Shown here in pieces: positions 1-64,000 of a stretch of 64,000 nucleotides of DNA. Within the stretch, counting starts at the first letter, position 1. Each line of letters opens with the position of its first letter. The stretch comes from Glutinoglossum americanum (lineage: Eukaryota; Ascomycota; Geoglossomycetes; Geoglossales; Geoglossaceae). The notes beneath the pieces were generated by a model that did no database searches, was not told the DNA's origin, and saw nothing but the letters and a program-made list of their open reading frames with translations. The translations under genes were made by a program, and so were the position numbers. The DNA lies in the NCBI GenBank assembly GCA_020080175.1, contig JAGHQL010000006.1, positions 62,001-126,000 on the forward strand, in the 5' to 3' direction.

Positions 1-1959
1 GGTGGAGTTACGGTGTTTATGGCCCTTGTTAGTCATCCTTTTTACAAAGGTCATTTTCGGGCGTGGCGGGATTCGAACTGTTGACGTGCCGGCAATCTTG
101 GTGGATTTCCTGCGTCAGGCCAACTCGCACCAAGTTGCCGGGTTGAATTGAGGTGTGTTAGTTTGGTTTATGTGCCTTTCGAGGGCGGAAATGTCGTCAT
201 ACTACGAGCATCCTGTGTGTTAATATTCGCTTCCTCTCTTACCCCCTCCTCTATATCTTGTACTCTACCTAATATAACTAATTCATTCATCTAATCCTCA
301 TTCCCGCCCTCGCCTCACCCTAGCCGTGGCATCAATCACTGCCTATATCTAACAAAGCTAACGGAAAGCTTGGGTCCTATGATATTCTGCTCCTCGTGCG
401 CTCCAGCCCCAGCCCTCGGCCGGGCTCCGCTGGAGTCTTTTTGACTATCAGGGCATGGCTTTGGTCCTGCACATATGTTCTAGCGTTTGTGTGTGGCACA
501 GAATTAAGTGCAAAACCTCCTAGAATGCATGGGTATGTTTCAATTCGTCTATTGGGAGAAGCAACGCTCCCTTTCAGCACCTGGATATGGGCTCATAACA
601 GAAGCGAATACTCAGACTGCCTGGCGTCTAGTGTGGCTAAAAGTAGCCGGCAATTGCGGCGAATACAGTCTGAACTGCCCACTAGGTAATCACCTGATTA
701 CACAGAGAGGACACATCATTTGTGGAGTAGACCCTTCCACTTGAATCTCTAGATACCTCTCCCCCACGGGGTAGCCCAAACACATAGGCTGGCCTCCGCC
801 TTCGAAAGGCTAGCTATCGGCATCGTACTGAATCTCGCGATATCTTCTGGAGCCTCCTTGGGCCGCTCAGCCACTCCCTTGGTGTCTGAGCTGAGCTGAT
901 CCCCACCAAAGGTATTCCCTGCGCGACTGTGTATTGATAGCCAGAGCTCCGGTCATGGCAGTGAAGAGCGCATCTAATGGTTCGTATCATATTTCTAGTA
1001 TTGATTAGATGGCCCTTCGCTGCGATGCTGGGACCCTTATCGAACGTGGCACATATGTAGGAGCTAGTATCATAAGCTGCGTCTAGCAAGCCCATAGACT
1101 TGTCGGGAACCGCTAGCGAGCGGAAGAGCACAGTTGGCTTCCAGTTTTTTCGCCTTCGGACTAGCGACAATACCTTAGGTGGCGTACTGCATTAGAGGCC
1201 ATTGTACCGTGGGAAGAGGATTGCAATGGCGATGGAGGTGTGCGTGGAGACGACCACTCGTAGTTCCTATAAAGGGACTAGCTATTTCGCCATGGTTGTG
1301 GTCTGCTCTTGAGAGCGTTGGTTGCGGAAAGGACGCACACCTTGATTTCGTCATAATCGGGCAATGAGTTGAGGGATGTTCTGGCTCCGGGCGGTTTTTG
1401 GGGCCGGGTGTTTTTAGGCCTAGGATGTTCTGTTCCGCCAATATTATGGAATGCGTTGCAACGTTGACATTACTCCTGGGCTCCACCGCCATGACGTGGG
1501 TATGCGTCCCGACGGTAATCCAATTTAGCGATTTCGGTCCCGTTAGTACTGCAGCGACTTAAGGGTGCTGGAGCGCTTGGATACTACCGAAGGGAGATGG
1601 GAGTGCTATTATTCGCAAGATCATCCTAGGGTGTCTTCCACTAGTCACGACAGCCTCCTTGGAAGGAATGCCCGGATAATCTCAGCTTCTTGCTGCCGAA
1701 AGGCCATTTAAAATCCCGCAGGATTTTGTTCTATTGTCCTTCTGCACTCGTTTCATCCCCAAATTGTGTGTACATACACATCGGCAGCAGTGACAAGGGA
1801 CGAACTTTTTTTCAGAGGCAAGCTCGCAACTGAGTCGCTCGATACGTTCTTGACAACAATATATAACATTCATCTGGGTATCGCATCTCGCTTCTCCAAC
1901 CCCGCATAGACTTTTGCCTCAATGGTCCGGTATAAGGCGAAAAACTTGCTGTCTGCAGA
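1..1959. other. intergenic, no supported gene
   Basis: I see no supported gene here. The longest open frames (up to about 118 codons) lack an ATG, recognisable motifs or splice partners. Around 60-110 the plus strand resembles the complement of a tRNA T-loop, but no cloverleaf forms (see rejected items). Confidence 0.5.
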
Positions 1960-3438
1960 CTAGGTTAACAGAAAGAAGCTGCAAGCTATTCTCAAGTAAG
2001 TAGGCTTACCGATGAATGGGAGGATTTGACTTGCAAGAACGCTGTGGAAGGAGAAGGGCGGCCAAGTAAGCATCCTTCTTCTCTTCGGGTAATTAGGTAG
2101 TCCTTACACGGCAATACCGTTCTCCCTATCACACCAAAAGGCAAGATTCACCATTCCATACCACTCCGCTGTATACCCCCCTCGTCCATTCGGCATTGCA
2201 TCTGGTGTAAGCATGAAGGACAAGCCCCAGCCAGGGGACTTCGGATAGATAGACCAAGATGGCATTGGGTTGGACATTTCTGGCATGGGCATCACATGGT
2301 CCATGGGTTTCATCGCATCTGGAGGAAGATGGGATATGTGATTCTGGAACATGTAATCGACTGTTTCGGCTTTGAGGATACGCGCATTGGTTTTCGGTGA
2401 GACGCCAGCGTTTAGAAAGACCGATAGGATTGCTAACCAGATTGGACATATTATCAGCATAGATTAAGTGGGCGCCATGGGGGTGGAAAACCTACTAGCA
2501 TAGCTAGGTGCACTGGACCATAGCATACCGCCTCCCAAGTTGGGGAACTCCTCATCAGGCCCCTTGTGTACCGCCTCTAGGAAATGTGGGATAGGAGAAA
2601 TGTCCCCAGTAGGCCCTCTGGCATGAAGCCCTACCAGATTCCGGCGCATCTCAGTGCTCAAGTAGAAGCTAATATCATTTAGACCCAGCGGCTCCAAGAT
2701 GTTTCTCTTGAAGTAAGTATCAAGTTTCAATTTGCTAACACGTTCGATGAAGATACCCGCCCAGTCAATGCCAGCCTATATGAAATGTATTAGCCGATGC
2801 TACGCTGTTGTCGTGAAAGCATGGTACTCACCCCATACTTAAAACCGGTACCAGGTTCGAGAAGAACCGGACAATCCAACCACCTCCGATGCCCTGAGAA
2901 TTCAGGCTTTCCTGCGCAATATTTCTCGAACTTGGCAAGGCTTTCATGGAACATATCATACCCGAATCCACCTGTTCTCGGTTTGCTTATTAGCGATTAT
3001 GTCTCTACTTAGCTTCTGCACAGTCTTACTCGTATGTGTAAGGAGCATCCTCATTGTTATTTTATTCTTTGGCTTTTGGTATGTAGGGTTCCCGCTATCG
3101 TCGAACCCCGTGAGAACCTTGACTTTCGCCAATTCCGGTAGCACCTCCTCGATTTGTGAAGTCGAGTCCAGATCCACCTTCCCTTGCTCATACAGCTGCA
3201 TGACTGCAATGCTAGTGACGACTTTGGTCATGGACGCAAGCCAAAATATAGTGCCCAGTGTCATTGGTGTAAGCGGGTCAGTGTTCGTGCGCAAGCCTGA
3301 GGCGTGCGATAAGATGATTTCTCCATTGCGATTGATAGCATACAAGACAAGGCCCGGGATGTCGCGAACGGGGTCAGCCGTGGCCGTGTCGATAATCTCA
3401 ATGATGTCGAAAGCAGTATCCTTTGAAAGAGTGGCCAT
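1960..3438 (-). CDS. beta-lactamase/transpeptidase-like serine hydrolase
   Basis: Five exons: 3030-3438, 2832-2971, 2496-2775, 2108-2432, 1960-2041; 411 aa, in frame, all GT-AG. The class C beta-lactamase / family S12 serine hydrolase fold is suggested by the S-x-x-K nucleophile motif SMTK at residues 69-72, inside WLASMTKVV, followed by a helix. A tyrosine motif occurs at KYGAGIDWAG (about 181-190), the spot where fungal members carry their Tyr. A glycine-rich C-terminal stretch ends in ASQILPF, usual for the family. Fungal members include esterases and acyltransferases such as LovD, so antibiotic resistance should not be assumed. No signal peptide is evident, so it is probably cytosolic. 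The start is the first ATG of an open frame without stops to the first donor. It is divergent from the Zn2Cys6 regulator at 4171. Substrate unknown. The last 30 residues rest on a short exon and are the least certain part. Confidence 0.87.
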
Positions 3439-4170
3439 GATTTCCGCGAGGCCTCCGACCGCCGTCAGAGGGCATTGCTTGTCTTTATTGTCTTCATTGG
3501 GCTATCAGCTGTGACTTTAGTTGCCGTATTCGGCGTCTCGCGCTACTCGCGCTGGACATAGTTACTATGTTAATCCTGGCTCGGCCGGCTGATGGAGCAC
3601 ATGCGGTAGCACGGCGGCCAATTTCATGGGACAATGACGCAGAAGCGGGGATTTCTGTCTTACTCGCGCAGGCTATTTGATTGAAACAGCATCTTGATTG
3701 GTACCTGTGCCGCAAAGTGAACCCTCGGTCGAGCGGCACGACATATGCTTGGCGTTCTACCTAGCCAGACTGCTAAATTTCAGTTGAGCGAAGGCAGATT
3801 TTGAGAAGGTCGGGCGTGTTAAAAAATTTGGGGTAAGCTTACTTCATTTTAGTAGGCTCGAATTCCCGATCGATGCGGCTCATTAAGGCCGCCGAATCCG
3901 GCCCATTTTCGCCTCACCGCTCTCCCCGCTTGGACTCTTTCCCTGTCTGACCACACGACTAACGACAAGGGAGAAGACCAATGCCAGGAATAACAACCGA
4001 GACATGCAGAACACACGACATTAAGGCTTGCTTGGGTATCCTTGATCCCGTGTCACCATGCCGCGCCCGCTCCCACACGCTGATGAGCGGTCTTCATCGG
4101 TGCTGGCCTTAAGGGAGTTCAACATTCCACGATCACGGAGATAGTAGCACTACGGATGTTAGGCATAGTA
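3439..4170. promoter_or_regulatory. divergent intergenic region, hydrolase / Zn2Cys6 regulator
   Basis: This 732-bp spacer separates the divergent starts of the serine hydrolase (minus) and the zinc-cluster regulator (plus). It must hold both promoters. No TATA box or inverted CGG repeat was convincingly seen; small open frames here are shadows. Co-regulation is inferred from arrangement only. Confidence 0.4.
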
Positions 4171-5086
4171 ATGGATGATGCTTCGAACCGCGGAGACTCT
4201 GCGCCGGCCTGCAACACCTGCCAGGCAAAAAAGCGCAAGGTGTGCAAACTCCCAACTTCTCTTAGGCCCGCCGTCTAACTTGATCAGTGCGATGGAGTCC
4301 TTCCCAGGTGTACAAACTGCTTCACCCACGACCTCTGCTGCTCCTATGATTTCACCCCTGAGACAAGCCACAAGGACACCAAGAAGACGTTTGAGCAACC
4401 TACTCGGATGATGGATGGAGTGAGGATCTCTATGGATGGCCTTACGAAGACTGAGAATCTGCAAGTACAACAACTCCCACTAGGATTCAGCATGTATCTC
4501 ACCTCGGAGACGGAGAGGCTGGTTCGCGAGCTGCCAGAGGAGATCTGGGCTGATATTATGGTTCCGGAGGGGGGCAAGGGCTACGTCAAAACTATTATGG
4601 CGCCGCAACCCGATGTTGCTCCGCAGCCCTACTCTGACCCGATTCTAGAACACAACTCAGACTTCAACTGGAAGTCTTTATTTCCTCCGGAATGTGATCT
4701 ACCGGAGAGCGTTAGCGGAGCGGCAGTAAATGGCAAAGGGGAGCACCCGCTGTTAGAACCCGCGGAAACACAGGTGGAATTTCAACGGCATGTCGCTAGT
4801 GACCAACAGCACACACCGGGATCACCGAAGCAGGAGATATCTGCTACTGAGCTATCTCCCTTAGAGCCACTGAGCATATATCATACTGTGCGCTAGGACC
4901 ATCCCGTCTTGTAACTATATATCATGTTGACTAACTTACTCATAGGAAGAATTTACGGACTCGTGGGAAGATGCCTACGGCTGGCTAAGGAGTGCTATGG
5001 CTTGCGAACCCTTTTCTATTGGACATCCACGGATCAACGGGTATCAGCCGGAAGAGGATATTCTCATTGCCGAACCCCACATTTGA
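4171..5086 (+). CDS. small Zn2Cys6 transcription factor
   Basis: Three exons: 4171-4239, 4288-4887, 4946-5086; 269 aa. The N-terminus carries a full binuclear zinc cluster: Cys14, 17, 24, 31, 34 and 40/41 (C-x2-C-x6-C-x6-C-x2-C-x5/6-C), with the basic stretch QAKKRK between the second and third Cys. The first intron splits the cluster exactly before Cys24, which is why no single open frame shows it. The remainder is acidic and proline/serine-rich without a recognisable fungal-specific TF middle-homology domain. The last exon reads EEFTDSWEDAYGWLRS and ends in a natural stop. Zn2Cys6 proteins bind CGG-type half sites in the nucleus. At 269 aa it is short for the family (often 500-900 aa). It is divergent from the hydrolase at 1960-3438, which it may regulate (inference). 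The second donor (GTGCGC) is less typical but frame-consistent. Confidence 0.85.
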
Positions 5087-6145
5087 TCCACACTGAGTTT
5101 CACGACGGCCTCTAGCATTCTCGATAAGACCATTCTCATGAATTACCCGTCTTTGGAGTACTCGATTTTCCCTTAGGGCGTGGTTTGAGTTTTAACCCAT
5201 TCTTTTTACGGCACTTACGACGAACAACTCGGATGAATTGGTAATGTCTTTCTCATGTATTTATCATAATGAAATATGGATCTCTTTGTCTGACGTTCGC
5301 CGGCACATGCCCTCGATCAACCCTATGCTCGGCATTTATGCCTGTCCCACATTTTGAATGCCGGAGCTGGACACCCATGTCTCCAATAAGCGCTGACGTA
5401 CTTGTGAAAACACTGGTAAGGTTAATATACACTGGAGATGCAGAGCGAGGGAGAAATATCTCAAGCCCGAACGAATTTCATGCACTCCGCAAAATTTAGT
5501 GCGGCTGGCTGCCTCCGTTGGCTCGGGGTGCCCACCTCTCTTCCTCCTCAAGCAGCAAATTAAAAAATATCTATAGGTAAAACGTCTAGCGGTTTTTGCG
5601 TGGGATTTTTACGTGTTTTGCGGGGCACCCCCCGCCCACCCTTGGTCTCGGCTCCCCACGAATTTTGGTGTGACACAGGGGAGGAGCGAGATGCCTGTAG
5701 TAGGGAGATTTTACGGAAATTTTTTTCATTTGGAATGTTTGGGAGTCATGCAGATAGCGCAGCAGCTTCTTCTATTCATATGTAAGACAAAGAATGGAGT
5801 TTGTTGGAAGAGAAAGTCACATGATCATCGGCTTATGCCATGCAGTCGTGGTCACCAAACGGTTAAGGCCCTCCTACAAGTTACAAGTTGCATGCAGTCA
5901 TCCCAGTACTGCACCGGATTCCGGTAGCCGGCCCCTACGCAGAGGACCTTGGCTGCTTGGCATTTAGGAGCACCTCCGGAAGGCTCCCAGCAGTCCATAT
6001 CTATCGTCAGATCCACGTCGTCACAGCAACTGCCCTGGACTCCTCGTATCGGCGGGGTCGCGCTAGAAGCATTCCATTTGTTCAGGGAGCAGAGCGCTAA
6101 TTCCAAATTGCTTTGTATAGTGCATGCATATGTATACCAACAAAT
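5087..6145. other. intergenic, no supported gene
   Basis: This is a spacer between the 3' ends of the regulator (plus) and the DJ-1-like gene (minus), so it holds two terminators rather than promoters. Short open frames on both strands have no motif support. Confidence 0.5.
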
Positions 6146-6910
6146 TCATGACCCGGCTCCATCGCCGCTCGGAGCCTTTGAAAAGGGATCCCAGCCGGGG
6201 TCGGTATGCCTCTCATACTCCATCGCATCCGCCACATACCGAGCCTCCTCCTTGCCATACACCTTTTCCACAAATGCCAACACAACGTCCATCCCCGCGC
6301 TAAGCCCGGAACCCGACCATATGTTCCCATCGACCACCCACCTTGCCTTAGGCACCCACTCTACCGACGGAACCCACTCCGCAATCTTTCTATATGCCAT
6401 CTTATTCGTCGTCGCTCTCCTCCCGTCTAAAATTCCCGTGCGTGCTACAACCAGGGAACCTGTACATACTGTTATTAGGTACTTGAGGCTCGGATACACG
6501 CGCGCGATGAAGTCGACCGTCTCTTTGATATAGGGTTCACGTGAACCGAAGCCTCCAGGGACGATGAGGACCTCCAGGTCTGCAGGGGGCGACGAGAATG
6601 TATGTGTGGGGACAACGCTCTGTGAGCATTGGGAAGTGAGAGGATTGTGGTCGCCTGGAGGACAGAAAGTGGAGACGGGTTCCTTGGAGGAGGCTATGAT
6701 GGAGAGGTTTATCAGGTGGCGGGTCGAGACTATGTTGAGGATTTCGAGGGGCCCGAAGGCATCAAGGGCTTGGAAAGCGGGGTAGAGGACGATGCCATAG
6801 TGGATGGGCCGGGTGGTTCCTACGGAAATGATAACTATCGTCAGTCAAGCCCATCTAATTGCGACGCCTCCGGGGGAATCCAGAAGCCTACCTGGCGGCG
6901 GACTCTCCAT
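6146..6910 (-). CDS. DJ-1/PfpI family protein (class I GATase-like)
   Basis: Two exons: 6892-6910 and 6146-6819; 230 aa, in frame. The sequence follows the DJ-1/PfpI fold: strand 1 IHYGIVLYPAF, LDAFGPLEIL, the turn LIVPGGFGSRE (about 96-106), then the nucleophile-elbow segment TVCTGSLVVARTG with candidate catalytic Cys125. After that come GILDGRRATTNK and WSGSGLSAGMDV. This layout matches fungal isonitrile-hydratase-like or transcriptional-regulator-like DJ-1 proteins, which act as small cytosolic hydratases, proteases or glyoxalase-like enzymes; the substrate cannot be read from sequence. The first exon codes for only six residues plus one base; its donor (GTAGGC) and acceptor (CCGTAG) are canonical. 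Its 3' end faces the end of the Zn2Cys6 regulator. Confidence 0.87.
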
Positions 6911-7721
6911 CTTGCAACTATCAACGGAAATATCATGAACCTTGAGAGGCTTCAACGCGGGGAAAGCGGGGTTCCCCCGCTTAAAAAAAGTTTCCACCCC
7001 ACTTTCCTAGGAAAGGTGAAGTGAGTCTCATGAGATTTGTTTTTGAACTCTCGAAAAAGCGGAAGAAAAATGAAGAGTCAAAGAACGGATTCGAAAAACT
7101 GGAGAGGCTGTAGCATATAATAAGTTCTATTTAAAGACTTGCGTTCGCGTTTGGTAATAGCTTCAAGGGAAAAGGAAAAAAAAAAAAAATCCCCACGATC
7201 CAGCGATCGAAGCGGCGATGCTTTAAAAAAAAAAAGAAAGAATACCCTCATTGGATCGGCTTTATTTTGAATTCGCTATTGGCGGGTGTTGCGCATCGCA
7301 TCGGAGGGGATCCGAGGAATATTTACCGGGCGTGCTCTATTCCTTCGATGAGTGCAGACTGCCACGACTACACTCGCGAATAGATACGCCATTAGACGTG
7401 CCTGGGAGTGATCCGTATGAATATTTTAGTAGATGTAGACACGCTCCCCACTTGCGAGGGGCTCTTACGAACGTTCAACAAGGCCCCCCCCGCGAGTTTT
7501 ACGCGGGAGGGATTCCTATGAATGTTGCGTGTCCCCCGAATACCACCTTGGCATGTCTGGGGATTATAGCTTATTCCATTAGACAAACATCACATATATA
7601 TATATATACATTTCAAAGGCCACGCTTCCCAACGGATATAAATGCCGCTATGCGCCGTCTGCTCTCAAGAAGAAAGATGAATACGCCAAAATATGCATGC
7701 GTAGGATGTTAGGGGAAGTAA
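6911..7721. other. intergenic with A-tracts and a short TA repeat
   Basis: This 811-bp spacer holds A-tracts near 7166-7180 and 7225-7234 and a (TA) run near 7592-7606. It contains the promoter of the DJ-1-like gene and the 3' side of the DUF7029-type gene. No gene supported. Confidence 0.45.
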
Positions 7722-10233
7722 CTACCGGTCTGCATACGCCGTTGAGTGTCCCGTTAGCATGGCTGACCGCGAGCGATGACCTCCCCACCTTCTTAGGAGG
7801 GCTATCAGTGGCGCGCGGTCGGTTCTATTGCGCTGCTGTTGCAGGGCCATTCCCCTCCGGCCCCGCGACGCCACTAGCTCTCCTTTTGGGGTTGATGCCG
7901 TTTGTCCTTCCACTTCTCTCGACCGCACAGGCATCACCTCTTTCCCATCCACAACCGATTTAGGCTGAGAATCCAGGGGTTTCCCAGGCTTAATCCCACG
8001 ATCATCAATGCAACTCTTGCCCATAGTGAAGTTATGGAATAAGCCAAGGGCCTTCAGGTCATTAGGGATGATACCGTCGATGAGGGTGAAACCGAAGATT
8101 TCAGCTTCGGCTACTAATTCGAGGCCGACGCCCATGGTGGTGGTTATGCTGAGGGCCTTGGGGATAAGGCCTTTGGGGGCGCACTTAGAGTCGACATCTG
8201 TTAGAGAAAGTTAGTTCTAGGGATTTAAGGGTGGTAGAAGCGACGCAGATAAGAGGGGTGTTGAGGAAAAAACGCACTATGTTCTTCATTAAAGCACACC
8301 TTCACACGGGGGAGTACAATAGCGGTCTGGAGTGAGATCGACGTCTTGACGGCTGGATTTTTCAAGTAGGCAGTGATGGACGGGCCAATATACATGTTTA
8401 GACACACAGTTGGATCAAAAGTATTAAGGATCGGGCGGTCGAATTTGAGGGACGAGGACCTTATCAGTTAGTAAGGAGATCCAGTGTTCGAGAAGGATCG
8501 CGAGTGAGAGGGGGAGAATTACATGCTTCCGCCCGACCGGCCGATAAGGTCGACTTTCAGAGGCTCAGAGATCGCGAGATCCGCTGAGATGGGGATTGTT
8601 CTGGGGTTGGAGGCATAATCGTTAGTCCAGCCAGCCAGCAGTTGGAGGAGGAAATTTCAAACACGAATAGCAAGTGGGGTTGAACATACATATTGGTGCC
8701 CGGCCTCATTTGGACCGACATTACGATCATTAAGGGCTCGGGGGCAATTTCAAAGGTCCACCCACCGATCTAGGCAAAGGACCATTAGTTCCTATTCTAT
8801 CAACTTTCCAAAACAGAGTTCGGAAAGAAACAAACCTTAAATGGCGCTGGCGTGCCACCAAAAGAGGGCCTGGGACCAAGACGTACTTCTAAAAACTCCG
8901 GAAATGCAACCAGCGAGTTTGAGGTCAGCTCGATGCTGAACTTTGCTGCCACAGGGGTAGTATCATTGATGGAGATGGACATCTCCTGCACTACACCCCT
9001 GAGAAAACGATCCGCAGACGACTTTTTATCCCTTCGCGCCAGCCCCAGCATGCTTGCTATGCTATGGAAGAATTTGCCGATTTCATTCCCGACAGCCTTG
9101 ATCGCGTCCGTGATGGCACCGAAGATGCCTTTAGAGTCGGCTCCAAACTCTGTAAGTGCCTTCTCCGCATCCTTGCCAAGTTCTTTGAAGTCGTCGCCAA
9201 GGTCCTTGAGGACGCCGGCGATGTCAGTGTTGATGGCGAAATTGAAGGCTGTTTCAATAACCCCTTCTATGCTGCAGTTGACGCAGTAAACGTTGTTTCC
9301 ACTGGGTTTTTTTGGAGGGCACGTTAGAAAATTATTTGACACTTGAGGGGAGAGGGCCAGGGATACGGGCTCATCTACTTACGCAGCTTCAAGAACTCGT
9401 TCTCTGGGTGGGAAGCCTTGATGGAGATCGAAGGAGAATGCTGAGTTATTACTCTTGATGCTCCCGTCATTCCTGGGATATACAGTGCGCCGGCGAAGTC
9501 GGCGCGTCAAGTGAGCGTCTGCTGGCCCACCGGATACACGGATCAAGCTGCTCGCATAGCGGGAATCGCCTAGCTCTTCGTATGTGCAGCGGATGATGGC
9601 ATCGAGACTCCTCTCCTCGAACCTAATGGAGTAAGATCTGTCCCATGGCTGATTAGCAATGGGTCCCGCCTGTAGTCACTAACTCTCCAGAGACATACCT
9701 GTAGACGCCACGTTTATGTCCCTCATTACAGGAGTGATGGTGTGTGACAAATAGAAGTGTGTCATGCCTCATCCAATGGCCTCTAGCATATTTAAAGGCG
9801 TCACCATCCATGAACTGGAGGACCATCGATATCGGTACATTTACCGCATTATTAACACAGCGGATATCGGAGAGCACGTCTTCGAAGTCCTCGACAAGGA
9901 CATACGACGTGTTTTTGTGGGACGCGGTGACGCTGACCAAATAGGGGTTTGTATCATCGGAGCCATCTACACGACAAGGTCTATTAGCGGGTGTCATCAC
10001 CTCCTTGCGTTAGTCGTAGGAGTGCGTATATACTCACGCTGGGCATACAACAGCTCGACCTTCGACCTTGGTCGAAGGGTATCACCACCTCGCTTCCAGT
10101 CCCTAGCCTCGACATCAGAACCTCCGGCGGGATGAAGAGACACGGGCACGAAGGCCTGAGGTTCGATAACTGCAGAGAGAGCGCAAGACACCAGTTGCGA
10201 GAGGACTAGAATCGTGCCAACGACGGCTACCAT
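7722..10233 (-). CDS. secreted DUF7029-type protein
   Basis: Eight exons: 10038-10233, 9699-9966, 9383-9637, 8836-9301, 8690-8769, 8523-8600, 8278-8459, 7722-8197; 666 aa, every junction in frame. The N-terminus is a signal peptide (MVAVVGTILVLSQLVSCALS, likely cut about residue 20-22). Exons 2-3 match the N-terminal domain of a fungal secreted family (DUF7029): YVLVEDFEDVLSDIRC, then LLFVTHHHSCNEG and KRGVYR. The middle has a Cys pair (YCVNC) and an amphipathic, Lys/Glu-rich helix region (DDFKELGKDAEKAL). The C-terminal part (VKTSISLQTAIVLP, SITTTMGVGLELVAEAE) looks beta-rich. The last ~100 residues are basic and low in hydrophobics. Function unknown; extracellular or wall-associated by inference. 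The start is the first ATG giving a signal peptide; an upstream in-frame TTG was not used. The exon 7 donor (GTGCGT) had an alternative about 33 nt away (GTGTGA). Confidence 0.8.
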
Positions 10234-12892
10234 TGGAAAGAATAAAGGACCGGCCAGCGTCGACCGGGCAGCAGCGATCAAGAAGAGAGTGCGAACACTA
10301 GAATTCGATCTAGCCTCACCAGACCTGTTGGAAAGCAAATTCTAAGGGCTCAGGAGTACTGGTGCGTTTATACCCACCTTCCAACCAGAAACCTCCAAGA
10401 CATACGCACCGCCATCCCCAATGGCGCATACAGAGTCCGAGGACGGTGCTCCAAGGAGGACCCACGATCGGCTATCGGAAGTTATGGGGTCATAGGAGGG
10501 AGCGGCGCAAAAAAGATCCGGCCCAGTCGCAGTCCCAGGTCCAGGAACACTCACACAGAGAAAGTCGGGGGCTATCGTTATTGTGCTTGCGGGCCAGGAT
10601 AGTGGCCTTACAGATATTAGTCGTTCGCCGCCATCTAACAAGGAACTGAAGGGATGCACGCGTCCACTATAGGTAGATACATGAAACCTAAGCAGCCGCC
10701 ACCCCACCCCACCTGCCTGATAGAACCGGCTGTTGGTTGACCAATCCTTAGCAGCGTACTCCCCAAAGTTGAGAGAGCGTTGAGTCAGGCCGCCTCTAGC
10801 TCCTATAAACAGCGCAAAGGCAGGGGTGCATAGCTGCTGGAGGCTTTTAACTTCAGCTTTATGTGGTCGCAGGGGGGGGCCGCCCGGGGGCGGGACCGCG
10901 TGGCTCTTGGGGTGACGTTGTTGGTCGTTGGTCGTTGAAACGTTGCCAGGACAGAAGCGATGGGCGAGTGCAGGGAAGGTGTTAGGAAAGCCACAGAGGG
11001 GAGGCGAGACTGCAAAAGGAATGGGTCGCTTTTTGGGATCTAGGGCGGGAACGTAATGGCCGAGATGCCCGCGGGACAAGCCGTGGTCATTGGAAAGTGT
11101 GGGTCAAGCCGACGACAGCCTTCTCAATTCTAGCCATCGCCATCACCTCGCTTCGCATTTGCCTCCTTGTCCACCGAATGAAACCTCCGAGACCACGGGC
11201 ACCTTACCCCCGGAACCCATTCCTCTCGTAGGGACGTCATAAGAGCCTAGTACTCTCCCCAACGCCAAGTTAGCCTGCCCGTCTATCATCCATCAGCCAG
11301 CCTCTCCCATCTCACCAAAGTATAAGGCCTCAGCGGAGACCTAAATCCCCTTGCGCATGTAATCCGGGCAGTTCTTAAGCGGACGAGTCTTGTCCATCGC
11401 ATGATGAGGGGCTGTGGACAGGAAGCACCAACAGGCATTGCCGGCGATTGCGTGGACAGAAAACCCCGTGGTGAGCTTCTGGAACGTGCGGGAAATGTTG
11501 CGCAGAGGAGTTGTGCCCAGTATGTTAACCGGTGACCAGAAAGGAAGAGGGATGGAGTTGGCGATGCCGGGCTTGGCCGCTGACTAAGGCCAGGAAATAC
11601 ACATCCAGTTCCTCTTAGGTTTACACCCGCTTCCCGACACCAACATTTCGTATAATCAGCCTATGCACTCCAACATGCAAGGGCAATTAACCCATGTTAC
11701 CACCATCGGAGAATTTTCCCAACCCTACTCCGAGCAATTGGGACTCAGGAGCTGTGCCAACCAATCTATGGCGCACTATAGGTAGTTCAATATAACAACA
11801 ATGCCTCGCTTCCGGATCTGTCGGAATATGCCCAATATTTTATCCCCAGCATACGGGTTGTTCGGCTAATACCCCGTTCAGCTTTGGGGCTGAAACACGG
11901 GCAATGGAGAGTTCCCACTTTTTAATGTTGGGGTTTTGACAGCGGGTAATTCAGTATTGACAGGGAGGATTACGACCCCCGGGGAGTTACTCTAGCTGAT
12001 ATAGCCCCCGCCGGATTATCCTATATAATCCACCACTATACCAAGGATTGTAAGACGCCTCTTATCCCGACGAGATTTACAAACTCGCCCCATGCTAGCT
12101 GGAAGGTCAGCCGGGTACCGATCCGGGGTGCGAAATGCATGACAGTTCCTACCTGGGAGTGGATTGCTTTACCAGAGAGGACGGGACTTCCGATGGTCGT
12201 TTCGTGGTATTCCGTGAAGGCATATAGGGGAGGTAGGGGAGGCGGGTGAGACAAGCTCTGGGGCTGCTATTGTACGTGAAGTCTGTACCATGATCGCGGG
12301 CTTTGGGGGAAAACAGGAAGGAGGAGAGAAATCCCTACTTTTATCTTCGTGACGGTGACAACGACCATCCTACTCCCACTTGTCACTATTTGATGATTGG
12401 CTGACCATCCTAACCCTGCTGCTTACGTTGGACCCACCGCTATCTTCCACCCATCATCCGTACCTACGATGAACCAAAGTTCTGACCTACTTCGCGGCTA
12501 GGGTGCATGGCTTAATGCAATGAGCGCCATGAGCACCAAAACGCTCGTGGCAATAAGGACGGTGACAATCTTTAGCAAACCTAGTTAGTCTAAGCACGTC
12601 ATCCCCACCCACGCAGTAAAACGGTAGTCAAACACCCTAGGGGACGCGGGCATCGCGGGCATTTTCGCTCTTATACGTTGAGCTCATCTGTGCCCAACGG
12701 GAAACTCCGGGAGTTGCGGGAAGTGGAAAGAAAAGGGACTTTTTAGAAAAATAATTGTTCAAGAGCTACACGCGCATCGATTCGCATTACACAGGGAATA
12801 AAAACAAGATAAAATAACGTATGCACTAAACAAGACAGCTAAAATACAGAGGATTCCCCCGCCCCGCACACCCGGAATTAAACACGCCAATA

Positions 12893-13297
12893 TTTTTTTT
12901 CTTCCTTCCCTTTCCCAACCACCCCCACCAATAACAAAATCCCCCCCCCCTCTTACATAACCCAACCACGCCAACTTGGAAAAACTCCCTCCCGGAATAC
13001 GACCCACGCACAAAACGTTCTCATATGTGCGTGCGGCGCAAAACACAGACACAAAACGCCGTGTACCGCGGCCCCAGACAACCGCTTGTAGAAAAAACTT
13101 TTTTTTTTTTTTTTTTTTAAAAGGCGGGCAGGCCGCGCACACAGCCAGCCCCTTGGATTTTTGGAGGGGGGGGGGGGGGTTGCGTGTTGGCTCGGCGTGA
13201 CTGTGTCGCGGCACTCCTCATTTGCGTCGTCCGACTGTTCGGACGAACGAGGGCGGTATCCCGGTGTTTTTCGGTTTGTTTGTTGGGGGGGGGGGGT
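12893..13297. repeat. homopolymer cluster
   Basis: Within 405 bp there are, in order on the plus strand: a T-run, a C10 run (12941-12950), a T20 run (13099-13118), a G14 run (about 13166-13179) and a G12 run (about 13285-13296). The flanks switch from C-rich to G-rich at about 13.15 kb. This is simple-sequence DNA, prone to slippage and to assembly error. Confidence 0.7.
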
Positions 13298-16189
13298 TTG
13301 CTGCTGGCCGTGGGGGTGCAGCCCTAGGGGCCGGTTTCATATATATTGCGTAGGACCGGGCTTGTGGGATATGGGTTGTTGTGTTTGAGGGTTTGGTGGT
13401 TTTTCTGGGGAGCTGGGGGAGGGCTGGCTCGATGTGCCTGCCATCAGAGGGGTTTGGGTTGCGCGTTATCGCGATGGATGTGGTTGCTGGCTTGCAGTGG
13501 TACCGGGTTCCTCTTCTGGTTCGACCTCGGCTGAACTTTGTATAATCGCATGTGGAGGCTGAGGAATTGCTGCAAGGAGGAATCTTGGGTCGTAGTACAA
13601 TTTCCCCCTTGTTGGCTGTGTGGCTCGGAAACCGGTTGCCCGGAGATTGTACCTGACTATACCGGTGCATGGTCGACAAGCGCGCATACTCGCATTTTCT
13701 CTCTCGTCACTCCTAGGAAGTGTAGAGCTTCGTGTGTTTGTATGAGTGACAAAACTCGACCCAAAGGGATGGGTCGGTTAATGAATTAATTAGCTTCCAT
13801 TAGCACTAGAAGCACTCCTAAGATAGGGTTACAATTAAGAAATCGCCGTCACGACAGCCACTACAGCCTCCGGCTAGCTCTCCATTGCACCCGGCTCTCC
13901 GCTATCACCTCCTATCGCCGCCGCCGCCTACACGCCTCGCATACTCCACCGATAAACTCTTCTTCCTTCTCCTGGTAGCCCGAGTCGATACCGCATACAT
14001 CGCCGACATTAGCGGCATAAACGCACTCATTTACGTCGAAGTTTGCGCTGATGTGTCCACAGCCGTGACGGTAGAAGGTTATGACGCACATTCTTGTTTC
14101 TGGAGAGTGTCAACTTGTGTGTGCACTGGGGGAAGAAACGGTAGAGAATGCTCACAGTGTGAAAGCTGATCTGTTATGTGGATATGCTTGATGTGTGATG
14201 GTATCGAGAAAGTCTGGTTTGCGGCTGTGTTGGGAAGAGGAGAGGAGGACCGCAGTCTGGAGAGCTTATATAGACGACCCTTTGGGGGAGCGTGAATGCT
14301 CTATCTTTCAAGGGAGAGTGCCGTGAATGGTGTTGACTCCCTTTGCTGATTCACCGACTGGTATGGCGCATGCTGTTCCGGATATGATGGAAAAAGTAGG
14401 GCTCAAGCATGCCGCAAGGGGGCAGAAAGGCAAACCAATAACTGAAAGGGATCAGAAGGGATTCAATACAGATCTCCAACGTCTTCTGACCCCTACCCCA
14501 CTGCCCTCTTCTCTCCCTCCACCCATTGCCTTTCCCAACCTACTAGATGCCACGAAAAAAACCTACCAAATACCACGTGAACCAACGCGAAAAGCATTCC
14601 TAGAATGACGAATTGCGCGTGCTGAGGAGTGATCACAAACATTCCACCAAGGCCCACTGCTTCACCATAGCGTATAAGAGTGTAGACGAAAGATATACAC
14701 CTGACCCGCCACAAGCCCCCCCAAAACCAAACACCGCTATTCCACCAAACTCCCCGCGGAGTCCCTACGCACAGGCACCCCCGATCCAAGATCCAAGACC
14801 CCATCTCCAAGACGGGAGAGGGGAGGACCAAAACGGCACACATCCCCGGCGCCGCGATCCGCAGTTTCCGTAGGACTCCACCGCCCTCGCCCTCTATCAC
14901 AGGCGACTCCGCCAAACCCCCCCGGCAACATTGCCGAAACCCATATACCCTTTTCCGCTTCGATCCGCGGCCCGCTGGCGGGGAGGCGGTTGCGGGGATG
15001 CTTGGCGGCACTTGCTGGGGGGGACTGCCGGTTTTCCCCGCGGGCTTGGCGGCGCTATTACTGCAGGGGGGGGCGGTCTTGTTTGCTCTCCCGAATCGCT
15101 GGTTGTGGGGTTTTCGGTGCTGGCGGGGTGAGGCTGGGTGCGCGGTTGGGACTTGGTGGCTTGTCTGGTGGTCTGGCTGCTCCTGGGCCTTGGGGCGGGA
15201 TGGGCGGACTTGGGGGTGACGGGTCTGCCTGGTATTTTGTGATGTGTTGTGTGGAAGGGAAGGGGACAAAGGCGTGAAACCCCCTCTAGTTATCCGACCG
15301 GAGCTAGGTGTTTTCCTTTGAAGCTTTTATCACGTGGGTGGCCGGTGATTTCGGGGCTAATATCAAGGTGGTTGGCTGTCTGCGTTGAAAGGGCTATGGC
15401 CGTGGGGTAACCAGGCGCCTGTATTGATAAAGACTTCTGCTCGAGGCAATAAAGCACATCGAAGTAATCTAGAGCTTAGGGCCGGAGGGCTTTGTCTGCT
15501 AAGCTTCGCGGTACACATTTAAAATTTTGAATTCTACATCTACTTTGTAAAGACCCAACATAAAGGCCGCCCTATCCACCCATCGGGACCAATCCAACCC
15601 CAGTAAACTACCACAACAGGTGGGGCACAAGAACGTAAGAGCCAGGAAGGTGCTGTAAATGATACAAAAAAGGCCGGAGATCGAAGATGGGTGGCAATAG
15701 AAATAAATGGAGAGATAAGTAACCAGATAGCATCTTCCATGGGTAACAAACTACAACGCTACCTCACGAGAGGTGCACATCCGCCGACAAAGGCAAGGCA
15801 AAAACGCACCGAGAATGAGCCGTAAAAGGTATCCATAGGACCGAAAAGAAAAAAAAAGCTTTCGCCCACACAGGTGAATCATTTGACAGGTGAAGATGTA
15901 ATAACAAAGAAATCAAACAGGCCGCGACGTGAAAGCGAAAGCCCCAAGCACCCTAAATATTACCTAGAGGCCCTAGATTCCCATTCACTCCACAACCCAC
16001 TATCGGGGTGATCGCCGCTGGCTCCGACGCATCACAGGCCACCGCCTAGGGTCGCGGGGCTCCAGCGCGTCCACCCACGCATGAGAAGATGTGAATGAAA
16101 AAAAAAAGGAAAAGTAATAAAAAAGAAAGTAGAAATTACACGGAACAAATACAAGCACTCGCGGGAGTGCTAGTGAAAGGGGGGGGGGG

Positions 16190-16213
16190 AAGAGAAAATG
16201 ATTTTTTTTTTTC
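16190..16213. repeat. short homopolymer pair (G9, T11)
   Basis: A G-run just upstream of 16191 is followed by a T-run at about 16202-16212, 120 bp beyond the 3' end of the rhodopsin-domain gene. Simple sequence only. Confidence 0.5.
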
Positions 16214-16328
16214 ACCAGCTTATCTTTAACCCCTTTCACCATGCCTAGAGAGCAGAATCACCCTGACCGAAGAAAACGACGCCTTTGGGACGTGGTCGCG
16301 TAGTTGGACTTATGCCAACCCCCCCACC

Positions 16329-17783
16329 TTACACCTTGAACACCAATCTCCTCTCGCTCTCCGTCTCGCTCTCCGACTCCTGCGAGACCTCCTGCGTAAC
16401 CGCCACCGCGACCGTAATATGGCCCTCGCGATGCGGCATAACCTGCGATGCGCGCATCGGGATATCCGAGATGCCGACGGTAGTGCGGAGGCCGTTCTTC
16501 GCTCTGCAGAAGCTCGGGGAAGAGGAGCCGCCGCTGCGGTTGTTGTTGGAGTGGGAGGCTTGGATGTAGCTGCTGTTGAGGAGGCGGGGGAAGAGGCGGG
16601 CGAGGAGGGGTTTGATGGTTGGGAGGGCGGCGCAGATTATGCCGGTGTTGACTTCAATGGCGGACCAGGATGCGGCGCCGACGTTGTCCCCTGGTGTTGG
16701 GAGCGGTTAGTTGGGTTGGGGAACGGGAGAGTGGGTTTCTTTGGGAGGGAGCTTACAGGTTTGGTCTTTGGATACGGAGGCGATGTAGATGCTTCGGAGG
16801 CGGAGCATGGATGTTATGCAGACGCTATTCGCGATCTATTAGTAGATATCCCCTAACCCCTTAATCCCCACGCGAGGCAGAGAGGTGGGAATATGTGAGG
16901 CACTCACAATCCACCCAAAGCAAACACAACAAACAACCCAATCTTCTGCCTTCTGGGCAACATCAGCGACTTCAGCACCGGCATCGGCACCACCAAAATC
17001 GACAAATCCGTCAGGATATTCAACGCGGCATTCGTGAACCACAGCGGTCTAAGCGGCAGACATTTGCCCCCCTTGACCGACCGATCCCAGTTATATGCTA
17101 TGGGCACGCAGGTGAAGATGGCTGTGCCGACGGTCCAGATGCCGGCGGCGATCACGATGGCGAAGAGGGTCCAACAGGCGCGGCGGACCGGGCGCCCGGG
17201 GAAGACGCGGAGGTATTGGAGGAGGATGGAGATTTTTGTGAGGGTGAGGGTTAGGTTGTAGAGGGGGATGCTGGCCCATAGGCGCTGGAGAGGGGAGTTA
17301 GTTAGTTTGGTGGTCGGTAGAGGGTATTTGGGCGGGCGGGGTGGAGTGGGGGAGGGGCATACCTTGTGCCAAGCATTGTATTCGATATGGGTGAGCGCCC
17401 ACGAGTGACGGCCTAATCCGTGTTTCACCTCTACCGGACGTTAACCTCCTATTCCGCTAAACGACAACCTGCTGTAAATGTCGGGGGTCTTACGTTGACA
17501 TATAAAACACGACATGGCTATCGAAACAAACTACCAATGCCCAGCCCATCAGCCCGAATTCCGCTTCCCTCGATTGAGTTGGATTAGAGGGGGAATTCCT
17601 TACCACAGACACCGTTATTACTAGATCGTCCGCCCCGATATTATTTACAATCCGCCACCTCGTCACCAACCTTACAGCCACTGCAAGCGTCGCGATGGCC
17701 GCGAATGTTATGCTGACCACCATTGCCGACGTCCCCGAATTATCGAACTGCATCCCTGGCCGAATCGACATCATGGCCGACAT
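16329..17783 (-). CDS. fungal rhodopsin-domain integral membrane protein
   Basis: Six exons: 17604-17783, 17494-17530, 17363-17430, 16908-17284, 16757-16824, 16329-16690; 363 aa. It belongs to the large Pezizomycotina family of seven-helix 'rhodopsin domain' proteins (PTH11-like GPCR relatives). Landmarks in order: a first helix [68 protein letters not shown]; the conserved [28 protein letters not shown]; the family signature near the sixth helix [29 protein letters not shown] in the last helix; then a Ser/Glu-rich cytosolic tail ending RRLVFKV. Exon 2 is only 37 nt; the alternative acceptor for it breaks frame. It lies in the plasma membrane by family knowledge; ligand unknown, and no retinal-lysine claim is made. 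Confidence 0.9.
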
Positions 17784-18247
17784 CTTCGCTGTAAACGCTT
17801 GGGAGTATGGGGAGGAGCTGCTGGGAGGTGATGGTGTATTTTCTCTCGCTCCACCGTAGCGGTGCGGGGTTCATTGAACAATAAACCAATGAGTAATCCC
17901 CCGACACCCCCGATGCGGTGACGATTCGATATGCTATGTATACTATGCTGTGATGTTGGGGTTTGGAACGGCAGTCGTAAGTTTTGCTGTGGTGTTGGCG
18001 GCCCCAGCTCCTCGCAATATAAACTAGGAGTTATAGTAGAGTCCTTTGCTAGAAGGAAGGAGGGTTGGTCTAAGCCTTCAAGACGAGAGGGTATTTGCGA
18101 GAGAGAGAGAGAGAGTCTTCCGAACCTGTGGAGAAGATTTGAAAGGAACTGAGGAGTGGATTTCCTTGACTAGATAAAGAAACTCCGCCAGCCTTTATCC
18201 CCACATAGCGTATGCCCGAAAAATAGCCCTAGATTAACGCCCTCGCC
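17784..18247. other. intergenic with a GA microsatellite
   Basis: Upstream region of the rhodopsin-domain gene. It contains a (GA)8-9 run at about 18098-18115. No gene supported. Confidence 0.5.
18098..18115. repeat. (GA)n microsatellite
   Basis: Uninterrupted alternating G/A run of about 18 bp. Confidence 0.8.
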
Positions 18248-18743
18248 TCAACCCCAAGCCCGGTTTTTCGTTTCCATCTTTCCCATTTGTAAATTTAACC
18301 CGATGGTTTCTCTCAATGCGTGCCTGGCGCCCAGGGGTGCGAGTTCGTGTGAGATGTCTGTAAGCTCGGATCCAGCAAAAGGAAGAAAAGAAAAACAAAA
18401 AAGGTCTGGGGTCGATAGGGCGAAGGGTCCGCCTGGATACCTGTCCCGGGTTAAGCGTGAGGTTTGTGTGTCCAACCGGGGTGCGCGACGTGCGTACTTG
18501 GGTAAAAATCTCGTACATGGGCGCTTCTGTGCCTCGTGGCGAGTGGATGCTGACGGGGATGGGCCCTGCGGGGAGGTTTTTTTGTTGCGTGCCTCGGTGG
18601 TGCGTTCCGAGTTTTAGTGCGGAAGTGTGAGCGAGAGGGTAAGAGAGAGGTGGAGTTGACAGCTGCCTGCCTAGTGCTGATTGAGGGGAGAGGAGGGTGG
18701 CTTTGATTGCTCTGTCGCTGGAGAGTTTGGCTACGCGCCTCAT
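18248..18743 (-). CDS. small protein, probably mitochondrial
   Basis: Two-exon model: 18498-18743 and 18248-18364; 120 aa, in frame (donor GTACGC, acceptor CCGAG). The N-terminus MRRVAKLSSDRAIKATLL has no acidic residue apart from one Asp and is rich in Arg/Lys/Ser/Leu, as in a mitochondrial presequence, with a likely cleavage near RQLST. The C-terminal half reads MYEIFTQ, then LTDISHELAPLGARHALRE, a well-formed amphipathic helix, and ends KMETKNRAWG. I do not recognise the family. Evidence for coding is the frame-consistent junction and the protein-like second exon. The 132-nt intron contains a pyrimidine tract and another AG closer to its end (TTACAG) that would break the frame. Import into mitochondria is inference. 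Confidence 0.45.
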
Positions 18744-21700
18744 TGCTGCAGTCACCTGGTTCTTGCAATGCGAGAGAGAACGTAGGCTGGGAGAGGAAAG
18801 TTTCCATCCGATCAATGCGGTGCCTCAGTTATGCGCCGCATTATGGTCGTGTGGTCGTTCTGGGTGGTGGGGTCCGGCGCTGGATTGCTTTTTTGGGGGT
18901 TTGTGGTGTGGCGCGATTCGCGGTGATGTGGTGGGTGTGGGGGCCATCGCCTCTCTTTCGTTGGATGATGGTGGCGGGCGCCGTGCGCTCTTTGGCTGGT
19001 GTTTTTGTTCTGGCGTTCTTGGCGATGCCTTGATCGCTGTGCCACATGGGTACAAGGACCTAGGCCTAGAAGTAGGGCCAGAAGCGCAGCCGATGGCATC
19101 TGTCGAGCCTGGTTTTCACTTCTGGAGAGTCTCTAGATTCTTGGGGGGATGTGGTTGGTCTGCAGCGATGGTCGGTGGTGACGGTTGACGGCCCGTCGCG
19201 CTACGTTTGACGTCAATCGTTGAAGGAATGTGCCCAGCCTTGTTGACCATAGATACGGTGGAGACTAAAAACTGGAAGGAGGGCCAAGAGAGCCTGGTCT
19301 AAAATTACTAGGGTGCTACCATAGGTTTCGTTTCAACCTGCCGTATTCCATCGGGTTGTTGCCTTAGATCCCCCGTCTCCTCCCTTAGTGAGATTTGAGG
19401 GGACCTGCAACTAGCTCCGCTCGTCTGAATCCGGGAAAAATCTCTGCCTTGCAAAGATTAATTAAGTAATTACCGGCAGCTCATAAAACCTCCATCGCAC
19501 GCCGCCTCGCGAAGTAAGTGGTGGTTTGTCATGCTTGAGACATTTGGGTGTATACAATTTCGTTCATTTCATGTCACCTTGCGGCGAGGGGATCGGTGAG
19601 ACCTTTGCTAGTGTATATATTCTTTTTCTCTCAGGAAAAAGGAAATCCATCCTATCTAGAACACCAGGAAAAGGCTCGGCGTGGCGTCCCGGGGTGACAC
19701 GATTTACCGCCTCCATGCGCCTCCTCTCCGATAACATGACCGGAAGTCGACTAAGCCTCCTACATGGCATCTTTCAACGATTCGTAATCAGCTAACGCGC
19801 TCGATGCACGGCATGCGATAGACAATCTCGGTTTAAGCATGTCCGTTCGGGAGCAAGCGAGGGATGCTCAAGCCTGATCGACGATATTTCAGGGTTCCGA
19901 ATAATCAGATCGCATGGATGCTATATCGTTATGGGTATTGTCGTTTGGGTGAAGTTGTGGTTGGGGGAGTATCTGGCGCCAGGGATTGAACGGATTGCGT
20001 GGGGGATTTGCTGCTCTGGTCGTGGTTGCGGTGGCGATAACGAACATATGAGACTCGAGTATCCAACAAGATTGGCATCGCTCCTTAGAGTGCTGCCGCT
20101 TCGCAGAACAAGACATACAAGGGGAAACAGACCCAAAACAGCTGTAAGACATTCCGCCAAAGCCCATTGCGAAACCGAGAGATCGTGCTGCAACCGGTTT
20201 CGGATGCAGATGTGCGGGGTAACTGAGAAGCTGTCGAATTCAGACGAACTGCAGCCAACAGGTGTCGTTCCCCCCCACACCATCGCACCCAACGCTAACT
20301 CCAATCGACGTATCATGGCGTTCAATAGGAATCCTTCCGGCCTAGAGTTCCTCCTACTCTCCGACAAACTGCCCATCTGTCCATCAGCTACCGCCCCTCG
20401 GATAGCCCGCTTTGCGCCCATCCATTGCAGGAGGGCTTGTCGGAAAGGAGGCCGTTATTTGTTTATTTTGTTCTTGGCGTGTTCTCCCGGGTGTACCTAC
20501 TCTCGCTCTCTTATCGTATGTCACTCCACGCGAGGTATACACCGCTCCTTGTGCTCTCTTATACACTCCTGGACTGAGCGATGCAAGAATAGGCAGCTCG
20601 GCAAGAAGATTCGCCGTAGAATGGCAACAAGGAGCTATCACTTCAAGCTTTGAGCTATCATGCAGCGCTCGGTTGATCTGATATTCTTGGAGAGAAGACA
20701 ACCAACATGAACGCTGTGGGACCCTCCGGATCTGCACGGATCCTCTTCCGTTGCTTAAACCTTAAGTATCTAGTAATACAAAATTCCGCAAAGGATCATT
20801 AAGTACCGCGTGCATTGAGCGCCGCACCCCACCCGCAGGCGCGAAGAGCAATAAAACCGCCCCCTCACCCCATCTACTAGTGTGCGGCGTATGTTTTCCT
20901 CGGCTCTTCCTCGAGACTGCGTGGGATAAACCGAGTTTGCGAGCGAAGCTCAGACGAACTCCTATGCTTTGAGGCGCTTCCCGTGACCAACAGGACATGG
21001 ATGGAAGAGCTTCTGGTCGGATGGGATTATCCGGCCGAGACAATCACCCGATAGCTGCCTGCGGAGCCAAGCTTTTCAGCGCCGCAGGGACATCTCCCCG
21101 TTAGAGTAGGTTCAACTTACATACTCACCGCGTACTACACTCGTTAATTCTTTCTAATGCTACTCCTGCTTACGGTGTCTTGTGTGATATCTCTTTGCAG
21201 TGCGCATAAGGGTGTTCATTTTCAGCTGGTGGCAGCCTGTTTGCCACGCGCAGGTCTATTGGACCTGCCGGAAAACATTGCAGTCACGCGGGTGGGGAGG
21301 CTAAGCACGGCGTATACGCGGGGTGAGCCTATGCTCGGGCAGCGTGTGCGGCGGGAGAGGGAGGTTCCTGCTTACACATATAATGGGTATGGTACGCATG
21401 CACACGCGGACTGGGGAAAAGGGGGAAGATTTGCTTGTGTTCGTACATGTGCTTGCATGTACGTTCCGGACCCACCTAAGCACTAACACGTCGGCCCCAT
21501 TACCCCATCCGCCTAAAATGACCGAACGAGCTGGTATTCTCCAGTTCTTTGCGCAAGGCTCGGGGCCTAAGATTAGACGGACCCAAGGTGGCAGCTGCAC
21601 TGACTTGGCCAAAGGGCTAATCTTACAAACCCCCTAATTCCCCCACTCGCTTCTCAATCCCCGAGGACGTTTATGCAGTTACGCAGATGGTTGGAAGGAT

Positions 21701-23840
21701 GGTACCCCCATCAGAAGCAACTGACGGTAGAGGAATGCGCGGGTGAGTGGTCGGGTGATTGCGGAGGAGGGGAAAGGAGATGTGGTATGGGGAGGGGAGA
21801 GATGCGGTTCTCTCTTTATTCCATACCCGTTGAAATTTAATTTACCAAGCTAGTGTGGAAGCTCCTAGACCGGATTTAGTGGGATCCAGTGGGCGAACAA
21901 GTTTCTCTCGTTTTTATTTTCTTAGCCATTGAACCCGCACTCCCGGATAGTCTGTCATTGCTGCTATTGCCTATTGCCTATTGTTATTACCCTTGCCTTC
22001 TCGAGCCTGCACACAGCTATCCGCTGCGCCTCTTTCAGCTAGCCAGATGCCATCTGCGATGGACGGCTGCTGAGAAGACGGGATGGAGTCTCCCATTGCA
22101 GCCATCACGTCTCTAGCTAGTCCCTCCATCAACTTCATTCCACCACAATCAGACCTGCCGGCCTACAGCAGCCCTACGCCAAAGTATACGCACCCAGACT
22201 CCTAGTCAGAGGGAAAGGGGCAATTCCCAACGAGAGGCCGCTGATATGGGCTTGTTAGCTGATCGGCCTTGCCATGACTTATGATGGCCTCTTAAGGAGG
22301 TGGAGTGCTGACCTATACCGTTACGTCTGGGGCTGCGTTGGTCGGCAGCAGTGGCGATGTGCTCGGAAGACGGATCAGGTGCGTCGAGCATTTATTTTCA
22401 ACATATTGCCAGCCTCGGATACGGGATGGTAGTTGCTAATAGCTTTGGAATGGGATGGCGCGTCGAGGGAGCGAAGACTTAATGGTTGCGCGCATAACAA
22501 CGGATGGGCTGGACAGCGCGAAGTAATTAATTAGGAGACTGGTCGGGATGGAATGCTGGCGGAAAAGAGGACGGCCGGGGGGTTCAACAGGAGGCGTGTC
22601 CCTGAGTGCGGAACTCACGTTGACCTATAACTGTCCTCGTTTCGCCAGTCGAGCAGCTTTTAAGCCTCTACCCACCCATTCACATCTAAAATCCCTCTCC
22701 CATAGATCTCTACGCATCCACTAGCCAACCAAACCGCACATTACCATCCCTTCCCCCACTCGCAGTCCCGGACCTATAACCTGAGGGATAGTTACCCAAA
22801 TACCAGGCCTTCCACTCCATTCTATTTGCCCAAATCGTAGAATGGTTCGGATAGGGCCTTTCAAGCGCATTCCCTAACCCTCTCCTCTCCACCACTCGAC
22901 CAAGGGCGTGCCCAGTGGTTTTTGTGAGAAACCCCCCTAGGCATCTGCCCAATGGTATGATGCAGCGGCCCTCGGAGGCGCGCCTACCGGTCACAGAAAT
23001 TCCTCCTGGGCATCACCTGCGCTGTGATACGGCGATGAGGTTCCTATGACTGTAACGATGCAGCGGCGTTCCTCGGAGGGATCCCTATCATAACGGAGGT
23101 CTACAAGTTACGCTTCGGTGGATATTTGTACATACCGCTGACGTCCTAGGGGCGGCGGATTAAGGCATGCTTCCTGCCCTCTTTGGGCTCTGTTCCTGAT
23201 GGAATGTGGGCCGAGGCTCTTAGAGGCTTTCTGGCTATGTTGGTTTCTTAAGGAATGTAATGGTCTTAGATTAGATTAAATATGTGTGAATACGATCTAG
23301 AGGTGGTTGTGTTGGAGATCTTATATCGGAGGCACATAGTGACACCCTCTATTCGCCATATAGGAGAGGTATATCCCTTATCCCTTATTTATTACCACCG
23401 CCATCTCTTCATCCTCCCTTCAAAACATATCTATCGTCTTACCCGTATCGACCAGAAAATGGATTTCTAGCATAGCAACCGCCGAGCTTTCGCCGAGTCG
23501 TTGATATTAAATCGACCGCGTGCAGAGCGCTGCGTTACTGGTTATACAACCCGTAAGTAAGGGGTCAGCCATAGTGAATGAGCGTAATGAAAGTCGGTGA
23601 ATAGTCTGCGGGCAAGATGATTTTTGCGTAACTTTCCACAAGTGAATGCTTGACCCCTGGGGTCTCCTATCGCTGGTAAGACCCAAAAACCTTCTTTCCA
23701 ACCAAACCTAAGCTGTATGCGCGAGAGAGGTCCTCTTTAAGCGTAGTCGCACTTCATCGGCGGCAGACACTTCCTCTTTCAACTGCTGGGCTGAATAGGG
23801 TCCCAATCACAACACAGCAACACAACGCTACGACGCGAGA
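18744..23840. other. gene-poor 5-kb region
   Basis: No gene supported. Open frames of 160-240 codons (plus 18697-19188, plus 19931-20653, minus 19921-20421) show no family motif, start mostly at non-ATG codons and overlap one another on opposite strands. The stretch at about 18.83-19.19 kb is G-rich on the plus strand. I looked for short exons joined by GT-AG introns and found none with a protein-like series. Confidence 0.45.
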
Positions 23841-24580
23841 ATGTCCCCCACCGTGCCAAAGGCTGGCAAGCACCACCGCCAGCGGGACTTCCTCCTCGTA
23901 AAACCCGGGATAAGAAATCTATCAGCGTGCATCCGATCTGAAGATGGCTCCGAGCTTTTAAACACAATAATCCTACTCACTCCCCTTTCACGATCGTGCT
24001 CTGCTAAAAAACATACTACCCACAACCTCCGTGTCGTGAAGCCGAAACCCCGCCGCCGCGAAGCAGTCCCAAGGAGAGGTCTATCCGGATACACCCGAAC
24101 GGGAGACGGGACCGAGATCCACGGTACGATATCCGTCATCGCACCCCCAATCCCAGGAACCGTGATACCCGTCCCCGCGTCTCCAACCCATACAATCAAA
24201 TCGAAAAACCGAGAGAACCCAGCCCGCGATGCCGTCGCAGTGCTTAGACCCAACACGAGACGCTCGGGGGATACCAAGACCAGCGACCCATCCCCATCAT
24301 CACCAGCGTCCGTACCTCCCCCCGAACCCCCATCTACCAATTATCCGAAAACAAGTGTTAAAAAACAAACCCTAACCGCATCGTAAAATCCAGCGCCGTC
24401 CGGGAAACCCCAGAGAACCGCAGATCACGCGCCACAACCCCTTCCCCTGCATCCTCAATAAAAACCGAAGAAGAAGGCGCTCCGGGTCGCCCGGCTTACT
24501 ATAGCCACTATCCTGATTCCGACTCGGACTCGGAGTACCTGCCTACGGTCGAGGAGCTGCTTGCGGGGTGGGTGGGTTAG
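23841..24580 (+). CDS. basic, proline-rich hypothetical protein
   Basis: Two-exon model: 23841-24354 and 24414-24580; 226 aa. The first exon opens MSPTVPKAGKHHRQRDFLL and is rich in Lys/Arg, Pro and Ser, with a nuclear-localisation-like cluster KPKPRRREAVPRR. It ends in a Ser/Pro-rich segment (DPSPSSPASVPPPEPPS). A 59-nt intron with a CTAAC branch-like site restores frame to a C-terminus with an SP-rich linker, an acidic patch (PDSDSDSEYLPTVEELL) and a natural stop. An acidic Asp-Ser tail and basic body suggest a disordered nuclear protein, but no domain is recognised. Coding strand is C-rich and the 3' flank abruptly G/T-rich. A further upstream intron is possible. Treat as tentative. Confidence 0.4.
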
Positions 24581-25343
24581 GGGGAAAGAAAAAGGGGAGG
24601 GTTCTTTCGGCGGTGTTGGAGGGGATGGGTTCTCGCATGGTTATTTATTTATACTATGAGGATTTTGTTAGTTAGGCTGTGGTGGTGGTGGCGGCGGTGA
24701 TTTATTTACCCGATTTGGCTAGATGAGAGAAGGGAGGTTTTTATTTACCGACGGCCGAGGGGTGGTTACATCAACCACTGGGGTATATAAATATGGATGG
24801 GTTTTTTGGTTCCTGGAGAGAAGGGGGTTAAGGAGGTGAGATTTACTGGTTAAGGGGTTCGGTGGAGGGATGCCTTACCGTGGCTAGACGAGAAATTAAA
24901 ATTTTTGCTTTCTAATGGGAGTCTACGGAGCCGTCCTGGTGGTGAATGCGCCTAAGCGCCAGCATTCCGGTAGCGTCTTTTGAACGAAGAATGAAGAGGG
25001 GGGAGGGGTCCCCGCCTACTCACTCATCCTACAATGCAGTCCTCATCAAAACTTCCCGCGGCCACCTTCTAACATACTGCCGTGGAGGGTATTTTACCCC
25101 CACATATATGCTCTTATCTCTTGTGTAGTGTTAACACTAGCCAACCATTAGCCATAAACTTACCAAGGGCAGCTTTATTAATGAGGCCTCCCTCGTTCTA
25201 ATTCATCATCCTTCTACCCACTGGTTGGGCTTTTGGGTAGCTGTTCGAAGAGGCTGAGGCGGTGGATACGTGTCGCGAGGAGGTCGAACTTTCGTAGGCG
25301 AGGGTTATGGCTACAGTGCAGTTGGTTAGACGGCAGATAGCTA
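24581..25343. other. intergenic, no supported gene
   Basis: G/T-rich stretch immediately after the tentative gene at 23841, then mixed sequence. It holds convergent 3' ends if both neighbouring weak models are right. Confidence 0.45.
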
Positions 25344-25902
25344 TCATAGGAATCCTGGGGAGGATTTGAGGAGGTCGGAAAGAACGCTGGTTACTATGGG
25401 CCCTATTTTGGGGGTTGTTTTGTTAACTGGAAGTATACGAAATATAATGAAGATCTTACGGAGCTCCGAGAACGTCCCAGCGAGAAGGTAGGCAATGGGA
25501 TTGTCATAAATCACCCTCCCATTCCGAGCCGCCTCCATGATCACCTCGGATCGGCCCGGGGGCATCATATCCGCCGCCTGAATCGCGATATCAACCAGCG
25601 GGCCTCCCAAAGTTAATGTGGAGGAGTATGGAGGGAGTTGGTAATAGGGAAGGAAAAAGGGGTTCTTGCAAGTCCCTCTCCTCAAAATCCCTATGTTCCT
25701 CCGTGGACAATGTATTAGTTCCAACACCAGATAGAACCCTAACCATAAGCTTACTCTTGCCGTTGAACGCTGTCTCAAACGTCTGGGAGTAAGGCCTCCA
25801 GAGAACTGAAGAACAACCTGGTCCATCGTGTCGCCAATGACTGCGTTCGTTGAGCAGGAGGTGCGTGGTCGCGGCACTGAACTCACCGGCGCCGCAGATC
25901 AT
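25344..25902 (-). CDS. hypothetical protein (weak model)
   Basis: Three-exon model: 25887-25902, 25755-25805, 25344-25690; 137 aa, in frame with GTGAGT and GTAAGC donors. The protein begins MICGAVLWRPYSQTFETAF and continues with LTLGGPLVDIAIQAAD and RVIYDNPIAYLLAGTF, hydrophobic stretches separated by charged turns. No family recognised. The unspliced frame of 181 codons on the same strand starts at a non-ATG codon and contains the same C-terminal part. A further intron near 25459 would shorten the tail. Support is limited to splice-frame agreement. Confidence 0.28.
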
Positions 25903-27192
25903 TCCCTCGGCGCCGGTAGAGCTTCGATGACGGGAATTTAGTTCTGGGTTTTTAGATCAACGCGCATTCTAAATCCTCCGAGTGGTGGTTTTCCTCGTGT
26001 TATGTTTTGCGATCCCTTGTGCGGATAACCAATGCACGTGCACATTCACTCACCCCCTCGGAAGGGCACATAAACCAATTTAACGCACCTCGCATTAACC
26101 CGGCGACTTGGCGCGAGTAAACCTGACGACGGGAGCCCGCTAAACCGGCACGTCCACAGGTCGAATCTTACAAAACGCGAAAGGAAAAAAAAAAGAGGCA
26201 AAGGAAATTGTAGGTTAAGATCTCCCACGGTGTAGAAGAGGATTTAACAAGGTGCAGAATGAATAATAATAAACGAGTAATATATAATATCATAACGACA
26301 AAGTACGACAAAGGGCGTAGGAGAAATCCGAACCTTTTTTTGTTTCTCATGTCTTCATACACCTTGATCAACGCCACGATTTTGCGGAACAGATGACTAA
26401 CACCGCTCCTAATGCCTCAACCGTAAAGCTAGGAGCGTAAACGCGCCACCGTTTTCCCGTCTCTTAGCGTCTGAGAATGTCTTGTAAGTGGAGTGGGAAT
26501 GTACATATCCCCCGCCGTTTTCCATCCTCCCATCCTCCGGCAGCCTCCTGAAAGCGTAGATAGGCATCACCCATCCCTGTCTCCCTTTTGGCCAGGTATG
26601 GTATCTCACTCTTCCGAGCAGCTGAGCCATGGAGATCCAGGAATCTCGCAAACACCCTTGTCAAACGCCACGTCCTTTTGATCTCGGGAGGTTTAACGAA
26701 AACGTGGTACCAAATTTTACTTTTCTCTTGGAATAATAATAAAGAAGCTTGAGTGTCTGTGTACCTTCTGAGAAAATGGAGGCTCCCAAGATCGACCACT
26801 CATCTGAATTGGCCAACTTAATGGAAGCGGGCCCCCACAGTTTTTATATGTCTTCGTGCACCCCCAATCTAATGTCGTGATCACGTGCGAAGCAGCTATC
26901 GATAAGATATCCGGACTTCTGATTGATGAAGCAGTAGCAGAAATCTGCTATAGGATTATTCAACCTGATACTTCTTCCATTTTTATATTCGTCAGTGCTT
27001 TAGTAAATCACGGGACCCACCACGAAGGGATTTCTGTTGAAGTCGACCTTTATGATAAGGAATAATAAATTCTAGGGCCGCTCTATCACTAGATCTCCCA
27101 AACATAATTCTTACCTTCAAAGGAGGCCGATACCTACATCTTCCCAGCAAGTCGACGCACAGATCACGAGACTGTACTATTCCATAAACGGA

Positions 27193-27230
27193 GCCGAAAT
27201 TTCGTGCCACTTTTTCGTCAAATCTCTCAA
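27193..27230 (+). repeat. 36-bp dispersed repeat, copy 1
   Basis: Starts GCCGAAATTTCGTGCCAC and ends TTCGTCAAATCTCTCAA. Contains the palindrome CGAAATTTCG. Same orientation as copies 2-6. Confidence 0.8.
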
Positions 27231-27323
27231 GATTGATTCCGCCCTCCTGCGCGTCGTAGCCTGGGGTTTGGTTGGTTGGGCACCAAGAGGCGGACGCACC
27301 ACGCCGTAAGGGGAACCGAGGGG

Positions 27324-27361
27324 GCCGAAATTTCATGCCAGTTTTTCGTCGGGTCTCTCAA
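27324..27361 (+). repeat. 36-bp dispersed repeat, copy 2
   Basis: Starts GCCGAAATTTCATGCCA and ends TTCGTCGGGTCTCTCAA. It lies 131 bp downstream of copy 1. Confidence 0.8.
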
Positions 27362-28591
27362 TAGAAATGAATCATCGAGCAGATTAATGGGCGTGGTACC
27401 ACGCGGTCAAAGTCTGCCTCATTGGTCGGTCCATCAAAGTACTAACTAACTAAAGACGATCAAACTCGGGGGGGAGGACTTGGAGAATATGTATTGTCCT
27501 AACTATGGTAGATTATTCGGAGAGATAACCTGAGTTCGAAAAGTAATCCCCGTTTTTGTTGGTGTCTAGGAGGAGGTGAAGCGGTCGGCGTTCAAATGGG
27601 TGATAGATACTTATACGAAATAACAGCCACACGGCTCTCATGGTTGACATGCTCTCTTGTAGTCTACCCACCTAGCCTCGTTCCCAGGGTGACGTAATTA
27701 ATGTTGAGAAAACTAAGATAAGGGTTGATTTTAAATATATGGGGGATATGAGAACCCTCCATGCTGGGAACACAAGCTCGTGGCGGGAATAGGCAGCTGA
27801 GAAGCGTGTTCTCGGTCAAGGTAGTTACTTCCCTATTTGGTCGCAATGGACTATGGTTATTTCTAGATCTCCTCTGAAGAGACGAAGAGTGGAAGATTCA
27901 GCCCGGAGTATTTTCTCTTACTCTTGGATTGGTCCCGGTGAGACTACCCCCCCGGATCGCCATCACCACGATCCATGTCGCGAGCTTCAAGCCTAAGCAA
28001 GGGCTAGAAGTGCGTAGGTTCCCGGTGACAATCAAATCTGATAAGGAAGTTGGTGCCTTTAGAGTACCATATCTCTGACGTGGTAGGGTAGTCTAGCTTA
28101 TATCACATTTCCGTTATTTTAGTAGGGATGACGGTGAGCCGATAGTCTAGTGGGGCTCCCCCCTGCCAGTATCTGGCGGCCGAGATTACTTATCTAATTG
28201 ACAGTGACAATTGCAGTTTTCAAAAATATCTTGCCGCTGGTTTTTTGTAGAATAGCATCTCCAATAGGCAGTCTACCATTGAAGCGGTTAGTGTTTCCGT
28301 GTATCGGCCCCTATGTAGATGTGGGAAACGAATTGTTAGGGTCGAGTTGTGATAGAGTGGTGAACTAAAACGATTTCAAGAACTTGATAAAATTGAATAC
28401 CAACCTGAATTCGAAGGAATATGATGGCATCTAAAACCACGCCATCTCATAATCTGCTTAGCCCAGAATAGCCAGGACACCAATATCGATTATCTCACAG
28501 CTTGGAAAAAACTACATTAAGTGGGAGCTGCCGTCAGCATAACTAATGGCCCGCCGGCTTAAAATCTAGAGCTACACCAATTGGGGCCTAG

Positions 28592-30509
28592 CTATAGGTG
28601 TAGGAAGTATTGGGGCCATTGGGGTGTTTCATAAGCTGCAACTGGCGGCCGCCGGAGACTGATGAAAGCTTCGAGGACCAAAAATATACGCGCGCAGGAG
28701 TAGGCAACAACGCAGATGCTAAGAAGTGCCGTGACTAGGTACACAATAGCCCTGCGTGTATGCTTCGGCGAGAATTTGAAGATATCTTGGATACTGGACG
28801 GCCTGAGACAGTATCGGATTACCATTTTAAACCTGCCTCCTGATTTATACTCGTTGACTATAGCCGAGAGGGTGCCTAAGACGAACCCAGAGCTAGCGAT
28901 TGAAAGGGAGGATATTTTCCACAGCATCCGCTCGACGGATGTAGGGAAGTATTCGTGCCATGCAGCAGCGTGGAGTCCTCCATATCCTGCACTAGCCGCC
29001 CCGAGAGCAATGATGAGCCCCCAAGTTGCAAGTCCCGTAATTTCAGGGAAATTTGGAATCCTATATGTGGTGAAGCCAATGTTAATAGACTGACCCAGAC
29101 GAAAGGGGGTCCTGAGCATTGGATAGTCTTGAAGTGCCCTGGACGCCAGCTCCCATCTAACTACATTGACCCGGTCAAGCTGGATCATGATAAATGGGGA
29201 GACTTGTATTTCGAAGTCCTTGATGTCATCCGGGGGCTTCTCGTGAGTTAGGGTTTCGTACATCTCTCGGGAGACGAATGAATAGCAAAAGCAGTCTCGA
29301 CGAGGCTCAAAGCCCGTGTCAGCCAGAGCCTCGCCAAGGCGAAGCGATACAATAGTCGATGTAAGTATTGGTGGTGGAGGCGCTAAGTGGGCTCTCCCGA
29401 AGTGATCTGGACTCCATTTCCCCACAGGACCATAGCCACGAACAACGCGAAATCTGGACTCGCCGGAGGATTGAACTGGTCTTTCGGTTGATCTCGAGGT
29501 GGTGCTCGAATCTCGACTCCGGTTCGAAAGGGAAAATAGGAGCGAACGGCTCTCATTGAACCCCGGGAGGGATGGGTGGATTTTCGTCTTATGAACTCCC
29601 ATGGACAAAACCGCGGAGACAGGCCGGACCCAGTCACCGGAGAGAGGAATCGGATCACATACCGCTAACGGCTTATGCCACCAGAATCCGTATATGGCAA
29701 GTGCGCACATAACGTGTGCTAGTGTATTGATTTCTAAAAACGTGAGCGGCAAGTGGCTTGCTAGGCGAGCAATACACTGTACAATGAGACACCCAGCTTG
29801 AACGCAGACTAGGCCTTTTGCTAAGTTATCTGCCTTGCTTCTGTCAAGAATAGACTCCTTGGGGATATCTGGAAGGTCAAAGTTCTTGGCGAGATAAAGG
29901 ATCCCCTTTATCTCGAGCGAGAACCGTGGCGAACCATGGGCGTAATCTTCTTCCGTATTAATAACAAAGCCGCCCATAGCGGCGTAAAAGCTATGTACTA
30001 TCGTCCAGGGGTATTTTCGATTATCCTGCACTAAGGTCAATTCCATGGATGAGGGGAGACTCCAGAAGGATACCGACTTTAAAGCTAAAAATCTCCTTTA
30101 GTTCGGCCGTCAGACATCTGGCCTCCCTAAACTGAGCCCATGCAGCATAAGCCACGACCTCAGGGGCAAACATCCCCATGAGGACCCATCGCGCCTTCCT
30201 GAGAAAACGAGAAGCCGTTGAGGATCCCTTTGGCGGAACGTTGAGGTGCAACACGGTGTAGACACAGAGGGATAACGTGACGATACAGCTGATTAGAAGG
30301 CGAAGAGTTCCTCTTGTGGCTGGCTCCGATCTGAAGTAATGGCCGTAAAGTGGGTTAAATTAATCCTAATAAGAGGCTAGCGGCTGAGCGAAGGAAGGGG
30401 GAACCAACCTCCAGCCAGTGGTCTGAGCTGTGTGGCTACTTTGAGAAACTGGCACGGAAGCGGAAGGTTCTAGCTGCGCAATGATGATCCAGAACAGAAT
30501 AGCCGACAT
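28592..30509 (-). CDS. fungal multi-pass membrane protein, unnamed family
   Basis: Three exons: 30409-30509, 30074-30330, 28592-30030; 598 aa, in frame. The N-terminus looks like a signal or anchor segment (MSAILFWIIIAQL). The core follows a family common in Pezizomycotina: RGTLRLLISCIVTLSLCVY and TVLHLNVP in the first helix; ARWVLMGMFAPEVVAY; YPWTIVHSFYAAMGGFV; LTFLEINTLAHVMCALAIYGF and then WWHKPLAVCDP, a diagnostic string of this family. A Ser/Arg-rich loop of roughly 120 residues follows, then three or four C-terminal helices (ATWGLIIALGAASAGYGG, ASSGFVLGTLSAI, IVYLVTALLSICVVAYS). Function unknown; probably a plasma- or endomembrane protein. Exon 2 is phase 1 at its 3' end and the junction gives FKVVQDNRKYPW. 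Start chosen as the ATG opening the hydrophobic segment. Confidence 0.85.
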
Positions 30510-30730
30510 GGCTAGTTGAGCCGGCGGTGAGATCCGGCCTCATTATGATGCGAGACTTTCTACCTTTTGAAGTATTATTCTGTCCAGAGAAGTTGAACAA
30601 CACTTCAGCGGGGCCTTCTCGTTTGCGAGGCTCGGCGTCATTGGCCAGTTTAAGGCGCTAGTCCCAACTAAGCTCGCGCACACCACTCACGAAGAAAACT
30701 TGGATATTTTAGCGACCCAACCGTCAGCAT

Positions 30731-30767
30731 GCGAAATCCTCTGCCACATTTTCGTCAAATCTCTCAA
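30731..30767 (+). repeat. 36-bp dispersed repeat, copy 3
   Basis: Starts GCGAAATCCTCTGCCACA and ends TTCGTCAAATCTCTCAA. Confidence 0.8.
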
Positions 30768-30990
30768 AAAACGAGACGATTCTCCACCGCCTCGACAAGG
30801 CATCCGGATCGGCGGGCAGAATCTTTGTCATGTGAGTTTTTTTTTTTTCCTTTCTTCCATTTAAACTTTGTCGCTCAGCCGGCATTCTTACTGTCGGCCG
30901 CAACGAGCAAGCGGCTTATTTTGGTGTTTAGCTTACACCTGACTTATGCCTTAGCGGGCGACAGCGGTGCTGGACTGAAATTCAGTCACT

Positions 30991-31026
30991 CGAAATCCCT
31001 TGCCACATTTTCGTCGAATCTCTCAA
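30991..31026 (+). repeat. 36-bp dispersed repeat, copy 4
   Basis: Starts CGAAATCCCTTGCCACA and ends TTCGTCGAATCTCTCAA. It starts exactly 260 bp after copy 3. Confidence 0.8.
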
Positions 31027-31250
31027 CATGGGCTGTTATCTCACAATCCTTGTTGGGGCGCAAGAGGATCATTTCGAAACCCATAAGAACTCAACCGTAA
31101 AAACGAATGAATAAATAAATGAATAAAAAAACTCAATGGGCTAGAAGTTTTTTTCTAAAATTCACAGAACAAAAATACGGAGGGGCGAGCCCACGAGTCA
31201 TGAGACTTTTACCCAAGCCGAACCTATCCTAGCTCAAATCCGGAAGCCCC

Positions 31251-31285
31251 CGAAATCCCCTGTCACTTTTTTGTCAAATCTCTCA
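31251..31285 (+). repeat. 36-bp dispersed repeat, copy 5
   Basis: Starts CGAAATCCCCTGTCAC and ends TTTGTCAAATCTCTCA. It starts 260 bp after copy 4. Confidence 0.8.
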
Positions 31286-31376
31286 TGGTTGGGGTCCTTA
31301 CGCAACGGCGAGAAAAAAAAAAAAAAAAAAAAGGTCACGAGACAACAAAACCTGCGCTAAGCCTGAGGGAGGAAAG

Positions 31377-31412
31377 CTGAAATTCCATGGCACTTTTTCG
31401 TTAAATCTCTCA
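31377..31412 (+). repeat. 36-bp dispersed repeat, copy 6
   Basis: Starts CTGAAATTCCATGGCAC and ends TTCGTTAAATCTCTCA. It starts 126 bp after copy 5. Confidence 0.78.
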
Positions 31413-31676
31413 GTGTTTTGGATTTCCAGGCAGACAGACCTTGCCCCCCCACCCAGGCAGAAGCTTTCTAGATATTATTGCATTTCATTTTTATTAAGTC
31501 ACCCGCTAAAAGGGTGGGCAGAGAGACCTTTTCCCTGAGTAATCCACCTACTAATTTTAATACAAGCTCCAAGAAAAAAAAAAGCGAGGATCTCTGCGGG
31601 ATGGAATGTCAGCACGCTCGCTCCCCGAGTCTCCTGAAACAAAACGCCCCATAAAGCGAAACGCGCCTAGTGGATG

Positions 31677-33105
31677 TCATAAAGCATCTACCGTCCAATT
31701 CGACGAGGTTGCGTTGTTGCTCTCTAGCCCAATGATCTTCTTATCGATAGACATCACGATCCTCGCCTCTCCCGGCGAGCCCACGACGGCAAGCCCGGCC
31801 CTGGAGCTCTTGCTGCTCTGGGAAAGGTGTTTCGCAGTGGAGAATGCGCCAGGGTCGGATCCATTCGTCGTTGGGCGTGTCTGAGCGGTGAGGAGTCCGC
31901 CATTGTCAACGTACGCTAGGAGAATCATGCTCCCTGATCCCACGGTTGCGACGCCGAGGTTTGCCCCCTGGGGGATGTTGTCAGGGGCCCCGCTCACCGC
32001 GACGGGGTTGTCGGACCACACTTTGTTCTTGTACGTCTTTGAGTACACTGCACCGCTCTCTACCTGGTAAAATAATTGCTCTTTCTCCTCGCCACCGTCG
32101 ATCCATCTGGCGACACCAATACCTGATCCGGGTCGCGCGAGGCCCAGATCCCCGGTGCTTCCATTATACCATGATCTTGAACGGAAATCCTTGGTCCCAA
32201 ATTCGCGAATTTGGTTGCTGGGAGCGGGAGCCTGGTAGTGGATCCAGGCCGAAGTGCCGTTCAACCATGTTAGAGATGCTAGCTGGGTATGAGGGTGGGT
32301 CTCGACTTCGTATTTAATAAGCGGAGAGAGCCTCCAAGTGTCATTGTCGTCATGCATGTAATCGATACCCGAGAGGAGGTTATCGTTTGTTAGGAAATAG
32401 ATAGACTGTCCTCCAATGCTGTCCAGCATCGTCAACGGGGTGTCGTCCTTAGCGCCCGTGCCTTCTATACATCGTACGTCACTTTGCGAAGCATCTGCTG
32501 ATATAGTGTGGATGCAGAGCGTACCACCCCCGACGTTATAGACGACTTCCGTCGGGATCCCGTCAAAGGGGCTAGGAGAAAAGTAGTTGCTCAGCTCAAG
32601 AAAAGCTGCTCCAAGGCCCGAATTGGGCACAGGCGGATTGTCAGCAAAGGACCGAGTTGTCACGGTCAAGGTCCCGTCTGGCAGGGACTCTCCAATGCCC
32701 CAAGCCCTCCATAGTATTCCATGGTGGACACTCAGCGCAATAATGAATACGAGGGCGATGGCAAGAATCCCTAGGGTTAGGATGAAAGACCAGAAAAGAG
32801 GATTTCGTCGTCGATTTGGAGCCCGACCTAAATGGCGGGTATGGCTCTGCTCTAGGTCCGTGGGCGGTGCGGCGGAGGGATTCTGCTGATTCGTCATGGA
32901 GTTCTGGCCATTCGGAAGGTGGTTGCCATCACGGGCCACTTCTAGTCCCGGCGCATTTTCACCATTCGCTCTAGACCCACTCGCATCTGCCGAGCCATTT
33001 AGATACCCATACGGAGAGCCATCTATTTAATGAACCCAAATTCAGCATCCTTACATCATTAGTTTATCGTAGGGCTGAAGGGCGTTGCGTACTTTCGGGC
33101 GCCAT
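31677..33105 (-). CDS. type II membrane protein with fucolectin-like ectodomain
   Basis: Two exons: a 13-nt first exon (33093-33105) and 31677-33022; 452 aa. Residues 1-78 are disordered and polar; a single transmembrane helix spans about 79-102 (LFWSFILTLGILAIALVFII) after the Arg-rich APNRRRN, so the C-terminus faces outside. The ectodomain resembles fungal fucose-specific lectins (AAL/FleA-type six-bladed propellers). It shows repeated blades of roughly 50 residues with Trp/Tyr-rich strands such as LASLTWLNGTSAWIHYQAP, NQIREFGTKDF, and GSGIGVARWIDG. Individual sugar-binding residues were not verified. Many Asn-x-Ser/Thr sites fit an extracellular domain. The unspliced frame starts at GTG; the spliced start at ATG (MAPENGSPYGYLNGS) has canonical GTACGC/AATAG sites and keeps frame, so I prefer it. 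Likely surface carbohydrate recognition (inference). Confidence 0.8.
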
Positions 33106-34545
33106 CGCTAACGTAAGCTAGCTAACTCAGTGCTTGGTGCCTAACTTTATTCGCAGGATCAGTCCGGAGCGAGCGAGCTTGGGCTTAGTGGAGCTCGGGG
33201 TTGGTCAGTACTCTGAGGATACGGGATCTGCGAGGGGAATACGAGCCGATATATAGGGCTCCCTTCGATAAGGACAGGGCGGACTCGCGAGCCAGATAGA
33301 CAGCCCTGTATCCACTTCCCAGAAACTTTCTTCTCCCACCCGCAGCTTCGCTCCCTACCATTGGGGTTGACCCAGTTATCAATATCCTATAGGAACCACC
33401 TCACCCCTGTATAACACCGGCAAGGCTAGCGAATCATGAAAAGCACCCACTTACAGCGCATACGTGTGTGAGCGGATCCGGATAGCCACCTTAGCGGGAC
33501 GCCCAGTTGGTTTCTCTATTTTTACAGCGGCAGCATGCCGGGTGTAGAGGAAAAAGTCTCTGCCCGTGCCAGCGCCCCTAGCAAGTCCGTACGGACGTTG
33601 CAAGGGCAATCTGTATGGGAGAAGAAAAGTCTCTGCTCCCCCTCCGTACAATCACGTTATAAGTAGTCGTCAAGGAGCAGAGAAACGCCCGCCCTACCCC
33701 TCAAGTGCGATTAGCGTGGCCTAGTCGAGGTGTAGACGATGCCTGGAACCAGCGAAACGATGTCTTGCACTGGGCTTGACCAGAGGTCATCGGTGCTACC
33801 CACCGAGTCGGACGTAATGCGTGGGAACGCGTCTCCGTACCACACCATATGCATGCATAAACTCTGGAGTCGTTCAATCGATCAACGTCAAATCAACACC
33901 TAGTCAGCTGGTGAAACATGAGTAGAATTTGCGATTCGCTATAGGGGTATCTAATCATATCCCATCTGATCCTCCGTGTTATGTCAGCCCAATCTAGAAT
34001 TTTTCCGTGGGGTAGTTTACTTGCATGGCACAGTTTTTGAAGTTGACGCGCATGGCGCGCAACACTTATTGACGTAGCACAAATTTCTGCTACCAACAAA
34101 GTCCTCCGATGCTCGCCTCTTAGTTAACTACATACGGTAGCAGAACGCTGAAGCACTTGGACATTCCTTTTGATATTGTTTAGGCTGAGCCTTACCTCGA
34201 TCTAGCTAAGAATTTAGAGGCGCACACCAAAAGCCTTCAGGCTCTTAGTTGAGATTTAGTTAAGTGATACAATGACTTTTAGTGAGGTATTACAGCCTAT
34301 CTAAGCGACAACGAAAGAACTTGTGTCGTGTGAGTAAATGCTTCCAAAAACTATGCTATGCGAGTAGCTGTCCCCTTTTTCACTCTAGCCTCAGCCTTCT
34401 TTCCCGCCAAGAAGTATAACTGACCAACTAGATTACCTTAGATAAGAAAATCTATTCCAAGACTCAGATGACCGGATAAACCAAGCAAGAGATTCCCACC
34501 AACAAAAGAGCGGTTAGATATGCCCCACAGATCTACATCTACCCC
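33106..34545. other. intergenic, no supported gene
   Basis: 1.4 kb between two minus-strand genes: promoter of the lectin-like gene and the 3' side of the TMEM16-like gene. Only short, motif-free frames. Confidence 0.5.
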
Positions 34546-37188
34546 TCACCTGTCCTTCTTCCCCATCGGACTAACCCCCCTCCTCATAATCCCCAACCCA
34601 ACACTAACGCTCTTCTGTCTATCCCTTGTCCTTCTCCTCATCCTCTCTTCGTCCTCCTCATAAGCCCCCTCATCCTCACTCCCCACCAGAACATGCGGAA
34701 ATTCCTGCATCATCGGTGGCGGCTGCAACGAGGCCGTAGACCCGCGACGCGAAGTGAAACCCGAGGACGCAGGATCGAGATTACTGCTACTTTTTGGGCG
34801 TTCGAACTCGACGCTCCGGAACATCCCCACGATGGTAGCTGTGCGCGGCCGCGCCTCCGAACCCCTGGTTCGGGGCCTCGCGGCGCTTTCGCTATGGAGG
34901 AGAGAATCGAGGTACCGTTTCCGGGCCTGGAATTGCGCGCGACGTTCCTGTTTCAGGGCCGGGGAGCCTATCTGTTCGATGGCGAAACGGACGACGAAGC
35001 GGAGAGCGAAATAGATTTGTTCGCAGAAGATTAAACAGAGTAATAGTCCCCATTCTCCCATTCTCCGCCTGACCCCTTCTCCCCCTTCCGAGAATTCCCC
35101 TTCGACAACCTCCCTGTCCGAAAATAGCCACGCCAACGCCCCGCCAACGACGCCTCCCCCGTATGCTAATACCCCTAAATTCCCTCTCCATGGGCCTATC
35201 CCTTCTGCGCGCCAGGGCACAGGCCGCCGCATCTCGTAGCAGATCTTGACGGCGTCGGAGCGGAGTTCGACCCAGTTGTTGATTAGGAGGCAGAGAGAAA
35301 GGAGAGGCCAGGCGAGGGAGAAGCAAGTTAGGTAGCCAAATTGCATGACCATTTCACGGATGTCAGTGTGGACATCGTAGGGGGGTAAGGAGGCTTCATT
35401 AAGGGTTTGCTTCATAGAGGGAGAATCTTCGGTTGGGTTAAAGGGCCTTGGTGGGTATTGTTTTTGGTGCTTGAGTGCTTGTTTCGCTGCGCTAGTCTTT
35501 AGCCCGTCGAGGGTGCTGCTATTTTGGCGTAGGAGCTGAGACGTCTTTGCAGTTTTCTTGACCTTGCGAAAGAGCTCGTGGCGGAGATAGGGGACTACGA
35601 CTTCGAAGATCAGGTCGACGATCTGGGCCGTGATGCCGAAGTAGATCACCTCTCGGCGGAGCCGTGCTGGGTCGGTGCGGAAGGCTGACGTATGTTTTGA
35701 TGCCACACCATGGCTGGGCGCGAAGACGGAAAGGAAGAGGTGTAGGATGTCGAGGTAGGGCGCAATGACAGGGCCATAGGGTATATAGACAAACGCGACG
35801 AGATAGATTGGGAGGTACGAAGTGATGAGGTTAAAGACGAAGACTTTCTGCACCATCGCATCCTCGTACGCATCATCCGTCTCATAATTCTCATAATCCG
35901 TCAACCTCATCGCAAACCCCGTTAAGATCCCCGTGATCGTCGGCTCCAACGTCGCGAGCAAGCCCGTAGGGACATATATCAGAAACCGCTTTCCAGGCCC
36001 CTCGTACACCTCCTCGATAAAAATCTCAACGGCAAAACAAAACGCAATCACACCACCCAGCGCACACCCCGCCACGATAGCAAACGGAACCTGCAACGCC
36101 TGCCGTCCTAACCGTCGATATGGACTAAACCCTCTCTCCACCTCCCCATCCACCACCCGCTCCCAGTCAGCCTTGAACTCCGGCCGCGCCCTCTGGATCG
36201 TGGACACACCCCTTACACCCCAACGAATAGCGAGATCCGTTTCGTGCCGCGCCCAGAGTTCCGTGAAGATGATGGACCAGAGACACGTCAAGAGACTGAA
36301 CAGCGGCGAGAATGGCGGGAGGAAAAAGTATGCGAGAAGCCCCGTCAGCGCGGGGAAGAGGAGCGACAGGAAATAGGATTGGAGGAAGGCGAAGTAGAAT
36401 GCGATTTTCTCGCCGTGGTGGTTGCGGATTTTGTCGAGGTCCGAGACTGTGAGTATGTAGCGCGTGCTCCAGACGCGGAGCCATTCTTTGTTGAACTTGT
36501 GGTCGTGCAGAGGGAAGACGGCGTCGACCCAGCCGCATTCTCCGGGCTTGCTAGGTTTGGCCTCTTGGACTATGACTCCAGCACCGCCTTCGTCTTTTGG
36601 GCCCGTGATCAGTAGGTATACTGCCCTCAACCTTTCTGCCTCCGTAAGCGTTGCGTCAGCCGTATCCGAAGATTCTTTTGTTGGCAACGCCTGGCATACG
36701 CTATGGAGGTAGTCTTGAATTCTGTTTGAGTGTGAACACATTACATATGTTAGGAGTCTGGGGTTTAATTGGTGGTGGACACGGCTATGAGGTAGGTATA
36801 TAATTGGGCTCGTCACTTACCGCGACTGGTACACAGCGCTCAGCAGCATCTCCTCGTCGGCGACTTTGACAAATAGGAGTATGGAATCAGATTCCCCATC
36901 ACGGGCTTCGACACTCAGGCCGGCGGCATAGAGAGAGCTAACCAGGGCCTCGAAGTTTTGTTCCGAAGGCGAAGGGCCGCATAATTCAGCTATTTCAATA
37001 GTTTCTTTTAGAATTATTAATGTATATTTTTCTTTTTTTCCTCCCATTTTCTCTTTTAATCATATCGTGTAGTAGCGTGCATTGCATGTGGCTAGCTGGA
37101 AGGACTCACCACCCTCGACCTCGAAGCGGAACCGAATCACAAAGTCAGCCTCGATCGACCTCTCCACCGCCGGACTCAGTGGCGCCAT
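34546..37188 (-). CDS. TMEM16/anoctamin (Ist2-like) membrane protein
   Basis: Three exons: 37110-37188, 36821-36989, 34546-36721; 807 aa, in frame. The N-terminal domain is a ferredoxin-like module (ADFVIRFRFEVEG, FEALVSSLYAAGLSVEARD) as in fungal Ist2/afTMEM16. It is followed by the anoctamin core: GEKIAFYFAFLQSYFLSLLFPALTGL (TM1), LWSIIFTELWARHETDLAIRWG, RRLGRQALQVPFAIV, LATLEPTITGILTGFAMRLTDYENY, VFVFNLITSYLPIYLVAFVYIP, QFGYLTCFSLAWPLLSL, LLINNWVELRSDAVKICYEMRRP and FCEQIYFALRFVVRFAIEQ; about ten helices in all. Acidic residues typical of the Ca2+ site occur in the later helices (for example LLINNWVELRSDA, FCEQIY), but I did not map each ligand. The C-terminal tail is basic and Arg/Ser-rich, as in Ist2, which tethers ER to plasma membrane. 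Fungal members act as lipid scramblases or ER-PM tethers. Divergent from the metacaspase. Confidence 0.92.
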
Positions 37189-37727
37189 CTTCCAGCCAGC
37201 CTCGCCCTTTGAGCCCAAAAGCAATTATAAAAGCCTGTTCTGAATTATGGCGAGAGAAATATCACCTTAAAGAACGCCCCTTCTCTCACCGACTCTTTTT
37301 CGTGCTGCGCATGGCCCTTCGAGGCGACGTGGAGCGAGAGAGGCGAAGAAGGCACAAGAAAGAAAGGAAGAAGAGAGAGGCCAAGCATCAAGGTACGAGA
37401 AACTGCCCGTTGCCAAGGACGCGCGGCAGGACTGTGCAGATGCCAGTCTGGAGAGTACGCTGAATTGTATAATCGAGCACCACTAATCCGCTGCATAGCC
37501 GCACCCCAAGGCGACAAGGTGGAGTTCAGCTTCTCAGCCTCAAAGTGTTGTCACTGGCCCCGCTCGGACTTCGCCGCTTCGCCTCGCACCCCATTAGATC
37601 ATCGGTCGGCGCCAACTCATCTCTCCATCTCTTTATCTCCCCTTCCGTTCCCATCCAAGTCCACGCCAAGCCAACGGTCCGAGACAAAACAAAGCAGCTC
37701 TTACTTTGCTATTGAAGACCGGAAGCA
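37189..37727. promoter_or_regulatory. bidirectional promoter, TMEM16-like / metacaspase
   Basis: 539 bp separate the start codons of two divergent genes. The plus strand is pyrimidine-rich just before the metacaspase ATG (about 37570-37690), common in fungal core promoters. No TATA box is clear. Confidence 0.45.
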
Positions 37728-39811
37728 ATGTCTCACCATCGCAGTAATTCATGGCAACCTCCACCTACCCACGGCCCTCCTTACCCTATGACCCCGCAGT
37801 ATCAGGATCCACAGTATCCGTGAGTTTTTTCTTTCCTTTTTTTAAACCTCTTGCCGTTTTAATTCCGTATCGGATAAAGCTTCATTAAACTTGGTTTGCT
37901 AACGTTTGGGTGTGCTGGTTACAGCAACAACGGGCCACCGTATCCATCTCACCTCGGGCCCCCGCAACAGCCGCCATATCCGGCGTACAATAGTGGGTAT
38001 CAGGCGCCGTATCCGGTAAGCCCTCCGCCACCCCCGCAGGTAAGATCCCCCCTGTACGTGGAAAACGAGTGGTTTCGAGATGGGCTTGCTTGGAGGCAAT
38101 ATAGGGATTTTTGCTGAGGGTTATTTTATCTAGGGTCCGCCGTATGGGTATACATCGCAGCCTGTGCAGCAGCCTGGGTATTTTGGGTATTCGAATCCGC
38201 CGCCGCAAGGTTATCACACCCCACCGCCGTCAGCGCCGCCTCTGCAGAGTTATGGATATCCGCCACCATCACCACAGCGTAAGCATCTCCCCTTTTCCAG
38301 GTGTACCTGCTCTATCTAGGCACCTACCCGCGCCACTCGAAATAAAAATCTTATATCATTCCCATCTTAGCGCCAACATCGGCTCCACGTCTCCCTCCCC
38401 GCCCCCCTACAGCCGCCCAAACCTTCGGTCACGGCGCCCCCTCTGACTATCGGTTCCGTTACTCCACCTGCACGGGCCGTCGCAAAGCCCTCCTCGTCGG
38501 GATAAACTATTTTGGACAACGCAACCAGCTGAAAGGATGCATCAATGATGTGCGCAATATGTCGACGTTTCTAAGCGAGCGGTACGGGTATAAGAGGGAG
38601 GATATGGTGATATTGACGGATGACCAAAAGAATCCCATGAGCCAGCCGACGAAGGCTAATATGCTGAAGGCGATGGCGTGGCTGGTGAAGGATGCACTAC
38701 CTAACGATTCACTGTTTTTCCACTTCTCGGGTGAGTTTTAGGAGATCTTGCTGTGAATGGATTTGCGGTGATTCTCGGAGGTGGACTGATTTCTTTGACA
38801 CTAGGACATGGCGGTCAAACTGCTGACCTTGACGGCGATGAAGACGACGGTTAGTTCCCCTATCCCGCACCCCTAACCGCACCACGTAATTCCGTAGATC
38901 CGTCCCAGCGGGAACAAATAATAACTTATCCTCGTAATCCCCGGGATAGGCTATGACGAAGTCATCTACCCTGTCGACTATAAGACCGCAGGCCACATCA
39001 TTGACGACGAGATGCATTTAATCCTGTGAGCCTCACCCAACATCGTATTAATCCTCCCTTACCTCTGCACTGCGGGGAAGAAAACAACCCTCCTAGTAAT
39101 CTTATAGGGTCTAAGATCTAACACCCGCCACCTCAACTTCCAGAGTAAAACCCCTCCAACCAGGCGTCCGCCTAACCGCAATCTTTGACTCCTGCCACTC
39201 TGGCACGGCCCTCGACCTCCCTTTCATCTACTCCACGCAAGGCGTGCTCAAAGAGCCTAACCTAGCCAAAGAATTCGGCCTCGGCCTCCTCGGCGCTTTT
39301 ACAGCCTACGAGCGTGGAGATATAAAAGGTGCTGCGACAGCAGCACTCGGCTTCATCAAAAAAGCCACGATTGGGGGCTCGGCAAGGGAGGTCGCCATGA
39401 GGACTAAGACAAGCCCGGCGGATGTTATCATGTGGAGCGGGAGTAAGGATTCGCAGACTTCGTAAGTTTTGGCTCAACCTTTTTTTTCGTATTTCCCCAC
39501 GCGAAATGGGTGGGTGGTTGCTGACGTGTTGGGGGAAATAGGCAAGATGCTATCGAAGATGGCCAGGCCACAGGTGCGATGAGCTATGCCTTTATCCGCG
39601 CGCTGAATAAGCAGTCGCAGCAGAGTTACCTGCAGCTCCTGAACAGCATTCGCTCGGAGATGGAGGGGAAGTATACACAGAAACCGCAGTTGAGCTCTAG
39701 TCACCCGTTGGGTAAGCCCCTGCCCGATGTCTGCCCTTTTAACCTCTTGGCAAAGGTGGCGCTAATGCGTGTATTTGTTGTATAGATATCAAGCTATTGT
39801 TTGTGATGTGA
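37728..39811 (+). CDS. type I metacaspase
   Basis: Nine exons: 37728-37819, 37925-38039, 38134-38278, 38371-38730, 38805-38849, 38950-39025, 39144-39461, 39542-39711, 39786-39811; 448 aa, all junctions in frame. Residues 1 to about 125 are the P/Q/G/Y-rich prodomain ([33 protein letters not shown]) typical of fungal type I metacaspases. The p20 domain begins [14 protein letters not shown] and contains the catalytic His239 in [15 protein letters not shown], a Ca2+-binding-type acidic stretch ([15 protein letters not shown]), and the nucleophile Cys295 in [16 protein letters not shown]. The p10 part includes [16 protein letters not shown] and [13 protein letters not shown]. It is an Arg/Lys-directed cysteine peptidase linked to ageing, proteostasis and death-like responses (MCA1/casA relatives). 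Introns split the catalytic His region (exons 4/5). Length and motifs are complete, so it is probably active. Confidence 0.95.
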
Positions 39812-41224
39812 GGAACGAGTATAGTCATATAGTGATGGCATTTACTCCACTTGAGATAAGACAGCTTTTGTTTCTATCGCTCTTTTGTTTAGCTCTTCAG
39901 CTCTTCAGCATATCCAATTGAGTAGCCGTGTGTTTCCTCACGAATCGAGAGTTAGTCAAGGCGAGGCAAAATAACCGGGGCATTGCGGCTTTGTGGATTA
40001 CCGATACGAATATATATGATGAACGGGGGTTCTCCCTTTTTCCCGCATTTTTCCTTCTCTTGGTTGTGGTAATAACTAGGCCGCACGGCCACCCTGTGTA
40101 GTGGAGATATTTTTTTTTTGGAATAATAGGGATCTCTCATTGCGTAGCTCATCTAGGTGGAGTTATCCGGCCCACTCGTCATCTCGCCGGAGGCGGAACC
40201 TCTGCGGCACCGTGTGCCCTTCCGTGCGGCCTAGTGAAGTTAGAGGAAGACACCCCGGCGAAACCCGAAGGAATGGCACCTAGGGGTCGCTTAATATACT
40301 CTACCCGCCCAAGTGGTTGCGCTGCCAATTCGTTAGACTGCCTTCCGGCGACTCACTTCACTTCTGTGTCTTGACTGTGATATCAGGGACGCTTAGCTGG
40401 GCTTGTGGCATTACAGTGCCGTTTCTGCCTTGACGCTACCATTTTACACGGTGGCAATACCGGTGTTTTAGGTAAATATATACATATATACGTGCTCGGG
40501 CTAAGCTAAGAGATAGTCTAGAGAATTGATAACTGCTGCGAGAGACCGACCTCCTAGCTCTAACCTGAAAGGTCTTCGAGTGGCCATGCACAACCGCCAC
40601 TGGTGCCCGGGTCCTTTTTAAAGAAAGTAAGGAAAGTCTATAAATAGAGGTGACAGTTAATCTGATTGGCTCCTCGCGAGTCGCCATCTTTTTCATTACT
40701 TTTTTTCTCGAGGTGGTAAAGGAACGGCAGAACTGCAGCTCGAGCAATAAGCATAATTGGAAGATAGCCAGCTGCTCGAGGCTGCAGATCAGGGGTTTGG
40801 GTGTTATTTAAGTGTCTAGCAAGTAATGAAACCGGCGTAACAAAATACTCGAGGCTGGAAATTAGGGGTTCGGTTGTCATTAGAATTTCTAATCATGGGA
40901 ATAATGGAATATCTGGCCGAATTGTGGGTCAGCTTCAGAACGGCTCTCTGCGATGGGGTGTTTATGGTTGTAAGCATACCCGCAGCGGCAGTGTTGGCAC
41001 CCGATGTCCGGTTTCAGGGCATCCGAGCCCGAGTTTAGTGGCTCGTATTCGTAGCCGGGTTGGTTGAGTCCTCGTGCCTGTTTTATAGAGCATACGTCGT
41101 TGGAGGGGTCTTTTATCGAGATATATATACAGCCTTCTTCACACCGTGGTGTCTCTTCAGTAGCAATGACTGTTTCGAGCTATTCACCGCTATCAGTCAG
41201 TGGGGTGGTTTGCATTCGGTATTT
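39812..41224. other. intergenic, no supported gene
   Basis: Spacer between the 3' ends of the metacaspase (plus) and the kinase fusion (minus). No supported gene; small frames only. A short TA-rich run lies at about 40478-40491. Confidence 0.5.
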
Positions 41225-44200
41225 TCATGGGAGGTGGGGGGTACTAACGGAACCATCCGCTCCCCGTAAGGTATATATTGATCCGTGAAGGGAGTAAATG
41301 GTGAGGCGAGATTCTGGATAAGACGTTGACATAACGATAATGCGTTGGTGCTCGGAACCCGGGGAGTTGTTGGATGGGAGTGCGATATCCCTTGGGAAGA
41401 GCGTCACGGAATCTATTACCCCGCCGCCGGCATCAAGTACGAGAAGCGTCGTGATATCTGCTGTCCCGCCGCGGGCATCGAGTACGAAAATACCGTCATT
41501 TGTCCTCTCCTGGGTGCTTGGGGTGGTGGTTGGAGGGTTCCCTGGACTGAAGTAGTTATATAATCCCCGATGGCGGCAAGCCGGCAGATTAAAGGGTTTT
41601 GAGTAGCCGTTAGAGGGATTGGCGGCTGTGCATGTACTCGATGGATACCTGTGGGAGCGGGGTTAGCTTTAGTGGGGGCTTTTAAGCTATGAGTAGGGGC
41701 AATGCACATACCCCAGGGTAGCTCCCTTCTCGAGCGGCTGCCTTACCACGGCCTCTTTAATTGCAGCCCATAACTGCTCCATCTCACTATACACGCGCTC
41801 TGACCCTAAGTCAGGCCCCTTCGTAGGGTCAGCCCCAATTTCAAGGCGCAGCTCCGCCGGGCCCCATATCACCGCTGTCTGACCGTATTCGCCCGTTGCG
41901 TTTGGGACGGCCGAGCTCTCAAGAAGTAGCTTTAATATGGTTTCATGCCCCATCCTCGCGGCATCCGATAGCGGTGTCGATATCCGACCGCGTTTGATAT
42001 TGTCCGGGGCCCACAACAGCGGCGTCCGTCCATACTTACTATCCCAGGACTCCGGTTTAGCACCTTCGAGCAGCAGCTTGGACATGGCTCCATGCTCCAC
42101 GAGCTTGCCATCTGTGGGTATTGGGCTAGGTGAATCCATATCCGTACCCTGAGAGCCACCCCCCCATCGGGGGAGATCCCTCATGGAATCCAGTCGCATA
42201 ACCTCCGTGCTGGAATACCCGGGAGCGTCTAGGCGATTAGTGTTCTGGGCATCCCTGACTCGACGCATCGCTGTGTGTGGAGACAGCTTCAAACTAGGCT
42301 TGAGGCTCTCTGAGGGTGGTGGTAGGGGCTGTAGAAAATTTATTAGTAGGAGTATTCGGTGCAGTTCAGCTCGCTTTGGAGGGCTAACTAACCGTAGGTC
42401 TAGGGCCACGTGGCGTAGACTTAATAGCCTCAGCGGCGAGCTGAGAAGGGAACACTATTCGGTTTCGATTGTACACGAAATCGTCCTTCACTAGCCTGGC
42501 CTGCTTCGCGCAGAAAAGACCTAGGTCATGGGCCGCGTCTAGGGCCGATGTGTGGTCGGGCCCCAGCGTCTTCTCAGCCCCCGTTAGAGCTCGAATGGCC
42601 TCCCTCCCATTTCCAGGTTGCAAGGCAGGGAGGACATCCAGGCGGTCAGCCTGACGGTGTATCATACTGAAACTGGTATGGCCCCGTGAGCGTCAGTGGA
42701 ACTGCTGGTTCTATGGGTGGTTTATACGAGCAACTTACTGTATAGTGGGCCTCCCAGTTGGTCCGCCGGACAGCAGTGGTTGGGGTGGTTGCGCTACCTC
42801 CTGGGCGTGTGTGAGGTGTCTTCGGCAATGGCCTTGCGGTGGCACCGGAGTAAATAGTTGGTCATCTTTAGTCGAGTGCGTTGGAAGATAGAAAATAACC
42901 CGAATGATTCTCTTGGCGATGGTAGAGCTAGGGTATGATCCATGGTTTGTGCGAGGTGTAGCTTTGCCATAGATGATCCGTCTCTCACGGGTATCTCTTA
43001 TTGTGTTGGTGGGACAGCAGCCCCAAGGCGCGAGCCGTGAGACAAGATTGGAAGCTGTCGGTCGCATCCTGGGATTAGGGTTGGTCATATCTGCAATCGC
43101 ATCTAGCAACGCGAGTCGGGGCATATTATCTGGTTGGACTGTCTGATTTCTCAATATGTCGACCCATTCCGTTATCCTCGGTAGATTCCTATGGAATGCC
43201 GTAAACGAGTCACCGTCAGACGAAAATGAGCGGAACTCATCTAAGGTCCTATTGGAAAGGAGAGTTGCCATTTCTATGAAGACGCAGCCTAGGGACCAGA
43301 TATCGGCGGAGTCCTTGATAGGTTTTCTGTTATAAACTTCCGGTGCACAATACCTTGGAGTCATCCGTGTTGAGCTGTAGGGGCGATCACCGGAGCGGAC
43401 CGAAATTCCAAAGTCCGCAAACATCACTGTATTTCCGGAAACGAGTATGTTTTGTGGTTTGATATCGTTGTGTCTAACGCCTTCTCGGTGGGTATACTCG
43501 ACCGCGTGTGACAGACAGCCAGTCCATTTCCTTAGAGTGCCAGGGTGGGCATGTCCAGAAACAAGGCGCCGAGGGTATTCGGCCATGAACTGCTCTAGAT
43601 TGCAGTCAGCAACAGGAGAAAGAAAGACTGCCAGGGCCCCCGGTAGCCTGTACGCGCCCACAAGTCGAACAATGTGGCGGTGGTTCAAACGCTGAAGAGC
43701 CTTCACCTCGTTCATGGCATCGGAGAGGCTAGACTTTTGTTGGTAGGCGATGTACTTCCTGGCAAGATTGACCTTCCCGCAGGTCACTTCCTGTACCACA
43801 CCAGATGATCCAGCGCCAAGGCGGCGACCTGGAGCAAGGGCTAATTCTCCAAGATTAAGGCCCTCATCCAGTATTGCCCAATCTCCTATTGCCGCTAAAT
43901 CTCCTGTTGGATAGGATAAGCACAGTGAGCAAGGAACGTGACCTCCTATACTCTTTGTGCGGCACCACCAACAAGAACCTCGACGCCTTACGCTCTTCGC
44001 GTTCTGCCTTTGTTCCGGGGTCAACGGGCCTCTTAGCCCGCGTAAGCCTGAGCGTCTAGTACTCATCGAGGAAGAAGAACTATTTGGTAACCCAACCGAT
44101 ATGGGTTGTGATTTATAACCCGCCGGTCTGTAGACGTTGCTCTGGTCCTGGGGGTCTAGCGTCGAGGGCTGAGATTCCGGTGGACATGCGAGGGGTGGGT

Positions 44201-45858
44201 CAACGGCAAGTTGTGTTGAGAGCATATTGCGATTGCATTGCCTTCCCCCTTGCGACTGATCTCCTGGGCTAGGTGCCCTTTGACGTCTCTCACAGTTCCA
44301 TCTTGGACCTTGCGAGTTGTCTGGTTGGCCATCTTTCGGGCTATCTTCTGAACAATCCCATGAGTCATGCCCTGGATCCCATCTAGGGCCATCCCCTGGG
44401 CCGTCACCCTCGTCCTCGTCTTGATCTTCATTCCCACTATCTAGGTCTTTGTGGGTGTGTGGTCGCTGCGGCCCAACCCAAGGGTCTTGCCACTCCGACA
44501 TGTCACAGCCCTCAGTAAAGTGGTTCGCGATATGATCAATCCTCTCCGACCACGTTCTCAGCTCATAGCCGCAAAAGCCGCACTGCTTGTTGAATTCAGT
44601 AGCGACGGAGTGGCACCAGGATTCCATATCGGGGGTAATGAGCGATTGGTTGTGCTTCTTGGCTAGGTGTTCCCGGAACTTGTCCTTCCTCTTGAATGTT
44701 CGCTGATGCGCAGGCTTTTCTAGGCATTGCTGGCAGTTGTGCTCCAGGTCAAGGTGCTCGACAGCCGGATCCATTTCGCCACAAAAGACACACTTTATAT
44801 TATCTTCGGTAAACGAAAATAGTAGCCCATGGCAGCAAATCCACTCCGTCTGAGGGCAGTGACGTTCCTCATGCCTCTTGAAGTCTGACCTAGATGAGAA
44901 CGCAATGTCGCATCTGTAAGTGCACTGAAACGGCTTAGTGAGAGCCCTTTCCGCACGTCCTGTGAATAGTCCGTCTGAGGTTAGGCAGGGGCTTTCCGTA
45001 GCCCACTGGGAGGAGATTGTGCTGTTGGATGAGGTTGCCGTCAGTGTTTGGTAGCCTGAATCAGCATTAGAGGAGATCGTAAGGGGGCTCGTCTGCAAAT
45101 TCCACGAAGCTTCGGGATTCTCCAGATCCCGACGTCGGTGGTTGTTGAACCAGTTGTGGACCCGGTCATATGTTAGCCTGCATAGCGTCGCGAGGGCTTG
45201 TTTATCTTGGCGGCTGGGGTAAGGGTCTAATTGCAGGCAGAGTTGGAGAATTTTGTACGCCCTTTCGGATATGTGAGCCCGATGCCGAACTCCCATTGAA
45301 TACGTTATGCGCCCCGCAGAACGGACTGTTTTAGCCCCTACTTGGGCCCGTTTCTTCAAAGGCATCGGCCTTCCACCCATCAGGGAGGCCCCGCTATGGC
45401 GTAGTTCGTTCGAATGCCTGTCTAGGCCAGCCGCATGTCCCCCGGCGCTAGCTTGCGGGATAAACGGGACTGCTGAAGTGTTTTGGGGAGGCGGCCCGAG
45501 GTTCGGGATGCAGCCGTTAGCTGGGAACAGGCCCTGAGCCTCCAGCGGACTAGCAGGGAGATCTCGGTCCCACTGCTAGCGCCATAATGTCAGTGGCAGC
45601 TCAAGATACGGAGGAGAAATGGTGACTCACGTAGGAGCCCTGAGGCGCATCTAGGTTGGGCATGGGTTGCTGAGCTGGGGTTTCCGGTACGCATCCGAAC
45701 GCAAGGCTACTGCTCAAGCCCTGTTCAATGAGAGTGACGGAGCAATCCATCTCAATCCCGTCTTGGAAATACGAAGTCGGTGCACCTTGTGACTGACAAA
45801 ATTCGCTGCTCCAGCTTCCTGGAGTTTCATACCAGCCGCTCGGGGGGCCGCCTGCCAT
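41225..45858 (-). CDS. homeodomain-C2H2-kinase-TPR-ankyrin fusion
   Basis: Five exons: 45631-45858, 42739-45572, 42393-42666, 41712-42328, 41225-41648; 1458 aa. Domains in order: a TALE-like homeodomain at about 168-226 with LQLDPYPSRQDKQALATL and the recognition helix VHNWFNNHRRR; C2H2-type fingers at about 291-315, 337-356, 356-384 and 406-428; an acidic linker (about 451-470); a four-Cys zinc-cluster-like motif, RGSCWWCR...PCSLC (about 608-627). A Ser/Thr kinase follows at about 658-923: Gly-loop GAGSSGVV, Lys682, Glu698, catalytic loop HNDIKPQN with Asp779, DFG at 796-798, APE, and ADIWSLGC. A TPR-like segment comes next (REAIRALTGAEKTLGPDHTS), then two degenerate ankyrin repeats (YGRTPLLWAP, HETILKLLLES). 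Catalytic residues look intact except HRD reads HND. The last intron has GTATGT, GCTAAC and CCACAG signals; if it is not spliced the protein stops at 41687 (1325 aa). Likely nuclear or signalling; role inferred from fungal NLR-type parts. Confidence 0.82.
41350..41490 (-). repeat. 45-nt tandem duplication in the last exon
   Basis: On the minus strand two adjacent 45-nt units code for VLDARGGTADITTLL and VLDAGGGVIDSVTLF. The shared core is GATGCC(G/C)GCGGCGGG. Read forward on the plus strand they give PAAG(I/I)(K/E)YE-like strings. Confidence 0.7.
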
Positions 45859-47773
45859 TAGACCTAGTGCCGCTGACAGAATAATAAGATGATGTGATCA
45901 GAAATAACAGGTAGGTCCTAGTTAGATCGTTGTGAACTAAGGTAACCGGGATGCCGCTCAGCTCTACAAAAATAGGGTATCCTAACGACCGCCGATGGAG
46001 GCGGAAAGGAACTAACTCCGAGTTTGGAGGACTAAAGAAGTCTTATCTGAATTCTGGTGGGGATAGAGTCCTTTTGACGCCTGAGGAGCGGCGATTTCTT
46101 GACGTGGGAGGGCCGCTACCTAGGGCGGCGACCATAAGCCGAGGGCAGCAGAAGTGATCAGGGCAGCACCAGGGCAACCAAGAGCAATCAGGGCAGAGAC
46201 AATGACCAGGGCGAGAGTAAGCAAGGCTCGCGAGGCTGAGCCAATTATACCCGTTTTTGGCCCACCATCCCCGCTGCACTTCAACTCGTATATTTCCAAT
46301 GCATTCTACCTAAATCCATTGGTTCGCGTCTCTGAGCCTCGAAACCGCTTCCGTGAGTTGACCAAAAGAAGTTGCAAGATGTGTGGCGAAACCCATCTCC
46401 GGCGTGCAGCTGTGCTGGTGGTTTCTCTCTTTTTGGGGCGGGTCATGAAAAACCTAAGCGATTGGCAATCAAACCTTCTCGGTTTTCGCTATGTTAAAAT
46501 ACGAAGGGACTTCGCCCGGTCGCGGTCTCTTTCCCTCTTGATTGCTAAGGGCGCAGCTGTGGCGAAGGGGTGCGTTTGCGTCTCGAGTAGAGGGTCCTGG
46601 CAGTTGCCGGCACACCCCGCTTTGGTTCAGACACCTGCGAACGGTAGCGACAACACCTACCTAAAGCCAGTTAAAGAACTTAAGCGACAGTCCTTCACAC
46701 ACTTCCTACTACAACGCTGGAGCTGGGTTAGGTAGGCTTTATAAATCTGGAATTTCAATCACCTGTAAAATCAACAAATGTACTTACTATCTAGGTCGAG
46801 TGGTTAGACGATAGACTACTCACCCTGACTTAATTATCGGAAATGAAACCGCAAAATTCCATCCGCGCATAGCGAAAGATTAAAAGAAGCTAGTGGGACT
46901 AGTGGAACTACAGTCATATGCGAATTATTTCTTGCAAGGTGGGGGTCGTCCACGGCCTTTCTGCATGGATAGTAAACCTGAACACTCGAGCCACGCCAAT
47001 GCTAGTATTAGCCCAATATTTCAGGCCGTACAAATAGAGTTTCCAGTGAAAGACTCCTGCTACGCTTTGGCATTTCAATGCCGGTCGCAGTAGTAACTGC
47101 GGTCACAGAACGGATATCACTCGGAGCGGGTATTTCGGTGGAAGAGATATCCAGGCCAATAGACACTTAAATTTTGCATTGTAGACTAAGAGGAGATTGT
47201 TGGTTTAACGGCTTAGGGCCTGCCGGCTGGACACGCGTCAGAGTTTGAAAATGCAGCTAAAAGTGGCTCTCAGGATCACGATCTGGTATCAAAACTATGT
47301 TTGAAGATGCGCATAGAACTCATAGAAGCTAATTGGTCATATCAAAGTAGGTTCACCGCTAAAGAGCTATCGTAGAGACAGGGTATGAGTTATGTAGGCT
47401 GTGCCGTCGCGGGATCCAAATTGGCTGGTGCCCTCAACTGCTACGTATGTTGTTCAATATTTCGTGTCCTCCAAGCGAATCGATCCTCAGCCTTGTGTGA
47501 CCCACACGAATCTAGCTTGACCACAGCCACAAAATGGCTGGATGGTATCCATTCCGAATGCACGCCACCGTGCCCGGAAGAAAGCTTATTGGGTCGGTTT
47601 TCATCGATGGTGTTGAGTAAGAACGTCACGAGGGCTTCCGGGTGAGGAAGAAAACAAACACTCACCGAGTTGACTCTCATTCCTGTAGTCAAGGAGACTA
47701 TTTAATTCGCAGCGCCCGCTCTTGTCATAGGGGCTCTCAACCAGTCCCAGCCGCCGGCATAGAATATCGCACC
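45859..47773. other. divergent intergenic, kinase fusion / RRM-SesB-vWA
   Basis: 1.9 kb between two divergent genes. The open frame on the plus strand (46154-46735) starts at GTG and has no motif. Near 46145-46215 there is a degenerate purine-rich repeat around CAGGGCA/ATCAGGGCA. No gene supported. Confidence 0.5.
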
Positions 47774-49779
47774 ATGTCACAAACAGTTCGCGTCTCAAAC
47801 TTGCCTGAGCCTACCACCGAACAAGATATTGGGTATTGGTTCGAAATCCATCTTAAGCGCCGACGGGGGAACGGCCCTGTTGTCTGCAAGGTTGGGCAGC
47901 CTTGTTCCCAATCCGGAAGGCCGTTGAAGATCGCAACGGTTACATTTTGGTCCCCTGCCCTTGCGAAAGATGCCTTAAAGCTGTGAGGCAAAGATTTCTT
48001 GCCCGCAGCTGGAGGAGCTGCACGAGCGATTGAGATCGATGATGTATTCCGTGACTTAACGACCCTTTACTCCTCGACACGTTCTCCGATGGGAAGCCCT
48101 ACAGCGGAGTAAGTCGCTTAAACTGCCCTAAATCCCTTTTGAGTCGGCAGTTATGCTTACGTTTAGAAATCGTTCTAGTTTCGTTGCCGTCCACGGTCTT
48201 GATGGCCATCCATGGAATTCCTTTATCGCTCGATCCAGCGATAGGAAAGGAACGATGGAGACTATGTGGCTGAGGGATATCTTTCCTGAAATCCTCGAGG
48301 AACAGGGCATATATCCGAGGATTATGACCTTCGGGTTCAATGCTAATGTCTGGGTTGATAATTCAACTCAGACAACTGAGGAGGCTGCGGAGAATTTGGT
48401 CGGCAGTCTCAATGCGGAAAGAGCAAGTGTACGTTCAGTTCTCGGCTCTCTAGTAGCCTTCGAGAATACATGGCTGACCGGCTCAGGATCCTTCAAGGCC
48501 TCTTTATTTCTTTGGCCATAGTTTGGGTGGATTGGTAGTCAAGCAGGTATGTTGGCATACCCCCCCGTTCGTGAAGAAGCTCGGCTGAGATACTCAAGGC
48601 GGCATGTAACGTTGTGAACGTTGGTATAGGCGTAGACGCCAGCTTCGAATCCCCAATCAAGGGGTGTTTTTTCTTTGGTGTGCCACACAAGGGGTCTGGC
48701 CTCGCCGACCCCTACGGCAACATGTTGATGACGATGAAGACAGTGTTGTTGGGGGGTGGCCCAAATCCCAATATGGTGAAAGACTTGCGTCAAAAGGGCA
48801 ATACAGTTTCCAGAATCTCGATGGAGTTCAACTCGGTTCGCCGGATTCATGGCATCAAGACTATAAACTGCTACGAGCAGAGGACGATCAACGGACACAA
48901 GGTGGGATCCTTGCGGTGTTTGAGCCGCCTAAAGTTTTACTAATAAACTCGGAATAGGTCGTCGAGAAAGACTCAGCTATCTTAGATTGGCCAGACACGG
49001 TGGGGTCGTTTGGCTTAGACGCTGATCACCGAGACATCGTTAAGTTCTCTGGTACGTCGCATCCGGGATTTCAACCTATTATGTCAGCTGTTATCGATAT
49101 TGTGCGGTCGGCGATGGCGCAGCCACATACGCCTACCCCTATTGTTCCTTCTGGCCTGGTTTTACCGGAAGACGGGCCTCAGGAGGAATTAGCTCTTTCT
49201 AACCTCCGCCGATTCGACACTATCTTCTTAGTTGACGACTCTGGTTCCATGCGTGGACCGCGCTGGAGGGAAACCGCCCAAGCACTCAAAGAAGTCGCAA
49301 AACGCGCCGTCAAATACGACAGGAATGGAGTCGACATCCGCTTTTTGAATAGCACCTGGGAAAACCGTGATAACTTGGCGAATGTCAGTGATGTAGCAGA
49401 AGTCTTCGCCCGGGTGATTCCAGATGGGGCAACCCCAACAGGAGACGCCCTGGATACTGAACTTTGCGATTACATGGTCAAGTACAGAGCTGACCGGCGG
49501 ACTAAGAAACTAAATCTCATTGTCCTCACCGGTGGCGCTCCAGAGTGTCCCCAAGAGGTCGAGGACGCGATCGTCAAGTTTGCCAAGGAACTGGAGTCTC
49601 TCCACGCAGCGAAGTCGCAGGTTGGCGTACAATTCGTCCAGGTCGGTGACGACCCCGAGGCCACCACTTTCCTTAAAAGTTTAGACGATAGCCTTCAGAG
49701 CAAATACGGATTGGATAGAGATGTAAAGACCCATCCGCCGAGCAACGATTTAGGAATCTCCAGAACTAACCATATATAG
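47774..49779 (+). CDS. RRM-like + SesB hydrolase + vWA protein, one in-frame TGA
   Basis: Five exons: 47774-48108, 48179-48428, 48487-48546, 48599-48901, 48958-49779; 590 codons including the stop. Residues 1-70 form an RRM-like module (TVRVSNLPEPTTEQDI, IATVTFWSPALAKDAL) that in fungi often precedes SesB domains. Next is the linker AIEIDDVFRDLTTLYSS and a SesB-type alpha/beta hydrolase: FVAVHGLDGHPWNSF, MWLRDIFPEIL, RIMTFGFNANVW, the nucleophile elbow FFGHSLGGLVVKQ (Ser207) and FFFGVPHKGSGLA. The C-terminal third is a vWA domain: DTIFLVDDSGSM with MIDAS residues Asp409, Ser411 and Ser413; DGATPTGDAL supplies the Thr; the usual third-loop Asp is Gly (LTGGAPE). A TGA sits at codon 71, in frame, inside otherwise coding sequence (KL-stop-GKDFLPAAGG). 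It cannot be removed by a normal intron, so the gene is either broken, mis-sequenced or starts further down. Confidence 0.75.
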
Positions 49780-51131
49780 ATGGTAGGGGTTTTTGAATGG
49801 TGAAGTTAAAAATTGTCCATTTCTTTTTTCTATATCTTTTGTTCCGAAGGAGTGCCCACCGACCGAGCTAGGTGTAGTTAATACTTCTATCATTAATATG
49901 AGGGGGAAAGAGCTCGTTATAGGCTTAAGATATCTATTTAGCGTACTGAGCAATTTCTGGAAGAAGCAAAATCAAGCACAATAGATGCGCCATTGGTGAC
50001 TGGTGGGAATATGTGGCAGGAGAAACCAAGTTAGTTCGGAATCTCTAGGGGCCTATACTGTAACGTGCAACATAGCTATTATAAGAGCGTTTATGGGGCT
50101 GGGTAAGGTTAGAAGGGTAGTGAGCTAGAAATGGAGGTCGAGAGTAATACCAAGAACAACCTTATGTGTGTCCACGTAATAGATAAGTGGCGATCCGAAA
50201 CAGGGCGGCCTACCACTAGAGTCCGGGATGGCCATTCGCGAAACGAACCCCGTCAAACCCACAACAGGTTTTGCAAATGCAAATTGTATATTTTGAAACC
50301 TCTGGAATAGGTACTGGGATGTAGGTACTATTAGTCACCGAAATTTGAGGCAACTAGAATATATTGTTGTTGTTTGATTAGCAGAAGTAGTGGCTCTGGA
50401 AAAAAAATTTGCAATTGTATGTAGGTTGTATGACAAGGAACAACGCAATGCAATTAGGGTGCTTATAGCCTGAAAATCATATACAGTGCCGATTCTACTC
50501 TTTATTTCCTATTTATATGTATTACATTAATATAAGCAATGATCCTTTAACAGCCTAAATACTAGTAGTTATTTTAATAAGGCTTTGAAAATATGAAGAA
50601 TTAAGTATCTTTTCACCAAAACCCATAAGCGAGGTACTTGTGTCGCGAATGGCCATCTCGGACTCTAGCTGATAGGTTGGTAATTTAGCCAATCCGAGGA
50701 CAAACTAGCCAAGTTTTGCTCTCAGAAGCTACTAGAGTCTTGCGGAGGCATGAATTCAACTGGTGGGTAGAAGGATGCTGAATTAGAACGGAAGTGAGCG
50801 TCGTTAATAAAGCTGCCCCTGCCGATAAGTGCCTATTTGCAGGTGTAAAAATATCCTTCATAGTATTGGGTAGCTCCCTAGAAAGTATCACAGCATCTTA
50901 GTATGGAGCGCTCCTTGAGAGAGAGAGTTATTATCTCTTCTCCCCCGGCCGGAACCGAACTCGTTGAGCTCAAAGTGGGCGTGTGGAATTAGTGTAGAAT
51001 ATTCTATGACAGAGGAAAAGCAACAAGGGTATTCTATCTACTCGGCCCTTGCCTGATGAGCCAGAGAACTCCAAACTCTCATCATTTCACAGCATAGCGG
51101 ACAAACGCCCCAAATTCCACAGAAACCTACG
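49780..51131. other. AT-rich intergenic region
   Basis: Spacer between the 3' ends of the vWA gene (plus) and the 2OG-family gene (minus). The part at about 50.28-50.65 kb is clearly more AT-rich than its surroundings. No gene supported. Confidence 0.5.
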
Positions 51132-54100
51132 CTACGACAAACGAACCCGCCTACCGGGCGTCACATCCCACACAAACTGCGCAGTCGGCAGCCTCACCGC
51201 ACTTAACCCTACAATCTCCTCATACTTCAACCCCAACACCCCTCTCAACTCCTCCTCAGTCCCCAGCCCCTTAATCCACCCCAGCGCCTTCTCACACCTC
51301 TCCTTCCACTTCACCACACTCAAACACCCCTCGTCCGTCTTCGAAATAACCAGCCAGTACGGCGAAGACGTCTTCATCGTCACGATGCTATACCTCGACA
51401 CCGGCAACCGGCTCGCGATGTGCTCCCGGCGCTTCCTGACCATCGAGAAACTCACGCTCCCGAACCTCTCGTCCGACAGGAAGCGGTCAAGCTGGTTGCA
51501 GTCGTCGCAGCCGCAGCCGTAGTGGGGCCGGAGCCAGTCGCGGGTTTCTGTGCGGACGAAGCGGCAGATGTAGGCGTTGAGGAGCTGTTGGGCGAAGTGC
51601 TGGTAGCGGATGTCGTGGAGGTGGGCGTTGGTTTTTTGGAGGACGGCGACGAGCTGTTTGAGGAACGGTAGCAGCATGGATTCGAAGACAGAGGGGTAGG
51701 TATTTTGGGATTCAAAAGTCAGCTTATTGAGAATCTCGTGGGTCTCGCTGTCGAGGCCGAGGGATATACATTGGCCGACTAGGTTCGCGGCGTTGTGCCC
51801 GTTCATTACGCGGACTAATGGGATTGGTAGGCACAGGTTACTCTTTGGCGAAGGGGGATCTCCGGGGTCGTTAATGGTCTTCTGTCGCTTGTTGTTTGCC
51901 GAGTCGAAGGACAGTTCGAATTCTGGTATTAATTCGAGGAGGGTGTCGCGGAAGACGTTTGTTACTACGCTTTTGTCGATTTTTCCACCCTCGCCGGCTT
52001 CGAAGAGCTTGGTGAGGAATGCCATAGTGAAGGCGGTATTTGAGACATTTACTTTCACGAATGGTAAAACTCTGGGAATTGTTAGTATTTATGTGGTGGT
52101 CGTGAATGCTTGTGGGGTAGTGTTACTGCTCGAAGAGAAACTCGTCTCCATATTTTTGGATAATCTTGACCAGCGCTGATCCGTCCTTTTGGAAGACGGG
52201 AATCTTGTGATCGAGAGATTCCAGCGTTTTTTCCTTAGCCCACTCTTCAAGACCTATTAAATACTTATCTCCTGAGCCTTGTGAATTAACTAGTTCATAA
52301 CCGAAGAGTATATCGTCCAAGGCATTATATCGCTCATATACCCTCGCTAGACGAGGTGCGGCTATGTCCAATCTATAGATTTTATGTCAGCTGCCGCTTC
52401 CGTTAAAATATGGCTCGCCCTTGGGGAATAACGGGTCTCACTCTTTCCTAATCTGGGTAAAGCCGAGTGCGTGGATCGCTTTCCCAATATCCACGTAAAT
52501 CCACGGCGACAATCGCTGCGGGACAGCCGCTAGAGCCTCTTGAAATAGGTCCATGCGTCCTAGAAGCAAACTGGCCTTTACCACTCTCCCGATCGCGTCT
52601 TCTGAGTACTGCATGTCCTTACTCTCCCACTCAGACTTGGCAAATTGACCGAGATGGCTATTTCCGAGGAAGGTCTTATTCATCTCAATGATTAGCTGAC
52701 AGAGCCGGGCAAGCTCATCTTTCGGACCGCTATCTGATGGGTTAGCGCGGACAGCTTGTGCGAGCCTTTCGATCCAGCTTTTGATGTCTAATTGTCTGTT
52801 TTTGACGGGTTCAAAGAAGAATTCGGTGCTCTTCGCTCGAGGCATTAGCAGAACCACCTAGTGAGACATTAGCTCGGTAAAGGTAGTGATAATTTCGGTG
52901 GGGTGTCACACAGTTCTACGATAGTAGTGGGTCGCGGTGGCTCCACTACTCCCCGAGGAACCCGCGTAGTCCTCCTCGTCTGGACCTTTAGCGAAATGGT
53001 CAGGTTGAGCTATATCGCACTCCTTGATGCAAATGTCGGTAGCTATTTCTAAGCCATCGAGGTCAACGATCCGTTTAAGCTTGATGCCTTCCTCCAAAAT
53101 CTCGGTGATTTCATGGAAAGAGGTATCACCACCCTCATCCTTGTCGCCGCGGTGGCCGAAATAAGCGAGCCCACCGAACCCACTTCCATATCCGAATTTA
53201 TCATATTCTTCTTCATCGCAGCAACCAGATACCCTACGTTCTAAGTTGGAGAGGTAAATGTAGAAGTCCGCACTGGCACATGCTTCCTCTAAGCAACGAA
53301 CCCTGAGCTGGTCGTTTCCTTTCAAGTTTACGAACTCCAGGTTTGAGTCTGTGTATTTTTGGTCGAGAATATAGGCCAGTATCTCCGGATAAGTCTCTTC
53401 GCCCATTTTGAAACCTCTATCCCACAACGCAAAAATACTTCGTAGTCCGGATTTCTCGAGAACGAAATTCGGGGCGGGTGTCGGAGCCTGAGATGGAATA
53501 TAGGTTAGATTATAGATGAGCATAAGTCGATATCCGGAGGTGACGGGCTGAACCTCGTGGATGACAGTGCCGTACCTGTATTAAAGTTTAACTTGTACAC
53601 GGGAGAGCGGAAGACGGGAGATATGAGTACCATGCCATATAGGAGTAACCATATTCCGACGGCTTCGCAGTCTCTAGGATCTTGGTCTTCCCTTTGTGTG
53701 TAATACGGAGATCTCCGCCTTCGTGCTTTGATGGTAGACATATTTCTAGGGTTCCGAACACTTGCGATTCCTTTCCCGGAATACGCTGTCTCGCGCTTCG
53801 TGGCTGAGTGGAAGTGCTGGGAAACGTCTCCTCCTGTGGTCTGAGCTTTGCGCCACGCTGGTAGAGCGATAGCTTGTAAAGCTCCGCCCTGATGGTAGGT
53901 GTATCAACGCCGATATCGAGAGCAATTTTACCAGTAATCTCCTCTAGGGTTCGTTGCCACGCTGGATTCTGTAGTTCGAATTTCTCTGGATTAAGCTCCT
54001 TAATCCGCTTCACCGAGGCGATGGCGGCTTTTGACCAATCGTCTCCAAAGCCCTGGAGGCTTGCCCTGATTATCAGATGGGCACCTTGCTCAGCCAAAGG

Positions 54101-54313
54101 AAGCCCGATATCTCCGATGTCTTTGATGAATATTCTTGGATTGGGCGCGTCTAGGAAGGTATCGTATGTAGCGAAGGACCTGATGGAATCGATTTTAGCC
54201 AGAGACTTGCGGAGTTTCTGTTTAATAAGCTGAGCGGGCTGAATTGATGTATCTATATAGCAGCTCTGCACGGTAGAGTTCGTGTTGATGCGCATATTAA
54301 TAACTGTTCCCAT
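51132..54313 (-). CDS. 2OG-Fe(II) oxygenase-family protein, altered iron motif
   Basis: Five exons: 53631-54313, 52912-53575, 52442-52857, 52127-52372, 51132-52071; 982 aa, in frame. It matches a fungal family of about 900-1000 residues annotated as 2OG-Fe(II) oxygenase / prolyl-4-hydroxylase-like. Landmarks: AELYKLSLYQRGAKL, FGTLEICLPSKHEGGDL (His197), YMAWYGTVIHEVQPVTSGYRL with the second metal His234 and the 2OG-binding Arg244 candidates, then LIYNL. In relatives the strand after the KLLLY segment carries the H-x-D iron pair (usually P-H-x-D-T); here it reads RPQEET (Gln160-Glu161-Glu162), so the first His ligand is missing. The remaining ~700 residues are alpha-helical, with a Cys cluster (HYGCGCDDCNQL, about residue 840) and no other domain I know. 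Start: the only early ATG (MGTVINMRI); the longer frame opens at TTG. Divergent from the NLR. Exon 2 donor is GTGTGA. Confidence 0.82.
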
Positions 54314-54787
54314 TTTTAACTCATTGTTTGTTCGTTTGTAAAGAGCTGAAAGGCGATCGAACGAAAGGCTATTAGAGGAAGGAAAGTTGTGTGGGCTAAT
54401 GTGGCACCATGACAAAAAGATGGGAATGGCGGGGCGAGGCCGCGCGCAAGCGCATATGGTAACACCTCCGGGAGGGATAAATTGATATTGTGGACTTATG
54501 ACGTCACCTAGTAAACAAATCTTCTTTGTCTGTGGATGACTAATATGCTGGGGTTAGGACTGTATTGTACGCCGAACTGGGTTATCCTCAGGCCAGTTTC
54601 TGCCAAGCCTATCAGGCTACCAGTTCAATTTGCATTCTATCTTACGTCAGATGATAAACTACCCCGCTCCAGCGACGGCAGGACGCCAAATTAATGCACC
54701 CTCTTGGAGTACAAAGTGGCTAACACTATCTAGTTATTGGGACTCGTAAAACTCGTTGCATTTTTCCACTCTTTATTGTTCTGTTCA
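54314..54787. promoter_or_regulatory. bidirectional promoter, 2OG-family gene / NLR
   Basis: 474 bp between two divergent start codons. It contains TGACGTCA at about 54498-54505, a perfect CRE/ATF-type (bZIP) palindrome. Shared control of the two genes is possible (inference from arrangement plus this site). Confidence 0.45.
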
Positions 54788-57700
54788 ATGTCGATATCAT
54801 CTCTCACAAAGGTCTATCCTACTAACGGGGAAACTGATGCCACCGAACTTGAGTGAGTTTGCGAGACTGGACTTGTTGTTTGCTAACTTACTCGGTTCCA
54901 AGTATTATCGCTGTTCACGGGCTTGGAGCCGATCCCGGGGCCACTTGGATGGCCCAAGATGACAAGGATGCGGAGCCCACTGATAAGAGTACCGCCGATG
55001 GTGTGACTTGGTTGAGCCACCAGGAGATGATGCCAGCATTCGTTCCAAATGCCCGAGTCTGGACTTTCAACTATAGTTCTGACTGGTCGCAAATCTCACC
55101 AGTTCGGCAACTGCGCGTACTTGCGGAAGAGCTGCTGACAGCCCTAGTCCATTGCCGAGAGCAAGTTGAGTTCCTACCTGCTGCCTTAACTTCAGCTAGC
55201 ATTTACTAACCACCCCAAAGGAAAACGAGAAGCGGAGGCCACTAATATTTGTTGGGCATAGTTTTGGGGGATTAGTGATTGAACAGGTTTCCTTCAGTCC
55301 GTCCGTAGGTGTTCGCAACCTTTACGGTCTAACACCAGAGGTAGGCATTGGCATCTGCAGGCACAGTAAACAGCATCTCCCAGTATATCCTCCACGCGAC
55401 GGCTGGAGTGATCTTTCTCAGCACCCCCCTTCGTGGCTCAAACCCCGCGAGTTGGGCCAGGATGATCGCCAATTCCGCGAAAGTACTGGGCTTCCAGTCT
55501 AGCGATTATCTCATGAAAGACTTTACTGCGAGCCCAAAAGTGCTAGCAGATCTGCTGTACGACTTCAGGGTTACGATCAATCAGCCTTTGCTACAGCTGA
55601 CTGTCGTGTGTTTTTATGAGCAGCTGAGAACCAGCGTCGACAAAGATTCCTGGTTCTCAAGTACGGCGGAGATTATGGTAGCGGCAATTCCCTCTCCCAC
55701 TTATATTATGCTAACGGAGGGTTAAGATTGTTGATGAGGCCTCAGCTTGCATCGATGGGCACCGCAAGATCCCGCTTAGTACATCGCACACTAAGATGAA
55801 CAAATTTGGTCAACCAGACGACAAAAATTTTCAACTTCTCGCTGGATGCATCCGTGAGCTTGCGAGTCGTGCTCCTGGGGTTCTCCAAGCGAGATACTAT
55901 GGTATGTTTAGGAAGAAGGACCCAATTACGAGAACCCCAATTAACAATTGTTAGAATTAGAGAAGGCTCTCAAAGCAGATAGCCCAAGTGCAACGCCCAC
56001 TCCCTGATCTCTTGTGCAGATGCTAATGTATGGAAGCTCCCGTGGATGCTCCTTTTCGTGAGTGCGTAGCCGCTCTCTTCCAGACGGATCCGCGGGACAA
56101 CTACATGCAAACCCAAGAAACTGGGAATAGGAGAGCAGATGGGACATGCGAATGGGTATTACAGGAAGAAAGTTATGCTGGTTGGCTCCTAAGCAAACAG
56201 ACCGCTATCCTTTGGATCGGTGGAGCTCCCGCTATGGGAAAAACTATGGTTGCATCTTTCCTCGTCAACGAAATGGGTATCAGGGCACGACAGGAAACAG
56301 ACATGACGTTGGCGTACTACTTTTGTGACGCTAGTGATGAGAGACGGAACACAGCTGAATCTGTTTTACGCAGTCTATTGATGCAGATCCTTCAGCAACG
56401 TCCTGAGCTATTCAGGCACTTGAAATCGGAGTTCGATATCCAGAAAACCGTCCTATTTACATCTGGTGGTGCCATCCACACCCTGTGGAGGATTCTGCGA
56501 GACATTCTTGATGACCCTGAATCCAAGGATGTATACATCATAATCGATGCCCTCAACGAGTGCAAGGTGGAGTCCCGGCAGGCCTTTATCGATCACCTTG
56601 GGGATCTAGCTAGTCCATCTTTGAGACCCGAGAGCTCTACCGAGGATACCGAACCTCCGAGGACAAAAGTCCTGATCACTTCCAGACCCCTTCATGGAGT
56701 GGAGGAAAGGTTTAGTGGCAAAAATGCCCGATTTCTGCGATTGGACGTAGATATCATTAGCGCGGACATAGAGAAGTATATCCAGGCGAAGGTTGGCCTA
56801 TTAGACGCGAAATTTTATCCCCCAACTCGGCAAGGTCAAATACACGAGTACCTCAAACACAATGCAAAGGGGTCCTTTCTCTGGGCATCTCTGGTCCTGA
56901 ACGAGCTATCGAAAGGAACCCTGCTAGAGCCGGATGTGGAGTTGTCTCAAATACCAGCGACGCTCAGCGAGTTGTACGCGCGGTTTATCCACCGGATCGA
57001 CGGTAGGCACACCGATACCGTTCGTGAAATTCTTCTCTGGGTTGCAACGGCAGCTAGGCCACTAACAACTAGAGAGCTAGCCGACGCTATTATGCTGAGC
57101 CGGCAAGCTAGTGTTCCCAGCCCACCGGAAGAACAGGCTCTCAAAAATCTTGCTGTTACCCTAGACCTATGTCGGCCATTGGTTCAAATTCGAGAAAAGA
57201 CACAAACAGTCCATTTCATTCACAAAACGGTTAAGGATTACCTAATCGCAACCAACATAGTGCCGCCAACCCCCAGGGCCAACTTCGCGGCCTTCCTTGG
57301 CTGCTCTCAGTATCTATCCGCTCGTCTTGGTGCGGAGTTATCAGGAGAGGGTACTTCACCAGATCAAGACCCCTTTCTAGGATATGCCTGCGCTAATTGG
57401 CCTTGGCATGCTCAATTGTCGGGGAATGTTACCCTTACAATAACGGACTGGGTTCCGGGCTGGTTTCTTATGGATCCTGCGAAACGCGAAGCCCTGTCCA
57501 ACTTGCCTTACCCAAGCCTGCACGATGACACCACACTTCCACGAACACCAACACTGCTTCAACTCACCGCATATCTTGGTCTCGCCTATATTCTGATGGC
57601 GATTGATGAACAGGGGTTGCTGGACCACGAAATATCCACTCGCGATGGCCAGGGACGTATTCCTCTACACTGGGCAGCTGAAATGGGCCACGATGAGACC

Positions 57701-59215
57701 GTCAAACTGCTTCTTCAAATGGGCTCAAACGCCAACGCTCAGGATAACATGGGTGATAGCCCACTCCATATCGCCATTCTCCATAGCCACGAGAAAGTCG
57801 CGGAGGTGCTACTAGATGGAGGAGCAAACCCAACTTTGCCCGGACGAAATCAAAAACCACCACTTCACCTGGCTGCTGAAGTGGGTGGCAAAAGAATAAT
57901 TAAGACTTTACTTAGCCATCACGCGAACCCGAATAGTGAACTACCCGATAAGACGACTCCACTTCACCTAGCGGCACAATGGGGCCACACATCAGCAATC
58001 ATACAGCTATTGTCTGCGGGTGCCAACATAAACGCTTTCAAGCCCTTTGGAGAGAGTGCATTGCATTCCGCTGTAAGAAACGGCCATGAAGAGGCGATGT
58101 TATCACTGCTTGAAAGAGGGGCGAATGTTAACGCCCTAACATCTGACAAGACTTCACCCGAGGATCTTGTACCCCGAGAAGGAAAGATGCACTACCAGTC
58201 ATACACTTCCACGGCTAGCTGGACTCCTCTACATATCGCTGCTATAAAAGGATACCGCCAGATCTGCGAGATTCTGCTTCTCTATGGTGCCGACCCAGCG
58301 AGCCAGACTTTAAAAGGGAAAACACCCCTTCAAGTCGCCGTTGATCAACACGAGGAAGGGATCGCGGAGCTGCTAATAGAGGTGGACTCTTCCCTTGCAG
58401 CAAACGACATCCTCCAAGCTACTATCCAATGTAGAAGCTACAGGTTGGTCCGTTCCTTCTTCGCCGATCCCTCAGACCGGCTGGACATTGGAGCAGCGCT
58501 CCGACTCTCAGCAGAGTCAGGAGATCCAACGCTCGTTGAAATAACCTGTGAGAAGTTCACCTCCGACCAGATTAAAAAGGGAGCATTCGCTGCGTGCTCC
58601 GCCGCCCTTACTTTGAACAGGCCAGATATCCTCGAGACGCTCATCCATAAAGGAGCCGACATCCAAGCAATAGGCCCATGGAGAAAGACACTCCTCCACT
58701 TGGCCGTAGGGGCAGACAATCTCACTCTTGCCACTCTCCTCATAACCCACGGTGTCAATGTCTCCGCCCAGGACGGCAGCAAATACACCCCCTTACACAT
58801 AGCGGTTGAACGCGATAACAAAGATATGGTCTCCCTCCTCCTCCGTTCAGGTACGCAAGTCGACCTCGCAGACGTGGAACGCTGCACACCACTACATTTC
58901 GCAGCACATGCCGGTGCGGGCGATATCGTAGCGATGTTAGTCGATGAAGGCGGTGCAGATATGAGTCTGAAGGACGCGGATGGAAGGACAGCACTAGATC
59001 TAGCGATCACGAAGGGTTATGCAGGGATCCAAGGGTTTCTGGAGGATAGGCGGGAGTCTGAATGGATGACTGATGACAGCGATAAACTTGAGCCTATCCG
59101 GGAGGATGAGCTTAGTCCAGGCCCTAAGCGGAACAGACGAGTCACTGCCTCTGGGCAGCGGGTAATGAGTGGGCCGCGGAGTTCCCGTACTAAGTTACGC
59201 CGGAATGGTCGATGA
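54788..59215 (+). CDS. SesB-NACHT-ankyrin NLR
   Basis: Seven exons: 54788-54852, 54903-55164, 55221-55286, 55345-55677, 55727-55901, 55955-55987, 56037-59215; 1370 aa, in frame. N-terminal SesB-type alpha/beta hydrolase (about 20-300): LDIIAVHGLGADPGATW, RVWTFNYSSDW, nucleophile elbow FVGHSFGGLVIEQ (Ser123), GVIFLSTPLRGS, KIPLSTSHTKMNKF. NACHT module: the lead-in CVAALFQTDPRDNY, Walker A GGAPAMGKT (373-381), Walker B VYIIIDALNE (Asp482), sensor-like VLITSRPLHG, and the winged-helix part VHFIHKTVKDYL. From about residue 845 there are some eleven ankyrin repeats (RIPLHWAAEMGHDETVKLLL, TPLHLAAQWGHTSAIIQLL, TPLHIAVERDNKDMVSLLL), then a basic tail. Fungal NLRs of this form sense non-self and trigger the N-terminal effector. 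The small 33-nt exon 6 and its flanking 49-nt intron are the weakest point; without them the hydrolase and NACHT parts would be separate genes 22 bp apart. Confidence 0.88.
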
Positions 59216-61670
59216 GGCGGGGAGAACACGCAAGAAAGCCAAGTCCCTAGGAGACCAAGAAATTCCGCACGAGGGGCCCTGATATTTTTGCACTCCCTTC
59301 CTTTTAACTTTTCCCAACCTCTCGTTTTTCTCCCTCAGTGCGTCACGAACAGCGCCTAATATCCTTACAGAGAGCTCAAGATGTGGAATACCTTACCAAC
59401 CACCAAACACTCTGAAATGACGTTATGATAAACGTAAAATTTTCCTTATCGAATGGTTTAATACATGAAAAGTAACAGCAAGATAGCGCCTTTCTTTACC
59501 GTTCGTGTTCCTAACGGCCTTAGTCCACTAATTGGGATTAATTTGCGATGTTCGAAGGTTTTCGTGAGTTGAATTACCGTTTTCAGGCAATACCAAGGCA
59601 GTACTGCGTAGCTTGAATGATATAATCCGATCAGGCCCTCATTGACTTTAAATAACTAAAAAGGAAATAAGCCTGCAGGTGCTGAACCAGGGCCAGCTCA
59701 TAATCCCATATGGCTATTCTGCCTTCCGTTTGGGTTGCAGTGCGATATGGAGGAGTAACTGCGTTAAGACATGTTTCTAGCCAGCATCCGACCCACTAGA
59801 CCCCTTTGGGTAATGTAAATGGGCACTCTTTTATAACCCCGGTGGTGGATATTCAAATTGGTGACGGCAGAGCTATTCGTTACCGTCAAGGTTCTAATAC
59901 ACGCTCTCACCGGGTCGCTTGGCGGGTGTATTAAGGCTCTCAGCATATGTCATATACCTGCTCCTAACTAGTGGTCTGGCTTACCACCGCGGAAGGCTCA
60001 TCTCCGCTAAACTACGAATAACGCCATCGCCCAAAATAGTATTTGTGTTTGTGTGAGGGTAATTACCAACTCCAACAATAGCTTTTCACGCCCCATTTCA
60101 GCAGCTTTCAAAGCTACGTATGTTGTTCAGAGTAGGGTTAGACTTACCAGTTTTCTTGGGTGCGGACTAACCATCCGCACCCTACTGTATGCATGTCGGC
60201 CCGCATACATCCGCCAAGCCCCAATACGTTCGTCTCTTGCTGATTGCATATTAGCCTACATCGCAGGGTGCCCGTAAGCAGTTTCAGCAAGCCGAGCCGT
60301 GATCTAACGTCTTCCGTTTCAAAATCCCAGCACCAACAGCAACAACAACCGACTCCGTCCTCAGCTATTGACGAATCCCTAGAAATCCAGGAGGATCCGA
60401 TTGAACCCTGGCAGTTAGTCGGCCATTGTAGAATACTTTCAATGTCAAGGGCTGAGTTTGGCCAAGTGCCTAATCCAGCGGACACCACGCCGAGCCCTAG
60501 ACTACCCTAACCCCCAACTTACTCAGACAACGCGACCGGCATAAAACAACCCGGATGACTCCTGCCCCACCACACCCTGCGCACATACTGGGAGAGCTAC
60601 ACATGGCTCGCAAGGATCACCAATTCACCAGAACCCCTCCCCTGCCTCAACCCTCTATGTCAAAACAACCCCATGAAAAGGCCCATCAACTTACCCAGGA
60701 CCCTCAACCGGCCCATCTGACTCGACCCGGCATCCCAACAAACCCTCAAGAAAGTAAAAGAAAGAGACCCCCTCCGGTCGGTCAGTTCCACCGGACCAAC
60801 TAACGCCGCGCGCCGATCTGATCCTCCACCCACCCCATCTAGCTCCACATCTCGAGACAAGATCATGATGCGCACGCAATTCACAACACACACAGCCCTC
60901 TGAAACACCCCACCGGGTCCTAAGAGCTACAACAACAGCACAGATACAACAATATTCTGGTCATATGATCTCCGGTCCTCGTAAGAGTCGCGTCCCCACC
61001 CCCCCTCTCTGCCCTGGAAAGTCCCGGGGGGGTGGGGGTGAAACGGGCAATATAGCTTACCATGGATTTCATTCCCCTTTTGTTCTCTGGAAGTGGGAGG
61101 TAGACTCACAGAGGTCCCCCGGCCCGGCCGTGGACTGCGTGTTTGAAGAGGAGAGGTCTGTTAGGGACGTAGAGTCTTTATTTTATTTTTTCTGTTACGT
61201 GTCTGATTTTGTGGTGTGGCAGTGAGGTGGGTATACACGTCACCCGGGGGATGGGGGGCCTGATCTAATTCTTTTTATTCTGCTTCTTTTCTTCCCTTTC
61301 TCCTTTTTCTTTTTTAGCTTTGCTGCGTTATAAGGTTAGACGTCCTGCTTACAGTGGTCGCTTTGACCGCTTTTTTTCGGAAATTGAACGGTGCTATCTA
61401 GAGATCTTTTTTTATTCCTCTTTGGAAGTGGTGGGCTTGCCTGCCCTTATCTTAAAGGTGAGGGCGAATTGACCGGTTGCGGTTAGGGTTTGGGATGCTA
61501 ACGTCTCTACAAAGTGGTGTATTCCCCTCTGCTGGAAAGGCTACAATCCTCAATCCTCTGTGGGGAATCCCATCGATACTTAGTCGCTACTAGCCATCTA
61601 TCTACGCTATCCGCTCTCTCCTCCCTCACCCCCTAAGGCTAGCATTCGCTAGCCAGCCACCACAACCACC
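59216..61670. other. intergenic with unresolved proline-rich frames
   Basis: Downstream of the NLR. Plus-strand frames at 60244-60510 (Q/P/S-rich, with a QQQQQ run) and 60555-60803 (ends KRKRPPPVGQ) might be exons of a disordered protein. Another plus frame up to about 60903 reads LKKVKERDPLRSVSSTGPT. I could not join them with convincing splice sites, so no gene is called. Confidence 0.4.
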
Positions 61671-61955
61671 ATGGACCTTTTCGTCATAGTCGTCATAGCT
61701 GCCTTCTTCATCGTTGCCATAACCATCTACATCCGCAAGTGCCGAGCGAAATCCAAGAAGAAGAAAGAGCCCCCGCATCCGCCACCGAAAGACCAGCCAG
61801 CTGCCTTCCCTGCTGCAGCCACATACCCCTATCATGGGCCTATCGTGGGCTCGCCTGTCCATATGGCACAGGCGATTTCTGTGACGCACCCAGTACCGGT
61901 TTACTATACACACAAACATCCTGCTTTTGAAAAAGGGAAGTGGGATTGGGGTTGA
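61671..61955 (+). CDS. small single-pass membrane protein
   Basis: Single exon, 94 aa, ATG in a favourable context (ACCATGG). A hydrophobic helix spans residues 3-20 (LFVIVVIAAFFIVAITIY). It is followed at once by a basic cluster (RKCRAKSKKKK), which by the positive-inside rule puts the C-terminus in the cytosol. A proline-rich, histidine-containing tail follows (PPHPPPKDQPAAFP, YPYHGPIVGSPVHMA) and ends KGKWDWG. This pattern of TM, basic patch and PPxY-poor proline tail is common among small fungal membrane proteins of unknown role. No homolog recognised; the upstream sequence is pyrimidine-rich, as in fungal promoters. Confidence 0.5.
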   Translation: MDLFVIVVIAAFFIVAITIYIRKCRAKSKKKKEPPHPPPKDQPAAFPAAATYPYHGPIVGSPVHMAQAISVTHPVPVYYTHKHPAFEKGKWDWG

Positions 61956-63076
61956 TAGCCTGGATAGAATGGCTGGTTGCTAGGCCTTTGGTACTGTGAA
62001 TGATGGGGGTTTAGGATTTGGGATGTGTTTCAATTATATATACCTACATTCGCGTTGTATATTTTGATGGCGATGTCTCCTACACAACACGGCATGGCTA
62101 TTGCGGGTTCCTGCATTTTGACTCTAGCTTTGTGAGGTGTTCTGTTTTCAGAGAGTCAGGTTTGTTCATTCTAATGTCACCAGTGAGTTGCTTGATCGTG
62201 TGGGACAAGTGCTTGCGCTTGTAACTACCAATTGCAGCTGTCATGCACGATAAAAACTGTCACTGGCATCAGGAGCAGCACTTAATAGGGTGTAGCACGA
62301 TTTGAGTTAAGCAATATTGCTGTGTTGGCGGGGTAATGAACAATGGAGCGTGATTACTAACGAAGGGTGGGGACTTAGTTGAGTAGTGTGTCTATGGCAT
62401 TGGAAACACGCGTGGGGGTCCTTACCCCGGTCACCTTACCTCAGCCAGCTTTCCACACCCGATATCCTCCCGGCGTTATAGAATGCTATAAAATCTAGGA
62501 GTGACCGCAAACTCTGATTAAATCGAACCAGAATACTCCCTCTCATATCAAAGTGGATAAGCTTCTTACCGTTCACCAATAGTGCATATTCAAAAACACC
62601 CTGGTATCTAACTAACCCCCTGGGGGCCGTTTAGGCGATAGCCCCCACCGCCCCACTGCCCCAGCCCTAGCTCTAGCGCGACCTATCTAACGCCTGCCAT
62701 AGGGCTCGCAACGGGCCGGTTTCAAGAATTCGTGTTGGATCGTGAGGTCTCGACGGAGTTTTACCATCAGGATGTAACGCTAACTGGTGGCTGACTAGAG
62801 CTTAGCTGACGTTTATCGAGACTAACTGGTTAAGGCAACACCCAACCCAACCACATGACTCCGACAATCCTATGATGAGAACACAGCTGCCTTGCGTTAG
62901 GGCCGTTTTTTGTTGAAACAACGGGATGACATCACAATGCCCGGATCCAGAACCTAGAGAACTCGTTCATCATCGGGAGGATCAACAACCCTATCTCGGA
63001 CATTGGTGTGTTCTTTGTTTCGTGATATTCTATGGTTACTTCAGATGCACGTACACACTTACTTCTAATGATGTAT

Positions 63077-63112
63077 GTTCGTTCGTTCGTTCGTCCGTTC
63101 GTTCGTTCGGTC
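63077..63112. repeat. (TTCG)n microsatellite
   Basis: About nine tandem TTCG units with one C substitution and a degenerate last unit. Confidence 0.85.
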
Positions 63113-63177
63113 ATTCATTTTCGCTTAGATTGATTGAGTGAGGAACGAGAGCGATGGGGGATTTGCCCTGTTCGCTT

Positions 63178-63215
63178 TTGAGAGATTTGACAAAAAACTG
63201 ACTCAAAATTTCGGC
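63178..63215 (-). repeat. 36-bp dispersed repeat, copy 7 (inverted)
   Basis: On the plus strand it starts TTGAGAGATTTGACAAAA and ends CAAAATTTCGGC, i.e. the reverse complement of copies 1-6. Confidence 0.8.
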
Positions 63216-63470
63216 TTCTTTCGGCATAGCGTCTGCCGCACATCTCGTGACGGGCTGCCGCTGACTAACACGGCGTAGTCTTGTGTCCTAAAGGCACCAC
63301 CATAATGTTCTTCTCTTTTGTTTTGTATAACAGCCAACAAGTCTTCTTTGATTTTGGTTTTTAAATGCTCTATATCTTGGTATAAAAGAAAATATTTTGC
63401 TCTTTGCTACGGCGTATACTGAGTAACTAAGGCAGGTGATCCCTGCTGGCGGAATCAGTCGGCCTTTTCT

Positions 63471-63508
63471 CTGATAGATTTGACGAAAAAGTGACACAAA
63501 ATTTCGCG
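63471..63508 (-). repeat. 36-bp dispersed repeat, copy 8 (inverted)
   Basis: On the plus strand it starts CTGATAGATTTGACGAAA and ends ACAAAATTTCGCG. It lies 293 bp from copy 7. Confidence 0.8.
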
Positions 63509-64000
63509 CCATTCACCACCACCGAGTGACGACCACCGGCGGCGCGTGGACCCCTGGTATCATTGGAAAACAACGCCCATGCTGATTTCTCGCTATGCGG
63601 AATTCTTTTATAATAAAATGGAATACTGTAGAGGGGCTGAAACCCACAAACAGCCCTTATATTCTTGGAGGTGCTGACAGATGTCTCAGCTGGCGATGCC
63701 CGATGTATCGAGCCCGAAACAGAACCAATTGATGGGATCGCCTACATAGGGTCTAGAACGATGGATTAGAACCCTCTTGCCAACAAGCAGGTTCGGAGCT
63801 GAGATGGGTGCCAAGGCCCGAGCCTGGCCCCTATCGGCTATGCTTAGCTCTGCAGGACGATTGGCTCCCTTATTGAAGCCGCTGAGCAGCTGTTCTTAGA
63901 GCATCGAGTAAACCCCCTGAATACAGATGGACGCGATATTGCCCGGGTCCTGATTCTTGTGAATTGGGGCCCCGGAAGCTCTTTTTTGTGAGGTATAGGT

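Follow-up and report, generated by a model that had tools for sequence, protein, structure and literature searches.

Proteins that pair a homeodomain with C2H2 zinc fingers are described fungal transcription factors that 115 of 191 fungal genomes encode; a type that carries a zinc cluster as well is ascomycete-only and occurs in 64 genomes; loss of the zinc domain has been documented among these dual factors (excerpted text of PMC5415576). Knockout data assign the homeobox-C2H2 proteins PsHOX6 and PsHOX9 of Phoma a role in growth and conidia, and MGG_01730 of Magnaporthe oryzae is said to have no effect when knocked out (PMC11121360, in part). Homeobox proteins of Colletotrichum with extra domains (rhodanese, CENP-B, and 6-phosphogluconate dehydrogenase-like) have been described in the available portion of PMC8406175. 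Kinase domains are joined to other modules elsewhere: Pkinase is one of the domains recorded at the N-terminus of fungal NLRs (PMC4986451 and PMC9815663, excerpts), kinase domains of Sordariales NLRs have been proposed to be decoys (PMC12258605, excerpt), and in the Triticeae, kinases fused to unlike domains give resistance (PMC10260397, excerpt).

Here we describe a locus in a window of 64,000 nucleotides of Glutinoglossum americanum (contig JAGHQL010000006.1, positions 62,001 to 126,000), where a homeodomain transcription-factor-type half appears to be joined to an intact-looking Ser/Thr kinase in one predicted gene product. Coordinates below are those of the window.

Gene model and coding support

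The predicted gene lies on the minus strand, and its features are as follows.

45631..45858, minus strand: exon 1, 76 codons, ATG at 45858
45630-45576, minus strand: intron 1, GTGAGT donor at 45630, CTGAC branch, CTAG acceptor; frame kept
42739..45575, minus strand: exon 2, 945 codons, with homeodomain, C2H2-like motifs, linker, and kinase
45129..45287, minus strand: homeodomain (Homeobox_KN / Homeodomain), by Pfam and PDB
44859..44924, minus strand: C2H2-type motif 1, C-x3-C-x12-H-x3-H, by pattern; best zf-C2H2 stretch
44739..44792, minus strand: C2H2-like motif 2, short spacing, by pattern only
44652..44735, minus strand: C2H2-like motif 3, long spacing, by pattern only
44520..44582, minus strand: C2H2-type motif 4, C-x2-C-x12-H-x3-H, by pattern
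44295..44453, minus strand: acidic linker, residues 451-503, 32% Asp/Glu by composition
43920..43973, minus strand: four-cysteine motif, C-x2-C-x10-C-x2-C, by pattern
43038..43829, minus strand: Ser/Thr protein kinase domain, by Pfam, PDB alignments, and motif positions
42673..42738, minus strand: intron 2, GTAAGT, CTGAC branch, CAG; frame kept
42393..42672, minus strand: exon 3, in frame across introns 2 and 3
42495..42596, minus strand: weak TPR-like unit of kinesin-light-chain type in exon 3 (TPR_12)
42329..42392, minus strand: intron 3, GTTAGT, TACTAAT branch, CAG; frame kept
41712..42328, minus strand: exon 4, frame kept
41894..41977, minus strand: ankyrin repeat in exon 4 (PF00023, E 1.5e-6, above cut-off)
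41649..41711, minus strand: intron 4, GTATGT, CTAAC branch, CAG; frame kept
41225..41648, minus strand: exon 5, running to the stop
40889..41179, minus strand: weak possible exon 6, 96 codons plus stop

An uninterrupted open frame of 946 codons (42738-45575, minus strand) underlies exon 2, compared with a longest stop-free run of 350 codons in 40 random 64-kb sequences. The donor of intron 2 overlaps the stop codon that closes this frame, and exon 2 comprises 945 or 944 codons depending on whether the acceptor of intron 1 lies at 45576 or 45573. The single exon of 944 codons with homeodomain and kinase that a sequence-only reading had claimed is therefore present. Since the homeodomain, the C2H2-like motifs, and the kinase share this one exon, their joining is independent of splicing. 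Four short GT–AG introns, all in frame, link the N-terminal exon, exon 2, and the C-terminal exons, and the TPR and ankyrin exons said to follow in frame do so, with one TPR-like unit. We place less confidence in these C-terminal exons than in the homeodomain–kinase link. The possible exon 6 requires an intron at 41248-41180 in place of the stop at 41225, and it gave no Pfam match. No known domain was found by Pfam in exon 1. Exons 1-5 were scanned against Pfam one by one, a procedure that a domain spanning a junction could escape.

The in-frame codon-usage score was the best of the six frames in all five exons, and 127 other open stretches span a range that includes the exon scores, codon bias in this genome being weak. 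Each of the four model introns rescues the end of an open reading frame in frame, with the donor at most 40 nt before the stop; the same frame-keeping rescue was seen at 7 of 4,854 random frame ends, compared with 7 of the 202 other frame ends in the window. In dinucleotide ratios, exons 3-5 resemble their surroundings and exon 2 does not. Searches for relatives of the 946-residue frame returned one pattern match in viral contigs and eight in prokaryote contigs, none confirmed by tblastn; both collections are non-fungal, and thus these scans say nothing on fungi.

Domains of the predicted protein

A profile HMM search, which had been suggested as a check, placed both the homeodomain and the kinase above the Pfam gathering cut-offs. 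The homeodomain was matched by Homeobox_KN (E 1.1e-9, 38.4 bits; cut-off 24) and by the Homeodomain profile (E 4.8e-9, 36.3 bits; cut-off 22.9), the latter aligning 53 residues on 53 profile positions, and PDB matches included extradenticle (1.1e-5), DUX4 (2.6e-5), and PBX1 (3.2e-5). WFNNHRRR is retained, and the recognition helix looks intact. The domain had been called TALE-like; in the strict sense it is not, since TALE homeodomains have three extra residues between helices 1 and 2, and in the alignment with extradenticle a three-residue gap stands in their place. The structure predicted for this region (pLDDT 69.2) has a first helix followed by one long helix spanning the expected helices 2 and 3, a model of insufficient quality for fold comparison.

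Downstream of the homeodomain, a pattern search found four C-x2-4-C...H-x3-5-H motifs in exon 2, two with x12 spacing. The proposed C2H2 fingers are thus present as patterns, but the zf-C2H2 profile scored 16.2-22.5 bits depending on the piece scanned (22.5 for the region alone), below the cut-off of 25.2; at E up to 5, two stretches were marked, motif 1 being the best. The acidic linker is as had been described. The motif labeled zinc-cluster-like does exist as four cysteines without a Pfam match, but it is not Zn2Cys6: the pattern is absent from the protein, and Zn_clus gave no Pfam match at E up to 5, a range in which few matches above about 0.1 survive the HMMER filters. On these grounds, identity as a zinc cluster was rejected.

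The Ser/Thr kinase assignment was confirmed by Pfam (Pkinase, E 9.3e-40, above the gathering cut-off), by PDB alignments, and by a complete set of kinase residues, comprising the Gly loop, the ARK Lys, the Glu, the HND Asp, DFG, and APE. The catalytic loop reads HND instead of HRD, and given this substitution, kinase activity is predicted from the residues but not guaranteed. NCBIfam kinase matches were to bacterial and archaeal models, far under their cut-offs, and a single-sequence structure model of the region gave no usable fold (pLDDT 33.6).

The repeats that follow were expected to be of NLR type, a description that is not supported: a single TPR unit, itself weak, and one or two repeats of ankyrin type make up the whole content, exons 1-5 scanned apart gave no Pfam match to NB-ARC or NACHT, and the spliced protein has no Walker A pattern. 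With no nucleotide-binding domain found, the protein is not an NLR. The TPR_12 match (E 0.027, 15.1 bits) is below its cut-off of 30.1, and the whole-chain E of 2e-5 to kinesin light chain 1 (KLC1, PDB) sums three stretches, of which the best alone reaches 0.11. PDB matches of the ankyrin stretch were ankyrins and designed ankyrins. Exon 5, in which Pfam found no domain, carries a VLDA-GG--D motif twice, the copies being in register. Its candidacy as an HSP70 fragment was dropped, there being no Pfam match and no useful PDB match, as was a dispersed repeat, since, with ≤3 mismatches allowed, the only two occurrences of its 20-nt motif in the window fall within exon 5. A NACHT-ankyrin gene lies 10 kb from the predicted gene.

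Proposed working and competing explanations

Kinases usually reach transcription factors through cascades or docking. We tentatively favor, at somewhat under an even chance, a single gene born of fusion, in which a homeodomain and C2H2 factor of known type, a Ser/Thr kinase, and short C-terminal repeats would make a DNA-tethered kinase or transcription regulator. If expressed, such a protein would be placed on chosen promoters in the nucleus by DNA binding through its homeodomain and zinc fingers. A signal would switch on its kinase, whether through dimerization on DNA or through a partner docked on the linker or on the C-terminal TPR/ankyrin part, and once active the kinase would phosphorylate as its substrate either itself or neighboring chromatin or transcription proteins, altering expression of the bound genes. 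The result would be a one-protein route from recognition to transcription, and a signaling enzyme that may act directly at the genes under its control. A bolder proposal, which we regard as unlikely, is a conserved fungal class of homeodomain/zinc-finger factors with their own kinase and a partner-binding tail, so that a single polypeptide would receive the signal, phosphorylate, and choose the promoter without a separate cascade. A working union of transcription factor and kinase would represent a natural DNA-addressed kinase, useful for asking whether placement of a kinase at a promoter suffices for its control, and it would help to trace the shuffling of transcription-factor and immune-type modules in fungi.

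Other histories must be considered. The locus may instead have arisen recently as a lineage-specific chimera whose function has not settled, or it may be a copy in decay. A rearrangement would have joined two genes, and the C-terminal exons would be fading; a lone chimera of this sort would have little importance beyond domain shuffling. The weak TPR, the low number of ankyrin repeats, a motif of four cysteines in place of the six of a zinc cluster, the surroundings-like dinucleotide make-up of exons 3-5, and the zinc domain loss noted above for dual factors (PMC5415576, excerpt) are consistent with this history, which we nonetheless consider improbable, as 945 codons run without stop or frameshift, all catalytic kinase residues are present, and four introns keep the frame. 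Marginally lower still we would place an immune-type or self/non-self sensor, in which the transcription-factor half would serve as an integrated bait and contact with an intruder would free the kinase to signal, by analogy with the Triticeae kinase fusion resistance proteins (PMC10260397, excerpt) and with repeat-bearing fungal sensors. The Pkinase entry among fungal NLR N-terminal domains (PMC4986451 and PMC9815663, excerpts), the proposed Sordariales decoys (PMC12258605, excerpt), the TPR-like unit and ankyrin after the kinase, and the nearby NACHT-ankyrin gene speak for a sensor; however, the lack of an NB domain or Walker A and the few repeats argue against it, as does the intact-looking recognition helix, which a bait need not retain.

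Alternatively, two separate genes may have been misread as one, with a homeodomain-C2H2 factor ending and a kinase starting within the linker, which is long enough (~600 bp between the last finger-like motif and the kinase) to invite the suspicion. We consider this very improbable, since the wider linker (44498-43886, minus strand) has no in-frame stop across 204 codons, the other five frames holding 3 to 13 stops; resampling the linker 20,000 times gave 9 stop-free sequences, and the four-cysteine motif lies only about 33 residues ahead of the kinase glycine loop.

Comparison with described systems

Returning to the favored fusion, the predicted protein shares some features with each of the systems introduced above. 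With PKinase-bearing fungal NLRs, the likeness is a kinase joined to C-terminal repeats (PMC4986451, PMC9815663, and PMC12258605, excerpts), but the protein here is without a nucleotide-binding domain and has a DNA-binding half. The kinase fusion proteins Sr43 and Lr9 likewise combine a kinase with unlike domains, Sr43 through gene fusion; these are plant proteins, no homeodomain-C2H2 partner is among those named in the excerpted text of PMC10260397, and no common descent is claimed.

Further comparisons are found among fungal transcription factors. PsHOX6, PsHOX9, and MGG_01730 have the same pair of DNA-binding modules, with no kinase domain reported in the available part of PMC11121360. The Colletotrichum proteins show that fungal homeobox and homeobox-C2H2 proteins gain enzyme domains, a kinase not being among those named in the available portion of PMC8406175. 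With the C2H2 and homeodomain dual-specificity factors, the protein has in common the homeodomain and C2H2-like motifs, but it adds a full kinase and repeats, and its C2H2 score is below the Pfam cut-off; its four-cysteine motif, further along the protein, recalls the type that includes a zinc cluster and is not Zn2Cys6 (PMC5415576, excerpt). Among the matches listed in open-licence literature for the combination of homeodomain, C2H2, and kinase, as far as the text of these sources extends, no homeodomain–kinase fusion appears. The earlier remark that no described system with this exact order is known agrees with those listings as regards the kinase; the homeodomain and C2H2 half, with or without a zinc cluster, belongs to described types (PMC5415576, excerpt). 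The unusual part of this protein is its kinase, and the half to which that kinase is joined is a known type of fungal transcription factor.

A homeodomain and a kinase in one open frame

The minus strand is stop-free from 45575 to 42738 (946 codons), whereas 40 random 64-kb sequences, matched to the window in dinucleotide make-up, reached 350 stop-free codons at most. The sequence-only reading had placed a homeodomain and a Ser/Thr kinase in a single exon here and had named a profile search as a check; Pfam recovered both within the stretch, each match exceeding its own cut-off (Homeobox_KN, E 1.1e-9; Homeodomain, E 4.8e-9; Pkinase, E 9.3e-40). Between them lie four C2H2-like motifs by pattern, two of which have x12 spacing, and zf-C2H2 scored 22.5 bits for the finger region alone and 16.2 for the whole exon, under the cut-off of 25.2. 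These motifs are followed by an acidic stretch (Asp/Glu 32%) and then by a C-x2-C-x10-C-x2-C motif.

The best PDB alignment of the homeodomain, which keeps WFNNHRRR, was to extradenticle (1.1e-5), with DUX4 and PBX1 near behind. Extradenticle and PBX1 belong to the TALE proteins. However, the three extra residues that both carry are absent from our homeodomain in the PDB alignment; the earlier description "TALE-like" is therefore not supported in the strict sense, as the domain is not TALE by its defining feature. The kinase has a glycine loop (LGAGSSG), ARK, the Glu in NEVKAL, HNDIKPQN, DFG, APE, and DIWSLG. HND stands where HRD is expected, which makes this a non-RD kinase, a type that is common in plant innate immunity.

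Could the stretch hold two separate genes? Between the last finger-like motif and the kinase the linker runs for 204 codons with no in-frame stop, its other five frames contain 3 to 13 stops, and resampling it with its own dinucleotides left it stop-free in 9 of 20,000 cases. In addition, only about 33 residues separate the four-cysteine motif from the glycine loop. Given the open linker and this short spacing, a division into two genes is very improbable.

Gene model and C-terminal exons

Gene model, minus strand, in order of transcription
45858–45631, minus: exon 1, 228 nt, opening at the ATG at 45858
45630–45576, minus: intron 1, 55 nt, frame kept
45575–42739, minus: exon 2, homeodomain through kinase
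42738–42673, minus: intron 2, 66 nt, frame kept; donor GTAAGT overlaps the stop ending the open stretch
42672–42393, minus: exon 3, TPR-like unit
42392–42329, minus: intron 3, 64 nt, frame kept; TACTAAT branch
42328–41712, minus: exon 4, ankyrin
41711–41649, minus: intron 4, 63 nt, frame kept
41648–41225, minus: exon 5

Splicing introns 1–4 yields a product of 1,461 residues; acceptors at 45573 and 42667 would also keep the frame. The window carries short GT–AG introns whose branch sites fit CTRAY. As a control, we took the ends of open stretches of at least 80 codons and counted those at which a nearby intron gave at least 80 further in-frame codons, using donor hexamers from a list chosen after viewing the sequence. 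Allowing donors no more than 25 nt ahead of the stop rescued 5 of 4,854 random ends versus 8 of 207 window ends, the latter including introns 2–4 and a possible intron at 41248–41180 that would extend the gene beyond its previously proposed end. This limit missed intron 1, as its donor is 27 nt ahead of the stop. At 40 nt the counts were 7 of 4,854 versus 12 of 207; five of the twelve were introns 1–4 and 41248–41180, leaving 7 of 202 elsewhere, some of which may themselves be part of real genes.

A model of codon usage, learned from four other open frames in the window (one with no known domain), ranked the gene-model frame best of six in all five exons, although codon bias is weak and 127 other open stretches span a range that includes the exon scores. 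Dinucleotide ratios, computed over 39–60 kb, group 43–46 kb with a NACHT gene at 56–59 kb; 41–43 kb is like its surroundings. These two results leave the homeodomain–kinase link firm, with the C-terminal exons less secure. The TPR-like unit matched TPR_12 under the Pfam cut-off (E 0.027) and kinesin light chain 1 in the PDB with a whole-chain E of 2e-5 that sums three stretches (best single, 0.11). One ankyrin repeat exceeded its Pfam cut-off. Pfam profiles and motif patterns found no nucleotide-binding domain in the protein, and Pfam and PDB searches found no recognizable domain in exon 5. Within exon 5, a VLDA-GG--D motif occurs twice in frame at 41420–41484 (minus), the copies being 45 nt apart; allowing up to 3 mismatches, the window has no further copy of its 20-nt core. 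Downstream of the gene, at 40775–40891, is a 44-nt direct repeat (copies 77% alike, 73 nt apart).

Neighboring genes

The NACHT gene (56027–59212, plus), 10 kb from the homeodomain–kinase gene, is a typical fungal NLR-like gene: its one open frame (1,062 codons) combines an NPHP3_N/NACHT-type domain with a winged helix and a long array of ankyrin repeats. A region neighboring the homeodomain–kinase gene, at 47621–49776 (plus), has a VWA domain (E 2.9e-7). DUF7552 and RRM match there weakly, at 18.7 and 16.5 bits against cut-offs of 27 and 20.7, and the region also has an HGLDGHP motif that we take to resemble SesB-like lipases, with no SesB-like profile match. Minus-strand genes encode a TMEM16/anoctamin scramblase (34549–36816; top PDB matches, afTMEM16 and nhTMEM16), a fungal fucose-specific lectin domain (31680–33026; E 6.1e-13), and a DJ-1/PfpI family protein (6149–6844; E 1.5e-12). 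Together with the short introns, the scramblase, the lectin, and the NACHT–ankyrin gene point to a fungal window, most probably that of a filamentous ascomycete.

Possible function and comparison with known fungal proteins

The domains and their joining are directly observed. We tentatively favor, as the most likely reading, a DNA-tethered kinase regulator: the protein would be expressed, enter the nucleus, bind DNA, and, upon a trigger, act as a kinase on its targets. Alternatively, the gene may be a lone or decaying chimera, which we consider rather unlikely, or, with slightly less probability still, an immune-type kinase fusion whose transcription factor half serves as bait. PKinase is a known but rare domain in fungal NLRs and a proposed decoy, according to excerpts of PMC4986451, PMC9815663, and PMC12258605, which count 12 Sordariales NLRs with PKinase, 9 of them good decoy candidates. 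Excerpts elsewhere describe fungal kinase-like domains joined to cell-death modules (PMC12881547) and kinase fusion proteins of Triticeae (PMC10260397).

The homeodomain–C2H2 half also has known relatives. Across 191 fungal genomes, available passages of Shelest 2017 (PMC5415576) place C2H2-plus-homeodomain factors in 115, with up to 27 in Sclerotinia sclerotiorum, and factors that add a Zn cluster in 64, as an ascomycete-specific class. Those of PMC11121360 report C2H2 in 5 of 9 Phoma homeobox genes, two acting in growth and conidia, and state that MGG_01730 of Magnaporthe oryzae has no effect; a homeobox figure in PMC2779367 has C2H2 motifs marked. In Colletotrichum, homeobox proteins carry extra domains (PMC8406175); those named are rhodanese, CENP-B, and 6-phosphogluconate dehydrogenase-like, and the complete set might contain a kinase. 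A homeodomain–kinase pair appears neither in the available portions of PMC10056406 and PMC3499355 nor, among the matches listed, in excerpts of the open-licence literature. Judged from its sequence, the gene is a real, unusual fusion that joins two kinds of module already known.
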